42,071 bases of DNA, from positions 1 through 42,071 of the forward strand of contig CALAJQ010000028.1 of NCBI GenBank assembly GCA_937922785.1. Reading direction: 5' to 3'. Shown here one piece after another: positions 1 through 42,071 of the stretch (position 1 is the stretch's first letter; the number at the start of each line of letters is the position of its first letter). Source of the stretch: an uncultured Acidimicrobiales bacterium (lineage in GTDB: Bacteria > Actinomycetota > Acidimicrobiia > Acidimicrobiales > SZUA-35). The notes under the pieces are model-generated. The model searched no databases. It saw only the letters and a program-made list of their open reading frames with translations, and was not told where the DNA came from. Both the position numbers and the translations under genes were made by a program.

Positions 1-1
1 G

Positions 2-241
2 GAGGGTGGCCGTCATAAGCCGTTCTTTGGTAACTATCGTCCGCAGTTTTATTTCCGTACTACTGATATTACGGGGACTGTGACTTTGCCTGAGGGTACT
101 GAGATGTGTATGCCGGGTGATAACACTGAGATGTCTGTTGAGTTGATTAATCCGATTGCTATGGATGAGGGTTTGCGGTTTGCTATTCGTGAGGGTGGCC
201 GGACTGTTGGCGCTGGCCGCGTAACAAAGATCAACAAATAA
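2..241 (+). CDS. tuf: Elongation factor Tu, C-terminal fragment (cut by window edge)
   Basis: The frame is open from the left edge and encodes 79 residues of EF-Tu domain 3, including the family signatures [24 protein letters not shown] and [15 protein letters not shown] before the stop. EF-Tu carries aminoacyl-tRNA to the ribosomal A site as a GTP complex. The G domain lies outside the window. The TAA stop shares its last base with the rpsJ ATG (TAATG), so the two genes are probably co-transcribed and translationally coupled, as in the str operon. Third codon positions up to about base 210 are almost all T or G, unlike the C/G/A mix of the ribosomal genes that follow; the last codons return to normal usage. 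Confidence 0.97.
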
Positions 242-561
242 TGGCAACTAAGCAGAAGATTCGCATCCGCCTCAAGGCCTACGATCACGAAATCATTGAT
301 CAGTCAACCAAGAAGATCGTTGAGACCGTCGAGCGCACCAACGCCGAGTTCCGTGGTCCAGTCCCACTCCCTACTGACAAGCACCGTTTCTGTGTGATTC
401 GGTCGCCTCATAAGGACAAGGACAGCCGTGAGCACTTCGAGATGCGAATCCACAAGCGTCTGATCGACATCTTGGATCCGAACCCGAAGACCGTCGACTC
501 GCTACAGCGTTTAGAGCTGCCGGCTGGTGTTGACATCGAGATCAAGATCCAGCAGGTATGA
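241..561 (+). CDS. rpsJ: 30S ribosomal protein S10
   Basis: This 106-residue protein is of usual S10 length and matches the family along its whole span ([46 protein letters not shown]). S10 sits in the head of the 30S subunit and doubles as NusE, a partner of NusB in transcription antitermination. The start is fixed by the one-base overlap with the tuf stop. Unlike the standard S10 operon, the next gene is not rplC: an intrinsic-terminator-like hairpin and an envelope gene follow. Here rpsJ therefore looks like the last gene of the str operon. Confidence 0.97.
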
Positions 562-635
562 CCTAGTCCTCGGGCTGAGGGAACGTCTTTCGAGGCTTCC
601 GACACGCCTTCAGGCACATAGTTAGACCTTCAGAG

Positions 636-667
636 GACCCGGATGGCAATTGCCTCCGGGTTCTTTG
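636..667 (+). terminator. Intrinsic terminator-like hairpin after rpsJ
   Basis: The arms ACCCGGA (637-643) and TCCGGGT (655-661) continue as GGC/GCC around an AATT loop, with one bulged T at 644. That makes ten base pairs, followed by TCTTT. Its form and position 75 bases past the rpsJ stop suggest termination or attenuation of the tuf-rpsJ transcript. The hairpin contains the only in-frame ATG (643) of the next gene. Confidence 0.6.
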
Positions 668-1995
668 CCGTTGTGGCGCGTTCGGGCCTCATCAGCCGGG
701 CTATTGTTGTCGGTGTGGCAGACGCAGTGGATCCAGAGGAATTTCTGCGGGAATTGACCTCGTTTAACGAAGAGCCCGCAGTGGCACCCAAACAGCCGGC
801 GAAGGCAACGGAACGACCAGGAGAGTCGGCGCCGCGGTCAAGTCAGGTACCGCCTGATCCGGGACGAGGTCGCCGCCAAACTGAGGGACCCCCAGTTGTT
901 GCTAGTGACGGTCGAAGAGCAGACGATCAGCGTCGCCTTCGCGCTGGCGCCGCTGCAGTCGCAGGGGGAGCGGTTGGCACAAAGGCGCCGGTCACTACCC
1001 AGACTGGGGCTGGGGACAACGGCGATGAGAGAAAGAGTCTGGTCGGGCTTCTGGTAGCTGCAATCGCCACGGTTCTGATCCTGTCATGGATTGCAACCAG
1101 CTGCCTTGGCGATGACGACGGAATCATTGATGCCGGTTCTTCTTCTGAGACAACCGACGTGGATGAGTCAGCCGATTCTTCAGTTGCCACCACGAGCACC
1201 ACAACAGCTACCACCGCACCTCCAACCACCACCGCCGCAGTGGATCTTGGAGCAGAGGCTGCAGCCGCCTTGGCCGCAGCCGGTATTGAGGGCATTACCG
1301 CAACCGCAAACGGTTCGACGATCGTTTTGGCTGGCAATGCTCCCGATGAGGCAGCAAAAGCGGCTGCACAAGCTGCTGTCGAGGGCCTGGCCGGAGTTGA
1401 AGCTGTTGACAACCAGATCACCGTTGCGGCCGCTCGCGATATCAACGCAGAAGCCAACGCGGCGCTGGCGGCAGCCGGAATAACCGGTGTGACAGCCACT
1501 GTTGCTGGCGATGTCGCAACGTTGACCGGCGAAGCCGCCAATGGTGAACAACGCCTGGCTGCCGAGCTTGCAATGTTGGGTATCGCTGGAATTGAGACGG
1601 TCGATAACCAGATCACCCTGCCGCCAACCCCGGCCGAGATCCTTACAGGAACTCTTAACGAGGTCGTTCTTGCCAACCCGATCCAGTTCTCGACAGGATC
1701 GGCCGACATCCGTAGCGAATCTCAACCGATTCTGGACCAAGTAGCTGAGCTGCTGGCTGCCAATCCCGATGGGGCTGTAGAAGTTGGTGGTCACACCGAT
1801 TCTGACGGAGGAGCCGAAGGCAACCGAGAGCTGAGCCAAGAAAGGGCGCAGTCGGTGCTGGACTATCTGGTATCAAAGGGCGTCGATCCGGCCCGTCTAA
1901 CTGCAGTGGGTTATGGCGAAGACGCCCCCTTGGTCCCGAACGACTCTGGCGACAACAAAAGAAAGAACCGCCGAATCGAGTTCACGGTCAGCTGA
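643..1995 (+). CDS. BON/OmpA-domain envelope protein (ArfA/OmpATb-like)
   Basis: Up to 450 residues. There is a charged, proline-rich N-terminal region to about residue 130, a single membrane segment at about 133-154, and a Thr/Ser-rich linker. Two BON-like repeats follow at about 200-258 and 262-325, each ending in VDNQIT. The C-terminal OmpA peptidoglycan-binding domain (about 335-450) shows GHTDSDGG, NRELSQERAQSVLDYL, GYGEDAP and NRRIEF. The same domain order occurs in mycobacterial ArfA/OmpATb, so anchoring between membrane and peptidoglycan is the likely role; substrate is unknown. The ATG at 643 lies inside a terminator-like stem and has no clear ribosome site. GTG at 715 or 727 are alternative starts that keep all domains. 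The position between rpsJ and rplC is unusual. A stem-loop follows the stop. Confidence 0.85.
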   Translation: MAIASGFFAVVARSGLISRAIVVGVADAVDPEEFLRELTSFNEEPAVAPKQPAKATERPGESAPRSSQVPPDPGRGRRQTEGPPVVASDGRRADDQRRLRAGAAAVAGGAVGTKAPVTTQTGAGDNGDERKSLVGLLVAAIATVLILSWIATSCLGDDDGIIDAGSSSETTDVDESADSSVATTSTTTATTAPPTTTAAVDLGAEAAAALAAAGIEGITATANGSTIVLAGNAPDEAAKAAAQAAVEGLAGVEAVDNQITVAAARDINAEANAALAAAGITGVTATVAGDVATLTGEAANGEQRLAAELAMLGIAGIETVDNQITLPPTPAEILTGTLNEVVLANPIQFSTGSADIRSESQPILDQVAELLAANPDGAVEVGGHTDSDGGAEGNRELSQERAQSVLDYLVSKGVDPARLTAVGYGEDAPLVPNDSGDNKRKNRRIEFTVS

Positions 1996-2011
1996 TCTGA
2001 TCGGATCAGCT
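1990..2011 (+). terminator. Stem-loop at the end of the OmpA-family gene
   Basis: AGCTGATC (1990-1997) pairs perfectly with GATCAGCT (2004-2011) around a six-base loop and overlaps the stop codon. There is no T-run after it, so it may be a weak or factor-dependent terminator, or may only protect the mRNA 3' end. Confidence 0.4.
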
Positions 2012-2231
2012 TCAAAAGATGTCACTATTGGTGCGTTCGGCTTCTCGGACCGGTAGCCTTTCCTAGTTCGCCTCATTTGAGGCGGGACAACCGACGTCCG
2101 TGAAGGCCCAAGGCTGCCAGCCTGGGAACCACATGGCAAAACCGAGAATTCGCTCCGTTCAGCCCTGTGCTAGCGGAGCGTTCGCGTGAAAGGCCCTCAG
2201 TTCGGGGGCCCGCTGACGGGGAAAGAACGCT
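2012..2231 (+). promoter_or_regulatory. Structured 5' leader upstream of rplC
   Basis: This 220-base gap has no convincing gene. It carries three compact hairpins on the + strand. CGCCTCA/TGAGGCG lies at 2069-2084 with a two-base loop. CCC-A-AGGCT/AGCCTGGG lies at 2107-2126 with one bulge and a GCC loop. GGCCCTC/GGGGGCC lies at 2192-2210. Ribosomal operons are often controlled by leader RNAs that bind one of their own proteins (L4 for the S10 operon in gammaproteobacteria), so an autoregulatory leader is a reasonable inference. I found no clear -35/-10 pair in it. Confidence 0.45.
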
Positions 2232-2882
2232 ATGGCAACTAAAGCAATTGTCGGCCAAAAGGTCGGCATGACACAGGTATGGGACGACGACAACAACATC
2301 GTTCCTGTAACCGTGGTCAAGATCGATACCTGCCATGTTGTGCAGGTTAAAACCTCAGAATCTCATGGCTACAACGCCATCCAGGTAACTGTTGGCACCA
2401 AGGATCCAAAGAAGCTGAACAAGCCCGAGGCTGGCCATTACGCCGCTGCTGGCGTTCAGTCAGGTCGTCAACTGCTTGAGCTTCGCATCGACGACGTTTC
2501 AACCTATGAGGTTGGACAAGAACTCGACGCTTCAACATTTGAAGCAGGCGAGATTGTCGATGCAATCGGCACCTCAAAGGGCCAAGGCTTCACCGGTGTA
2601 ATGAAGCGTCACAACTTCAAGGGCGGCCGTGCCACTCACGGCGCTCACTTGGTTCACCGTATGCCAGGCTCAATTGGCCAGTGCGCAACACCTGGTCGAG
2701 TGTTCAAGGGCAAGAAGATGGCTGGCCACTCAGGTAACCAGCGAACTACTACTCAGAACCTCAAGATTGTTAAGTCAGATGTAGAAGATGGCTTCGTACT
2801 CGTTAAGGGTGCTGTACCTGGCCCGAAGGGCGGAACAGTAATCATCCGCAACGCCATCAAGAACCATAAGGGAAGTGCGTAA
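2232..2882 (+). CDS. rplC: 50S ribosomal protein L3
   Basis: This 216-residue protein matches L3, including the N-terminal VGQKVGMTQVWD and the loop FKGGRATHGAHLVHRMPGSIG with the GKKMAGHSG motif that reaches towards the peptidyl transferase centre. L3 is an early 50S assembly protein. The ATG at 2232 sits behind a purine-rich GGGGAAAG site. It is the first gene of the S10-type operon here, because rpsJ lies 1.7 kb upstream with the tuf transcript. Its stop overlaps the rplD ATG by one base. Confidence 0.97.
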   Translation: MATKAIVGQKVGMTQVWDDDNNIVPVTVVKIDTCHVVQVKTSESHGYNAIQVTVGTKDPKKLNKPEAGHYAAAGVQSGRQLLELRIDDVSTYEVGQELDASTFEAGEIVDAIGTSKGQGFTGVMKRHNFKGGRATHGAHLVHRMPGSIGQCATPGRVFKGKKMAGHSGNQRTTTQNLKIVKSDVEDGFVLVKGAVPGPKGGTVIIRNAIKNHKGSA

Positions 2883-3514
2883 TGGTCTCGGTTGCAGTAA
2901 AAACCGCCGCAGGCAAAGCCTCCGGAAGTATCGACCTGGACGACTCAACCTTCGGGATTGAGCCCAATATTTCTGTAATGCACCAGGTAGTTACCGCTCA
3001 GCTGGCATCACGCCGTGCAGGAACTCACTCCACCAAAACTCGCTCAGAGGTTCGTGGTGGCGGAGCCAAGCCTTGGAAGCAGAAAGGCACCGGCCGAGCC
3101 CGTGCCGGTACAACTCGTGCGCCTCAGTGGGTTGGCGGCGGAATTGCCCACGGTCCAAAGCCCCGTGACTACAGCCAGCGCACCAACAAGAAGATGATCA
3201 AGCTTGCTCTTCGCAGCGCACTAAGTGATCGTGCCGCCGAGGACAAGATTGTCGTTATTGACGGCTGGGGTTTCGGCGACAAGCCAAGCACCAAGGCCGC
3301 TGCCGCAGTATTGAGCGCCGCAGGGGTTGAAGGCAAGGCACTTGTTGTACTCGATCGTGAAGACACCACAGCGTGGATGAGCTTCCGAAACATCTCCACA
3401 GTCCACTCAGTGGCTGTTGATCAACTGAACACCTATGACATCCTCGCCGCTGACTACTTGGTCTTCAACTCACAGACCTTGCTAGACGCAGGCGCTGCAC
3501 GAGGGGATAAGTAA
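2882..3514 (+). CDS. rplD: 50S ribosomal protein L4
   Basis: This 210-residue protein is of normal L4 length. The conserved extended loop is visible (RSEVRGGGAKPWKQKGTGRARAGTTRAPQWVGGGIAHGPKPRDYS), part of which lines the exit tunnel. L4 is the known translational and transcriptional repressor of the S10 operon in enterobacteria; the leader before rplC is where such control could act here, but that is inference. It is coupled by one-base overlaps to rplC upstream and rplW downstream. Confidence 0.97.
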   Translation: MVSVAVKTAAGKASGSIDLDDSTFGIEPNISVMHQVVTAQLASRRAGTHSTKTRSEVRGGGAKPWKQKGTGRARAGTTRAPQWVGGGIAHGPKPRDYSQRTNKKMIKLALRSALSDRAAEDKIVVIDGWGFGDKPSTKAAAAVLSAAGVEGKALVVLDREDTTAWMSFRNISTVHSVAVDQLNTYDILAADYLVFNSQTLLDAGAARGDK

Positions 3515-3807
3515 TGCGAGATCCACACGACATCATCATTCGTCCGATCATTTCGGAAAAGACCTACGGCCAGGCCGAGGCTTTTAACTCCTACACCTTC
3601 GTTGTTTCTCCTAAGGCCTCAAAGCCAGAGATCTCCGACGCCATTGAAGCAATCTTTGACGGTGTGAAGGTATCTAACGTCAACACGATGAACCGCAAGG
3701 GTAAAACCAAGCGTGACCGTCGTAGCGGCCGAACTAACAAGCGTCCCGACACCAAGCGAGCGATCATCACCCTTTCTGAGGGCGAGATCGAGCTCTACTC
3801 GAGCTGA
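3514..3807 (+). CDS. rplW: 50S ribosomal protein L23
   Basis: This 97-residue protein begins RDPHDIIIRPIISEKTY, the typical L23 start, and has the conserved basic segment VNTMNRKGKTKRDRRSGRTNKRPDTKRAIITL. L23 surrounds the tunnel exit and is the docking site of trigger factor and signal recognition particle. The start overlaps the rplD stop by one base, and rplB follows after 13 bases. Confidence 0.96.
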   Translation: MRDPHDIIIRPIISEKTYGQAEAFNSYTFVVSPKASKPEISDAIEAIFDGVKVSNVNTMNRKGKTKRDRRSGRTNKRPDTKRAIITLSEGEIELYSS

Positions 3808-3820
3808 GGACTGAGAACCA

Positions 3821-4657
3821 ATGGCTATTCGCAAGCGTAAACCAACAAGCCCCGGGCGTCGTTTCCAGACCTCCAGCGACTTCTCAGACATCACAACGAC
3901 GTCTCCAGAAAAGTCACTGCTGGCAAAGAAGCACAGCACCGGTGGACGTAACAACTACGGTCGCAAGACTTCTCGTCACCGTGGTGGTGGCCACAAGCAG
4001 CGCTACCGCATCATTGACTTCCGACGCAACAAGGACGGCGTTCCCGCCACCGTTGCATCGATTGAATATGACCCGAACCGCAACTGCCGCATCGCGTTGC
4101 TTAACTACCACGATGGTGAGAAGCGATACATCCTTGCTCCTCGCAATCTGACTGTTGGCAACAAGGTCGAAAGTGGCCCTGGATCAGACATCAAGCCTGG
4201 CAACGCCATGCCGATGCGCTACATCCCAGTCGGTACAGTCATCCATGCCGTTGAGCTTCAGCCTGGTGGCGGGGCCAAGATGGCACGCTCAGCTGGCACA
4301 AGTGTTCAGCTAGTTGCTAAGGAAGGCGTTAGTGCCACCTTGCGTCTGCCCTCTACTGAGATGCGCCGAGTCAGCATTGATTGCGTCGCAACTATTGGTG
4401 AGGTCGGCAACGCCGAGCACGAGCTAATCAAGATTGGTAAAGCCGGTCGCAACCGCTGGAAGGGCAAGCGCCCCCAAACTCGTGGCGTCGCCATGAACCC
4501 AGTGGACCATCCTCACGGTGGTGGCGAAGGCAAGACTTCCGGTGGACGGCACCCAGTGTCTCCATGGGGTCAAAAAGAAGGTCGCACGCGTGCGAGAAAC
4601 AAGAAGTCAGATGATCAGATCGTACGTCGTCGTCGTAAGAAGGGCGGTAGGAGGTAG
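3821..4657 (+). CDS. rplB: 50S ribosomal protein L2
   Basis: This 278-residue protein is of standard length. It has the N-terminal [11 protein letters not shown], the RNA-binding core ([30 protein letters not shown]) and the C-terminal [19 protein letters not shown], which contains the histidine important for peptidyl transferase function. L2 joins the subunits and binds 23S domain IV. The ATG has a purine-rich GAGGACTGAG site just upstream. rpsS follows after two bases. Confidence 0.97.
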
Positions 4658-4659
4658 TC

Positions 4660-4941
4660 ATGCCACGTAGCTTGAAGAAGGGTGCCTGGGTAGATGACCA
4701 TCTCTTGAAGAAGGTCGACGCCCTGAACGAAAAAGGTTCAAAGCAGGTCATCAAGACCTGGAGCCGTCGTTCCACAATCATTCCAGACATGGTGGGTCAC
4801 ACAATTGCGGTCCATGACGGCCGTAAGCACGTGCCTGTCTATGTCACAGAATCAATGGTTGGTCACAAGTTGGGCGAGTTCTCGCCAACTCGGACCTTCC
4901 GCTATCACGCAGGCCAAGAGAAGTCGACGGGTCGCCGATGA
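4660..4941 (+). CDS. rpsS: 30S ribosomal protein S19
   Basis: This 93-residue protein matches S19 throughout ([65 protein letters not shown]). S19 forms a complex with S13 in the 30S head near the A-site tRNA. Its end overlaps the start of rplV by four bases (ATGA), indicating translational coupling. Confidence 0.97.
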
Positions 4942-5813
4942 GTACCGCGCTAGCCCCTCGCCCCGGCACCAAGGCCAAGATCCGGTACCTGCGGATGTCG
5001 GCCTCTAAGGTCCGAATCGTTCTGAACCTGATTCGTGGCAAGTCTGCTGCTGAAGCACTTCAGATCCTGGCCCTCTCTGAGCGCCTTGCTTCACGAGACA
5101 TCGAGAAGTGCCTGCGATCAGCAATTGCGAACGCAGAACACAACGATGACATCCCAGCAGAAGAGCTGTTTGTTTCAGAGTGCTTCGCCGATGAAGGTCC
5201 AACCATCAAGCGCTTCCGCCCCCGGGCCCGAGGTCGTGCTGGTTCAATTCATAAGCAGACCTGTCACGTAACAGTTGCTGTGAGCCGTTACACCACCGAA
5301 GAGATCGACGAACAGAACGCATCAGCTGCGGCCAAGGCATCAAGCCGAGGCACCGCTGGCGGTGCAAAGAAGAAGTCCTCTTCCGCTAACCGAAGTGCCA
5401 GGGTTGCCGCCTCTAAGGGCGACAGCGCTGATGCGCCAGAAACAGCTGACGCCAAGGCGGTAGCCGACGAGGCTCCAGTTGAAGACACAGTTGTCGAAGA
5501 GGTAGCAGTTGAAGAAGTAGCAGTTGAAGAGGCTGCAGTCGAAGAAACAGCTCCAGAGGCCGCTGATTCTGACAACGACGGTGAGTCCGATGCCACTGAT
5601 GAGTCGCCGCACGGTGACGGATCACGGCTCGCAACTGATGATGATGCAATGCCCGAGGGCTTTGAAATCAAGGGCAACGCTTCCAGCAAGCTCTACCACG
5701 TTCCCGGAAGTTCGTTCTATGACCGAACAAAGGCTGAAGTGTGGTTCGCAACCGAAGAAGCCGCAGAAGCCGCTGGTTTCCAGAAGCCAGCTAGCCAGAG
5801 AGACGAGGCCTAA
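4938..5813 (+). CDS. rplV: 50S ribosomal protein L22 with long acidic linker and C-terminal extra domain
   Basis: Residues 1 to about 118 are an ordinary L22 ([29 protein letters not shown], then a tunnel-hairpin region ending [26 protein letters not shown]). L22 is normally about 110-130 residues; this protein has 291. Residues 119-237 are a low-complexity Ala/Glu/Ser linker that contains five 15-base repeats. Residues 238-283 form a compact motif ([38 protein letters not shown]). From memory it resembles the small module RefSeq calls the sunset domain, found at C-termini of actinobacterial proteins. The reading frame is unbroken, and rpsC starts on the last base of the stop. The function of the added domain is unknown. 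Confidence 0.93.
5472..5546 (+). repeat. Five tandem 15-base units in the rplV linker
   Basis: Units begin at 5472, 5487, 5502, 5517 and 5532. The middle pair is nearly identical (GTAGCAGTTGAAGAA / GTAGCAGTTGAAGAG) and the outer ones have drifted. Each encodes a five-residue step of the form A/V-x-V-E-E, so length change keeps the reading frame. Confidence 0.85.
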
Positions 5814-6700
5814 TGGGTCAGAAAGTAAACCCGTATGGTTTCCGCCTCGGCGTAACCACCGACTGGAAGAGTCGTTGGTTTGCCGATCGCGAGGAATACC
5901 GCCAGTACCTAATCGAAGATCGCAACATCCGTGACTTCCTAATGACTGAACTACCGAATGCTGCAATCAGCCGGGTAGAGGTTGAGCGGACCCGTGACAA
6001 GCTCCAGGTCGATGTGCACACAGCACGCCCAGGAATCGTCATTGGTCGCAAGGGCTCAGAAGCAGATCGACTTCGTCAGGGTCTAACCAAGCTCACCGGT
6101 AACCCACGGGTGAAGCTGAACATCATCGAGATCAAGCAAGCCGAACTCGATGCCGCACTAATCGCCCAGGGCGTAGCCGACCAGCTCGCTGGCCGTATGG
6201 CATTCCGTAGGGCTATGAAGCGTGCAGTACAGAACGCAATGAAGGCCGGGGCTAAGGGTATTCGTATCCAGTGTTCGGGTCGTCTTGGTGGCGCCGAAAT
6301 GGGTCGTACCGAGACCTACCGTGAGGGTCGAGTTCCACTTCACACCCTTCGTGCCGACATTGACTATGGACTTCGTGAGGCTCACACCACTTATGGCCGC
6401 ATTGGCGTAAAGGTTTGGCTTTACAAGGGTGACATTCTTCCCTACAAAGCTTCGGTTAACCAAGCGGCCAAGGACGCAGCTCTTGCGGTTGATGCTGCGC
6501 CAGAAGCGCCTCGCAAGGTTGTAAGCACCCGCAAGGTTCGCGAAGAAGAGCCTGAAGTTGCTGAAGAGCCAGCGCCGCTGGTTAAAGAAGCAGATCCAGA
6601 ATTTGAACGTCTCCTCGCTGAAGAAGAGGCAATCGAAGAAAGCCTCAAGGGCAAAGGCAACACAGAAGACTTGTCATTCCGCCCAGGAGATGGTGATTAA
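5813..6700 (+). CDS. rpsC: 30S ribosomal protein S3 with acidic C-terminal tail
   Basis: Residues 1 to about 215 are a full S3: [24 protein letters not shown], a KH-type [15 protein letters not shown] segment, then [13 protein letters not shown] and [15 protein letters not shown]3 lies at the mRNA entry channel and has helicase activity with S4 and S5. Residues 216-295 form an extended Glu/Ala-rich tail ([24 protein letters not shown]), longer than in model bacteria; similar tails are known in actinobacterial S3. The ATG overlaps the rplV stop by one base. Confidence 0.96.
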
Positions 6701-6702
6701 TA

Positions 6703-7119
6703 ATGTTGATGCCTAAGAAGGTAAAGCACCGCAAGCAACACCGCGGTCGCACAAAGGGAAAGGCTCGTGGCGGAACCGCCGTGACCTTTGGTGATTACGG
6801 CATTCAGGCTCTTGAGCCAGGGTGGATCACTGCCCGTCAAATCGAAGCAGCCCGTATTGCCATGACTCGTCACGTACGCCGTGGCGGCAAGGTCTGGATC
6901 AACGTCTTCCCCGACAAGCCCATCACACAGAAGCCTGCCGAAACTCGTATGGGATCTGGCAAGGGCAACGTGGAGAAGTGGGTTGCTGTTGTAAAGCCTG
7001 GACGAATCATGTTCGAGCTTGCTTACCCAGACGAGACCGTGGCTCGTGAAGCTATGGAACGTGCTGTTCAGAAGCTTCCAATCCGGGCTCGAGTTATTGG
7101 TCGAGAGGATGGCTTTTAA
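6703..7119 (+). CDS. rplP: 50S ribosomal protein L16
   Basis: This 138-residue protein begins [24 protein letters not shown], the standard L16 start, and contains [36 protein letters not shown]. The start two bases after the rpsC stop agrees with the family. L16 contacts the A-site tRNA and is needed for late 50S maturation. Its stop overlaps the rpmC ATG by one base. Confidence 0.97.
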
Positions 7120-7322
7120 TGGCTAAGAAATCAGTAGTAGAGAACTCAGATGCAGAGCTCCTAGAAGCCTTGGCTGAAGCCAAGAAGGAACTCTTTAACC
7201 TGCGTTTCCAGTTGGCTACCGGCCAGCTTGAGAACACCGCCCGAATTCCTCAGGTCAAGCGGCAAGCCGCTCGGATCAGCACCGAAGTTCGAGCCCGTGA
7301 ATTAGGAGCCAAGAATGGCTGA
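7119..7322 (+). CDS. rpmC: 50S ribosomal protein L29
   Basis: This 67-residue, largely helical protein has the L29 signature [32 protein letters not shown]29 lies near the tunnel exit beside L23. It overlaps rpsQ by eight bases, and the AGGAG in its last codons serves as the ribosome site of rpsQ. Confidence 0.95.
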
Positions 7323-7647
7323 TTCAGAAGTAGCCAACACAGAAGTAGCTAACACAGAAGTAGCTAACACAGACACAACCGGCGAAGCAACCGGCCCTCG
7401 TCGCAACCGTAAGGTTCGCGAAGGAGTCGTTCGATCGGCAAAGATGGATAAGACTGCAATCGTCGAGGTAACTCGTCGAAGCCGTCACCCTCAGTACAAC
7501 AAGACCGTGCAGCACAACGCCCGGTATTACGTACACGACGAAGAGAACACGCTGAACTCCGGCGACAAAGTTCGAATCGTTGAGACTCGCCCGCTCTCAA
7601 AGAAGAAGCGCTGGCGCCTCTTGGATGTTGTGGAGCGTGCTCGATGA
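7315..7647 (+). CDS. rpsQ: 30S ribosomal protein S17 with repeat-built N-terminal extension
   Basis: Residues from about 30 onward are S17 ([41 protein letters not shown]-type core, [25 protein letters not shown]). S17 binds helices 7 and 11 of 16S rRNA early in assembly. Typical S17 is about 80-90 residues. Here about 28 extra N-terminal residues include three copies of EVANT, encoded by a 15-base tandem repeat. The ATG at 7315 has AGGAG upstream and is the only plausible start. The last bases overlap rplN (ATGA). Confidence 0.95.
7327..7371 (+). repeat. Three tandem 15-base units at the 5' end of rpsQ
   Basis: GAAGTAGCCAACACA is followed by two copies of GAAGTAGCTAACACA (7327-7341, 7342-7356, 7357-7371). 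They differ by one base and encode EVANT three times. Confidence 0.95.
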
Positions 7648-8012
7648 TCCAACAGGAATCCCGACTCAAGATCGCCGACAACTCTGGTGCCAAGGAAGTT
7701 CTTTGCATCAAGGTTCTGGGCGGCTCACGACGCCGTTACGCCGGCGTTGGAGACATCTTCGTTGCAACCGTCAAGGATGCAATCCCAGGTGCTCAGGTAA
7801 AGAAGGGCGAGGTTGTCAAGTGCGTCGTCGTCCGTACTAAGAAAGAACGCCGTCGTCCTGACGGGTCCTATATCCGATTTGATGAGAACGCAGCAGTTCT
7901 AATCAACGAACAGCGCCAGCCTCGTGGCACTCGAATCTTTGGCCCAGTGGGTCGTGAGCTTCGAGACAAGAAGTTTATGCGCATCGTTTCACTCGCACCG
8001 GAGGTGATCTGA
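7644..8012 (+). CDS. rplN: 50S ribosomal protein L14
   Basis: This 122-residue protein matches L14 exactly in length and sequence ([65 protein letters not shown]). L14 sits at the subunit interface and contacts L19 and 16S helix 14. The start overlaps the rpsQ stop (ATGA) and the stop overlaps the rplX ATG by one base. Confidence 0.97.
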
Positions 8013-8335
8013 TGAAGATCCATAAGGGCGACACAGTTCGCGTACTTACTGGAAAAGACCGTGGCGCAGAAGGCGTAGTTTCTGCTGCTTTCCCTGACCG
8101 TGAAAAGGTCATAGTTGAGGGCGTGAATGTTGCAAAGCGTCACACCAAGCCCAGATCAGCAGAAGACCCAGGTGGCATTCTCGACAAAGAGATGCCAATA
8201 GATGTTTCCAACGTGGCTCTTCTCAGCCCCAAAGACGGCAAGCCAACCCGCGTTGGCTACAAGGTCGACTCAAAGGGCAACAAAGTCCGTGTTTGTCGCC
8301 GAAGTGGCGAAGAAATTCCAGAGGCCAGCTCATGA
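8012..8335 (+). CDS. rplX: 50S ribosomal protein L24
   Basis: This 107-residue protein has the KOW motif [23 protein letters not shown] and the typical [11 protein letters not shown] and [18 protein letters not shown] segments. L24 is an assembly initiator at the 5' end of 23S rRNA and lies near the tunnel exit. Its TGA stop overlaps the rplE ATG. Confidence 0.97.
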
Positions 8336-8904
8336 GCACTCGCACCAAGCCAAATCCTCGTATGAAGGATCTCTACAACGACAGCATCCGTGATGCGCTC
8401 AAGGCCGAGCTTGGCCTCGACAACATCATGCAGGTGCCACGCTTTGAGAAGATCGTCGTGAACATGGGCGTTGGCGAAGCAGTCGCTAACTCCAAAGTTC
8501 TCGAAGGCGCTACTCGCGACCTTGGCATCATCACCGGCCAGAAGCCAGTGGTTACCAAGGCTCGCAAGTCCATCGCGAACTTCAAGCTTCGTGAAGGCAA
8601 CGCCATCGGCACCAAGGTCACCCTCCGGGGCGACCAAATGTGGGAGTTCTTCGACCGGCTCGTAACGCTAGCCATCCCCCGAATTCGTGACTTCCGTGGC
8701 CTGAGCCCCAAGAGCTTTGACGGCCGTGGAAACTACACCTTTGGTCTCACCGAACAGCTCATGTTCCCTGAGATCGACTACGACACAATCGACACAACCC
8801 GCGGTATGGACATCACAATTGTGACCACCGCCCAAGACAATGCCGGTGGCACCGCTCTGCTGAGTGCCTTCGGTTTCCCATTCCGGAAAGAAGGGCAGCA
8901 GTAA
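8332..8904 (+). CDS. rplE: 50S ribosomal protein L5
   Basis: The chosen start gives 190 residues ([23 protein letters not shown]). The open frame extends 13 codons further upstream into rplX, but the ATG at 8332 overlaps the rplX stop as ATGA and fits the family N-terminus. L5 signatures include [38 protein letters not shown] and [15 protein letters not shown]5 binds 5S rRNA and touches the P-site tRNA. Confidence 0.96.
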
Positions 8905-9089
8905 TGGCGAAGAAGGCCCTCATAGAAAAGCAGCAAAAGAAGCCAAAGTTTAAGGTTCGCGGTTACACCCGCTGCCAGCGCTGTGGTCGACCCAAGGCTG
9001 TCTACAAGCGTTTCGGACTGTGCCGTATTTGTTTCCGTCAGATGGCTCACGCCGGGGAAATCCCAGGCGTCACCAAGGCAAGCTGGTAA
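8904..9089 (+). CDS. rpsZ: 30S ribosomal protein S14, short zinc-binding type
   Basis: This 61-residue protein is the type Z form of S14. Four cysteines at residues 24, 27, 40 and 43 (CQRCGRP...CRIC) form the zinc knuckle, and [11 protein letters not shown] ends it. S14 lies in the 30S head. A one-base overlap joins it to rplE. A second zinc-free S14 for zinc starvation is common in actinobacteria but is not in this window. Confidence 0.97.
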
Positions 9090-9103
9090 GGGGAAATTTC
9101 ATT

Positions 9104-9508
9104 ATGACAATGACAGATCCACTAGCGGACATGCTCACACGCATCCGCAATGCCAACATTGCAATGCACGACGAAGTATCGATGCCAGCCTCAAAGTTGA
9201 AGATCGCACTTGCCGAGCTTCTTCATTCAGAGGGTTACATCGGAGAATTCAAAGCTGCAGACAACGATGGGGGAGTCGGCAAGACCCTCACTATCAACAT
9301 GAAGTACTCACCCGAGCGAGAGCGAGTGATTTCCGGCATCAAGCGGATTTCCAAGCCTGGCCTACGGGTTTACCAAGGCGCTGGCGAGATACCTCGTGTT
9401 CTCGGTGGTCTTGGAGTTGCAGTTGTATCCACCAACCAGGGTCTCATCACCGACCGCCAAGCTCGCAAGAGCAAGGTCGGCGGCGAAGTGCTCTGCCACG
9501 TCTGGTAG
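9104..9508 (+). CDS. rpsH: 30S ribosomal protein S8
   Basis: From the ATG at 9104 the protein has 134 residues ([40 protein letters not shown]), the usual S8 start and length. The frame is open further upstream inside rpsZ, but AAGGGGAAA just before 9104 is a good ribosome site. The C-terminus has [29 protein letters not shown] and ends in [10 protein letters not shown]8 binds helix 21 of 16S rRNA and represses the spc operon in E. coli. Confidence 0.96.
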
Positions 9509-9517
9509 GAGCTAACC

Positions 9518-10057
9518 ATGTCACGTATTGGAAAATCAGTTATCCCAGTACCGGCTGGCGTTGAAGTTAACGTCGCAGGTGCAAAGGTTGCAGTCAAAGG
9601 TCCTATGGGAAACCTTGCGATTGAGTTGCCTGACGCCATATCGGTGTCCCAACAAGACGCAGAGCTAACCGTCGAGCGAGCAAATGAAGAGCAGAAGACA
9701 AAGGCTCTTCACGGTCTAAACCGGTCCCTTATCAACAACATGGTGATCGGCGTCTCTACCGGATTCCGCAAGGACCTTGAGATCGTCGGCGTTGGTTACA
9801 GAGCCAATGCCAAAGGCAAAGACAAGATCGAGCTATCGCTCGGTTTCAGTCACACAATTACCGTTGAGGCTCCTGAAGGCATCGAGTTTGAGGTGCCTGA
9901 GCCGACCAAGATTGGTGTCGTAGGCATCGATAAGCAGGTTGTTGGTCAAGTGGCTGCAGTTATCCGTGGCTATCGAAAGCCAGAGCCCTACAAGGGCAAG
10001 GGCGTTCGATACGCAGGCGAACGAGTGATTCGCAAAGCTGGAAAGGCCGGCAAGTGA
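9518..10057 (+). CDS. rplF: 50S ribosomal protein L6
   Basis: This 179-residue protein has both L6 repeats. It begins [17 protein letters not shown] and carries LIGLSHTI-like [45 protein letters not shown] near the end. L6 lies by the sarcin-ricin loop and the factor-binding site. The last four bases are shared with the GTG start of rplR (GTGA). Confidence 0.97.
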
Positions 10058-10410
10058 GCGTCAAAACCAAAGAAGCATCACGCAAGCGTCGTCAACGGCG
10101 TGTGCGCAAAAAGGTCAGTGGCACTACATCACGACCACGTCTGGCCGTACACCGCTCAAACCGGCACATCAGTGCCCAGGTCATCGACGACAGCACCGGT
10201 CACACTCTTGCGGCAGCTTCAACTTATGAGGCTGCGTTGCGAGACAAGGCTGGCCATCTCGATGGAGCAAACGAAGTAGGCAAGCTTGTCGCCGAGCGAG
10301 CCAAAGCTGCTGGTCTTTCAACAGTGGTATTCGATCGTGGCGGCAACCGCTACCTCGGTCAGGTTGCAGCTCTTGCTGACGCCGCACGCGAAGCAGGACT
10401 GGAATTCTAG
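10054..10410 (+). CDS. rplR: 50S ribosomal protein L18
   Basis: This 118-residue protein begins with GTG at 10054, overlapping the rplF stop. L18 features include [37 protein letters not shown] and [29 protein letters not shown]18 binds 5S rRNA together with L5. The GTG start is supported by the overlap and by the lack of another start before the conserved core. Confidence 0.96.
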
Positions 10411-10419
10411 GAGATCATC

Positions 10420-10986
10420 ATGGCTGGACCAGAACGAGATCAGGGACGCGAGTCCCGAGTAATCACAATCAACCGAGTTTCCAAGGTAGTTAAGGGTGGA
10501 CGTCGTTTCGCCTTTACTGCTCTTGTTGTGATCGGTGATGCCAATGGCCGAGTAGGTCTTGGGTATGGCAAGGCTAAGGAAGTACCTCTGGCAATCCAGA
10601 AGGGCACTGAAGAGGCCAAGAAGATGATGTTCGACGTGCCAATGGCCGGCGGAACCATCATCCACCCAATTATCGGAACAAACGGCGCAGGCCGGGTCAT
10701 GCTTAAGCCTGCTGCTCCCGGTACCGGCGTTATCGCTGGCGGAGCCGCACGGCAGATCCTTGAAGAAGCGGGCATCCGCGACGTCTTGTGCAAGAGCCTT
10801 GGCTCAGCAAACCAGATCAACGTTGCCCGAGCAACAATCGATGCCTTGCGTAACATCCGTCGACCCGACGAAGTTGCACGCCTTCGCGGCCTCGACGCAT
10901 CAGAGTTCACGCCTAAAGGTCTGCTCGAGGCATACAACGAGACCAAGCGCGGCGGTGCTGCAGCGCCTGAGTCAGTGGAGGCTTAA
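10420..10986 (+). CDS. rpsE: 30S ribosomal protein S5
   Basis: This 188-residue protein has the S5 double-stranded-RNA-binding motif ([46 protein letters not shown]) and the C-terminal domain ([36 protein letters not shown]). S5 contributes to decoding accuracy and the mRNA entry site. GGAGATC lies just before the ATG. rpmD begins two bases after the stop. Confidence 0.97.
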
Positions 10987-10988
10987 CA

Positions 10989-11168
10989 ATGGCAGAGCTC
11001 AAAGTAACCCAGGTTCGTTCCGCAATCGGAGCTAAGCCAAAGACCCGAGGCAGCCTGCGTGCTCTCGGACTACGAGGTATTGGCAAGTCCAACACCCTTC
11101 CCGACCGACCTGAGATCCGCGGCATGATTGCCCGGTGTCCTCACCTCATTACTGTTGAAGAGGTCTAA
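10989..11168 (+). CDS. rpmD: 50S ribosomal protein L30
   Basis: A 59-residue gene read directly from the sequence: ATG at 10989, TAA at 11166. The product begins MAELKVTQVRSAIGAKPKTRGSL and continues with LRALGLRGIGKSNTLPDRPEIRGMI, which is typical L30. It lies between rpsE and rplO in the standard spc order, with gaps of two and three bases. L30 is a small 50S surface protein. Confidence 0.95.
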   Translation: MAELKVTQVRSAIGAKPKTRGSLRALGLRGIGKSNTLPDRPEIRGMIARCPHLITVEEV

Positions 11169-11171
11169 ACA

Positions 11172-11657
11172 ATGAAACTTCACGATCTTCAGCCATCTCC
11201 TGGCTCAAACAAGCGTGGCAAGCGGAAGGCTCGTGGTATCGCGGGCAAAGCTGGCAAGACGGCTGGCCGCGGTACAAAGGGTCAAAAGGCTCGCAACAAC
11301 GTGCGCGTCGGATTCGAAGGTGGACAGCTTCCGCTGCATATCCGTCTCCCAAAGCTTCGTGGCTTCGACAACCCGTTCCGGGTTGAATATCAGGCCATCA
11401 ACTTGGACACCATTTCTGAAAGCGGCCTCAAAGAGGTAACTCCAGAAGCGTTGCTTGAAAAGAACCTCGTTGGAAAAGGCAATCTCGTAAAGGTTCTCGG
11501 CCGGGGTGAGATTTCTGGTGCTGTAACTGTTAAGGCCCATGCCTTTTCAAAGTCAGCCGAGGAAGCAATCACAGCGGCTGGTGGCTCTATCGAGAAGCTG
11601 CCGTTGCCATTCAGCGTGCGCCCTGCCTCTTCTGGCAACCAGCACATGAACCGCTAA
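11172..11657 (+). CDS. rplO: 50S ribosomal protein L15
   Basis: This 161-residue protein has the L15 hallmarks MKLHDLQPSPGSNKRGKRKARGIAGKAGKTAGRGTKGQKAR and FEGGQLPLHIRLPKLRGFDNPFR. The C-terminal half has the family fold (LVKVLGRGEISGAVTVKAHAFSKSAEEAI). L15 is a late assembly protein of the 50S core. It precedes secY by 49 bases, the classical arrangement. Confidence 0.96.
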   Translation: MKLHDLQPSPGSNKRGKRKARGIAGKAGKTAGRGTKGQKARNNVRVGFEGGQLPLHIRLPKLRGFDNPFRVEYQAINLDTISESGLKEVTPEALLEKNLVGKGNLVKVLGRGEISGAVTVKAHAFSKSAEEAITAAGGSIEKLPLPFSVRPASSGNQHMNR

Positions 11658-11706
11658 AGGTTCAGCGCTCCAACATTAATATCGATCTGAACTACGGTAG
11701 GTAATC

Positions 11707-13029
11707 GTGCTTTCGACTATCCGCAATGCGATGCGAACCCCAGAGCTACGGAACAAGATTTTGTTCACGCTCGCACTGATCGGGCTTTACCGCCTCGGTG
11801 CACAGATTCCTGCGCCAGGAGTAAGCCTCGACGCGTTGGAGAACCTGCGCGACCAAGCCAACTCTGGTCCCGGCTCGGTGTTCAGCTATTTGAACCTGCT
11901 TTCCGGTGGTGGACTGGCGTCGCTGTCCTGGTTCGCGCTGGGGATTCTGCCTTACATCACAGCATCGATCATTATTCAGATCCTTACTGTTGCAATTCCA
12001 AAGTTGGAAGAGTGGCAGGCCCAAGGTGCGGTGGGTCAACGCAAGATCAGTCAGTGGACTCGCTATGTCACTGTCGTGCTGGCGCTCATTCAAAGCACGG
12101 GCATTGTGTTCCTGGTGAACCGAAACCCCGAAGGCTTCTTCGGCGCCGACATTGGACTTTTCCCGGATGGAAGCCCTGGCAGAATACTGTTGGCTGTTAC
12201 CTGCATCACCATCGGCTCCGCCGTTGTCATGTGGATGGGCGAGCTCATTACTGAAAAGGGCATCGGCAACGGAATGTCGATCATCATTTTCGCTTCTGTA
12301 GTGTCTTCACTTCCTGGCCTTGGCATCACCATCAACACCCAAAAGGGCATCGTCGGCATCGTGGTAGCGCTTGTCTTGTTGGTCTTCCTCTGCGCCGGAA
12401 TCGTCTTTGTTGAACAAGGCCAGCGTCGGATCCCAGTTCACTTTGCCAAGCGGACTTCAGGCCGCAAGGTGACCGGCGGAAACAAGAGCTACATCCCGCT
12501 TAAGGTCAACCAGGCCGGTGTTATCCCGGTGATCTTCGCATCTTCGCTGTTGCAGCTACCAACGTTGCTCGCCAACGTTCTTCCTGCCGACGGATGGGGC
12601 CAGTCAGTCCGAGACTTCCTGAACAACAACTTGTTCCGTCCAGACAACCTTGGCTACATCCTCGTTTCAGGCCTTCTCATTGTGGGCTTTGCCTATTTCT
12701 ACAACTCGATTGCGTTTGACCCCATCCGTCGCGCCGACGAGTTGAACAAGAGCGGTGGCTTTATTCCTGGGTTCCGTCCCGGACCACAAACCGAAGCCCA
12801 TCTAGCCAAGATTCTGAACCGAATAACGCTGCCTGGTGCGGTCTTCCTTGGTGTAGTTGCCTTGCTTCCCTCGGCAATTCTTGCCCGCTGGTTGGGTAGT
12901 GCACAGTCTGCTGGCCTGGTCGGTTTCTCTGGTGTTTCGATCCTCATTGCTGTGGGCGTTGCACTGGAAACAATGAAGCAAATTGACAGCCAGCTCATGC
13001 AGCGGAACTATGAAGGCTTCCTGAAGTAG
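11707..13029 (+). CDS. secY: Preprotein translocase subunit SecY
   Basis: This 440-residue, strongly hydrophobic protein has the SecY start (LSTIRNAMRTPELRNKILFTLALIGLYRLGAQIPAPGV) and about ten membrane segments. Conserved parts include ISQWTRYVTVVLALIQS, GIGNGMSIIIFASVVS, QGQRRIPVHFAKR, the ribosome-contact loop with GFIPGFRPGPQTE, and the end METMKQIDSQLMQRNYEGFLK. SecY is the channel of SecYEG, which exports unfolded proteins. The start is GTG at 11707 with GGTAGGTAA upstream. It is the usual membrane gene of the spc operon. Confidence 0.97.
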   Translation: MLSTIRNAMRTPELRNKILFTLALIGLYRLGAQIPAPGVSLDALENLRDQANSGPGSVFSYLNLLSGGGLASLSWFALGILPYITASIIIQILTVAIPKLEEWQAQGAVGQRKISQWTRYVTVVLALIQSTGIVFLVNRNPEGFFGADIGLFPDGSPGRILLAVTCITIGSAVVMWMGELITEKGIGNGMSIIIFASVVSSLPGLGITINTQKGIVGIVVALVLLVFLCAGIVFVEQGQRRIPVHFAKRTSGRKVTGGNKSYIPLKVNQAGVIPVIFASSLLQLPTLLANVLPADGWGQSVRDFLNNNLFRPDNLGYILVSGLLIVGFAYFYNSIAFDPIRRADELNKSGGFIPGFRPGPQTEAHLAKILNRITLPGAVFLGVVALLPSAILARWLGSAQSAGLVGFSGVSILIAVGVALETMKQIDSQLMQRNYEGFLK

Positions 13030-13041
13030 AGGCTGGCAAGT

Positions 13042-13620
13042 ATGAGTGGAATCGGTGAAGGCCCTTTGCGCCTCGTTATTTTCGGCCGTCAAGGCGCAGG
13101 CAAGGGCACTCAATGTGCCCGGTTGGTCGAAGAATTTGGTGTCGCCCACATCAGCACTGGAGACATGTTGAGAGCTGCGGTAGCAGCCGAGACCGACATG
13201 GGTCTTAAGGCAAAGGCCGTCATGAGCAGTGGCGGCTTAGTTGGCGATGACATCATGAACGGCATTGTCCGTGACCGACTAGACGAGACTGACGCCAACA
13301 CCGGTGGATTTGTACTTGATGGTTTTCCTCGCACGATTCCTCAGGCCGAAGCGCTCAGCATCATCTTGGGAAAACGAGAACTTCACGCTGCGGTGAACAT
13401 CGACGTTCCTCTTGAAGAGGTAACAGCGCGGATGAAGGCCAGAGGCCGCGAAGACGACACCGAAGAAGGCATCGCCCGCCGTCTTGAGCTTTATGAGCAA
13501 GAGACTCAGCCAGTTCTGGAATGGTTCTCAGCTCGTAATCGGCTGATCACAGTTGATGGTTTCAGCACCGAAGACATCGTTTGGGACCGTCTTGTGTCAG
13601 CCATCAAGGCTGCGGCCTAG
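13042..13620 (+). CDS. adk: Adenylate kinase, short-LID form
   Basis: This 192-residue enzyme interconverts ATP + AMP and 2 ADP. The P-loop GRQGAGKGT is at residues 15-23, followed by the AMP-binding HISTGDMLR and GFVLDGFPRT. The LID is the short form (ARMKARGREDDTEEGIARRLELY) without zinc cysteines, as in other actinobacteria. It begins 12 bases after secY. It is not followed by map or infA: a leftward kinase gene with a repeated tail comes next, and infA appears only 7.2 kb later. Confidence 0.96.
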   Translation: MSGIGEGPLRLVIFGRQGAGKGTQCARLVEEFGVAHISTGDMLRAAVAAETDMGLKAKAVMSSGGLVGDDIMNGIVRDRLDETDANTGGFVLDGFPRTIPQAEALSIILGKRELHAAVNIDVPLEEVTARMKARGREDDTEEGIARRLELYEQETQPVLEWFSARNRLITVDGFSTEDIVWDRLVSAIKAAA

Positions 13621-13622
13621 CC

Positions 13623-13677
13623 CTAGAGCATTCTGGGCCTGTCTAGAGCATTCTGGGTTTGTCTAGAGCATTCTGGG
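13623..13677. repeat. Three 20-base tandem repeats built on the kinase stop region
   Basis: CTAGAGCATTCTGGG occurs at 13623-13637, 13643-13657 and 13663-13677, with five-base spacers CCTGT and TTTGT between copies. Read on the minus strand, the core is the last four codons plus TAG of the histidine kinase gene (PRML and stop). The other two copies lie immediately downstream of the kinase stop and fill the 42-base gap to the convergent adk gene. Confidence 0.95.
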
Positions 13678-14679
13678 CAGCTCAACCACCACTGAGACTC
13701 CGGCAGGGTGGTGGTCTTCAATTGAGACTTGGCCGCCGTGTTGTTCGATTATCTCTTTGCATATAGCCAACCCAAGGCCAGCACCTCCGCCGCTTCCACT
13801 GGGGGTGCCGTCGGCTTGCCAGAAGCGCTCAAACACACGTGTCTTTTGCTCATCCGAAATTCCGGGTCCGAGGTCTTGAATGGCGATTCGTGCTGTTCCG
13901 TTTTGATGGCCAACCACAACAGTAATTGGGCTGCCCAGAGGGGCAAAGCGCACGGCGTTGGCCACAATGTTGGTGAACACCTGCCGTAGCCGGTGTTCAT
14001 CGCCCACTACCTTTAATCCCATTGGCGACTTCAGTTCTAGCTCGATGGCAGGGTGGTTCAGTCGGGCCTCAGACTCCACTGAGTGCATCAAGTCCCCAAG
14101 GTCTAGCGGAACCATCTTCACAGTCTCAGCCCCAGACTCGAGCCGGGACAGATCTAGCAATTGCGCCACTAGGCCACTTAGATGCTCGGTCTGGGCAAGC
14201 AACTTCGCCATCGTCTTGCTTTCAGCTGGGACTACGCCGTCCACGATGTTTTCAAGTGTCGAGCGAATCGCAGCAACTGGGGTTCGCAGCTCGTGACTGG
14301 CGTTGGCGATGAACTCGCGTTGGCTTCTGTCGGCCTCAGCCAAGTTTCCCGCCATGGCGTTAAACGCTTCTGTTAGCTGGCCAACCTCGTCTTTACCCGC
14401 CGGCGCCACTCGGACCGTGTAGTCGCCGCTTGCCATTGTCTCTGACGCTTGGGCCATATCCCGAAGTGGATAGGTAGTTCCATGGGCCAGGAACTGAACC
14501 AGACTGAGTCCAACTGTGATTGCTGCCAGTAGGCGAACCCACCACGGCCATCCGAGCTCTAGGCCAACCTGGCTCATGATCGCAGTCATACCGATGGCCA
14601 CCACGACGATGATTGACCACTTCGTTTTGAAACTGCCGATGCTGGCTAATGGTTGAGGTCTGCTCATGCGGTCTCTCAT
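13663..14679 (-). CDS. Sensor histidine kinase, two membrane segments, HAMP
   Basis: This 338-residue kinase has two close membrane segments (about 21-37 and 45-65) with only a very short outside loop, so it probably senses membrane or lipid-bilayer signals or a partner protein. A HAMP linker follows (YPLRDMAQASETMASGDYTVRV). The phospho-accepting His is at about residue 129 in ASHELRTPVAAI. The ATPase domain shows the N box VFTNIVANAVRFA, G1 DLGPGIS and G2 GAGLGLAICKEI. The frame is open upstream, but the ATG at 14679 overlaps the regulator TAA by one base (TAATG), the coupling style seen throughout the window. The last codons are the source of the tandem repeats downstream. Confidence 0.93.
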   Translation of the reverse strand: MRDRMSRPQPLASIGSFKTKWSIIVVVAIGMTAIMSQVGLELGWPWWVRLLAAITVGLSLVQFLAHGTTYPLRDMAQASETMASGDYTVRVAPAGKDEVGQLTEAFNAMAGNLAEADRSQREFIANASHELRTPVAAIRSTLENIVDGVVPAESKTMAKLLAQTEHLSGLVAQLLDLSRLESGAETVKMVPLDLGDLMHSVESEARLNHPAIELELKSPMGLKVVGDEHRLRQVFTNIVANAVRFAPLGSPITVVVGHQNGTARIAIQDLGPGISDEQKTRVFERFWQADGTPSGSGGGAGLGLAICKEIIEQHGGQVSIEDHHPAGVSVVVELPRML

Positions 14680-15374
14680 TATGACTGGGCCTCGTCGCTG
14701 GCTGAGCCAAGCGCATAGCCGACGCCGTGAACGGTCCGCACGACTTCTGACCCAAGCTTTCGCCTTAGTGATCTGATGTGGGAGTCGATTGTTCTTGCGC
14801 CACTGCCGTCTCGGTAGCCCCAAACCGTGGAAAGCAGCTGACGGCGGCTAAGTACTCCGCCTCGCGCTTCAGAAAGCGCCACCAGAAGATCAAACTCGGT
14901 TGCGGTCAGATGGACTGGCTCACCCCCGAGGTTCACCCGGCGAGTCAAAGTGTCAATCGCCAAGTCCCCGAGCTCGACACCACCGGCGGCGGGAGCATCA
15001 GCGGCTCGCCGCAAGACAGCTTTGATGCGCGCCACCAGCTCTCTAGGTGAGAATGGCTTCATCAAATAGTCATCGGCCCCCACTCCCAGGCCAACCAACA
15101 TGTCCGCTTCGTCGTCTCGGGCAGTCAACATCACCACTGGAATCCGCCTGTGGGTTTGGATGCGGCGGCACACTTCGAGTCCGTCGAAGCCGGGCAGCCC
15201 GATGTCTAGGACGACCAGATCTGGACGAAGTGAAGCACAGGCGTCTACTGCAGCTGGCCCATCTCCCACCACCGACACGTCATAGCCCTCAGAACGCAGC
15301 CGACTGGCAACGGCTTCTGCGATCGTTGGCTCGTCCTCGACAACAAGGATGCATTGGTTTTCGATTCGGCCCAT
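14679..15374 (-). CDS. OmpR/PhoB-family response regulator
   Basis: The receiver domain has the acidic pair in VVEDE, phospho-acceptor Asp57 (VVLDIGLPG), Thr84 (MLTARDDE) and Lys106 (MKPFSP). The C-terminal winged helix shows LTATEFDLLVALSEARGGVLSRRQLL and DSHIRSLRRKLG. It should be phosphorylated by the kinase that follows, to which it is coupled by a one-base overlap. I chose the ATG at 15374 (231 residues). An in-frame TTG at 15395 would add seven residues. It is transcribed away from the lipoprotein/efflux genes and shares the repeat-bearing spacer with them. Confidence 0.93.
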   Translation of the reverse strand: MGRIENQCILVVEDEPTIAEAVASRLRSEGYDVSVVGDGPAAVDACASLRPDLVVLDIGLPGFDGLEVCRRIQTHRRIPVVMLTARDDEADMLVGLGVGADDYLMKPFSPRELVARIKAVLRRAADAPAAGGVELGDLAIDTLTRRVNLGGEPVHLTATEFDLLVALSEARGGVLSRRQLLSTVWGYRDGSGARTIDSHIRSLRRKLGSEVVRTVHGVGYALGSASDEAQS

Positions 15375-15776
15375 CGCTTCAAAAGTAGAGATCAAAGATG
15401 ATCAATGGGTCCATGCCATGTGAAGATATTGTGCAGCCGTCGTTCGCTTCGCTCTCTTTGCGAGTTTCGGCCCTCGGGGCCAAAACGTCGAGTTTGGGGA
15501 ACGCCGCGCCAGTGTCCCGACGGCACCAGCGAGTGCGGAACGCAGCGTGTAGCCAGGTGTCCCGACGGTACCAGCGTGACGCGGGCGGCCTCCGTGGCCG
15601 AGGAACGGCAAACCCGGTGTCCCGACGGTGCCAGCGTGACGCGGGCGGCCTCCGTGGCCGAGGAACGGCAAACCAGGTCTTTTTGCCTAGGAACCTAATG
15701 GGTGACTCAAGTACTTAAACCATCAGTGCGATACTTGTTGTTCACACATGTTGTTTGCTTAGCTGGGAGACGCTAA
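15375..15776. other. Divergent intergenic region with repeats, no gene seen
   Basis: About 400 bases separate the leftward regulator and the rightward lipoprotein gene. I see no credible coding sequence: open frames here run through the repeats and start without ribosome sites. The region holds a GGCC-CTCGG-GGCC hairpin near 15470-15482, one partial and two full copies of a GC-rich repeat (15514-15675), and a short AT-richer stretch before the lipoprotein ribosome site GGGAGA. It must contain at least one promoter for each direction, but no -35/-10 pair stands out. Confidence 0.7.
15514..15675. repeat. 60-base tandem repeat, one partial and two full copies
   Basis: The full copies are 15556-15615 and 15616-15675 and differ at only a few positions. 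Each contains GTCCCGAC, then GCGGCCTCCGTGGCC starting 26 bases later, then GAGGAACGGCA. GGCC-TCCGT-GGCC can form a small hairpin. A partial copy from about 15514 keeps the GTCCCGACGG part but lacks the GGCC hairpin. A diverged copy with the same 26-base spacing occurs at 24010, so the element is dispersed. Confidence 0.9.
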
Positions 15777-16970
15777 ATGCGGGTTGGAATAATGCGGTTT
15801 GGGATTGTAGTGGCATCGTCGGTCTTGGTTCTAGGAGCTTGTTCTAGTGCGACTACCGAAGCAACGTCTGAGACCGAGGAAGAGACTCAAGAATCGTCCG
15901 AGACCGAGGTTTACCGTTCTCCGATTGCCGATTTCCTCGGGTTTGACACTGCAGCGTTTGCCTCTGAAGAAAACCAGGAAGAGTTTGCCGAGCAGGAACG
16001 TGAAGCACAACAGCAGATCGCGGTCTGCATGCGCGACGAGGGTTTCGAATACACCCCGATTGACAACAGCGATTTCATCTCATTCGAGGGTGGCCCTGAT
16101 GGCGACGGCCCAGAGTGGGGTTCAAAAGAGTGGGTTGAGAAGTATGGCTTCGGGATCTCCACGATGCGCTTCTCACAAGCCACTGTTGGCCCGAACCTCG
16201 TCGGGTATGACGACGGTCGTGACGGGCTAGGCGATGACGGTCCGAGTGACCCGAACCAAATCTACGTCGAATCGCTTACTCCTGAAGAGCAGGAGGCTTA
16301 CTACGCCGCGTTGTATGGCACTGATCAAGGTCCTGAGGGTATAGATCCGGAGAACATGACCGAAGAAGAGATCAACGAGGCCTACGAGGACTACTACGAG
16401 AACGAATTCGTCCCCTCTGGCTGCAACAACGAGGTTTATGAGGAGATCTATAACAACGAAGATGACGTCTTTGGCGACAACGAGCAAATGAACGCCTTTA
16501 ATGACGAGTTTGGCGACGAACTCGAAGATCTATTCGAGCGGATGCAGAACGATCCTCGCATGATCGAACAAGCTCAGAAGATTTCAACATGTGTCGCAGA
16601 CAAGGGCTACAGCGACTACGTCGATGAAGAGTCTGTCTATGAGGACATTGACAATCGCATGGGAGCAATGTCCTCTGGCGGCTTCAATGACCCCTTTGCT
16701 GACTTCACCGACGAGCAAATGGAATCGATGTCTGAGGAAGACTTCGAAGAGATCATCAACCAAGCCAATGGCGAAACACTAAGTGACGCCGACCTGGCAA
16801 CTCTGGCAGAGGTCCAGGAGTATGAGATTGGTCTAGCGTTAGCCGTTGACGAATGTGGCGGCGGTTACTGGAACGACGCCAACAACGAGATTCGCATCGA
16901 GATCGAACAAGAGTGGCTTGATGAGAACGCCGATCGGATTGCCAGCTACGAAGGCGCTGGCGGCAGTTAG
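15777..16970 (+). CDS. Very acidic lipoprotein with two Cys-pair modules, unknown function
   Basis: This 397-residue protein begins with a lipoprotein signal (RFGIVVASSVLVLGAC; lipobox LGAC, lipidated Cys22), so it should sit on the outer face of the cytoplasmic membrane. The mature part is extremely rich in Asp and Glu. Four other cysteines fall in two similar modules: C84 (CMRDEGFEY) with C216 (GCNN), and C272 (CVADKGYSDY) with C360 (ECGGG). This suggests an internal duplication with one disulfide each. The ATG at 15777 has GGGAGA at good spacing; an ATG at 15792 is an alternative. It precedes a MacA-like adaptor and an ABC transporter and may be their substrate-binding or sensing partner. 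I do not recognise a named family. Confidence 0.85.
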   Translation: MRVGIMRFGIVVASSVLVLGACSSATTEATSETEEETQESSETEVYRSPIADFLGFDTAAFASEENQEEFAEQEREAQQQIAVCMRDEGFEYTPIDNSDFISFEGGPDGDGPEWGSKEWVEKYGFGISTMRFSQATVGPNLVGYDDGRDGLGDDGPSDPNQIYVESLTPEEQEAYYAALYGTDQGPEGIDPENMTEEEINEAYEDYYENEFVPSGCNNEVYEEIYNNEDDVFGDNEQMNAFNDEFGDELEDLFERMQNDPRMIEQAQKISTCVADKGYSDYVDEESVYEDIDNRMGAMSSGGFNDPFADFTDEQMESMSEEDFEEIINQANGETLSDADLATLAEVQEYEIGLALAVDECGGGYWNDANNEIRIEIEQEWLDENADRIASYEGAGGS

Positions 16971-16993
16971 AACCGCGGAAGTTAGAAAGTTAG
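16965..16993 (+). repeat. Short reiteration of the lipoprotein stop region
   Basis: AGTTAG, which forms the last Ser codon and stop of the lipoprotein gene (16965-16970), recurs at 16980-16985 and 16988-16993. The unit is short, so chance is possible. It is noted because two other genes here show clearer repeats of their stop region. Confidence 0.4.
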
Positions 16994-17114
16994 GCACCAA
17001 TACCTTCGAATCTGGGCCGTAATTCCTGTTTCAGCATGTTTGTGGAATGACCGATACTTAATTGGGGCCTTTGTGCCTTAGTTCTACGGGCATTAATTAG
17101 GCGGATTAGAGACT

Positions 17115-18764
17115 ATGGGTAGACGAGCAATTCTGACAGGGGTTTTGGCGGTAGCTGTTGGTTCGGGTGCGGTTGGTTGGTACGCCGGCCAGCAAATCAA
17201 GAGCCCGGGCGAGGTGGCCGCCGAGACTGCAGCCCCCGAGCCATCGCTCATAACTGTGCCCGTCGAGCAGATTTTGCTTTCGAAGAATGTCGTTGTGCGA
17301 GGTCAAGCTGGTTTTGACGAAGCTACTGACATCTCCACTCAGGCTTCCGTTGGCGGATCGTCGATCATTACGAAGTTAACCAAGGCCCGGGGCGACACCC
17401 TGAACGAGGGCGATGTCGCAATTGAGGTTGCAGGTCGGCCCCTTATCGTCCTTCAGGGCGATTTGCCGGTATTCAGAAGCTTTACGCCAACACTCGAAGG
17501 CCCCGATGTTGTTCAGCTCCAAGAAGCGCTAACTCGAGTTGGCTACTACTTCGGACCCATTGACGGTGTCTATGGAGCCCAAACGGGCGAGGCGGTTCGG
17601 GCCATGTATGCCGACGCCGGTTACAAGGCGATCGAGCCGACCCGTCAGGATCTTGAAGCAGTCGAGGCAGCCGAAGATGCGGTTGACATTGCTGCTCGCG
17701 AAGTTGCTGAAGCTCGCAAGTCTCCGGCTGGTCTAGCCGCTTCGGAGCGCCTCCGCCTGGAACAAGAGATTCGAAATGCTCAGGTTCAACTGGCCCTCGT
17801 TGAGGCTGAGGCCACCGCTATTGAACAAGAAGCGTGGGATCAGGTTGCGGCAGCGCTCAGGGCCTTAGCTATAGCCCAGGCTGGGGGGAATCCTGTTGAG
17901 ATCGCAGACGCACAGGCGGCGCTCGATCAAGCTCAAGCCAACGAGATGCGGGTCAAACTAGAACAAGGCAACCTGGTCGAACAGGCGTCAACCAATGTTG
18001 CGGTCGCCAAAGCGTCTCTTAGCGAAGCAAATTCATTGTCTGCCGATTCTGGAGCAAAGCAGCGCCTCAGCGATGCAAAGGATCAGCTTTCCAAAGCAAA
18101 GGAAAGCCTTAATCGAATCCAGGCCGAAACTGGGATTGGCCTACCTGATTCTGAGATTCTGTTCCTTCCTTCGCTTCCTCGTCAGATCCAAACACTGAGT
18201 GTCGAAGCTGGTGAGTTTCCCCAGGGCCCAGTGATGAGAGTTACTGGTGCCGGTGTAGCCATCAGGGGATCGGTAACCACTCCGGAACGTCGACTCCTTA
18301 GTGAAGGCATGTCGGTAACTCTTGAAGATTCCGCCTTGGGAATTTCCGTTGATGGGACGTTGGCGTTTCTAGCCGACACTCCTGGCGGACCGGATCTAGC
18401 TAATGACAAGTACGCCGTCCGATTTGAGCCCATCGGCGACCTACCAGAAGATCTCATCAACCGGAATCTAAAGGTAACGATCCCGGTGACCTCCACTGGC
18501 GGTGAAGTCTTCGCCGTACCGTTCGCTGCTGTTTCAGCCGGAGCTGACGGCACACAGCGAATTGAGCTCGCTGGCTCTGACGGTGAAGCTCGAACGGTAG
18601 AGGTGAACCGAGGACTAAGCGATCCATCTAGGGGGCTGGTTGAAGTTACTCCTGTTGAGGACGGGGCCATCTCAGCGGGTGATCGTGTTGTCGTAGGCAG
18701 GGATCTTGGTTTGACCACTGGCAGCAGCTCTGACTCTGACTCTGAGACAGGGACTGACGGATAG
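17115..18764 (+). CDS. MacA/HlyD-like efflux adaptor with peptidoglycan-binding domain
   Basis: This 549-residue protein has an N-terminal membrane anchor (ILTGVLAVAVGSGAVGWYAG) and a lipoyl/barrel-type part. At about residues 128-170 lies a PG_binding_1 domain (GPDVVQLQEALTRVGYYFGPIDGVYGAQTGEAVRAMY). A long Ala/Glu/Gln-rich coiled coil follows (about 175-340), then a second beta-rich membrane-proximal half with VFAVPFAAVSAGADG. This composition matches adaptor proteins of MacB-type transporters in monoderm actinobacteria, where the PG domain would tie the adaptor to the wall. The stop overlaps the GTG of the ATPase gene by one base, so all three transporter genes are one unit. Confidence 0.88.
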   Translation: MGRRAILTGVLAVAVGSGAVGWYAGQQIKSPGEVAAETAAPEPSLITVPVEQILLSKNVVVRGQAGFDEATDISTQASVGGSSIITKLTKARGDTLNEGDVAIEVAGRPLIVLQGDLPVFRSFTPTLEGPDVVQLQEALTRVGYYFGPIDGVYGAQTGEAVRAMYADAGYKAIEPTRQDLEAVEAAEDAVDIAAREVAEARKSPAGLAASERLRLEQEIRNAQVQLALVEAEATAIEQEAWDQVAAALRALAIAQAGGNPVEIADAQAALDQAQANEMRVKLEQGNLVEQASTNVAVAKASLSEANSLSADSGAKQRLSDAKDQLSKAKESLNRIQAETGIGLPDSEILFLPSLPRQIQTLSVEAGEFPQGPVMRVTGAGVAIRGSVTTPERRLLSEGMSVTLEDSALGISVDGTLAFLADTPGGPDLANDKYAVRFEPIGDLPEDLINRNLKVTIPVTSTGGEVFAVPFAAVSAGADGTQRIELAGSDGEARTVEVNRGLSDPSRGLVEVTPVEDGAISAGDRVVVGRDLGLTTGSSSDSDSETGTDG

Positions 18765-19504
18765 TGCGCCTACCTGTTGTCGAACTAGACCAGGTCCAGC
18801 GTGTATTTCCCGGAACTCCTCCGGTGGAGGCGCTAAAGCCTGCCGATCTAGTCATCTATGAGGGTGACTATGTAGCCATTGTTGGCCCATCGGGTTCGGG
18901 CAAGTCCACTTTGTTGCACCTGCTCGGTCTTTTAGACCAGCCAACGTCGGGAACCTACAAGCTCGACGGAATCGACGTGTCGGGCCTTAGCGAAGCCGAG
19001 CGCGCCGGTGTTCGCGGTCGCCGAATCGGGTTTGTGTTCCAGTCGTTTCACCTTCTAGCGCACCGAACCACAGTCGAAAACGTCATGTTGGCCGAGCTGT
19101 ACCGAAAGGGAAAGCCAAAGGACCGGCGTAACCGCGCGGTCGCGGCCTTAGAGCAGGTCGGGCTTGGACACCGGCTTGACGCGTTCCCGACAACGCTCAG
19201 TGGTGGAGAGCGCCAGCGAGTCGCTGTGGCTCGTGCCCTCACTGGCGAGCCAAGTCTGCTGTTAGCTGATGAGCCAACTGGAAACCTAGATTCGAAAACG
19301 ACTGGGTCGGTGATGGAACTTTTTGACGACTTACATCGTGACGGTCTCACAATTGCAACGATTACCCACGATTCCGATGTCTCTGCTCGCGCTCAGCGCC
19401 GAATACGAATTCAAGATGGTCAGCTGAGCGAACCCGATTCTGAGTCAAGGGCCGAAGAAGCGGCCCTTGCGGGTTCAAGGGTGAACACAGGGCCAGCGTC
19501 ATGA
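18764..19504 (+). CDS. ABC transporter ATPase, MacB/LolD type
   Basis: This 246-residue ATPase has Walker A GPSGSGKST (41-49), a Q-loop in GFVFQSFHLLAHRTTVENVML, signature LSGGERQRVAVARAL, Walker B LLLADEPTGNLDSKT and the switch ITHD. These features are typical of the MacB/LolD/FtsE class, which drives mechanotransmission rather than classical transport. The start is GTG at 18764, overlapping the adaptor stop. The end overlaps the permease ATG by four bases (ATGA). It powers the adjacent permease. Confidence 0.95.
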   Translation: MRLPVVELDQVQRVFPGTPPVEALKPADLVIYEGDYVAIVGPSGSGKSTLLHLLGLLDQPTSGTYKLDGIDVSGLSEAERAGVRGRRIGFVFQSFHLLAHRTTVENVMLAELYRKGKPKDRRNRAVAALEQVGLGHRLDAFPTTLSGGERQRVAVARALTGEPSLLLADEPTGNLDSKTTGSVMELFDDLHRDGLTIATITHDSDVSARAQRRIRIQDGQLSEPDSESRAEEAALAGSRVNTGPAS

Positions 19505-20718
19505 AGCCCAAGAAGTCACATCTTTCTATACGGGACCTGCTTAGTGAAGCTGCCATTGCGCTCACCGCAAGGCCAGGCCGCACTCTGCTGACTGCAATGG
19601 GCACCGTTCTTGGTGTCGCAGCGCTGGTGGCAACTCTTGGATTGGCCAAGACGGCTGGGTCCCAGATTGTTTCGCGGTTTAACGAACTTGAGGCGACCAG
19701 GGTTCTGATCAGGCCCGACAACCGCAACACTGGTCGCCAAGATGACAATCAGGTGAGCCTGCTTCCATGGGACGCTGGTGACCGCCTACAGCGACTAAAT
19801 GGAGTCAATGGGGCTGGCACCAAGTCACGAGTGAGCGTTAATGACCTGATTCGTTCTGTTCCTGAGGCCGATGGCCGTAACGAGTACCAGCTGTCGGTCA
19901 TTGCGGTGAGTCCTGGAACCTTCGAAGCAGTCAGAGCCGAGCTCTTGACCGGGCGGTTCTTCGACGAGGGTCACAGCGAAGGCAAAGAGCCAGTTGTGAT
20001 GCTTGGCCTTGGTGCTGCCCGTCGTCTAAACGTTACGCGCGTGGATAATCAGCCAGCGATCTTTATCGGCGATGTTCCGGTGGCTGTAATCGGGATCATT
20101 TCTGATGTTGCTCGAGAACCCGATCTGCTTAATGCGGTGATTGTCTCTGATGGTTTCGCTCGCGAACAGTTTGGCTTGCAAGCGCCAGAGGAAGTCCACG
20201 TGGACGTTGACCTTGGCGCAGCTCAGCTGATTGGTACCCAAGCTCCTGTGGCTCTTGCCCCCAATGAACCCGAAAGACTTCGGGTATCTGTTCCATCTTC
20301 GCCTAGGCGGGCCCGAAGTGGTGTGGAGTCGGACGTAAACGCCCTATTTCTGATCCTGGGTGGCGTTTCTTTGTTGGTGGGCGCCATTGGCATCATGAAC
20401 GTGACCTTGGTATCAGTTCTCGAACGTCGGGGTGAAATTGGCTTGCGACGAGCGCTGGGCGCGTCTCGAAGCCACATTGCGTCTCAGTTCCTGTTCGAGT
20501 CAGCTGCTTTAGGAGCGCTTGCTGGAGTTATCGGGACAGCTCTGGGTGTGCTGACAGTTGTGGGCGTCTCAGCCCGCCAGCAATGGACTCCAGTGATCGA
20601 TCCATGGTTGCTTCTTGCCGCTCCCGCAGTAGGCGCGCTAATTGGCCTTTTGGCTGGCACCTACCCCGCTTGGAAGGCCTCAGCGACTGAGCCAATCGCA
20701 GCCCTGAGAAGCACCTAA
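19501..20718 (+). CDS. ABC transporter permease, FtsX/MacB family
   Basis: This 405-residue protein has one N-terminal membrane segment (TLLTAMGTVLGVAALVATLGLA), a large extracytoplasmic MacB-PCD-like domain of about 240 residues, and three C-terminal segments. These include the FtsX-family pattern IGIMNVTLVSVLERRGEIGLRRALGASRSHI and end in AWKASATEPIAALR. With the ATPase and adaptor it should form a MacAB-like export or extraction machine for a peptide, lipid or drug. The substrate cannot be told from sequence. A hairpin follows 11 bases after the stop. Confidence 0.93.
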   Translation: MKPKKSHLSIRDLLSEAAIALTARPGRTLLTAMGTVLGVAALVATLGLAKTAGSQIVSRFNELEATRVLIRPDNRNTGRQDDNQVSLLPWDAGDRLQRLNGVNGAGTKSRVSVNDLIRSVPEADGRNEYQLSVIAVSPGTFEAVRAELLTGRFFDEGHSEGKEPVVMLGLGAARRLNVTRVDNQPAIFIGDVPVAVIGIISDVAREPDLLNAVIVSDGFAREQFGLQAPEEVHVDVDLGAAQLIGTQAPVALAPNEPERLRVSVPSSPRRARSGVESDVNALFLILGGVSLLVGAIGIMNVTLVSVLERRGEIGLRRALGASRSHIASQFLFESAALGALAGVIGTALGVLTVVGVSARQQWTPVIDPWLLLAAPAVGALIGLLAGTYPAWKASATEPIAALRST

Positions 20719-20728
20719 CAGGAACCCC

Positions 20729-20748
20729 ACAGACTAGCTAGAGTCTGT
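20729..20748 (+). terminator. Possible terminator of the efflux operon
   Basis: ACAGACT (20729-20735) and AGTCTGT (20742-20748) form a perfect 7-base-pair stem with an AGCTAG loop, shortly after the permease stop and before the infA promoter. There is only a short T-run, so strength is uncertain. Confidence 0.45.
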
Positions 20749-20778
20749 TGCGCCCTACCATGAGTTATCAGACCATGG

Positions 20779-20807
20779 TTGGACCCTTCCGTTTGGCGGG
20801 TTATGAT
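20779..20807 (+). promoter_or_regulatory. Strong sigma-A-type promoter of the infA operon
   Basis: TTGGAC (20779-20784) and TATGAT (20802-20807) are separated by exactly 17 bases, close to consensus. Transcription would begin near 20814, giving a leader of about 60 bases before infA. It would drive infA-rpmJ-rpsM-rpsK-rpsD-rpoA-rplQ, which have been separated from adk by the efflux block. Confidence 0.75.
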
Positions 20808-20872
20808 GGTTGGCTGGCTGATTGACGCATGCGTCGGACAGCCATTTTGTAGTGCCATCAGGAGGAATTGTT

Positions 20873-21097
20873 CTGGCAAAGTCCAAAGAAGATGCGATCG
20901 TGTTGGAAGGAACCATCACCGAGTCACTCCCGAACGCGATGTTCCGGGTGGAGCTTGAGAACGGTCATTCTGTGCTCGGTCATATCTCTGGAAAAATGCG
21001 CAGGCATTACATCCGAATTCTCCCAGGCGACAAAGTTCAAGTCGAGTTAACCCCTTACGACTTGAGCCGTGGCCGAATTACCTATCGATACAAGTAG
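20873..21097 (+). CDS. infA: Translation initiation factor IF-1, apparent CTG start
   Basis: IF-1 occupies the 30S A site during initiation. The protein from 20873 is 74 residues, [31 protein letters not shown] and on to [36 protein letters not shown], an almost canonical IF-1. In other bacteria Met directly precedes AKSKEDAI-like sequence; here that codon is CTG. AGGAGG (20860-20865) lies seven bases before it, ideal spacing. In-frame GTG (20852) and TTG (20822) upstream would add non-conserved residues and lack a ribosome site, and there is no in-frame ATG before the core. A CTG start is therefore the best reading. Confidence 0.9.
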
Positions 21098-21132
21098 CTC
21101 GCCAGCTACTTCTAAACAGAAACTTCTTCCCT

Positions 21133-21246
21133 ATGAAGGTTCGAGCGTCCGCAAAAAAGATGTGTGATAACTGCAGGATCGTGCGCCGATACGGCCGCGT
21201 TCGAGTTATTTGCACCAACCCACGACACAAGCAGAGGCAAGGCTAA
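21133..21246 (+). CDS. rpmJ: 50S ribosomal protein L36
   Basis: A 37-residue gene read directly from the sequence: ATG at 21133, TAA at 21244. The product begins [19 protein letters not shown] and ends [17 protein letters not shown]. Cys11, Cys14, Cys27 and His32 make the zinc site of the zinc-binding L36 type. It lies between infA and rpsM as usual. The rpsM ATG follows the stop directly. Confidence 0.96.
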
Positions 21247-21624
21247 ATGGCTCGCATAGCCGGCGTTGACATTCCCCGCGAAAAGCGCATTGACATTTCA
21301 CTGACTTACGTCTTTGGAATTGGCGACACCACCGCAAAGAAGATCTTGGATGGAACCGAGATCAACCCTGCGACCCGGGTGAAGGATCTCACCGAAGCTG
21401 AGGTCATGAATATCCGAGCTTGGATAGACGGCAACGTCAAGACCGAAGGCGACCTGCGCCGTGAGGTTTCTCAAGACATAAAGCGCAAGATGGAAATCGG
21501 TTGCCACCAGGGTGTCCGCCACCGCAAGGGCCTACCAGTACGTGGCCAGCGCACCCAAACAAACGCCCGCACCCGCAAGGGTCCAAAGCGCACAGTCGCT
21601 GGCAAGAAGAAGGTAATTAAGTAA
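21247..21624 (+). CDS. rpsM: 30S ribosomal protein S13
   Basis: This 125-residue protein begins [34 protein letters not shown] and contains the helix-hairpin region and the basic tail [35 protein letters not shown]13 contacts the P-site tRNA and forms bridges to L5. It starts immediately after rpmJ. Its stop overlaps the rpsK ATG by one base. Confidence 0.97.
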
Positions 21625-22007
21625 TGGCAACTCCAGGCCGCAAGCGCCGTGAGCGCAAGAACGTCCCTCATGGCGTCGCTCACATCAAGAGCAGCTTTAA
21701 CAACACAATCATTGCCATCTCTGACCAGGACGGGAACATCTTGTCTTGGGCATCTGCTGGAAACGTCGGGTTTAAGGGATCTCGTAAGAGCACCCCATAT
21801 GCCGCACAGCAGGCCGCTGAAGTAGCGGCCCGTAAGGCAATGGAACAGGGCGTCCGCAAGGTCGACGTTCAGGTCAAGGGCCCAGGCTCTGGCCGGGAAA
21901 CCGCCATTCGTTCACTTCAGAACGCTGGTATTGAAGTAACTGGGATCAAGGACGTAACTCCTGTTCCTCACAACGGCTGCCGCTTGCCAAAGCGTCGGAG
22001 GGTTTGA
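21624..22007 (+). CDS. rpsK: 30S ribosomal protein S11
   Basis: This 127-residue protein shows the S11 pattern ([50 protein letters not shown] and [44 protein letters not shown]). S11 lies on the 30S platform near the mRNA E site. It is coupled to rpsM by a one-base overlap, and rpsD begins three bases later. Confidence 0.97.
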
Positions 22008-22010
22008 TTC

Positions 22011-22631
22011 ATGTCTCGCTATACCGGCCCTCGCGCCCGAGTTTCACGCCGTCTAGGCACCAACATTTTTGGCACCCGAGGTGAAGAGCAGGCGCTTGAA
22101 AAGCGTCCATACCCACCTGGAGTCCACGGACGAACCCGCCGTCGAAGCAACGGCAACGGTGAGTACCTCGAACAGCTCCAGGAAAAGCAGAAGGCTCGCT
22201 TTTCCTACGGACTGACCGAGCGTCAGTTCCGCACAATTTATGAAGAGGCGTCACGCCGACCAGGTGTGACTGGCGAGAACATGCTTCGCTACCTCGAGCT
22301 ACGTCTCGACAACGTCCTCTACCGCGCCGGATGGGCATCAACCAGAGCCCAGGGCCGGCAATTTGTAAGTCACGGCCACGTCCTTGTGAACGGCAAGCGG
22401 GTCAACATCCCGTCTTACCGAGTTAGCAAGGGTGACCTGATCGAGATTCGTGAAAAGACCCGAAACAACGCCATCGTGCAGTGGAACAGCGACGTGCTAG
22501 ACCGCAGCGCTCCAAAGTGGCTTGAAAAGGGCGATCACGACTTTGCCATAAAGATCTATGGCGAACCTCTGCGTGAGCAGATTGACGTACCGCTGCGTGA
22601 GCAGCTCATCGTCGAGTTGTACTCAAAGTAA
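22011..22631 (+). CDS. rpsD: 30S ribosomal protein S4, zinc-free type
   Basis: This 206-residue protein matches S4: MSRYTGPRARVSRRLGTNIFG, KRPYPPGVHGRTRRR, YGLTERQFRTIYEEASRRPGVTGENML and an S4 RNA-binding domain with ASTRAQGRQFVSHGHVLVNGKRVNIPSYRV. No N-terminal cysteine cluster is present, so this is the C-minus form. S4 nucleates 30S assembly and represses the alpha operon in E. coli. Confidence 0.97.
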   Translation: MSRYTGPRARVSRRLGTNIFGTRGEEQALEKRPYPPGVHGRTRRRSNGNGEYLEQLQEKQKARFSYGLTERQFRTIYEEASRRPGVTGENMLRYLELRLDNVLYRAGWASTRAQGRQFVSHGHVLVNGKRVNIPSYRVSKGDLIEIREKTRNNAIVQWNSDVLDRSAPKWLEKGDHDFAIKIYGEPLREQIDVPLREQLIVELYSK

Positions 22632-22699
22632 AAACTCTCAGCCAACCTCAAGGTCCTCTTCTTTAGCTCATCCGCTTGTCGGTTCGGAAGGAAATGCAA

Positions 22700-23638
22700 A
22701 TGCTGGTAATTCAGCGCCCCACCGTGGAACAACTAGACGATGGTGAATCGGCTCTTGGCCGCTTCGCTGTAGGTCCGCTTGAGCCCGGTTTCGGTCATTC
22801 AATGGGTAACTCGCTGCGTCGAACGCTTTTGTCTTCGGTGCCAGGAGCCGCAGTCACAACAGTTCGATTCGATGAAGCACTTCACGAGTTCGACACCATT
22901 AGCGGTGTAGTCGAAGACGTCACTGACATCATCTTGAACATCAAGGACATTGTCCTCACCTCCACCAGCGACGAGCCAGTAACACTGCGCCTTGATGCCC
23001 GTGGACCTGGTGACATCACCGCTTCTGACATCTCCTGCCCTCCAGAGGTAGAGATTCTCAACGGTGACGTACACATCGCCAAGCTGGACGCAAAGGGCCG
23101 GGTCGCAATCGACCTGACTGTTGAGCGTGGGCGTGGCTGGATGTCTGGTGCAGGCAAGAGCAGCACCACCATCGGCGTAATCCCGATCGACGCAATCTTC
23201 AGCCCGGTGCGGCGAGTAAGCGTCAAGGTTGAGCCCACCCGTGTGGAGATGAACTCAAACTTTGATCGTCTCATCCTCGAGATCCAGACTGATGGCTCAA
23301 TTAGCCCTCGAGACGCTCTGGCATCTGCTGGTTCAACGCTTCGCACCTTGGTGCAGCTCGTTGAAGAAATGTCAGACGAGCCCGAGGGCCTCACTCTCGG
23401 TGAAGCTCCAGCAGCTGCATCTGGTTCGCCAGATCTTGACCTCCCAATTGAAGATCTTGATCTTTCCGAGCGTCCGCGCAACTGCCTTAAGCGAGCACAG
23501 GTCAACTCTGTTGGCGAATTGCTCACCAAGAGCGAAGACGATCTGTTGGCAATCACCAACTTTGGCCAGAAGAGCTTGGACGAAGTCATCGTCAAGCTTG
23601 ATGAGCGGGGCCTAAGCCTCCGCGGTTCCAGGAGCTAG
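22700..23638 (+). CDS. rpoA: RNA polymerase alpha subunit
   Basis: From the ATG at 22700 the protein has 312 residues. It carries the assembly domain ([53 protein letters not shown]) and, after a linker, the C-terminal domain that binds UP elements and activators ([42 protein letters not shown]). GGAAGGA lies seven bases before 22700. The ATG at 22694 is too close to that site, and an upstream in-frame TTG is not supported. rplQ follows after two bases. Confidence 0.96.
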
Positions 23639-23640
23639 TA

Positions 23641-23994
23641 ATGGCACGTCCACGTAAAACAACCCGTTTCGGCGGCTCAGCCAGTCACCAGAAACTGATG
23701 ATGGCAAACCTCGTAGCTTCACTTGTTGCTGCCGAAGGCATCACAACTACCGAAGCAAAAGCACGGGCCGTACGCCCGGTAGCAGAGAAGCTAATCACCA
23801 AGGGCAAGAAGGGCGGACTTCACAACTTCCGTCAGGTTCTTAGCTATCTGGGCGATGTCGAGATGACTACCAAGCTGTTTGACGAAGTTGCGCCTCGATA
23901 CGCAACTCGTCCCGGTGGCTACACCCGAATTCTCAAGCTCGGACCACGCCCTGGTGACAACGCACCGATGGCTCGCATCGAACTAGTCGAGTAA
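23641..23994 (+). CDS. rplQ: 50S ribosomal protein L17
   Basis: This 117-residue protein begins [51 protein letters not shown] and ends [26 protein letters not shown], all typical L17. No C-terminal extension is present here, although L22 in the same genome has one. It closes the alpha-operon core; a dispersed repeat and a hairpin lie between it and truA. Confidence 0.97.
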
Positions 23995-24009
23995 CGAAGT
24001 CAAGATTGC

Positions 24010-24061
24010 GTCCCGACCACACGCCCGCACCTAAAGCGGCCTCCGTGGCCGGGGAACGGCA
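24010..24061 (+). repeat. Diverged copy of the 60-base repeat in front of truA
   Basis: GTCCCGAC at 24010-24017 is followed 26 bases later by GCGGCCTCCGTGGCC (24036-24050) and GGGGAACGGCA. The order and spacing equal the two copies at 15556-15675; the 18-base middle is unrelated. It lies just after the rplQ stop, between genes or at the extreme 5' end of truA. Confidence 0.85.
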
Positions 24062-24070
24062 TGTCAGTTC

Positions 24071-24098
24071 AACAAGCGGGCCTTTGGGTCCGCTTGTT
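24071..24098 (+). terminator. Twelve-base-pair hairpin between rplQ and truA
   Basis: AACAAGCGGGCC (24071-24082) pairs with GGTCCGCTTGTT (24087-24098), one pair being G-T, around a TTTG loop. The stem has terminator strength, but the following bases are TTCGCG or similar rather than a T-run. The loop contains the TTG at 24084, the most likely truA start codon, so the hairpin may instead govern truA translation. Confidence 0.5.
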
Positions 24099-24839
24099 CG
24101 CGTTCGCCTCACTATTGCCTATGACGGCACGAACTTTCGGGGGCTTGCTCCTAACCCCGGGGTTAGGACAGTGGTGGGGGAGTTAGTACGGGTTCTAGAA
24201 CCTCTACTGAAATTTGAACCCAACATCGTCATGTCTGGTCGTACTGATGCTGGAGTGCACGCTTGGACCCAGGTGCTGTCTTTTGACGCGCCAGCCGAGT
24301 TTCAGCTGGAGCGCATTCAGAACACCATCAACAGCCGACTTGGCCCCGAGGTCGTTGCCCGCAAGGTTGAGCTCGCTGCGCCAGAGTTTTCGGCGCGCTT
24401 TGACGCTGCCGGCCGCAAGTATCGCTACCACATCTTCAACAGTCCAACTCCTAGCCCGTTTGCCTCCCAGGCTTCATGGTGGGTTGCGCAGCCATTGCGG
24501 CTGGAACTCATGCAGTTGGCTTGTGACCCGCTATTGGGCACTCACGATTTTGCATCTTTTTGTCGCAGGCCTAAGCGTGACGGCGAGCCAGCATCGCTTG
24601 TCAGGCACGTCGAATTGGCGAATTGGACGCGATTGGATGAAAACAATCTGAGATTTGAGATTGCCGGCTCGTCATTTTGTCACCAAATGGTGAGATCGAT
24701 TGTCGGATTCCATGTTGCGGTGGGACGGCAAAAGCGCACTGCTGGGGAGCTATCTCCAGTTCTTCGAGCTCAAGATCGAAACGCGGCGGAAAACCCGGCT
24801 CCACCGGAGGGGCTGATGTTGTGGGACGTGTGGTACTAG
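24084..24839 (+). CDS. truA: tRNA pseudouridine(38-40) synthase TruA
   Basis: TruA converts uridines 38-40 of the tRNA anticodon arm to pseudouridine. The core VRLTIAYDGTNFRGLAPNPGVRTVVGELV and the catalytic Asp in MSGRTDAGVHAW are clear, as are KYRYHIFNS and SFCHQMVRSIVG. From 24084 the protein has 251 residues, a normal length. No ATG is available in frame: TTG at 24084 (in a hairpin loop), GTG at 24045 (inside the dispersed repeat) and TTG at 24006 are the choices. I prefer 24084 because sequence conservation begins just after it. The gene lies in its common place between rplQ and rplM. Confidence 0.9.
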   Translation: MGPLVRVRLTIAYDGTNFRGLAPNPGVRTVVGELVRVLEPLLKFEPNIVMSGRTDAGVHAWTQVLSFDAPAEFQLERIQNTINSRLGPEVVARKVELAAPEFSARFDAAGRKYRYHIFNSPTPSPFASQASWWVAQPLRLELMQLACDPLLGTHDFASFCRRPKRDGEPASLVRHVELANWTRLDENNLRFEIAGSSFCHQMVRSIVGFHVAVGRQKRTAGELSPVLRAQDRNAAENPAPPEGLMLWDVWY

Positions 24840-24894
24840 CGCCCCGAAGGCCTATGCTGGCTAGTCGGTTCTCAAAGCTATAGAGGTTCACCCA

Positions 24895-25353
24895 GTGAAG
24901 ACCTTCACTCCCAAAAAAGAAGAGATCGAGCGAGACTGGTTCGTAGTCGACGCCGAGGGTCTCACCTTGGGCCGTATGGCCACCGAGGTTGCTCGTGTAT
25001 TGCGCGGCAAGCATAAGCCAACGTTTGCTCCCCATATGGACATGGGCGATCACGTAATTATCGTGAACGCCAGCAAGGTTGTGCTTTCCTCAGGTAAGGA
25101 AGATCGCAAGATGGTGCACACCCACTCGGGTTACCCGGGCGGTATCAAGAGCGTCACCTACGCGGATTCGATGTCACGCAAGCCTGCTGACACTGTACGC
25201 AAGTCAATTACCGGCATGTTGCCTAAGAACAGGCTTGGTAGCCAGATGGCCACCAAGTTGAAGGTCTACGCCGGACCAGAACATCCCCATGCGCCACAGG
25301 CCCCCAAGGTCATGGAAATTCCAGGCGCCAAGCGTGAGGCAACAAAGCGATGA
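24895..25353 (+). CDS. rplM: 50S ribosomal protein L13
   Basis: This 152-residue protein starts with GTG at 24895 and reads [61 protein letters not shown], a typical L13 start. The middle has HSGYPGG and [22 protein letters not shown]13 is an early 50S assembly protein. It overlaps rpsI by four bases (ATGA). Confidence 0.96.
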
Positions 25354-25736
25354 GCACCACTCAAGCAACCGGTCGACGAAAGCAAGCGGTAGCCCGTGTC
25401 CGCCTGACCCCAGGCGAAGGCAAGATCACCGCCAATGGTCGCGCATTCGACGAGTACTTTCCATCAGCAGTGCACCGCACACTCATTACTGAGCCACTTC
25501 GGGTATCAAGCCTTGAAGATGCCTACGACATTGACGTGAACCTTCACGGTGGTGGACTTTCCGGACAGGCTGGCGCATTTCGTTTAGGAATCGCTCGTGC
25601 TCTGATCGAGATCGACCCCGAGCTTCGAGGCGGCGTCAAGGCTGCCGGGCTGCTTACTCGAGATCCTCGTAAGAAGGAATCGAAGAAGTACGGCCTCAAG
25701 AAGGCTCGGAAGGCTCCTCAGTACTCCAAGCGTTAA
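25350..25736 (+). CDS. rpsI: 30S ribosomal protein S9
   Basis: This 128-residue protein has the S9 start [29 protein letters not shown], the [19 protein letters not shown] core, and the basic tail [25 protein letters not shown] whose last residues reach the P-site anticodon. It forms the usual pair with rplM and is followed after three bases by glmM, a common actinobacterial order. Confidence 0.97.
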
Positions 25737-25739
25737 GCG

Positions 25740-27104
25740 ATGCCCACGCCCCTACGGTTCGGTACCGATGGTGTCCGTGGTGTCGCAAACCAAGAGCTAA
25801 CTCCAGCTGTTGCGATGGCGCTTGGCCGCGCGGCAGTGGAAGAGTTTGGTGCGACGCAGGTCGTAATAGGTTCAGACACCCGGCTTTCGGCAGATCTGTT
25901 GGTTTCAGCTATGGCCGCTGGCGTTGCTAGTGCGGGCGCTGATGCCATTTTGCTTGGGATCGTTCCTACCCCTGCAGTTGCTTTGGCCGCTGAACGATTT
26001 TCCGCACCTGCGGCCATGGTCTCGGCTTCTCACAACCCGTTTGGCGACAACGGCATCAAGTTGTTCGCCCCTGGCGGCCTCAAACTTGATGACGCAACTC
26101 AGTCCAACGTCGAGGCCCGATTTCACGCCTATCTGGCGGTCAGTCCTTTGGACTCAGGTGGAATGGGCCCGGGTCCTACGGGTCCATCAGTAGGTTCCAT
26201 CTCAGACGACACCTCCGGAGCAACAAAGGCATGGATCGAAACAGTTGTGAGCTCAGTCGAAGGTAGGACTTTGGATGGGATCAAGATCGTGCTCGATTGT
26301 GCCCATGGGTCTGCGTTTGAGCTGGGTCCACGGGTCTTTGCTGAACTCGGCGCAGAAACCGTCGTAATCGGCGACGAACCTGACGGGGTCAACATCAACG
26401 CTGGGTTTGGCTCGACTCATCCTGAGGCATTGCAGCAGGCTGTTCTCGACCACCAAGCAGACTTCGGCCTGGCATTCGACGGCGATGCTGACCGCTTAAT
26501 CGCTGTCGACAACCGAGGCGAGATAGTTGACGGAGATCACATTCTGGCGCTTCTAGCTGCGGACTGGTCAGCTAGGGGCAAGCTCAACCACAACACCGTG
26601 GTTGTTACCGTCATGACCAACCTCGGGTTCCATCGGGCAATGAAGAGCGGTGGAATCAACGTCGTGCAAACTCCAGTTGGAGATCGAAGTGTCCTAGTCG
26701 CGCTCGACGAAGGCGATTTTTCCTTGGGAGGTGAACAATCCGGACACGTGATTTGTAGAGCACTAGCAACAACCGGTGACGGAGTTCTTAGTGGCGTCCA
26801 ACTTGCGGATCTAGTGAAGCGTTCAGCTGAATCGCTTGGTGCTGCGGCTGACGCAGCGATGACATCGGTCCCGCAGATCTTGCGAAACGTAAGAATGAGC
26901 GAACGAATCCCGGATGTTGTGGAGCGCCTTCAGCCGCAGATCTCTGCAGCTGAAGCCGAGATGGGTGACGACGGCCGAGTCCTAGTCAGGCCCTCTGGAA
27001 CCGAACCACTGGTCAGAGTTATGGTCGAACATCTTGATGCCCAAGAGGCAGATCGGGTGTGCGCAATGCTTGTTGAGGCAACCGAAGCTCTAATTGGCTC
27101 TTAA
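25740..27104 (+). CDS. glmM: Phosphoglucosamine mutase GlmM
   Basis: This 454-residue enzyme converts glucosamine-6-phosphate to glucosamine-1-phosphate on the way to UDP-GlcNAc and peptidoglycan. It begins LRFGTDGVRGVANQELTPAVAMALGRAA. The phosphoserine is Ser97 in SASHNPFGDNGIK, the Mg-binding loop DGDADR is at 247-252, the sugar loop is GGEQSGHVI, and the phosphate-binding RPSGTEPLVRVMVE lies near the end. It starts three bases after rpsI. The next gene is a GlmS-like protein, the preceding step in the same pathway. Confidence 0.96.
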   Translation: MPTPLRFGTDGVRGVANQELTPAVAMALGRAAVEEFGATQVVIGSDTRLSADLLVSAMAAGVASAGADAILLGIVPTPAVALAAERFSAPAAMVSASHNPFGDNGIKLFAPGGLKLDDATQSNVEARFHAYLAVSPLDSGGMGPGPTGPSVGSISDDTSGATKAWIETVVSSVEGRTLDGIKIVLDCAHGSAFELGPRVFAELGAETVVIGDEPDGVNINAGFGSTHPEALQQAVLDHQADFGLAFDGDADRLIAVDNRGEIVDGDHILALLAADWSARGKLNHNTVVVTVMTNLGFHRAMKSGGINVVQTPVGDRSVLVALDEGDFSLGGEQSGHVICRALATTGDGVLSGVQLADLVKRSAESLGAAADAAMTSVPQILRNVRMSERIPDVVERLQPQISAAEAEMGDDGRVLVRPSGTEPLVRVMVEHLDAQEADRVCAMLVEATEALIGS

Positions 27105-27185
27105 ATAGCGGCCAATCTGCGGTGACAATACTGGAGCCAAGAGTGTCATACAATCTTGAGGCCCTTGAAGGAGTGTTAAAACGCC

Positions 27186-30100
27186 ATGTGTGGAATTATC
27201 GCCATCGTCCGTCGTCGGACCGCAAGAGCCGTGCCAGAATCCAGCGAGATTCTCGACCTCATAGCTCAAGCAACCACCCGAGTTCCACCAGTGAAAGGTG
27301 CCGACGCTGCCAGCCTTGACTCAGTCGCAGAGTCGCTCCATGCCGCCGACGCACTGCTTAGCGGCGAAGCGGGCCTTCTTGCCCTGCTTGGTGACGATTC
27401 GCTGGCAAGCGGAATTCGTTTCCACCTTGACCAGCTGAACGCACACCTTGGTGACATTGAGCGACACCTAGACGAACTAAACCTAGAAGCCACTGACGCT
27501 GACCTGGCCGATTTAGAGGCCATCAACAGTGCAATGATCCGAGTTAAGGACGGCGCCTGGTCCATCGAACGCGATCGCCTGCGTAATGCCCTTGCGGTTT
27601 CATTGCTGGGCGGCTCGGCTGATCATCCGGCCGGCGCAGCGGTGTTCTTAAGTGTCCAGCAGGCATTGAGTTCTCTGGATCGGCTCGAAGTTCGTGGTCG
27701 AGATTCGGCTGGAGTGCATATTCTTGTTTGGGATCACGGACTGGATCTTGAATCGACAGAGCTGAAGGCAATGCTGGCGGCCAGGGGAGAGGACGTCTTG
27801 TTCTCCGATGGTGCCGTCAGGGTTCACGACGGCCTCCTCAGCTTTGTTTACAAGGCGGCTGCTGAAATCGGCGAGCTTGGTGACAATACCGCCGCTATGC
27901 GAGCAGCGATCACGAACGATGAACTGTTGAAGATGGCGCTTGTCGACCCATCAGCTCAAGCAACTGTTTTAGGTCATACCCGATGGGCGTCAGTAGGCAT
28001 AATTTCAGAACCCAATGCCCATCCCGTCAATTCCGACGAAGAAGGTAATCAGAACGGCCCTTACGTCTTGGCCACACTTAACGGTGACGTAGACAACTTC
28101 GCGGATCTAATCGCCGCTGAGAGTCTCAAGATTCCGGCTGAGATAACCACCGATGCCAAAGTCATTCCCACAATGGTGTCTCGCAACATCGCTGCAGGCC
28201 ATGACCTGGACGAGTCGGTCCGTCGAACCGTCGCCCAGTTTGAGGGATCAGTAGCGATTGGCCTGAGTACCGGTAGGGCACCCCAAGACATCCACCTTGC
28301 GCTCCGGGGCAGCGGTCAGGGCGTGTTTATCGGCGAGGCCGAGGACGCTTTTGTTGTGGCATCAGAACCCTACGGCGTAGTGGAAGAGTCTCAGAGCTAT
28401 CTCAGGATGGACGGCGAAACTCCAGCCGACCTGGACAACCCGTCAACCAGCCAGGGTCAAATTATTCGGCTGAGCGGAGCCGATGCTGGAAATCGAGCTG
28501 CAGTAAGCCGCTTTGCTTATGACGGCACACCCCTTCCAGTCGTCGATGATGAATGGACAGAGCCAAGCGTCACCACTCGTGATATCGATCGCGGTGACTC
28601 GCCTCACTTCCTGCTTAAGGAAATCAATGAGTCGCCGGACTCGTTTCGCAAGACTTTGCGAGGGCGCCTTGTTGAATCCTCTTCTGGCCTTTCGGTGCAA
28701 CTTCCTCCAGAGACGCTGACTCCTGAAGTTGCGGAGTACCTAAGTTCAGGTTTGTGTCGTCGAGTTGACGTCATTGGTCAAGGCACAGCGGCTGTGGGTG
28801 GAGAGGCCGTTGCAGCCGCCTTCGCAAGAGTGCTCGCCGATAGCAATATCGCCGTTAGAGCCATTACTGCCACCGAGCTATCCGGTTTCGGAATTCGAGA
28901 TGACATGAGCGACACCCTCGTTGTGGCGATGAGCCAAAGTGGCACCACGACCGATACCAACCGAACAGTGGATATTTTGCGATCTCGCGGTGCCATGGTG
29001 TTGGCGATCGTGAACCGGCGCGGAAGCGACTTGTGCGACAAAGCTGACGGCGTTCTGTATACCTCGGACGGACGCGACGTCGAGATGTCAGTGGCTTCTA
29101 CCAAGGCTTTCTATTCTCAAATTGCTGCCGGATGGTTATTGGCAATCGGCGTCGTTGAACAGCTTCCCAATGTGCAATACACAGAGTCTGACAAACAGTC
29201 TTTGCTTAATGGCTTGCGTGAGCTGCCGGCGGCGATGATTGCCACAATCGGCAAACGCGGCGAGATAGCGGCTGCGGCCGGAACCCACGCTCCAAGCCGC
29301 CGGTATTGGGCCATGGTCGGTAACGGCAACAACTTCATTGCAGCTCGTGAGGTGCGAATCAAGCTGAGCGAGCTCTGCTACAAAGCGATTGCCTGCGATG
29401 TCACCGAAGACAAGAAACACATCGATCTTTCCTCAGAGCCTCTTATCTTTGTCTGCGCAGCCGGCCTAGTTGGCTCAAACGCAGATGACGTCGCCAAGGA
29501 AGTGGCTATCTTCAGGGCACACAAGGCGGCGCCGGTTGTTGTTGCGACCGAAGGCGAGAATCGTTTCAAGCACGCCCTTGATGTCATTGCAGTTCCTGAC
29601 GTTCATCCGGATCTAGCCTTTGTACTGTCGGTGATTGTCGGGCACCTGTTTGGTTACGAGGCCGCGTTGGCGATCGATGCTTCGGCCCGACCGCTACGTG
29701 AGGCTCGTGGAGTTATTGAGAGCTACGTTGGAAGTCAAGGCGACCAATGGTTCGAAGAGTTCAGTCGAGACATCGAACCTATGGCCCGCAAGTTCTTCGA
29801 CATCTTGGCCGCAGGTACCTACAACGGCCAGTTGGAGGCATCAACCGCTACCCGCCTGAGTGCACTGTTGCGTTTCGCCATGGGCGTAAGCCGGTTTGAG
29901 GCGTATCAGATTGAGTTTGGGAAAGTCGGCACCCCTGGCGTTGTGGTGGAAGATCTCGCAGGGGCGCTGACAAGTGCCATAGAAGAGCTAACGCGCCCAG
30001 TAGATGCCATCAAGCATCAGGCCAAGACCGTGACCGTCGGCATATCTCGAGCGGATGAGAGTCTTCTCCAGGCACAGTTGATCAAAGACGTCCTTGAAAC

Positions 30101-30620
30101 TGGAACTCCTCGAGATGCTTTGACCTACCGGACCCTGCGCACTTTGGCTGCTGTGAGTCCAGCGATTGACGAGGTTGTGGGTTACACGCGCTATGCAATT
30201 CATGGCCGTCTCGATGACGGTGCCTCGTTGCACGTTTCGGACAAGGGCGGCATTGCCACCGGCATTCCGTCCCGAGTTGATAGGGATCCGACGCTTCGTG
30301 GAACCAAGCACCGAGTCGCCGTCGAGCGTGCCCCGATCGTTACGGTTGGATCCGATGGTCGAGTTGTTCTGATCGTGCCTGAAACGAAGGACGGCCAAGC
30401 TGTCGGTCTCGCCTTGTTGCATGTCAAGCTTCATGAAGATCTTGGTGCCGCAACTGCCCGGTCGATAATGCAGGGTTACAGAAACCGCTACCGGTCATTG
30501 GTAGATGTGGTCACCGAAACTGCTCCCACGTTCCGAGAGGACCTTCTTGCCGAGATCACGACAGTCGACTTGCTGACGGCGCCGATATCAGAGGTCGCGA
30601 AGTTGTGGCAGACGCCCTAG
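27186..30620 (+). CDS. Oversized GlmS-like glutamine amidotransferase/SIS protein (1144 residues)
   Basis: GlmS makes glucosamine-6-phosphate from fructose-6-phosphate and glutamine and has about 610 residues. Here catalytic Cys2 (MCGIIAIV) is followed by about 150 inserted, partly acidic helical residues. The amidotransferase then resumes: VRGRDSAG (169-176), GHTRWAS (263-269) and LNGDVDNF (298-305). The linker has HFLLKEINESPDSF. SIS1 (about 520-680) keeps SQSGTTTDT and SVASTKAF; SIS2 (about 705-850) keeps VGNGNNFIAAREVRIKLSELCYKAI. A GlmS-tail-like KHQAKTVTVG occurs near 940, and about 200 extra residues follow. The neighbour glmM supports a role in amino-sugar synthesis, but it could be a paralogue with another sugar. 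GAAGGAG lies upstream. Confidence 0.85.
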   Translation: MCGIIAIVRRRTARAVPESSEILDLIAQATTRVPPVKGADAASLDSVAESLHAADALLSGEAGLLALLGDDSLASGIRFHLDQLNAHLGDIERHLDELNLEATDADLADLEAINSAMIRVKDGAWSIERDRLRNALAVSLLGGSADHPAGAAVFLSVQQALSSLDRLEVRGRDSAGVHILVWDHGLDLESTELKAMLAARGEDVLFSDGAVRVHDGLLSFVYKAAAEIGELGDNTAAMRAAITNDELLKMALVDPSAQATVLGHTRWASVGIISEPNAHPVNSDEEGNQNGPYVLATLNGDVDNFADLIAAESLKIPAEITTDAKVIPTMVSRNIAAGHDLDESVRRTVAQFEGSVAIGLSTGRAPQDIHLALRGSGQGVFIGEAEDAFVVASEPYGVVEESQSYLRMDGETPADLDNPSTSQGQIIRLSGADAGNRAAVSRFAYDGTPLPVVDDEWTEPSVTTRDIDRGDSPHFLLKEINESPDSFRKTLRGRLVESSSGLSVQLPPETLTPEVAEYLSSGLCRRVDVIGQGTAAVGGEAVAAAFARVLADSNIAVRAITATELSGFGIRDDMSDTLVVAMSQSGTTTDTNRTVDILRSRGAMVLAIVNRRGSDLCDKADGVLYTSDGRDVEMSVASTKAFYSQIAAGWLLAIGVVEQLPNVQYTESDKQSLLNGLRELPAAMIATIGKRGEIAAAAGTHAPSRRYWAMVGNGNNFIAAREVRIKLSELCYKAIACDVTEDKKHIDLSSEPLIFVCAAGLVGSNADDVAKEVAIFRAHKAAPVVVATEGENRFKHALDVIAVPDVHPDLAFVLSVIVGHLFGYEAALAIDASARPLREARGVIESYVGSQGDQWFEEFSRDIEPMARKFFDILAAGTYNGQLEASTATRLSALLRFAMGVSRFEAYQIEFGKVGTPGVVVEDLAGALTSAIEELTRPVDAIKHQAKTVTVGISRADESLLQAQLIKDVLETGTPRDALTYRTLRTLAAVSPAIDEVVGYTRYAIHGRLDDGASLHVSDKGGIATGIPSRVDRDPTLRGTKHRVAVERAPIVTVGSDGRVVLIVPETKDGQAVGLALLHVKLHEDLGAATARSIMQGYRNRYRSLVDVVTETAPTFREDLLAEITTVDLLTAPISEVAKLWQTP

Positions 30621-31054
30621 ACCGGCTTGATCGCACTGTCGCGCAATCGGCCAACGCAGTTGTTGGAACGAGAGCCATTCGCGTTGGGGTGGATCTGGTA
30701 GAGATTGCCCGAATCGAGACTGCACTTGGACGTTCGGCGTTTGCAGAGCGTTGCTTCACAGAGGCTGAACGTGAATATTGCGATGCGGCTGCTAATTCCG
30801 CAGAGCGATACGCGGTGCGCTTTTCAGCCAAAGAGGCAGTACTTAAAGCGCTAGGCGTTGGCCTCGGGGGAGTGGGCTGGCATGACATGGAAGTGACTCG
30901 TCTCCCTTCAGGGGAACCACAAATTCGAGTTTCGGGTCGGGGTCTTGAGCTAGGGCACGAACTTGGCATCCAAAGCTGGCTGATTACGATGACTCACTCG
31001 AAGACGACTGCGCATGCAATGGTCGTTGGGCTCGGTTCGGACCCAACTAGCTGA
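30605..31054 (+). CDS. acpS: Holo-[acyl-carrier-protein] synthase
   Basis: AcpS transfers 4'-phosphopantetheine from CoA to acyl carrier protein. The two metal-binding motifs are present: IRVGVDLVEIARIE and RFSAKEAVLKALG, followed by MTHSKTTAHAMVVG. At 149 residues it has about 24 more N-terminal residues than typical AcpS. The start is GTG at 30605, overlapping the previous gene by 16 bases; no other good start precedes the core. The stop overlaps the ATG of the next gene (TGATG). Confidence 0.92.
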   Translation: MADALDRLDRTVAQSANAVVGTRAIRVGVDLVEIARIETALGRSAFAERCFTEAEREYCDAAANSAERYAVRFSAKEAVLKALGVGLGGVGWHDMEVTRLPSGEPQIRVSGRGLELGHELGIQSWLITMTHSKTTAHAMVVGLGSDPTS

Positions 31055-31641
31055 TGGCCACCAGCGCAATTGAAAACGCTCTTGCCGCGGTTCGCCGCAA
31101 TTTTGGCGAACCACAGGGTTTGATGGCTAGCTTGGACGCCGACGCAGTCTGGGTCAGGGCCAACGATGGTGAGTGGCTCAACAGCGTTTCGCGATTGTTG
31201 GAACTTTGGGTTGGCCGGGACCTAGAGCCTGTCCCAGCCCACGATGTTCTTGGACGTCTGGCCGAGGGGTGGTCGTCACTAACCGATGATCAGGCCCGGT
31301 CGATTGAGCTGTTGGCGGACACCTTATGGATCGAGGCGCTAACAACCCACCCCAGTGACCCAAGCGCAGACATGTTGCTTGGCGAGCTGACCTATCTGCA
31401 ACTTCCAATGGTGCGCTGGCTTGAACCTTGGATTGAGTCTCTTGACGGTCCGGGAGCCCAACAGCTAGCCGACGCAATCATCAGGCCCAGCAATACCCGA
31501 GCTTGGGCGGGCCAACGTGATGCCCGCGGTCAGCTAGAAGCATGGGCGGCAAGTGAACCTGTTGTGATGGGTCTTGCTGTGGTCGGCGGCGTCCACCTGA
31601 ACGAAGGTGACTTCGCAGAGCTGCTGGATCGGTTGGTTTAG
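31054..31641 (+). CDS. Hypothetical protein, 195 residues
   Basis: I do not recognise this protein. It is predicted soluble, rich in Leu, Ala, Trp and Glu, with no signal peptide or membrane segment; the pattern suggests mostly helices (LLELWVGRDLEPVPAHDVLGRLAEGW, VRWLEPWIESLDGPGAQQLADAII). Translational overlap with acpS and the short gap to the SRPBCC gene indicate one transcript. Codon use is like its neighbours. Confidence 0.75.
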   Translation: MATSAIENALAAVRRNFGEPQGLMASLDADAVWVRANDGEWLNSVSRLLELWVGRDLEPVPAHDVLGRLAEGWSSLTDDQARSIELLADTLWIEALTTHPSDPSADMLLGELTYLQLPMVRWLEPWIESLDGPGAQQLADAIIRPSNTRAWAGQRDARGQLEAWAASEPVVMGLAVVGGVHLNEGDFAELLDRLV

Positions 31642-31665
31642 AAACGCAGGGTCTAATCTGATTGA

Positions 31666-32100
31666 GTGCCAGTCTTTGATTTCAAGTTCAAGGTGAAAGC
31701 CCCAGTCGAGAAGGTAACCGAGTTCCATGAGGGAACAGCGACCCTGAAGACCCTCACCCCGGCCTATGTGCGAATTCATGAATTGGAGCCTCTAGCGGAG
31801 AATTCGATCAGTCGGTTTACGGTCTGGTTTGGACCGATCCCCATCAAGTGGACAGCCAGGCACTCCGATGTGGGGTCCGACGGTTTCACTGACACTCACA
31901 TCGACGGGCCGATGAAAAGTTGGGTCCATACGCACAGGTTCGAATCGATCGACGCGGCAAGCACTCAAGTGACTGAGCATGTGGAATACGAACACAACCC
32001 GGCTCCAATCGGGCTCTTGACTCGGGTCTTGTTTTCCAAGCCGGCCATGTACGGACTATTCATGTATCGCATGATTCAAACCAAACGCAAAGCCCGATAA
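31666..32100 (+). CDS. SRPBCC (START-like) fold protein
   Basis: This 144-residue protein reads like the polyketide cyclase/SRPBCC superfamily: VFDFKFKVKAPVEKVTEFHEG at the start, alternating strands, and a C-terminal helix after VTEHVEYEHNPAP. Such proteins bind small hydrophobic ligands in a cavity; the ligand here is unknown. The start is GTG at 31666. The stop abuts the next ATG without a gap. Confidence 0.75.
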   Translation: MPVFDFKFKVKAPVEKVTEFHEGTATLKTLTPAYVRIHELEPLAENSISRFTVWFGPIPIKWTARHSDVGSDGFTDTHIDGPMKSWVHTHRFESIDAASTQVTEHVEYEHNPAPIGLLTRVLFSKPAMYGLFMYRMIQTKRKAR

Positions 32101-32943
32101 ATGCTTACTGACGTCGACGGGGTTCTAGTCGGTCAGTGGACTAACGGTGAGGCCCGCACAGGGTGCACAGTTGTTGTGTTGCCCGAGGGCTCGATCGCCT
32201 CAGGTGAAGTTCGAGGCGGGGCTCCCGCGACTCGCGAGTTCGCGTTGCTTAGCCCCGAGAACCTCATTCAGTTCGTTGATGCGATCGTTCTCAGCGGAGG
32301 TTCGGCCTTCGGCTTGGCCGCAGCCGACGGCGTGGCAAACGCCTTGGCCGATGATGGCCGCGGCCATCGGACAAGGCACGGTTCGGTTCCGATTGTTGTT
32401 GGTATGTCTCTTTATGATCTGGGCGTCGGCGATCCGACTGCCAGACCCACCGCAGAGAACGGGCGCCAAGCTTATGTTGGGGCCCAGCCGGGTCCATTTG
32501 AAGTTGGCGTCGTCGGGGCTGGAACAGGCGCAACCACAGACAAGTGGAGTGGCGAGGCGTTAGGAATCGGAGGGCTCGGAACTGCGACGGTTCGCAGCGG
32601 CGCCCTGGTAGTCAGCGCGTTGATTGCGGTGAATGCATTTGGACGCCTTGATGACGGCACGAGCACCTCGGACCCCGGTCCGCCCGTTCGGCCGGCCGTA
32701 TCGGAAAACACCACGATCGGGGTAATCGTGACCAACGCCATCGCCGACAAGACAAGTTGTTATCTAATGGCTCAAAGCGGTCATGACGGCATGGCCCGAG
32801 CCTTGCGTCCTGCACACACCTTGGCCGACGGTGACGCTTTGGTCGCTAGCGCAACCCAGCAGGTCGAGGCCGACGGTCTGCACTTGCGTTTGCTGGCCCA
32901 AGACGCTGTAACTCTGGCGATCAGAAGCCTGGCGGCGGCCTAG
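32101..32943 (+). CDS. P1-family (S58, DmpA-like) autoprocessing aminopeptidase
   Basis: This 280-residue protein resembles P1/S58 peptidases of the short actinobacterial type (similar to mycobacterial Rv1333): GVLVGQWTNGEARTGCTVVVLPEGSIASGEVRGGAPATRE, VLSGGSAFGLAAADGV, GAGTGATTDKW and ENTTIGVIVTNA. In this family the precursor cuts itself before a Ser/Thr that becomes the N-terminal nucleophile; here the bond Asn203-Thr204 fits. It would be an Ntn-type aminopeptidase or amidase in the cytoplasm. It follows the SRPBCC gene directly. Confidence 0.87.
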   Translation: MLTDVDGVLVGQWTNGEARTGCTVVVLPEGSIASGEVRGGAPATREFALLSPENLIQFVDAIVLSGGSAFGLAAADGVANALADDGRGHRTRHGSVPIVVGMSLYDLGVGDPTARPTAENGRQAYVGAQPGPFEVGVVGAGTGATTDKWSGEALGIGGLGTATVRSGALVVSALIAVNAFGRLDDGTSTSDPGPPVRPAVSENTTIGVIVTNAIADKTSCYLMAQSGHDGMARALRPAHTLADGDALVASATQQVEADGLHLRLLAQDAVTLAIRSLAAA

Positions 32944-32946
32944 ACA

Positions 32947-32988
32947 ACTGATTCCGTTCAGTATTGGTGTCTATGCATCGGAATCAGT
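32947..32988. promoter_or_regulatory. Inverted repeat upstream of the C45 gene
   Basis: ACTGATTCCG (32947-32956) and CGGAATCAGT (32979-32988) are perfect 10-base arms separated by 22 bases. They lie in the 100-base gap between the P1 peptidase and C45 genes. This may be a looped operator or a transcript end structure; there is no T-run. Confidence 0.45.
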
Positions 32989-33043
32989 ACTGTTCAAGAG
33001 TCAGGTCGCTTCATTCGCACGTAACCAAACGCCAGGAATTTCG

Positions 33044-34174
33044 ATGTCTTCACAAATCGGGTCTTCCCACACCAAATCAGCCAAGCCGCCAATTCGGATT
33101 CTGGACGCATCGGGATCACCCGGTGACATTGGTCAAAAACATGGCACGGCCTATGCCGAAGAGATTCGGGCATACACCAATGACAGAATCGGTTTGGTGG
33201 AGTCAGGGCTTTGGAGTGGCGGTCCGATGACCAGAGGAGAGGTTCTAGAGATCGCCGAGTCAATGGTGGAAGCACACGTTGAGTTCGATGCGGATCTGCA
33301 CACCGAAATGGAAGCCATGGCGAACGCAGCCGGAATCACCGTTCCGGAAGCAATCGTTGTTGGCGGGTTTACTGACTTTGTTGACACCGTCAGAGCAATT
33401 GTCGGCGGTGACACGCCTGCAAGTGTTCAAGAGGATGACTGCACTGCAGTGATCGTTCCCGACAGTCGAGCCGACGGTAAGGGCTTCTTCGCTCAGACCT
33501 GGGACATGCACGACACTGCGACAGAGCATGTGCTGTTGCTTCGGCTAAAGCCAGCAGATGCCCCTCCTGCAATCGTGTTCACCACAACTGGATGCATGGG
33601 TCAGATCGGCATGAACGCCGAGGGCGTGTGTGTGGGTATCAACAATTTGGTTGGCATGGATGGCACGCGGGGCGTTAACTGGACCTCGGTGGTTAGAGGG
33701 ATGCTCAAGCAAACAAGTGCCGATGACGCTCTAGAGGTTCTGATGGCTGCCAACCTCGCAGGTGCCCACAACTTTTTGATCTTTGATCGCAATGGCGTTG
33801 GCCACAACGTGGAAGCGATGCCATCGGTACGAGCCGTTGACACTCTGAACGGGATGCCGATCATTCACACAAACCACACAGTAGATCCGACCACAACTGC
33901 GGTGCAGGCCGAGAAGGCGCCAGGCCTCATGGATAGCTCCCAGGCCCGGATGGATAAGGCAAGGCAGTTGATGGCCGAGGGAACGATCGATTCTGATCGC
34001 CTATTCGCCATGACCCGTGAGCCTGAGGTCATTTGTCAAGCCGCCACCGAGCCCTATCACATAGAGTCGAGCGGGGCGGTCGTGATGCGGCCCGCTACAA
34101 ATGACTTCTGGGCATGCTGGGGTCGTCCGATTGAATCTGAGTACCAGCACGTTTCCTTTGACGGTGTTGCGTAG
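33044..34174 (+). CDS. C45-family acyltransferase/hydrolase (AAT-like)
   Basis: This 376-residue protein resembles the acyl-CoA:6-aminopenicillanate acyltransferase family (Ntn hydrolases): GSPGDIGQKHGTAYAEEI at the start, EDDCTAVIVP, FFAQTWDMH, GCMGQIGMNAEGVCVGINNL, and HTNHTVDP late. The likely self-cleavage nucleophile is Cys133 in EDDCTA. Family members hydrolyse or transfer acyl groups on amides; penicillin synthesis is not implied. It has an AGGA site before the ATG. The GNAT gene overlaps its stop, so the two may act on one small molecule. Confidence 0.85.
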   Translation: MSSQIGSSHTKSAKPPIRILDASGSPGDIGQKHGTAYAEEIRAYTNDRIGLVESGLWSGGPMTRGEVLEIAESMVEAHVEFDADLHTEMEAMANAAGITVPEAIVVGGFTDFVDTVRAIVGGDTPASVQEDDCTAVIVPDSRADGKGFFAQTWDMHDTATEHVLLLRLKPADAPPAIVFTTTGCMGQIGMNAEGVCVGINNLVGMDGTRGVNWTSVVRGMLKQTSADDALEVLMAANLAGAHNFLIFDRNGVGHNVEAMPSVRAVDTLNGMPIIHTNHTVDPTTTAVQAEKAPGLMDSSQARMDKARQLMAEGTIDSDRLFAMTREPEVICQAATEPYHIESSGAVVMRPATNDFWACWGRPIESEYQHVSFDGVA

Positions 34175-34851
34175 TGAGCGAGGTCTCTGATGTTGTGGCG
34201 ACCGGCCCGACATCTGCACTTCAGTACGTACGCCTGACAGTTGAGATGGCCGATGCCATGGCCGAGCTAGAGCTTGCGTCGTTTCCAACTGCTGATCCAA
34301 AGGATCTCTACAACGCTCAAGAGCTTGCGGTCCTGGCGACTGAGTTTCCCGAAGGGTCATTCATCGGGTTCGATTCCAATGATCGGGATGTGCCCGTGGC
34401 TGCTGGGTTGGGAATCAGGGTCAACTTTGATCTGGACAACCCGCAGCACAACCTCAAAGAGTTCGTAGAGGCCAGTCCGACTGAGTCGGGCGATGATCCG
34501 GACGGGCTTTGGTACTACGGAACGGACATAGTCGTGAGGCCTGAGTTTCGCCGTAGAGGTATTGGAAAAGAGCTGTATGACTTACGCAAAGAGGTCTGCC
34601 GCGGAATGAACTTGAAGGGCATTGTGGCTGGCGGAGTCATTCCCGGATATGCACAACACAAGGCGTCGATGACTGCTGATGACTACATCGTCGCTGTGAC
34701 TGCCGGCGAGCTCTACGATCCGACACTCAGCTTTCAGATCGAAAATGGTTTCGAGGCTATTTGTGCGTTGGCCAACTACATCACAGATCCCGAAGTCGAC
34801 AACTGGGCTTCGCTGATTGTGTGGCACAACGCTGAGTACCGGGCCGGCTAG
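34174..34851 (+). CDS. GNAT-family N-acetyltransferase
   Basis: This 225-residue protein has the acetyl-CoA-binding motif DIVVRPEFRRRGIGKELYDLRKEVC, followed by the typical C-terminal strands (FQIENGFEAICALANYITD). Substrate is unknown. The start is GTG at 34174, on the last base of the C45 stop (TAGTG). Its stop codon directly abuts the stop of the convergent dehydratase gene. Confidence 0.87.
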   Translation: MSEVSDVVATGPTSALQYVRLTVEMADAMAELELASFPTADPKDLYNAQELAVLATEFPEGSFIGFDSNDRDVPVAAGLGIRVNFDLDNPQHNLKEFVEASPTESGDDPDGLWYYGTDIVVRPEFRRRGIGKELYDLRKEVCRGMNLKGIVAGGVIPGYAQHKASMTADDYIVAVTAGELYDPTLSFQIENGFEAICALANYITDPEVDNWASLIVWHNAEYRAG

Positions 34852-35766
34852 CTAGGCGATCGGGGTGTTCGCCCCACAAATAACTAAGGCGACGTTTCCC
34901 TCAGGTTTCCAGGCTCCGGCCATGAGCGCCGCAAGCGGTACACACGCCGACGGTTCGGCGACGATGTTCAGGCGGTCCCAAAGACGCTGCTTTGCCTCCA
35001 CAACTGCATCATCATCAACAACGACACTTGCAGCTTGGTTGGCAGACAGAACTTCGAACGGCAGCGAACCAACTGTGGTTGCCCCCAAAGCGTCTGCGGC
35101 GATGCCACTAATCTCAACCGGGACCGGACTGCCAGCGGCGACTGCTGCGTTAAACGAGGCGGTGCCTCGGGTCTCACAACACACCACCTGAGCTCGATCT
35201 GTGTACCAAGCAGCAATGCCAGCAGCCAAACCACCCCCACCGACGGCAACAATTACTTGATCGACTTCACCCACCTGGCTGTCGAGTTCTAAGCCAACGG
35301 TGCCTGCTCCGGCAACCACGGTTGGGTCGTTATACGGGTGGGCCATCGAGCCGCCGTTGGCGTTGAGGAATTCGCTTGCCGCGGCCTGGGCCTCAGCGTA
35401 AACAGCCCCGACTTGGTGAATAGTTGCTCCGTAGCTGGCCAACTTGGCCACCTTGGCGGGGGAAGAAATTGTTGGAATGAAGATGTTGGCCTCGATTCCC
35501 GCTGCTCTAGCCGCGTAAGCCACAGCTGCCCCATGATTGCCTCCGCTGGCCGCTACTACTCCGGCAGGGCCCTGATCCATCGACCTCACAAAGTTTGTGG
35601 CACCACGTCCTTTGAACGAACCCGAGACCTGGAGAAACTCCAGCTTGATCCACAAGTCGACGTCGATCCCAAGTTCAGCGCCCTTCACCCGCATAGTCGG
35701 TGTTTGGCGAACATGGCCCTCAATCTGTAGCCAGGCGTCGGTGATTTCCGCAGATGTGATCGTCAT
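34852..35766 (-). CDS. Threonine/serine dehydratase-like PLP enzyme
   Basis: This 304-residue fold-type II PLP enzyme has the Schiff-base Lys52 in SGSFKGRGA, the substrate loop ASGGNHG and the phosphate loop VGGGGLAAG. It lacks the C-terminal regulatory ACT-type domain of biosynthetic IlvA, so a catabolic dehydratase or a serine racemase-like enzyme is likely. The frame is open upstream, but the ATG at 35766 gives the family N-terminus (MTITSAEITDAW). It diverges from tsaE; a perfect inverted repeat sits three bases before its start. Confidence 0.9.
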   Translation of the reverse strand: MTITSAEITDAWLQIEGHVRQTPTMRVKGAELGIDVDLWIKLEFLQVSGSFKGRGATNFVRSMDQGPAGVVAASGGNHGAAVAYAARAAGIEANIFIPTISSPAKVAKLASYGATIHQVGAVYAEAQAAASEFLNANGGSMAHPYNDPTVVAGAGTVGLELDSQVGEVDQVIVAVGGGGLAAGIAAWYTDRAQVVCCETRGTASFNAAVAAGSPVPVEISGIAADALGATTVGSLPFEVLSANQAASVVVDDDAVVEAKQRLWDRLNIVAEPSACVPLAALMAGAWKPEGNVALVICGANTPIA

Positions 35767-35769
35767 TAC

Positions 35770-35786
35770 GGGCGAAGTTATCGCCC
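35770..35786. promoter_or_regulatory. Inverted repeat in the dehydratase/tsaE divergent gap
   Basis: GGGCGA (35770-35775) and TCGCCC (35781-35786) flank AGTTA within a 44-base divergent gap. It covers the expected ribosome site of the leftward gene. It could be an operator or an mRNA hairpin limiting translation. Confidence 0.4.
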
Positions 35787-35810
35787 CTGACGGCTTTACC
35801 CTTTGACCAT

Positions 35811-36302
35811 GTGGAATTGCGGACCGCAACAAACAATCCAGACCAGACGAAAGAGTTAGCTGCCAGCTTGTCAAGGCTGGTTAAAAGCGGTGATCTTGTT
35901 GTGCTGACTGGAGACATGGGGGCCGGGAAAACCTGCTTTACCCAGGGATTGGCCAAAGGTCTTGGAATCGAAGGAAGGGTCACCAGTCCCACTTTTACCC
36001 TCGCCAATACATACGACGGTCGGCTCGTTCTTAACCACCTTGACGTCTACCGCCTAGATGACCCCAGTGAGACACTCGATCTGGACCTTCCCGAGATGCT
36101 CGAAACCGGCGTGACGGTGATCGAGTGGGGAGAACAAATAGATGCCGTCTTGCCAGCTGATCGGTTAGAGATTGAAATCCGATGGCCCGAAAATGGTGAG
36201 GATGACAAAAGGGTCATCAAACTGACGGCCATCGGTGAGACCTGGCTACAGCGGTCTGGCGACTTGGCCAGAGCGACGGGCGAATGGGCAACCAAATGTT
36301 GA
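35811..36302 (+). CDS. tsaE: tRNA t6A biosynthesis ATPase TsaE
   Basis: TsaE is the ATPase that resets the TsaB-TsaD complex in making threonylcarbamoyl-adenosine 37 of tRNA. The 163-residue protein has Walker A GDMGAGKT (34-41), followed by CFTQGLAKGLGI, VTSPTFTLANTY, LNHLDVYRLDD and the Glu/Trp motif VIEWGEQID. The start is GTG at 35811; an overlapping ATG at 35809 is in another frame. The end overlaps tsaB. Confidence 0.93.
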   Translation: MELRTATNNPDQTKELAASLSRLVKSGDLVVLTGDMGAGKTCFTQGLAKGLGIEGRVTSPTFTLANTYDGRLVLNHLDVYRLDDPSETLDLDLPEMLETGVTVIEWGEQIDAVLPADRLEIEIRWPENGEDDKRVIKLTAIGETWLQRSGDLARATGEWATKC

Positions 36303-36949
36303 CTCTAGCCATCACCAGTTCAACCGATGTGGTCGGTGTCGCTTTGGGTAGCGAGGGGCAGGTCCTTGGCTCTCAATCGGTGACTACCGACCGGCGCCAC
36401 GCTGAAGAACTAATGCCGATGGTGGTGGAGGTCCTTGCTAAGGCCGGGGCTGAAATGGGTGATTTGGGGCTGATGGCTGTAGATGTTGGACCTGGGCGAT
36501 TTACAGGACTTCGGGTAGGGCTAACAACGGTTCGTGCACTAGCTCTGGCCTTGAACCTAGAGGTAGTTTCGGCCACCAGTCTGGAATTGTTGGCATGGGT
36601 TGCTCCGAGTGGAAGTGTTGCGGTTGTTATAGATGCCCGACGAGGCGAAGTCTTTCAGCAACAGTTCTTAGATGGCGCCGCGATCGGTGATGCAATAGTT
36701 GGCGACCCGGCCTCGCTTGGCGCCCAGATACAGCCGGGTACGGTTGCAGTCGGTGACGGAGCAGATCGATTTGTCGAGTACTACCCAAACACGATTAGAG
36801 GTATGAGTCCCTCACCTGAGGCCCTAATAGCAATTGTCGAAGGCCGTGAACCCTTGCCAGGGCCCGCAGTACTCCCTCTGTACATGCGAGAGCCCGACGT
36901 TCAGATCAACATCAAGACCCGTCACAACACCAAGAAGCAAAGTTCATGA
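36296..36949 (+). CDS. tsaB: tRNA t6A biosynthesis protein TsaB
   Basis: TsaB is the inactive partner of TsaD that scaffolds the t6A complex. The 217-residue form starting at 36296 begins MLTLAITSSTDVVGVALG, matching the family; an ATG at 36284 would add four residues. Conserved parts include HAEELMPMV, VGPGRFTGLRVGLTTVRALAL and VVIDARRGEVFQQ. It overlaps tsaE at its start and rimI (ATGA) at its end. Confidence 0.92.
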   Translation: MLTLAITSSTDVVGVALGSEGQVLGSQSVTTDRRHAEELMPMVVEVLAKAGAEMGDLGLMAVDVGPGRFTGLRVGLTTVRALALALNLEVVSATSLELLAWVAPSGSVAVVIDARRGEVFQQQFLDGAAIGDAIVGDPASLGAQIQPGTVAVGDGADRFVEYYPNTIRGMSPSPEALIAIVEGREPLPGPAVLPLYMREPDVQINIKTRHNTKKQSS

Positions 36950-37452
36950 ACAAGCCCGGAACAAACGATTTCCAGATCGTTGCTTATGGCCGCGAGCATG
37001 TGAAGCAGGTGTTTGCGATCGAAGCAGAGCTAAACCCCGAACCATGGTCCGAGCAACTATTCACCGACGAACTCACTGTTCCCGAAACCTCCCGGCACTG
37101 GCTGGTCGCACTTGGCCCTGAAGGTGTCGTTGGATACGCCGGGTCGATGTTGATCGGGACCGAGGCGCACCTAATGAACATTGGAGTGAAGCCCACTCAG
37201 CAGCGCCGCGGCATCGCGAAATCGTTGATGTTGACCATGCTGGCTGACATCGCTCGGAAGGGACTGGTTGACATGACCCTTGAAGTCCGGCCCGACAACA
37301 CGGCGGCTATCTCGATGTACCAGAAGTTTGGGTTTGCGCCCAACGGTGTGCGCAAGGCCTATTACCCCGATGGTCAAGACGCAATGATCATGTGGCTTCA
37401 CGATTTGAACTCCTCCGCTTATGGCGATCGACTGAAAGAGATGGCCAGCTGA
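36946..37452 (+). CDS. rimI: Protein N-alpha-acetyltransferase RimI-like
   Basis: This 168-residue GNAT enzyme has the RimI pattern: VFAIEAELNPEPWSEQLFTDEL, IGVKPTQQRRGIAKSLMLTML (acetyl-CoA site) and LEVRPDNTAAISMYQKFGFAPNGVRKAYY. RimI acetylates the N-terminus of S18 and other proteins and is commonly found between tsaB and tsaD. The stop overlaps the tsaD ATG (TGATG). Confidence 0.92.
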   Translation: MNKPGTNDFQIVAYGREHVKQVFAIEAELNPEPWSEQLFTDELTVPETSRHWLVALGPEGVVGYAGSMLIGTEAHLMNIGVKPTQQRRGIAKSLMLTMLADIARKGLVDMTLEVRPDNTAAISMYQKFGFAPNGVRKAYYPDGQDAMIMWLHDLNSSAYGDRLKEMAS

Positions 37453-38465
37453 TGTTGACGCTAGGAATTGAAACCAGCTGCGATGAAACGTCGGTTGCGA
37501 TTATTGAAGGCGACGCGGACAGCGGGATGACAGTGCTTTCGAATGTGATCAGTTCTCAAGTGGCTCTCCACGCCGAGGCCGGGGGAGTCGTGCCCGAAAT
37601 CGCAAGCCGAGCGCACTTGACCATGATGGAACCGGTACTGGCGCAAGCACTTGCTGATGCCGGAGTAACTGGCAAAGACATCGGAGCGGTGGCTGCGACA
37701 AGCGAACCGGGACTAATTGGCGCACTATTGGTGGGAGTGAGCGCTGGCAAGGCGCTCTCGGTTGCGTGGAATGTCCCTTACGTGGCTGTCAACCATATGG
37801 AAGGCCACCTTTTTGCAACGCTTCTAGAAAATCCTGGGCTTGAGCTTCCAGTTGTGGTCTTGTTAGTGAGCGGTGGTCACACGATGTTGGTGGCAATGGA
37901 TCAGCTAGGTTCCTATCGCGTGGTTGGCTCGACAATCGACGATGCGGCTGGAGAGGCCTTCGACAAGGTTGCCCGATACCTCGGCCTTGGTTACCCAGGT
38001 GGCCCGGTCATTGACCGGCTTGCAAAAGAGGGTGATGCGAAAGCCATTCGATTTCCGCGAGCGCTAGTGGGCAACGGTCTGGACTTCAGCTTCAGCGGTA
38101 TGAAAACTGCTGTGATCAACTACGTTCGCAAGCATCCTGAGGCCGAAAATGCTGATCTAGCAGCGAGCTTCCAAGAAGCCGTGGTAGACGTACTGGTGGC
38201 TAAGACGATCGAAGCGGTCAAAGTGACAGGGGCCAATGCAGCTTGCTTGGGCGGAGGCGTAGCGGCCAACTCAAGGCTTCGAGAGCGAATGGCCCAGGCC
38301 TGTAAGGCTGAAGGCATCCCGGCATTCATTCCGGGCCGAGAGTTCTGCACAGACAACGCCGCCATGATCGCCGCCGCCGGTGCGTGGCGCCTCAAAGCTG
38401 ATGGCCCAAGCGGGCTTGACTCGGGTGCCACTCCTTCAGGCGGTCGAAGCACTTTGTTTGCCTAG
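37452..38465 (+). CDS. tsaD: tRNA N6-adenosine threonylcarbamoyltransferase TsaD
   Basis: This 337-residue ASKHA-fold enzyme transfers threonylcarbamoyl to A37 of ANN-reading tRNAs. It begins MLTLGIETSCDETSVAI. Metal ligands are His115 and His119 (NHMEGH) and the late Asp in FCTDNAAMIAAAG. Other conserved parts are LVSGGHT, DDAAGEAFDKVARYLGLGYPGGP and GGGVAANSRLR. The open frame extends 20 codons into rimI, but the ATG at 37452 overlaps the rimI stop and fits the family. The last three codons and stop are repeated downstream. Confidence 0.95.
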   Translation: MLTLGIETSCDETSVAIIEGDADSGMTVLSNVISSQVALHAEAGGVVPEIASRAHLTMMEPVLAQALADAGVTGKDIGAVAATSEPGLIGALLVGVSAGKALSVAWNVPYVAVNHMEGHLFATLLENPGLELPVVVLLVSGGHTMLVAMDQLGSYRVVGSTIDDAAGEAFDKVARYLGLGYPGGPVIDRLAKEGDAKAIRFPRALVGNGLDFSFSGMKTAVINYVRKHPEAENADLAASFQEAVVDVLVAKTIEAVKVTGANAACLGGGVAANSRLRERMAQACKAEGIPAFIPGREFCTDNAAMIAAAGAWRLKADGPSGLDSGATPSGGRSTLFA

Positions 38466-38503
38466 AGCGGTGTTTGCCTAGAGCGGTGTTTGCTTAGGTT
38501 GGT
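38456..38503 (+). repeat. Three 16-base tandem repeats built on the tsaD stop region
   Basis: GTTTGCCTAGAGCGGT occurs at 38456-38471 and 38472-38487, and a diverged GTTTGCTTAGGTTGGT at 38488-38503. The first copy holds the last codons and TAG of tsaD, so each later copy repeats the gene end plus its stop. Confidence 0.95.
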
Positions 38504-38506
38504 AGA

Positions 38507-38535
38507 GCTCCCGCCGTCGGTAACCCGGCGGGAGC
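38507..38535. terminator. Convergent-gene terminator hairpin
   Basis: GCTCCCGCCG (38507-38516) and CGGCGGGAGC (38526-38535) form a perfect 10-base-pair GC-rich stem with a nine-base loop. It lies between tsaD and the convergent surface-protein gene and could stop transcription from both sides. No clear T-run follows on either side. Confidence 0.65.
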
Positions 38536-38541
38536 CCCGAC

Positions 38542-41500
38542 TTAGGCAGGGACGATGCTGTCGGTTTCGTCGTCCTCTCGTTCGCCCATCAGCAACACGA
38601 TTCCCAAGCCCATAAGGATTGCTGAAAGGCCATAGCCAAGTAGATGCATGGAGTCACCGCCGGTGAAGGCCAGCACGGGTGGCGGCTGAGCCCCAGCAAG
38701 GGTGACCGTCGTTGGCGTGTTGTTGTCGGTTGGATCACCGTTGTTGTCCGGGTCCGCAACAGCCCCGCTTTGGCTGGTGTCCGATATCGAGAATCCGTTA
38801 GGCGTCGAGCCAGTGGCAACTGCAGAGTTTGCAAATGTCCCGCCGCCAACACCAACATCGACTGTGGCGACGATGAGCACCTGGCAGGAGCTGTTGATAT
38901 CCAGAGTGTCGGTTCCAGTTAGCAAAGCGGTTGTGGCTTGGCCGTCATAACTTGGACTTACAGTGCAGGCACCTGATTCGGTTGCCGCCGAGACAAACTC
39001 CCATCCGCGCTCAGCTGAGGAGAAGGTGGCGGCTAGATCATCACGAATTTGTAATTGGGCAATTGCGGCATCGCCTTCGTTGCTGACAACAAGGCGGTAT
39101 GAGACCTGATACTGCGAACCTGCGATCTTCGACGGCGCCGAAGCGAGATCCTTAGCCAGGGCCAAGACCGGTTCGATCGGAAACTGCACCGGAGTGGGCT
39201 GGCTGTTGTCGGTCGGATCGTTATTGCGGTCAGGGTCAGGATCCTGCCCGTTCTGAGAAACGTCGCTGACTAGCTCGCTACCGGGGGAACGGCCAGATGC
39301 CACAGCGGAGTTCTCGTGCGGACCAAGTTTTGCCCCAGGAGTGACGCCTACGCCGACCCGGATCGTGCAAGATTCGCCCGTTCCTAAAGAGTCGTTTCCT
39401 TCAAGCAGTCCAGCCGCTCCGGTGTCTCCGAGCGTCTGGGCGTCGAGTGCGGTACAGCTTCCTGAGGCGACGGTGACCGATTCGATTGACCAGCTCTCAA
39501 CCTCGGCGAAGGTCTGGTTAAAGTCGTCGTCAATCTGCAGGTTGTCCAGCTGCACGTCTCCGCTGTTCGCAACGGCTATCTCATAGGTGAGTTGATAGGT
39601 TCCATCTCCAGCAGCCACAATCCCAGGATTTTCCAGGACCTGTTTAGTCACGCTCAGCTGAGGTCCCTCGGTGAACCAGATGGTTGTGGGGGTGCTGTCG
39701 TTTTGAGGTCCGTCTCCGTCGGGGTCCGCCACGGTGCCGTCGTTCGACACGTCAACAACAATTCCTGACGGGGAAGTGCCTGAACCAGTGCTTGAGTTTG
39801 AGTACGGTCCAAGCTCAGCACCGGGGGTGACTGTGACGAAGATTTCTACGATGCAAGACTCACCAGCGGCAAGCGAGTCAGTTCCCTCAAGCAGACCGAC
39901 GTTCGCTTGTCCGTCATATGGTCGATTTGCGGCACTTGTGCAGGCGCCTTCCACCACAGAGGCACTGTTGAGTTGCCAAGAAACCGCTCCGCCAAATGTG
40001 GCCGCCAGATCATCAGTTAGTTGCACATCGTTGACTACCACGTCGCCGGTGTTGGACACCACGGTTCTGTAGGTGATCAGGTAGGAACCGTCACCGAGGC
40101 TCACCGCTCCCGGCGGCTCAACCACGTCTTTGGTGACGCTGAGCTGCGGATTCTGCACGAAGCTAGCGTCGGCGGAATCCAACTCATTCAGCTGTACACC
40201 GGCTGGCGAAGTTGAGCTAGCGAGCGCATTGTTGCTGAATACGAATGGATCTATGTTCGACCCTGGGGCAATGACGACGTCGAGGATCAGCTCACAGCTT
40301 GTCTCATCGGTCGAACCGGTTGCTGCGAGCTCCGCCGCAGCGCACGTGTTGGTTGATGCTTGCGACGACACCAGAGCATCATCAAAGGTCGCCTCAAGGT
40401 CGTCGTCTATGACCACATTCGACAGGGCTACGTCGCCAGTGTTTGTTACAACCATTCGGTAGCTGACCAAATATGTTCCGTCACCGTTGCTCGTTGGTCC
40501 GCTTGATACCGACTTTGAGAACTCCATCGCAGGGGATTCGACGAAGGTGACTTCGGCGTCATCGGTGGCCGAGTAGGACGTTCCGTACGGTGAGTCTGCG
40601 GTGACCTCAGCTTCATTGCGGTAGCTAGTGACGTTTACATCGTCAGGTCCTGGGTTAACAAGAACTTCAAGTAGTAGCTCGCATTGGTCGCCACTACCCG
40701 CCGGCGTCGACGGGGCGAGCGTCGCTGAGGAGCAGGTGTTGGTTATGGCCACAGCAGACACAAGATCAGTCCCGAAAGTGAGCGCCAGGTCATCGGCAAC
40801 TTCCACGCTGGCTAGATTCACGTCGCCAGTATTGGTGGCGATTATTTCATAGGTCAGCGAATAGGTGCCGTCCTGGTTGTTCTCCGGCCCGGCAATGATT
40901 GTCTTAATTAGATCGATGGCTGGGGCGTGTTGGAAGACAACCGAGGTCGAGTCGGTAGCGCTGACTTGGACGCCGGCTGGCGAGTCAGCTGTTGCTAAAG
41001 CATCGTTCCTATATGCAGTGACGTTGATGTCATCGGCCCCTGGGTTTACAACTGCTTCAAGAACTAGTTCGCAAGACTCGCCGCTCCCAACTGGATCAGA
41101 TGCGACTAAAACCGTTCCCGCACAGGAATTTGACAGAACCGCAAAGCTCACCAGATCGCTGCCGAAGGTTGTGTCCAGATCGTCATCAATCACGACACTG
41201 CTGAGGGTCACGTTCCCGGTGTTGGTGGCCACCATTTCATACACCACGGTGTAGGTGCCATCGAAGTTGTTGGTGGGTCCGGATGTGATGGCTTTCACCA
41301 CATCGATCCCTGGGGTCTCGTTGAAGGAGACCGAAGCTTGGTCACTGGCCGTCAGTTGTTCCGATGGTGCGTCCGCTAGGACTGTTGCAGTGTTGGTGTA
41401 AGTGGTTACATTGACGTCATCTGCGCCTGGTCTCACGATCGCTTCAAGCACAAGCTCACAGGAGTCGCCAGCGCCAGGGGGCGTTGAGGGTTCAAGTGTC

Positions 41501-42071
41501 GTTCCGGGACAGGTGTTTGAACTTGCCGTAGCAGACTCCAGGTCTGTGCCGAATGTTGCGCTGAGGTCGTCGTCGATTGTGACGTTGCTAAGGGTGACGT
41601 CACCAGTGTTGATCACTGTCATCTCATAGGTCACGGTGTAAGTGCCGTCTTGGTTGTTTGTTGGCCCGCTGGCGAGGCGCTTGGCGAAGTCGAGCGATGG
41701 GGCAGCCTCGAACGAGGTTGAAGCTGCGTCGGCTGCGGTTACCTCGACATCGGCAGGAGAGTCTGCGGCAACAGTTGCATTGTTTGTGAACGTGAACGGC
41801 GCCACTGCCGAGCTCGGAGCCACAACCGTCTCAAGCTCCAGTTCGCAGGACTCGCCGGTTCCAGCTGGGTCCGAAGCCTGCAAGGCAACTCCGCTACAGG
41901 TATCTGAAATCGGCGTGGCTGACACGAGGCCGCTGCCGAAGGTGGCGTTGAGGTCGTCGTTGATTGTGATGTTGTTGAGGGTGACGTCGCCGGTGTTTGT
42001 TGCGGTGAGGAGGTAGGTGAGGTTGTAGGTGCCGTCGCCGTTGTTGGTTGGGCCGTTGGTGATTGTTTTGG
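38542..42071 (-). CDS. Repeat-rich DUF11-like surface protein with LAFTG and C-terminal membrane anchor (5' end outside window)
   Basis: The frame is open to the right window edge, so more than 1170 residues are present and the N-terminus is missing. The protein consists of about eight beta-rich repeats of roughly 110-130 residues. Each starts near GP-T-NN-DGTY and contains TNTGDVTL, IDDDL, TFG and SCEL; this resembles DUF11/isopeptide-type stalk domains. Three C-terminal repeats are more diverged and carry DPD-DP-DN-TPT segments, plausibly calcium-binding. The end has LAFTG (38659-38673), a hydrophobic segment (LLGYGLSAILMGLGIVLLMG) and the acidic tail EREDDETDSIVPA. It is probably exported and wall- or membrane-anchored as an adhesin or stalk. 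Codons in the outermost repeat differ strongly from the rest. Confidence 0.88.
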   Translation of the reverse strand, partial: KTITNGPTNNGDGTYNLTYLLTATNTGDVTLNNITINDDLNATFGSGLVSATPISDTCSGVALQASDPAGTGESCELELETVVAPSSAVAPFTFTNNATVAADSPADVEVTAADAASTSFEAAPSLDFAKRLASGPTNNQDGTYTVTYEMTVINTGDVTLSNVTIDDDLSATFGTDLESATASSNTCPGTTLEPSTPPGAGDSCELVLEAIVRPGADDVNVTTYTNTATVLADAPSEQLTASDQASVSFNETPGIDVVKAITSGPTNNFDGTYTVVYEMVATNTGNVTLSSVVIDDDLDTTFGSDLVSFAVLSNSCAGTVLVASDPVGSGESCELVLEAVVNPGADDINVTAYRNDALATADSPAGVQVSATDSTSVVFQHAPAIDLIKTIIAGPENNQDGTYSLTYEIIATNTGDVNLASVEVADDLALTFGTDLVSAVAITNTCSSATLAPSTPAGSGDQCELLLEVLVNPGPDDVNVTSYRNEAEVTADSPYGTSYSATDDAEVTFVESPAMEFSKSVSSGPTSNGDGTYLVSYRMVVTNTGDVALSNVVIDDDLEATFDDALVSSQASTNTCAAAELAATGSTDETSCELILDVVIAPGSNIDPFVFSNNALASSTSPAGVQLNELDSADASFVQNPQLSVTKDVVEPPGAVSLGDGSYLITYRTVVSNTGDVVVNDVQLTDDLAATFGGAVSWQLNSASVVEGACTSAANRPYDGQANVGLLEGTDSLAAGESCIVEIFVTVTPGAELGPYSNSSTGSGTSPSGIVVDVSNDGTVADPDGDGPQNDSTPTTIWFTEGPQLSVTKQVLENPGIVAAGDGTYQLTYEIAVANSGDVQLDNLQIDDDFNQTFAEVESWSIESVTVASGSCTALDAQTLGDTGAAGLLEGNDSLGTGESCTIRVGVGVTPGAKLGPHENSAVASGRSPGSELVSDVSQNGQDPDPDRNNDPTDNSQPTPVQFPIEPVLALAKDLASAPSKIAGSQYQVSYRLVVSNEGDAAIAQLQIRDDLAATFSSAERGWEFVSAATESGACTVSPSYDGQATTALLTGTDTLDINSSCQVLIVATVDVGVGGGTFANSAVATGSTPNGFSISDTSQSGAVADPDNNGDPTDNNTPTTVTLAGAQPPPVLAFTGGDSMHLLGYGLSAILMGLGIVLLMGEREDDETDSIVPA

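Follow-up and report, generated by a model that had tools for sequence, protein, structure and literature searches.

The element in front of truA in this uncultured Acidimicrobiales bacterium is probably a copy of a REP-like (MITE-like), non-autonomous mobile palindromic repeat of this actinobacterial order. It lies in a window of 42,071 nucleotides, the whole stretch of DNA that was analysed (assembly GCA_937922785.1, contig CALAJQ010000028.1, positions 1 to 42,071). No described family could be matched to it: it is REP-like broadly, and it falls under neither of the two tagged REP definitions. Where its copies lie, how patchily they are distributed over the order and a copy in opposite orientation in two congeners speak, so far as sequence comparison goes, more for a mobile repeat than for a conserved regulatory element.

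Copies, arms and tandem arrays

In the 24 kb copy the motif GTCCCGAC (24010-24017) is followed by 18 bases and then by the 15-mer GCGGCCTCCGTGGCC (24036-24050). The preliminary description had taken this for a dispersed element with exact spacing, and the 26-base distance from start to start is indeed common to the 24 kb copy and the copies at 15.6 kb (cores at 15585 and 15645). Permitting two mismatches, the 15-mer had three matches in the window against 0.22 expected, and three or more were found in 0 of 100 shuffles. The conserved part is present as described, only longer than first noted, covering 25 bases and reaching 24060. This 25-mer, the core or right arm (Table 1), was detected at 55 places within three mismatches in the 4.91 Mb genome (G000), 36 of them exact and 19 near, which bears out the proposal of a dispersed element with further genome copies; the reversed-pattern control gave 0. 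The 15-mer itself was present at 51 exact places genome-wide, compared with one for the pattern read backwards. A chance match was rejected on the shuffles of the window for the 15-mer and on the reversed-pattern control for the 25-mer.

Table 1. Positions of the element's parts in the window and of the genes around the 24 kb copy
Feature	Position	Strand	Evidence
Core (right arm) GCGGCCTCCGTGGCCGGGGAACGGC of the 24 kb copy	24036..24060	+	Among the 36 exact genome places of the 25-mer
Left arm GCGTCCCGACC... of the 24 kb copy, partial inverted partner of the core	24008..24035	+	Minus-strand hairpin z -2.24; left-arm/core duplex z -2.1 minus, -1.09 plus
First 15.6 kb core, one mismatch (GAGG for GGGG)	15585..15609	+	15-mer and 25-mer matches
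Second 15.6 kb core, one mismatch, unit two of a 60-base tandem pair	15645..15669	+	15-mer and 25-mer matches
Left part of the first 15.6 kb copy, GTCCCGAC and 18 bases	15559..15584	+	
Left part of the second 15.6 kb copy, GTCCCGAC and 18 bases	15619..15644	+	
Degenerate upstream unit of the 15.6 kb array, GTCCCGAC without recognisable core	15514..15558	+	Read from sequence
rplQ, ribosomal protein L17, gene before the 24 kb element	23641..23994	+	Pfam PF01196, E 2.4e-37
truA frame, open through the whole element from TTG at 24006; true start codon uncertain	24006..24839	+	Pfam PF01416, E 1.2e-29

Another hairpin repeat, of the kind CGTTCGCTTCGCTC...GAGTTTCGGCC...GGCCAAAAC, was found beside the 15.6 kb array (15441-15495) and also in loci L019, L061, L068 and L243. 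A hairpin repeat similar to this kind sits in the rplQ-truA spacer of genome G012.

Copies with up to five mismatches to the 25-mer, or with its first 15 bases exact, were collected, giving 59 copies in 35 clusters. A full copy in this genome is about 50-55 bases long and consists of a fixed 25-base right arm and a loose left arm. A search for the pattern of GTCCCGAC, 18 free bases and the core, which had been suggested as a check, does recover copies, but the exact form was found in only 6 of the 59 (5 of the 35 clusters). With one mismatch allowed, TCCCGAC was present 16-19 bases before the core in 20 of the 59 copies, 13 of them at exactly 18, and in 17 of the 35 clusters. As a control, a 45-base stretch further left of the same copies had 17 TCCCGAC matches, partly because the arrays put neighbouring units into that stretch. 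A recognisable left motif was absent from the remaining 18 clusters, where the left sides grade into unrelated sequence. A fixed 18-base spacing was thus rejected as a rule, although the spacing is favoured. Nor does the element have two conserved ends around a free middle, as had been suggested: the right 25 bases are nearly invariant, and everything left of them drifts.

The left motif reads as a degenerate, partial reverse complement of the core, which makes the element an imperfect palindrome whose right arm is fixed and whose left arm is loose. With one copy taken from each of the 35 clusters, the duplex energy between the core and the 32 bases to its left was on average better than in shuffles. 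The mean z was -0.54 for the plus strand and -0.80 for the minus strand (standard error about 0.2), though in at least five array clusters (L035, L039, L046, L071 and L073) the preceding core reaches into these 32 bases and may improve the scores. Pairing of the left arm was a minority feature, with z below -1.64 in 9 of the 35 clusters on the minus strand and in 5 on the plus strand. The long palindrome was imperfect or lost in many copies.

Single copies made up 21 clusters. The other 14 were tandem arrays of two to four copies (5 double, 8 triple and 1 quadruple). Unit length was constant within 7 of the 8 triples and varied between arrays from 26 to 95 bases. In several arrays the repeated unit consisted of the core plus local sequence from one or both sides: the unit of the L048/L049 array includes the end of the upstream coding sequence, that of L064 includes sequence behind the core, and that of L034 includes the start of a coding sequence, its first unit having a degenerate core that falls outside the 59 copies. 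We infer from these units that arrays with local flanks probably formed at their present sites through tandem duplication rather than through a single unit being imported repeatedly. The preliminary description had set simple duplication aside; with 14 of 35 clusters in tandem and several units carrying local flanks, it has to be let back in.

Placement at gene edges and at the rplQ-truA locus

By gene calls from a simple and crude codon-usage method, 32 of the 35 clusters lie between genes (10 convergent, 17 co-directional, both orientations together, and 5 divergent) and 3 inside predicted genes. Where the right neighbour was on the other strand, the end of the core was at most 15 bases from its stop codon in 14 of 18 clusters; with a co-directional right neighbour, no more than 15 bases separated the core from the called start in 3 of 14. 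Closeness to stop codons did not reach significance when scored as relative position in the spacer (p 0.11 on the right, 0.16 on the left), because short spacers leave little room. Elsewhere, 15 of the 27 listed copies from other genomes end at most nine bases from the stop codon of an open frame of 90 or more codons on the other strand, a few of these frames possibly being spurious (for example at L162). The copies at L163 and L208 lie directly before an ATG. A few cores are in frame with a protein. One of them (L036) belongs to a 2-oxoacid dehydrogenase acyltransferase, where it encodes part of the linker that separates the lipoyl domain (5-77) from the E3-binding domain (115-149), and another (L034) is at the N-terminus of a histidine kinase.

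The 24 kb element lies in the N-terminal tail of the truA frame. The TruA N-terminus was readable in the loci of 22 of 29 relatives, and 14 of the 22 possess an SLFD-like peptide (LFD or LFE). In the G000 protein, residues encoded by the element take the place of this peptide and are followed by a shared SGPxGPLVRVR-like stretch. From the rplQ stop codon to the YDG codons there are 125 bases in G000, compared with 124 and 123 in the two nearest relatives without the element; this near-equal length indicates replacement or a compensating deletion at this site, not simple insertion. The 25-mer was absent, within two mismatches, anywhere in 60 relatives. An exact empty site was not obtained, the relatives compared at rplQ-truA belonging to other genera. 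In genome G041 the single copy of a 23-base form of the core is on a different contig from its rplQ.

A 12-pair hairpin (z -4.93) was observed at 24071-24098, in the N-terminal coding region of truA just before the RVR...YDG codons. Stems of at least eight pairs were present at that spot in 14 of 24 readable loci, G000 included, often with different letters, and were reached by 124 of 2000 random 51-mers. This hairpin is possibly a terminator or attenuator embedded in truA.

Distribution and relation to known repeat families

The 23-base form (the core with position 8 open) was found as an exact match in 10 of 397 genomes of the order, G000 included, belonging to six families. With up to two mismatches it was found in 17 genomes, leaving 380 of the 397 with no match, and the reversed pattern was present at 2 places in the 397 genomes. 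In the seven genomes without an exact copy, the matches look by eye like chance coding matches. Copy number was 53 places in G000 and ranged between 1 and 10 in the other nine genomes. Outside the order, the form was detected in 1 of 366 genomes, with one mismatch. The sole exact match of the 25-mer besides G000 in the named GTDB collection was in a metagenome-assembled uncultured Acidimicrobiales bacterium (G061, the same as G112).

G112 was compared with G268, which carries the same genus label. A convergent gene pair was colinear between them (78.5% identity over a 3,011-base alignment), and in the spacer of this pair a 36-base stretch of the element matched in reverse orientation. In G112 and G268 the right end of the element meets the stop codons of different genes. 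The opposite orientations suggest either an independent insertion or an inversion. Loci L176 (G242) and L167 (G352), from genomes labelled as two families, have the same spacer with two core copies each and flanks 80-85% identical; with just 1,709 bases in the G352 locus, misbinning is possible.

No IMG/VR viral contig held the exact 23-base pattern. A 56-base query had 0 matches in phage records and 2 weak ones (E 0.3) in plasmid records. In a k-mer survey of 421,919 bases, the element family was below the threshold of 5 copies and no 11-mer was above the threshold of 10.

The element agrees with REP-like short extragenic palindromes in the broad sense (20-60 bases, palindromic, many copies, mostly extragenic, near gene 3′ ends). 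According to PMC3733652, REPs lie near 3′ ends, close behind stops, between convergent or unidirectional genes, and may supply the stop codon. The same paper records REPs inside genes, for instance the tRNA pseudouridine synthase A gene of S. maltophilia, as well as several families in some genomes. In all of this (short palindromes, many intergenic copies, the same placement, some copies inside genes, several families in some genomes) the present element is like those REPs. Unlike them, it has no GTAG tag, CGTC at few left arms only, a fixed right arm but a loose left one, no core next to any of the three RAYTs (REP-associated transposases) inspected, and frequent tandem arrays, several of which copy local flanks.

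Two Y1 transposase genes were found in G000; the NCBIfam cut-off for RAYTs was passed by one and missed by the other. One RAYT gene (L107, contig C12:209135-210231) is flanked by inverted copies of GGGTCAAGTCTCAAAAGTAGC, which is a separate repeat with 37 places within two mismatches. A second, RAYT-like gene (L109, about 164 kb on the same contig) has GGGGACAGGCCTGGCTCACC at both ends in inverted orientation, and a RAYT in G061 is flanked by GGTACCTGGCACC-type repeats. The core was absent from the three 3.3 kb loci (two in G000, one in G061), the best match having 8 mismatches of 23. A link to these three RAYTs was therefore not supported, since their loci lack the core and contain other inverted repeats next to the gene. 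Among the Y1 transposase/RAYT genes examined, none was identified as the mobilising gene.

In the 59 copies, GTAG was found within 12 bases to the left of the core once, to the right twice, and at the outer end of the left arm twice. With no consistent GTAG tag and none of the three RAYT genes flanked by the core, the family falls outside the definition of the GTAG-tagged REPs. Six of the 35 clusters had CGTC at the outer left-arm end, and 5 had CGTCCCGAC. CGTC-tagged REPs, as described in PMC3733652, have a CGTC tag, a stem beginning with AT and a tail near CCA, and how they spread is left open there. By reading, the core has a CGGCC stem without the AT start and no CCA tail, which places it outside that definition as well.

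Rickettsia palindromic elements are about 150 bp long and form in-frame insertions in proteins, according to the review PMC10969869. The present element is like these in that frames stay open through it and protein-coding copies are in frame. It differs from those roughly 150 bp elements in having 32 of its 35 clusters outside predicted genes.

A limited open-access literature returned nothing for palindromic repeats in Acidimicrobiia or Ilumatobacter, for the string GGCCGGGGAACG or for MIRU with DTGA, and a search for REP and pseudoknot in this limited library gave only items off-topic by title. MIRUs (mycobacterial interspersed repetitive units) are small dispersed repeats of actinobacteria that lie between packed genes and have tandem copies in variable number. 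They are longer than the present element, and the likeness is by description only.

Fold, competing explanations and a possible mode of spread

On the minus strand the 24 kb copy forms one hairpin joining the left motif and the core (z -2.24), compared with z -0.86 on the plus strand. The first 15.6 kb copy folded no better than shuffled sequence (z 0.71 and 1.11 on the two strands). For 17 elements that have a left arm, the RNAalifold consensus contained the core hairpin only, because the left arms differ too much.

Covariation in the core was assessed on 43 distinct, hand-picked 25-mers. A stem 2-6/12-16 together with a crossing stem 8-10/22-24 was formed in 93.0% of the cells, against 22-46% in slid controls. 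Changes on both sides were found in 34 cells (shuffle mean 10.4), a number that 0 of 500 shuffles reached; in all, 3 of the 5 measures were reached by 0 of 500. The number of pairs changed on both sides (4) was reached by 80 of 500 shuffles, and that of further pair types (10) by 109. Over the 43 rows, pair 5-13 was C-G in 36 and G-C in 7, pair 2-16 had changed to U-A or G-C in 6, and pair 8-24 was C-G in 16, G-C in 15, U-A in 4, G-U in 1 and unpaired in 7.

We repeated the comparison with 24 copies from other genomes that had at most one mismatch to a pattern blind at positions 8 and 24, leaving out one copy from outside the order. The two positions were Watson-Crick in 20 of the 24 against 11.0 expected, or 14.6 expected when shuffled within genomes (p 0.005). 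Taking one copy per locus and one G000 row, 18 of 20 were paired (within-genome p 0.02). In a control of 12 presumed chance coding hits (at least two mismatches, picked by eye), these positions were also paired in 7 against 3.7 expected (p 0.03). Positions 8 and 24 thus covary, a look at pairing covariation having been suggested earlier, but the control also shows pairing, because of which a pseudoknot between tail and loop is only suggested by them.

A folded or protein-bound element under constraint had been proposed at the outset. As to the fold, the 24 kb copy on the minus strand and the compensatory changes of the core speak for it and the 15.6 kb copy, no better than shuffles, against it. 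The corresponding explanation, in which selection on the fold preserves a cis-acting RNA element (a 3′ UTR hairpin, terminator or stabiliser) at many genes, is unlikely. It draws on that minus-strand fold (z -2.24), on the C-G to G-C change of pair 5-13 in 7 of 43 rows and the changes of pair 2-16 in 6, and on the frequent position right behind stop codons. However, a hairpin selected for its fold would vary its letters freely, yet 36 places are identical over 25 bases; some copies lie within reading frames, and at two mismatches 380 of the 397 genomes sampled in the order lack a match. Rfam models had 0 matches in the window at gathering thresholds, and 0 with E up to 1 at 23960-24130. A site for a DNA-binding protein, dispersed and conserved in sequence because the protein reads it, is hardly credible. 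Such a site would be in keeping with the near invariance of 25 bases and with the recurrent small arrays, but compensatory stem changes are unexpected for double-stranded binding, and neither the in-frame copies nor the copy number of 1 to 53 and the absence from those 380 genomes fit a housekeeping protein.

A REP family mobilised by a RAYT (Y1 transposase), acting in trans or since lost, would share the placement of REPs in PMC3733652 and could draw on the two Y1 transposase genes of G000, one of them over the RAYT cut-off. We regard it as very improbable: each of the three RAYT genes is flanked by repeats of its own (GGGTCAAGTCTCAAAAGTAGC, GGGGACAGGCCTGGCTCACC and the GGTACCTGGCACC type), the core match there is no better than 8 mismatches of 23, and the GTAG tag is not consistent.

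If the element is a mobile repeat, as we favour, its copies would be non-autonomous and would depend for their spread on an enzyme that acts in trans. This enzyme may recognise the right arm only, perhaps as a folded single strand, which would keep that arm constant among still-mobile copies. Insertions would survive where they are harmless, that is, behind stop codons, between tightly packed genes and in flexible protein tails. The hairpin might then promote slippage, yielding two to four tandem copies. In transcripts reading the minus strand, the element would be a hairpin right after the stop codon.

A more specific version, which we consider quite unlikely, takes the 25-base core as the minimal mobile unit. 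Its signal would be a tiny pseudoknot with a CGGCC/GGCCG stem and a loop NCG paired to the tail CGN′, the loop guiding the cut or joined end, and the enzyme would be a new one. The tail triplet CGN′ would form the terminus by which the element is joined to its target. Sequence left of the core would be a passenger from the neighbours, so that a fixed right and a drifting left side follow. For IS200/IS605, PMC8266576 covers guide pairing and the role of REP loops. The proposed pairing is like that of guide and cleavage site in those elements, but with the guide in the loop.

The element has been found in the reading frame of TruA and in that of a dehydrogenase linker. The combination of a rigid arm with a free one, patchy occurrence in the order and an orientation differing between congeners narrows the bases that the machinery must read. 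The pairing of loop and tail would offer a concrete test for the spreading of short palindromic repeats outside the RAYT-linked families.
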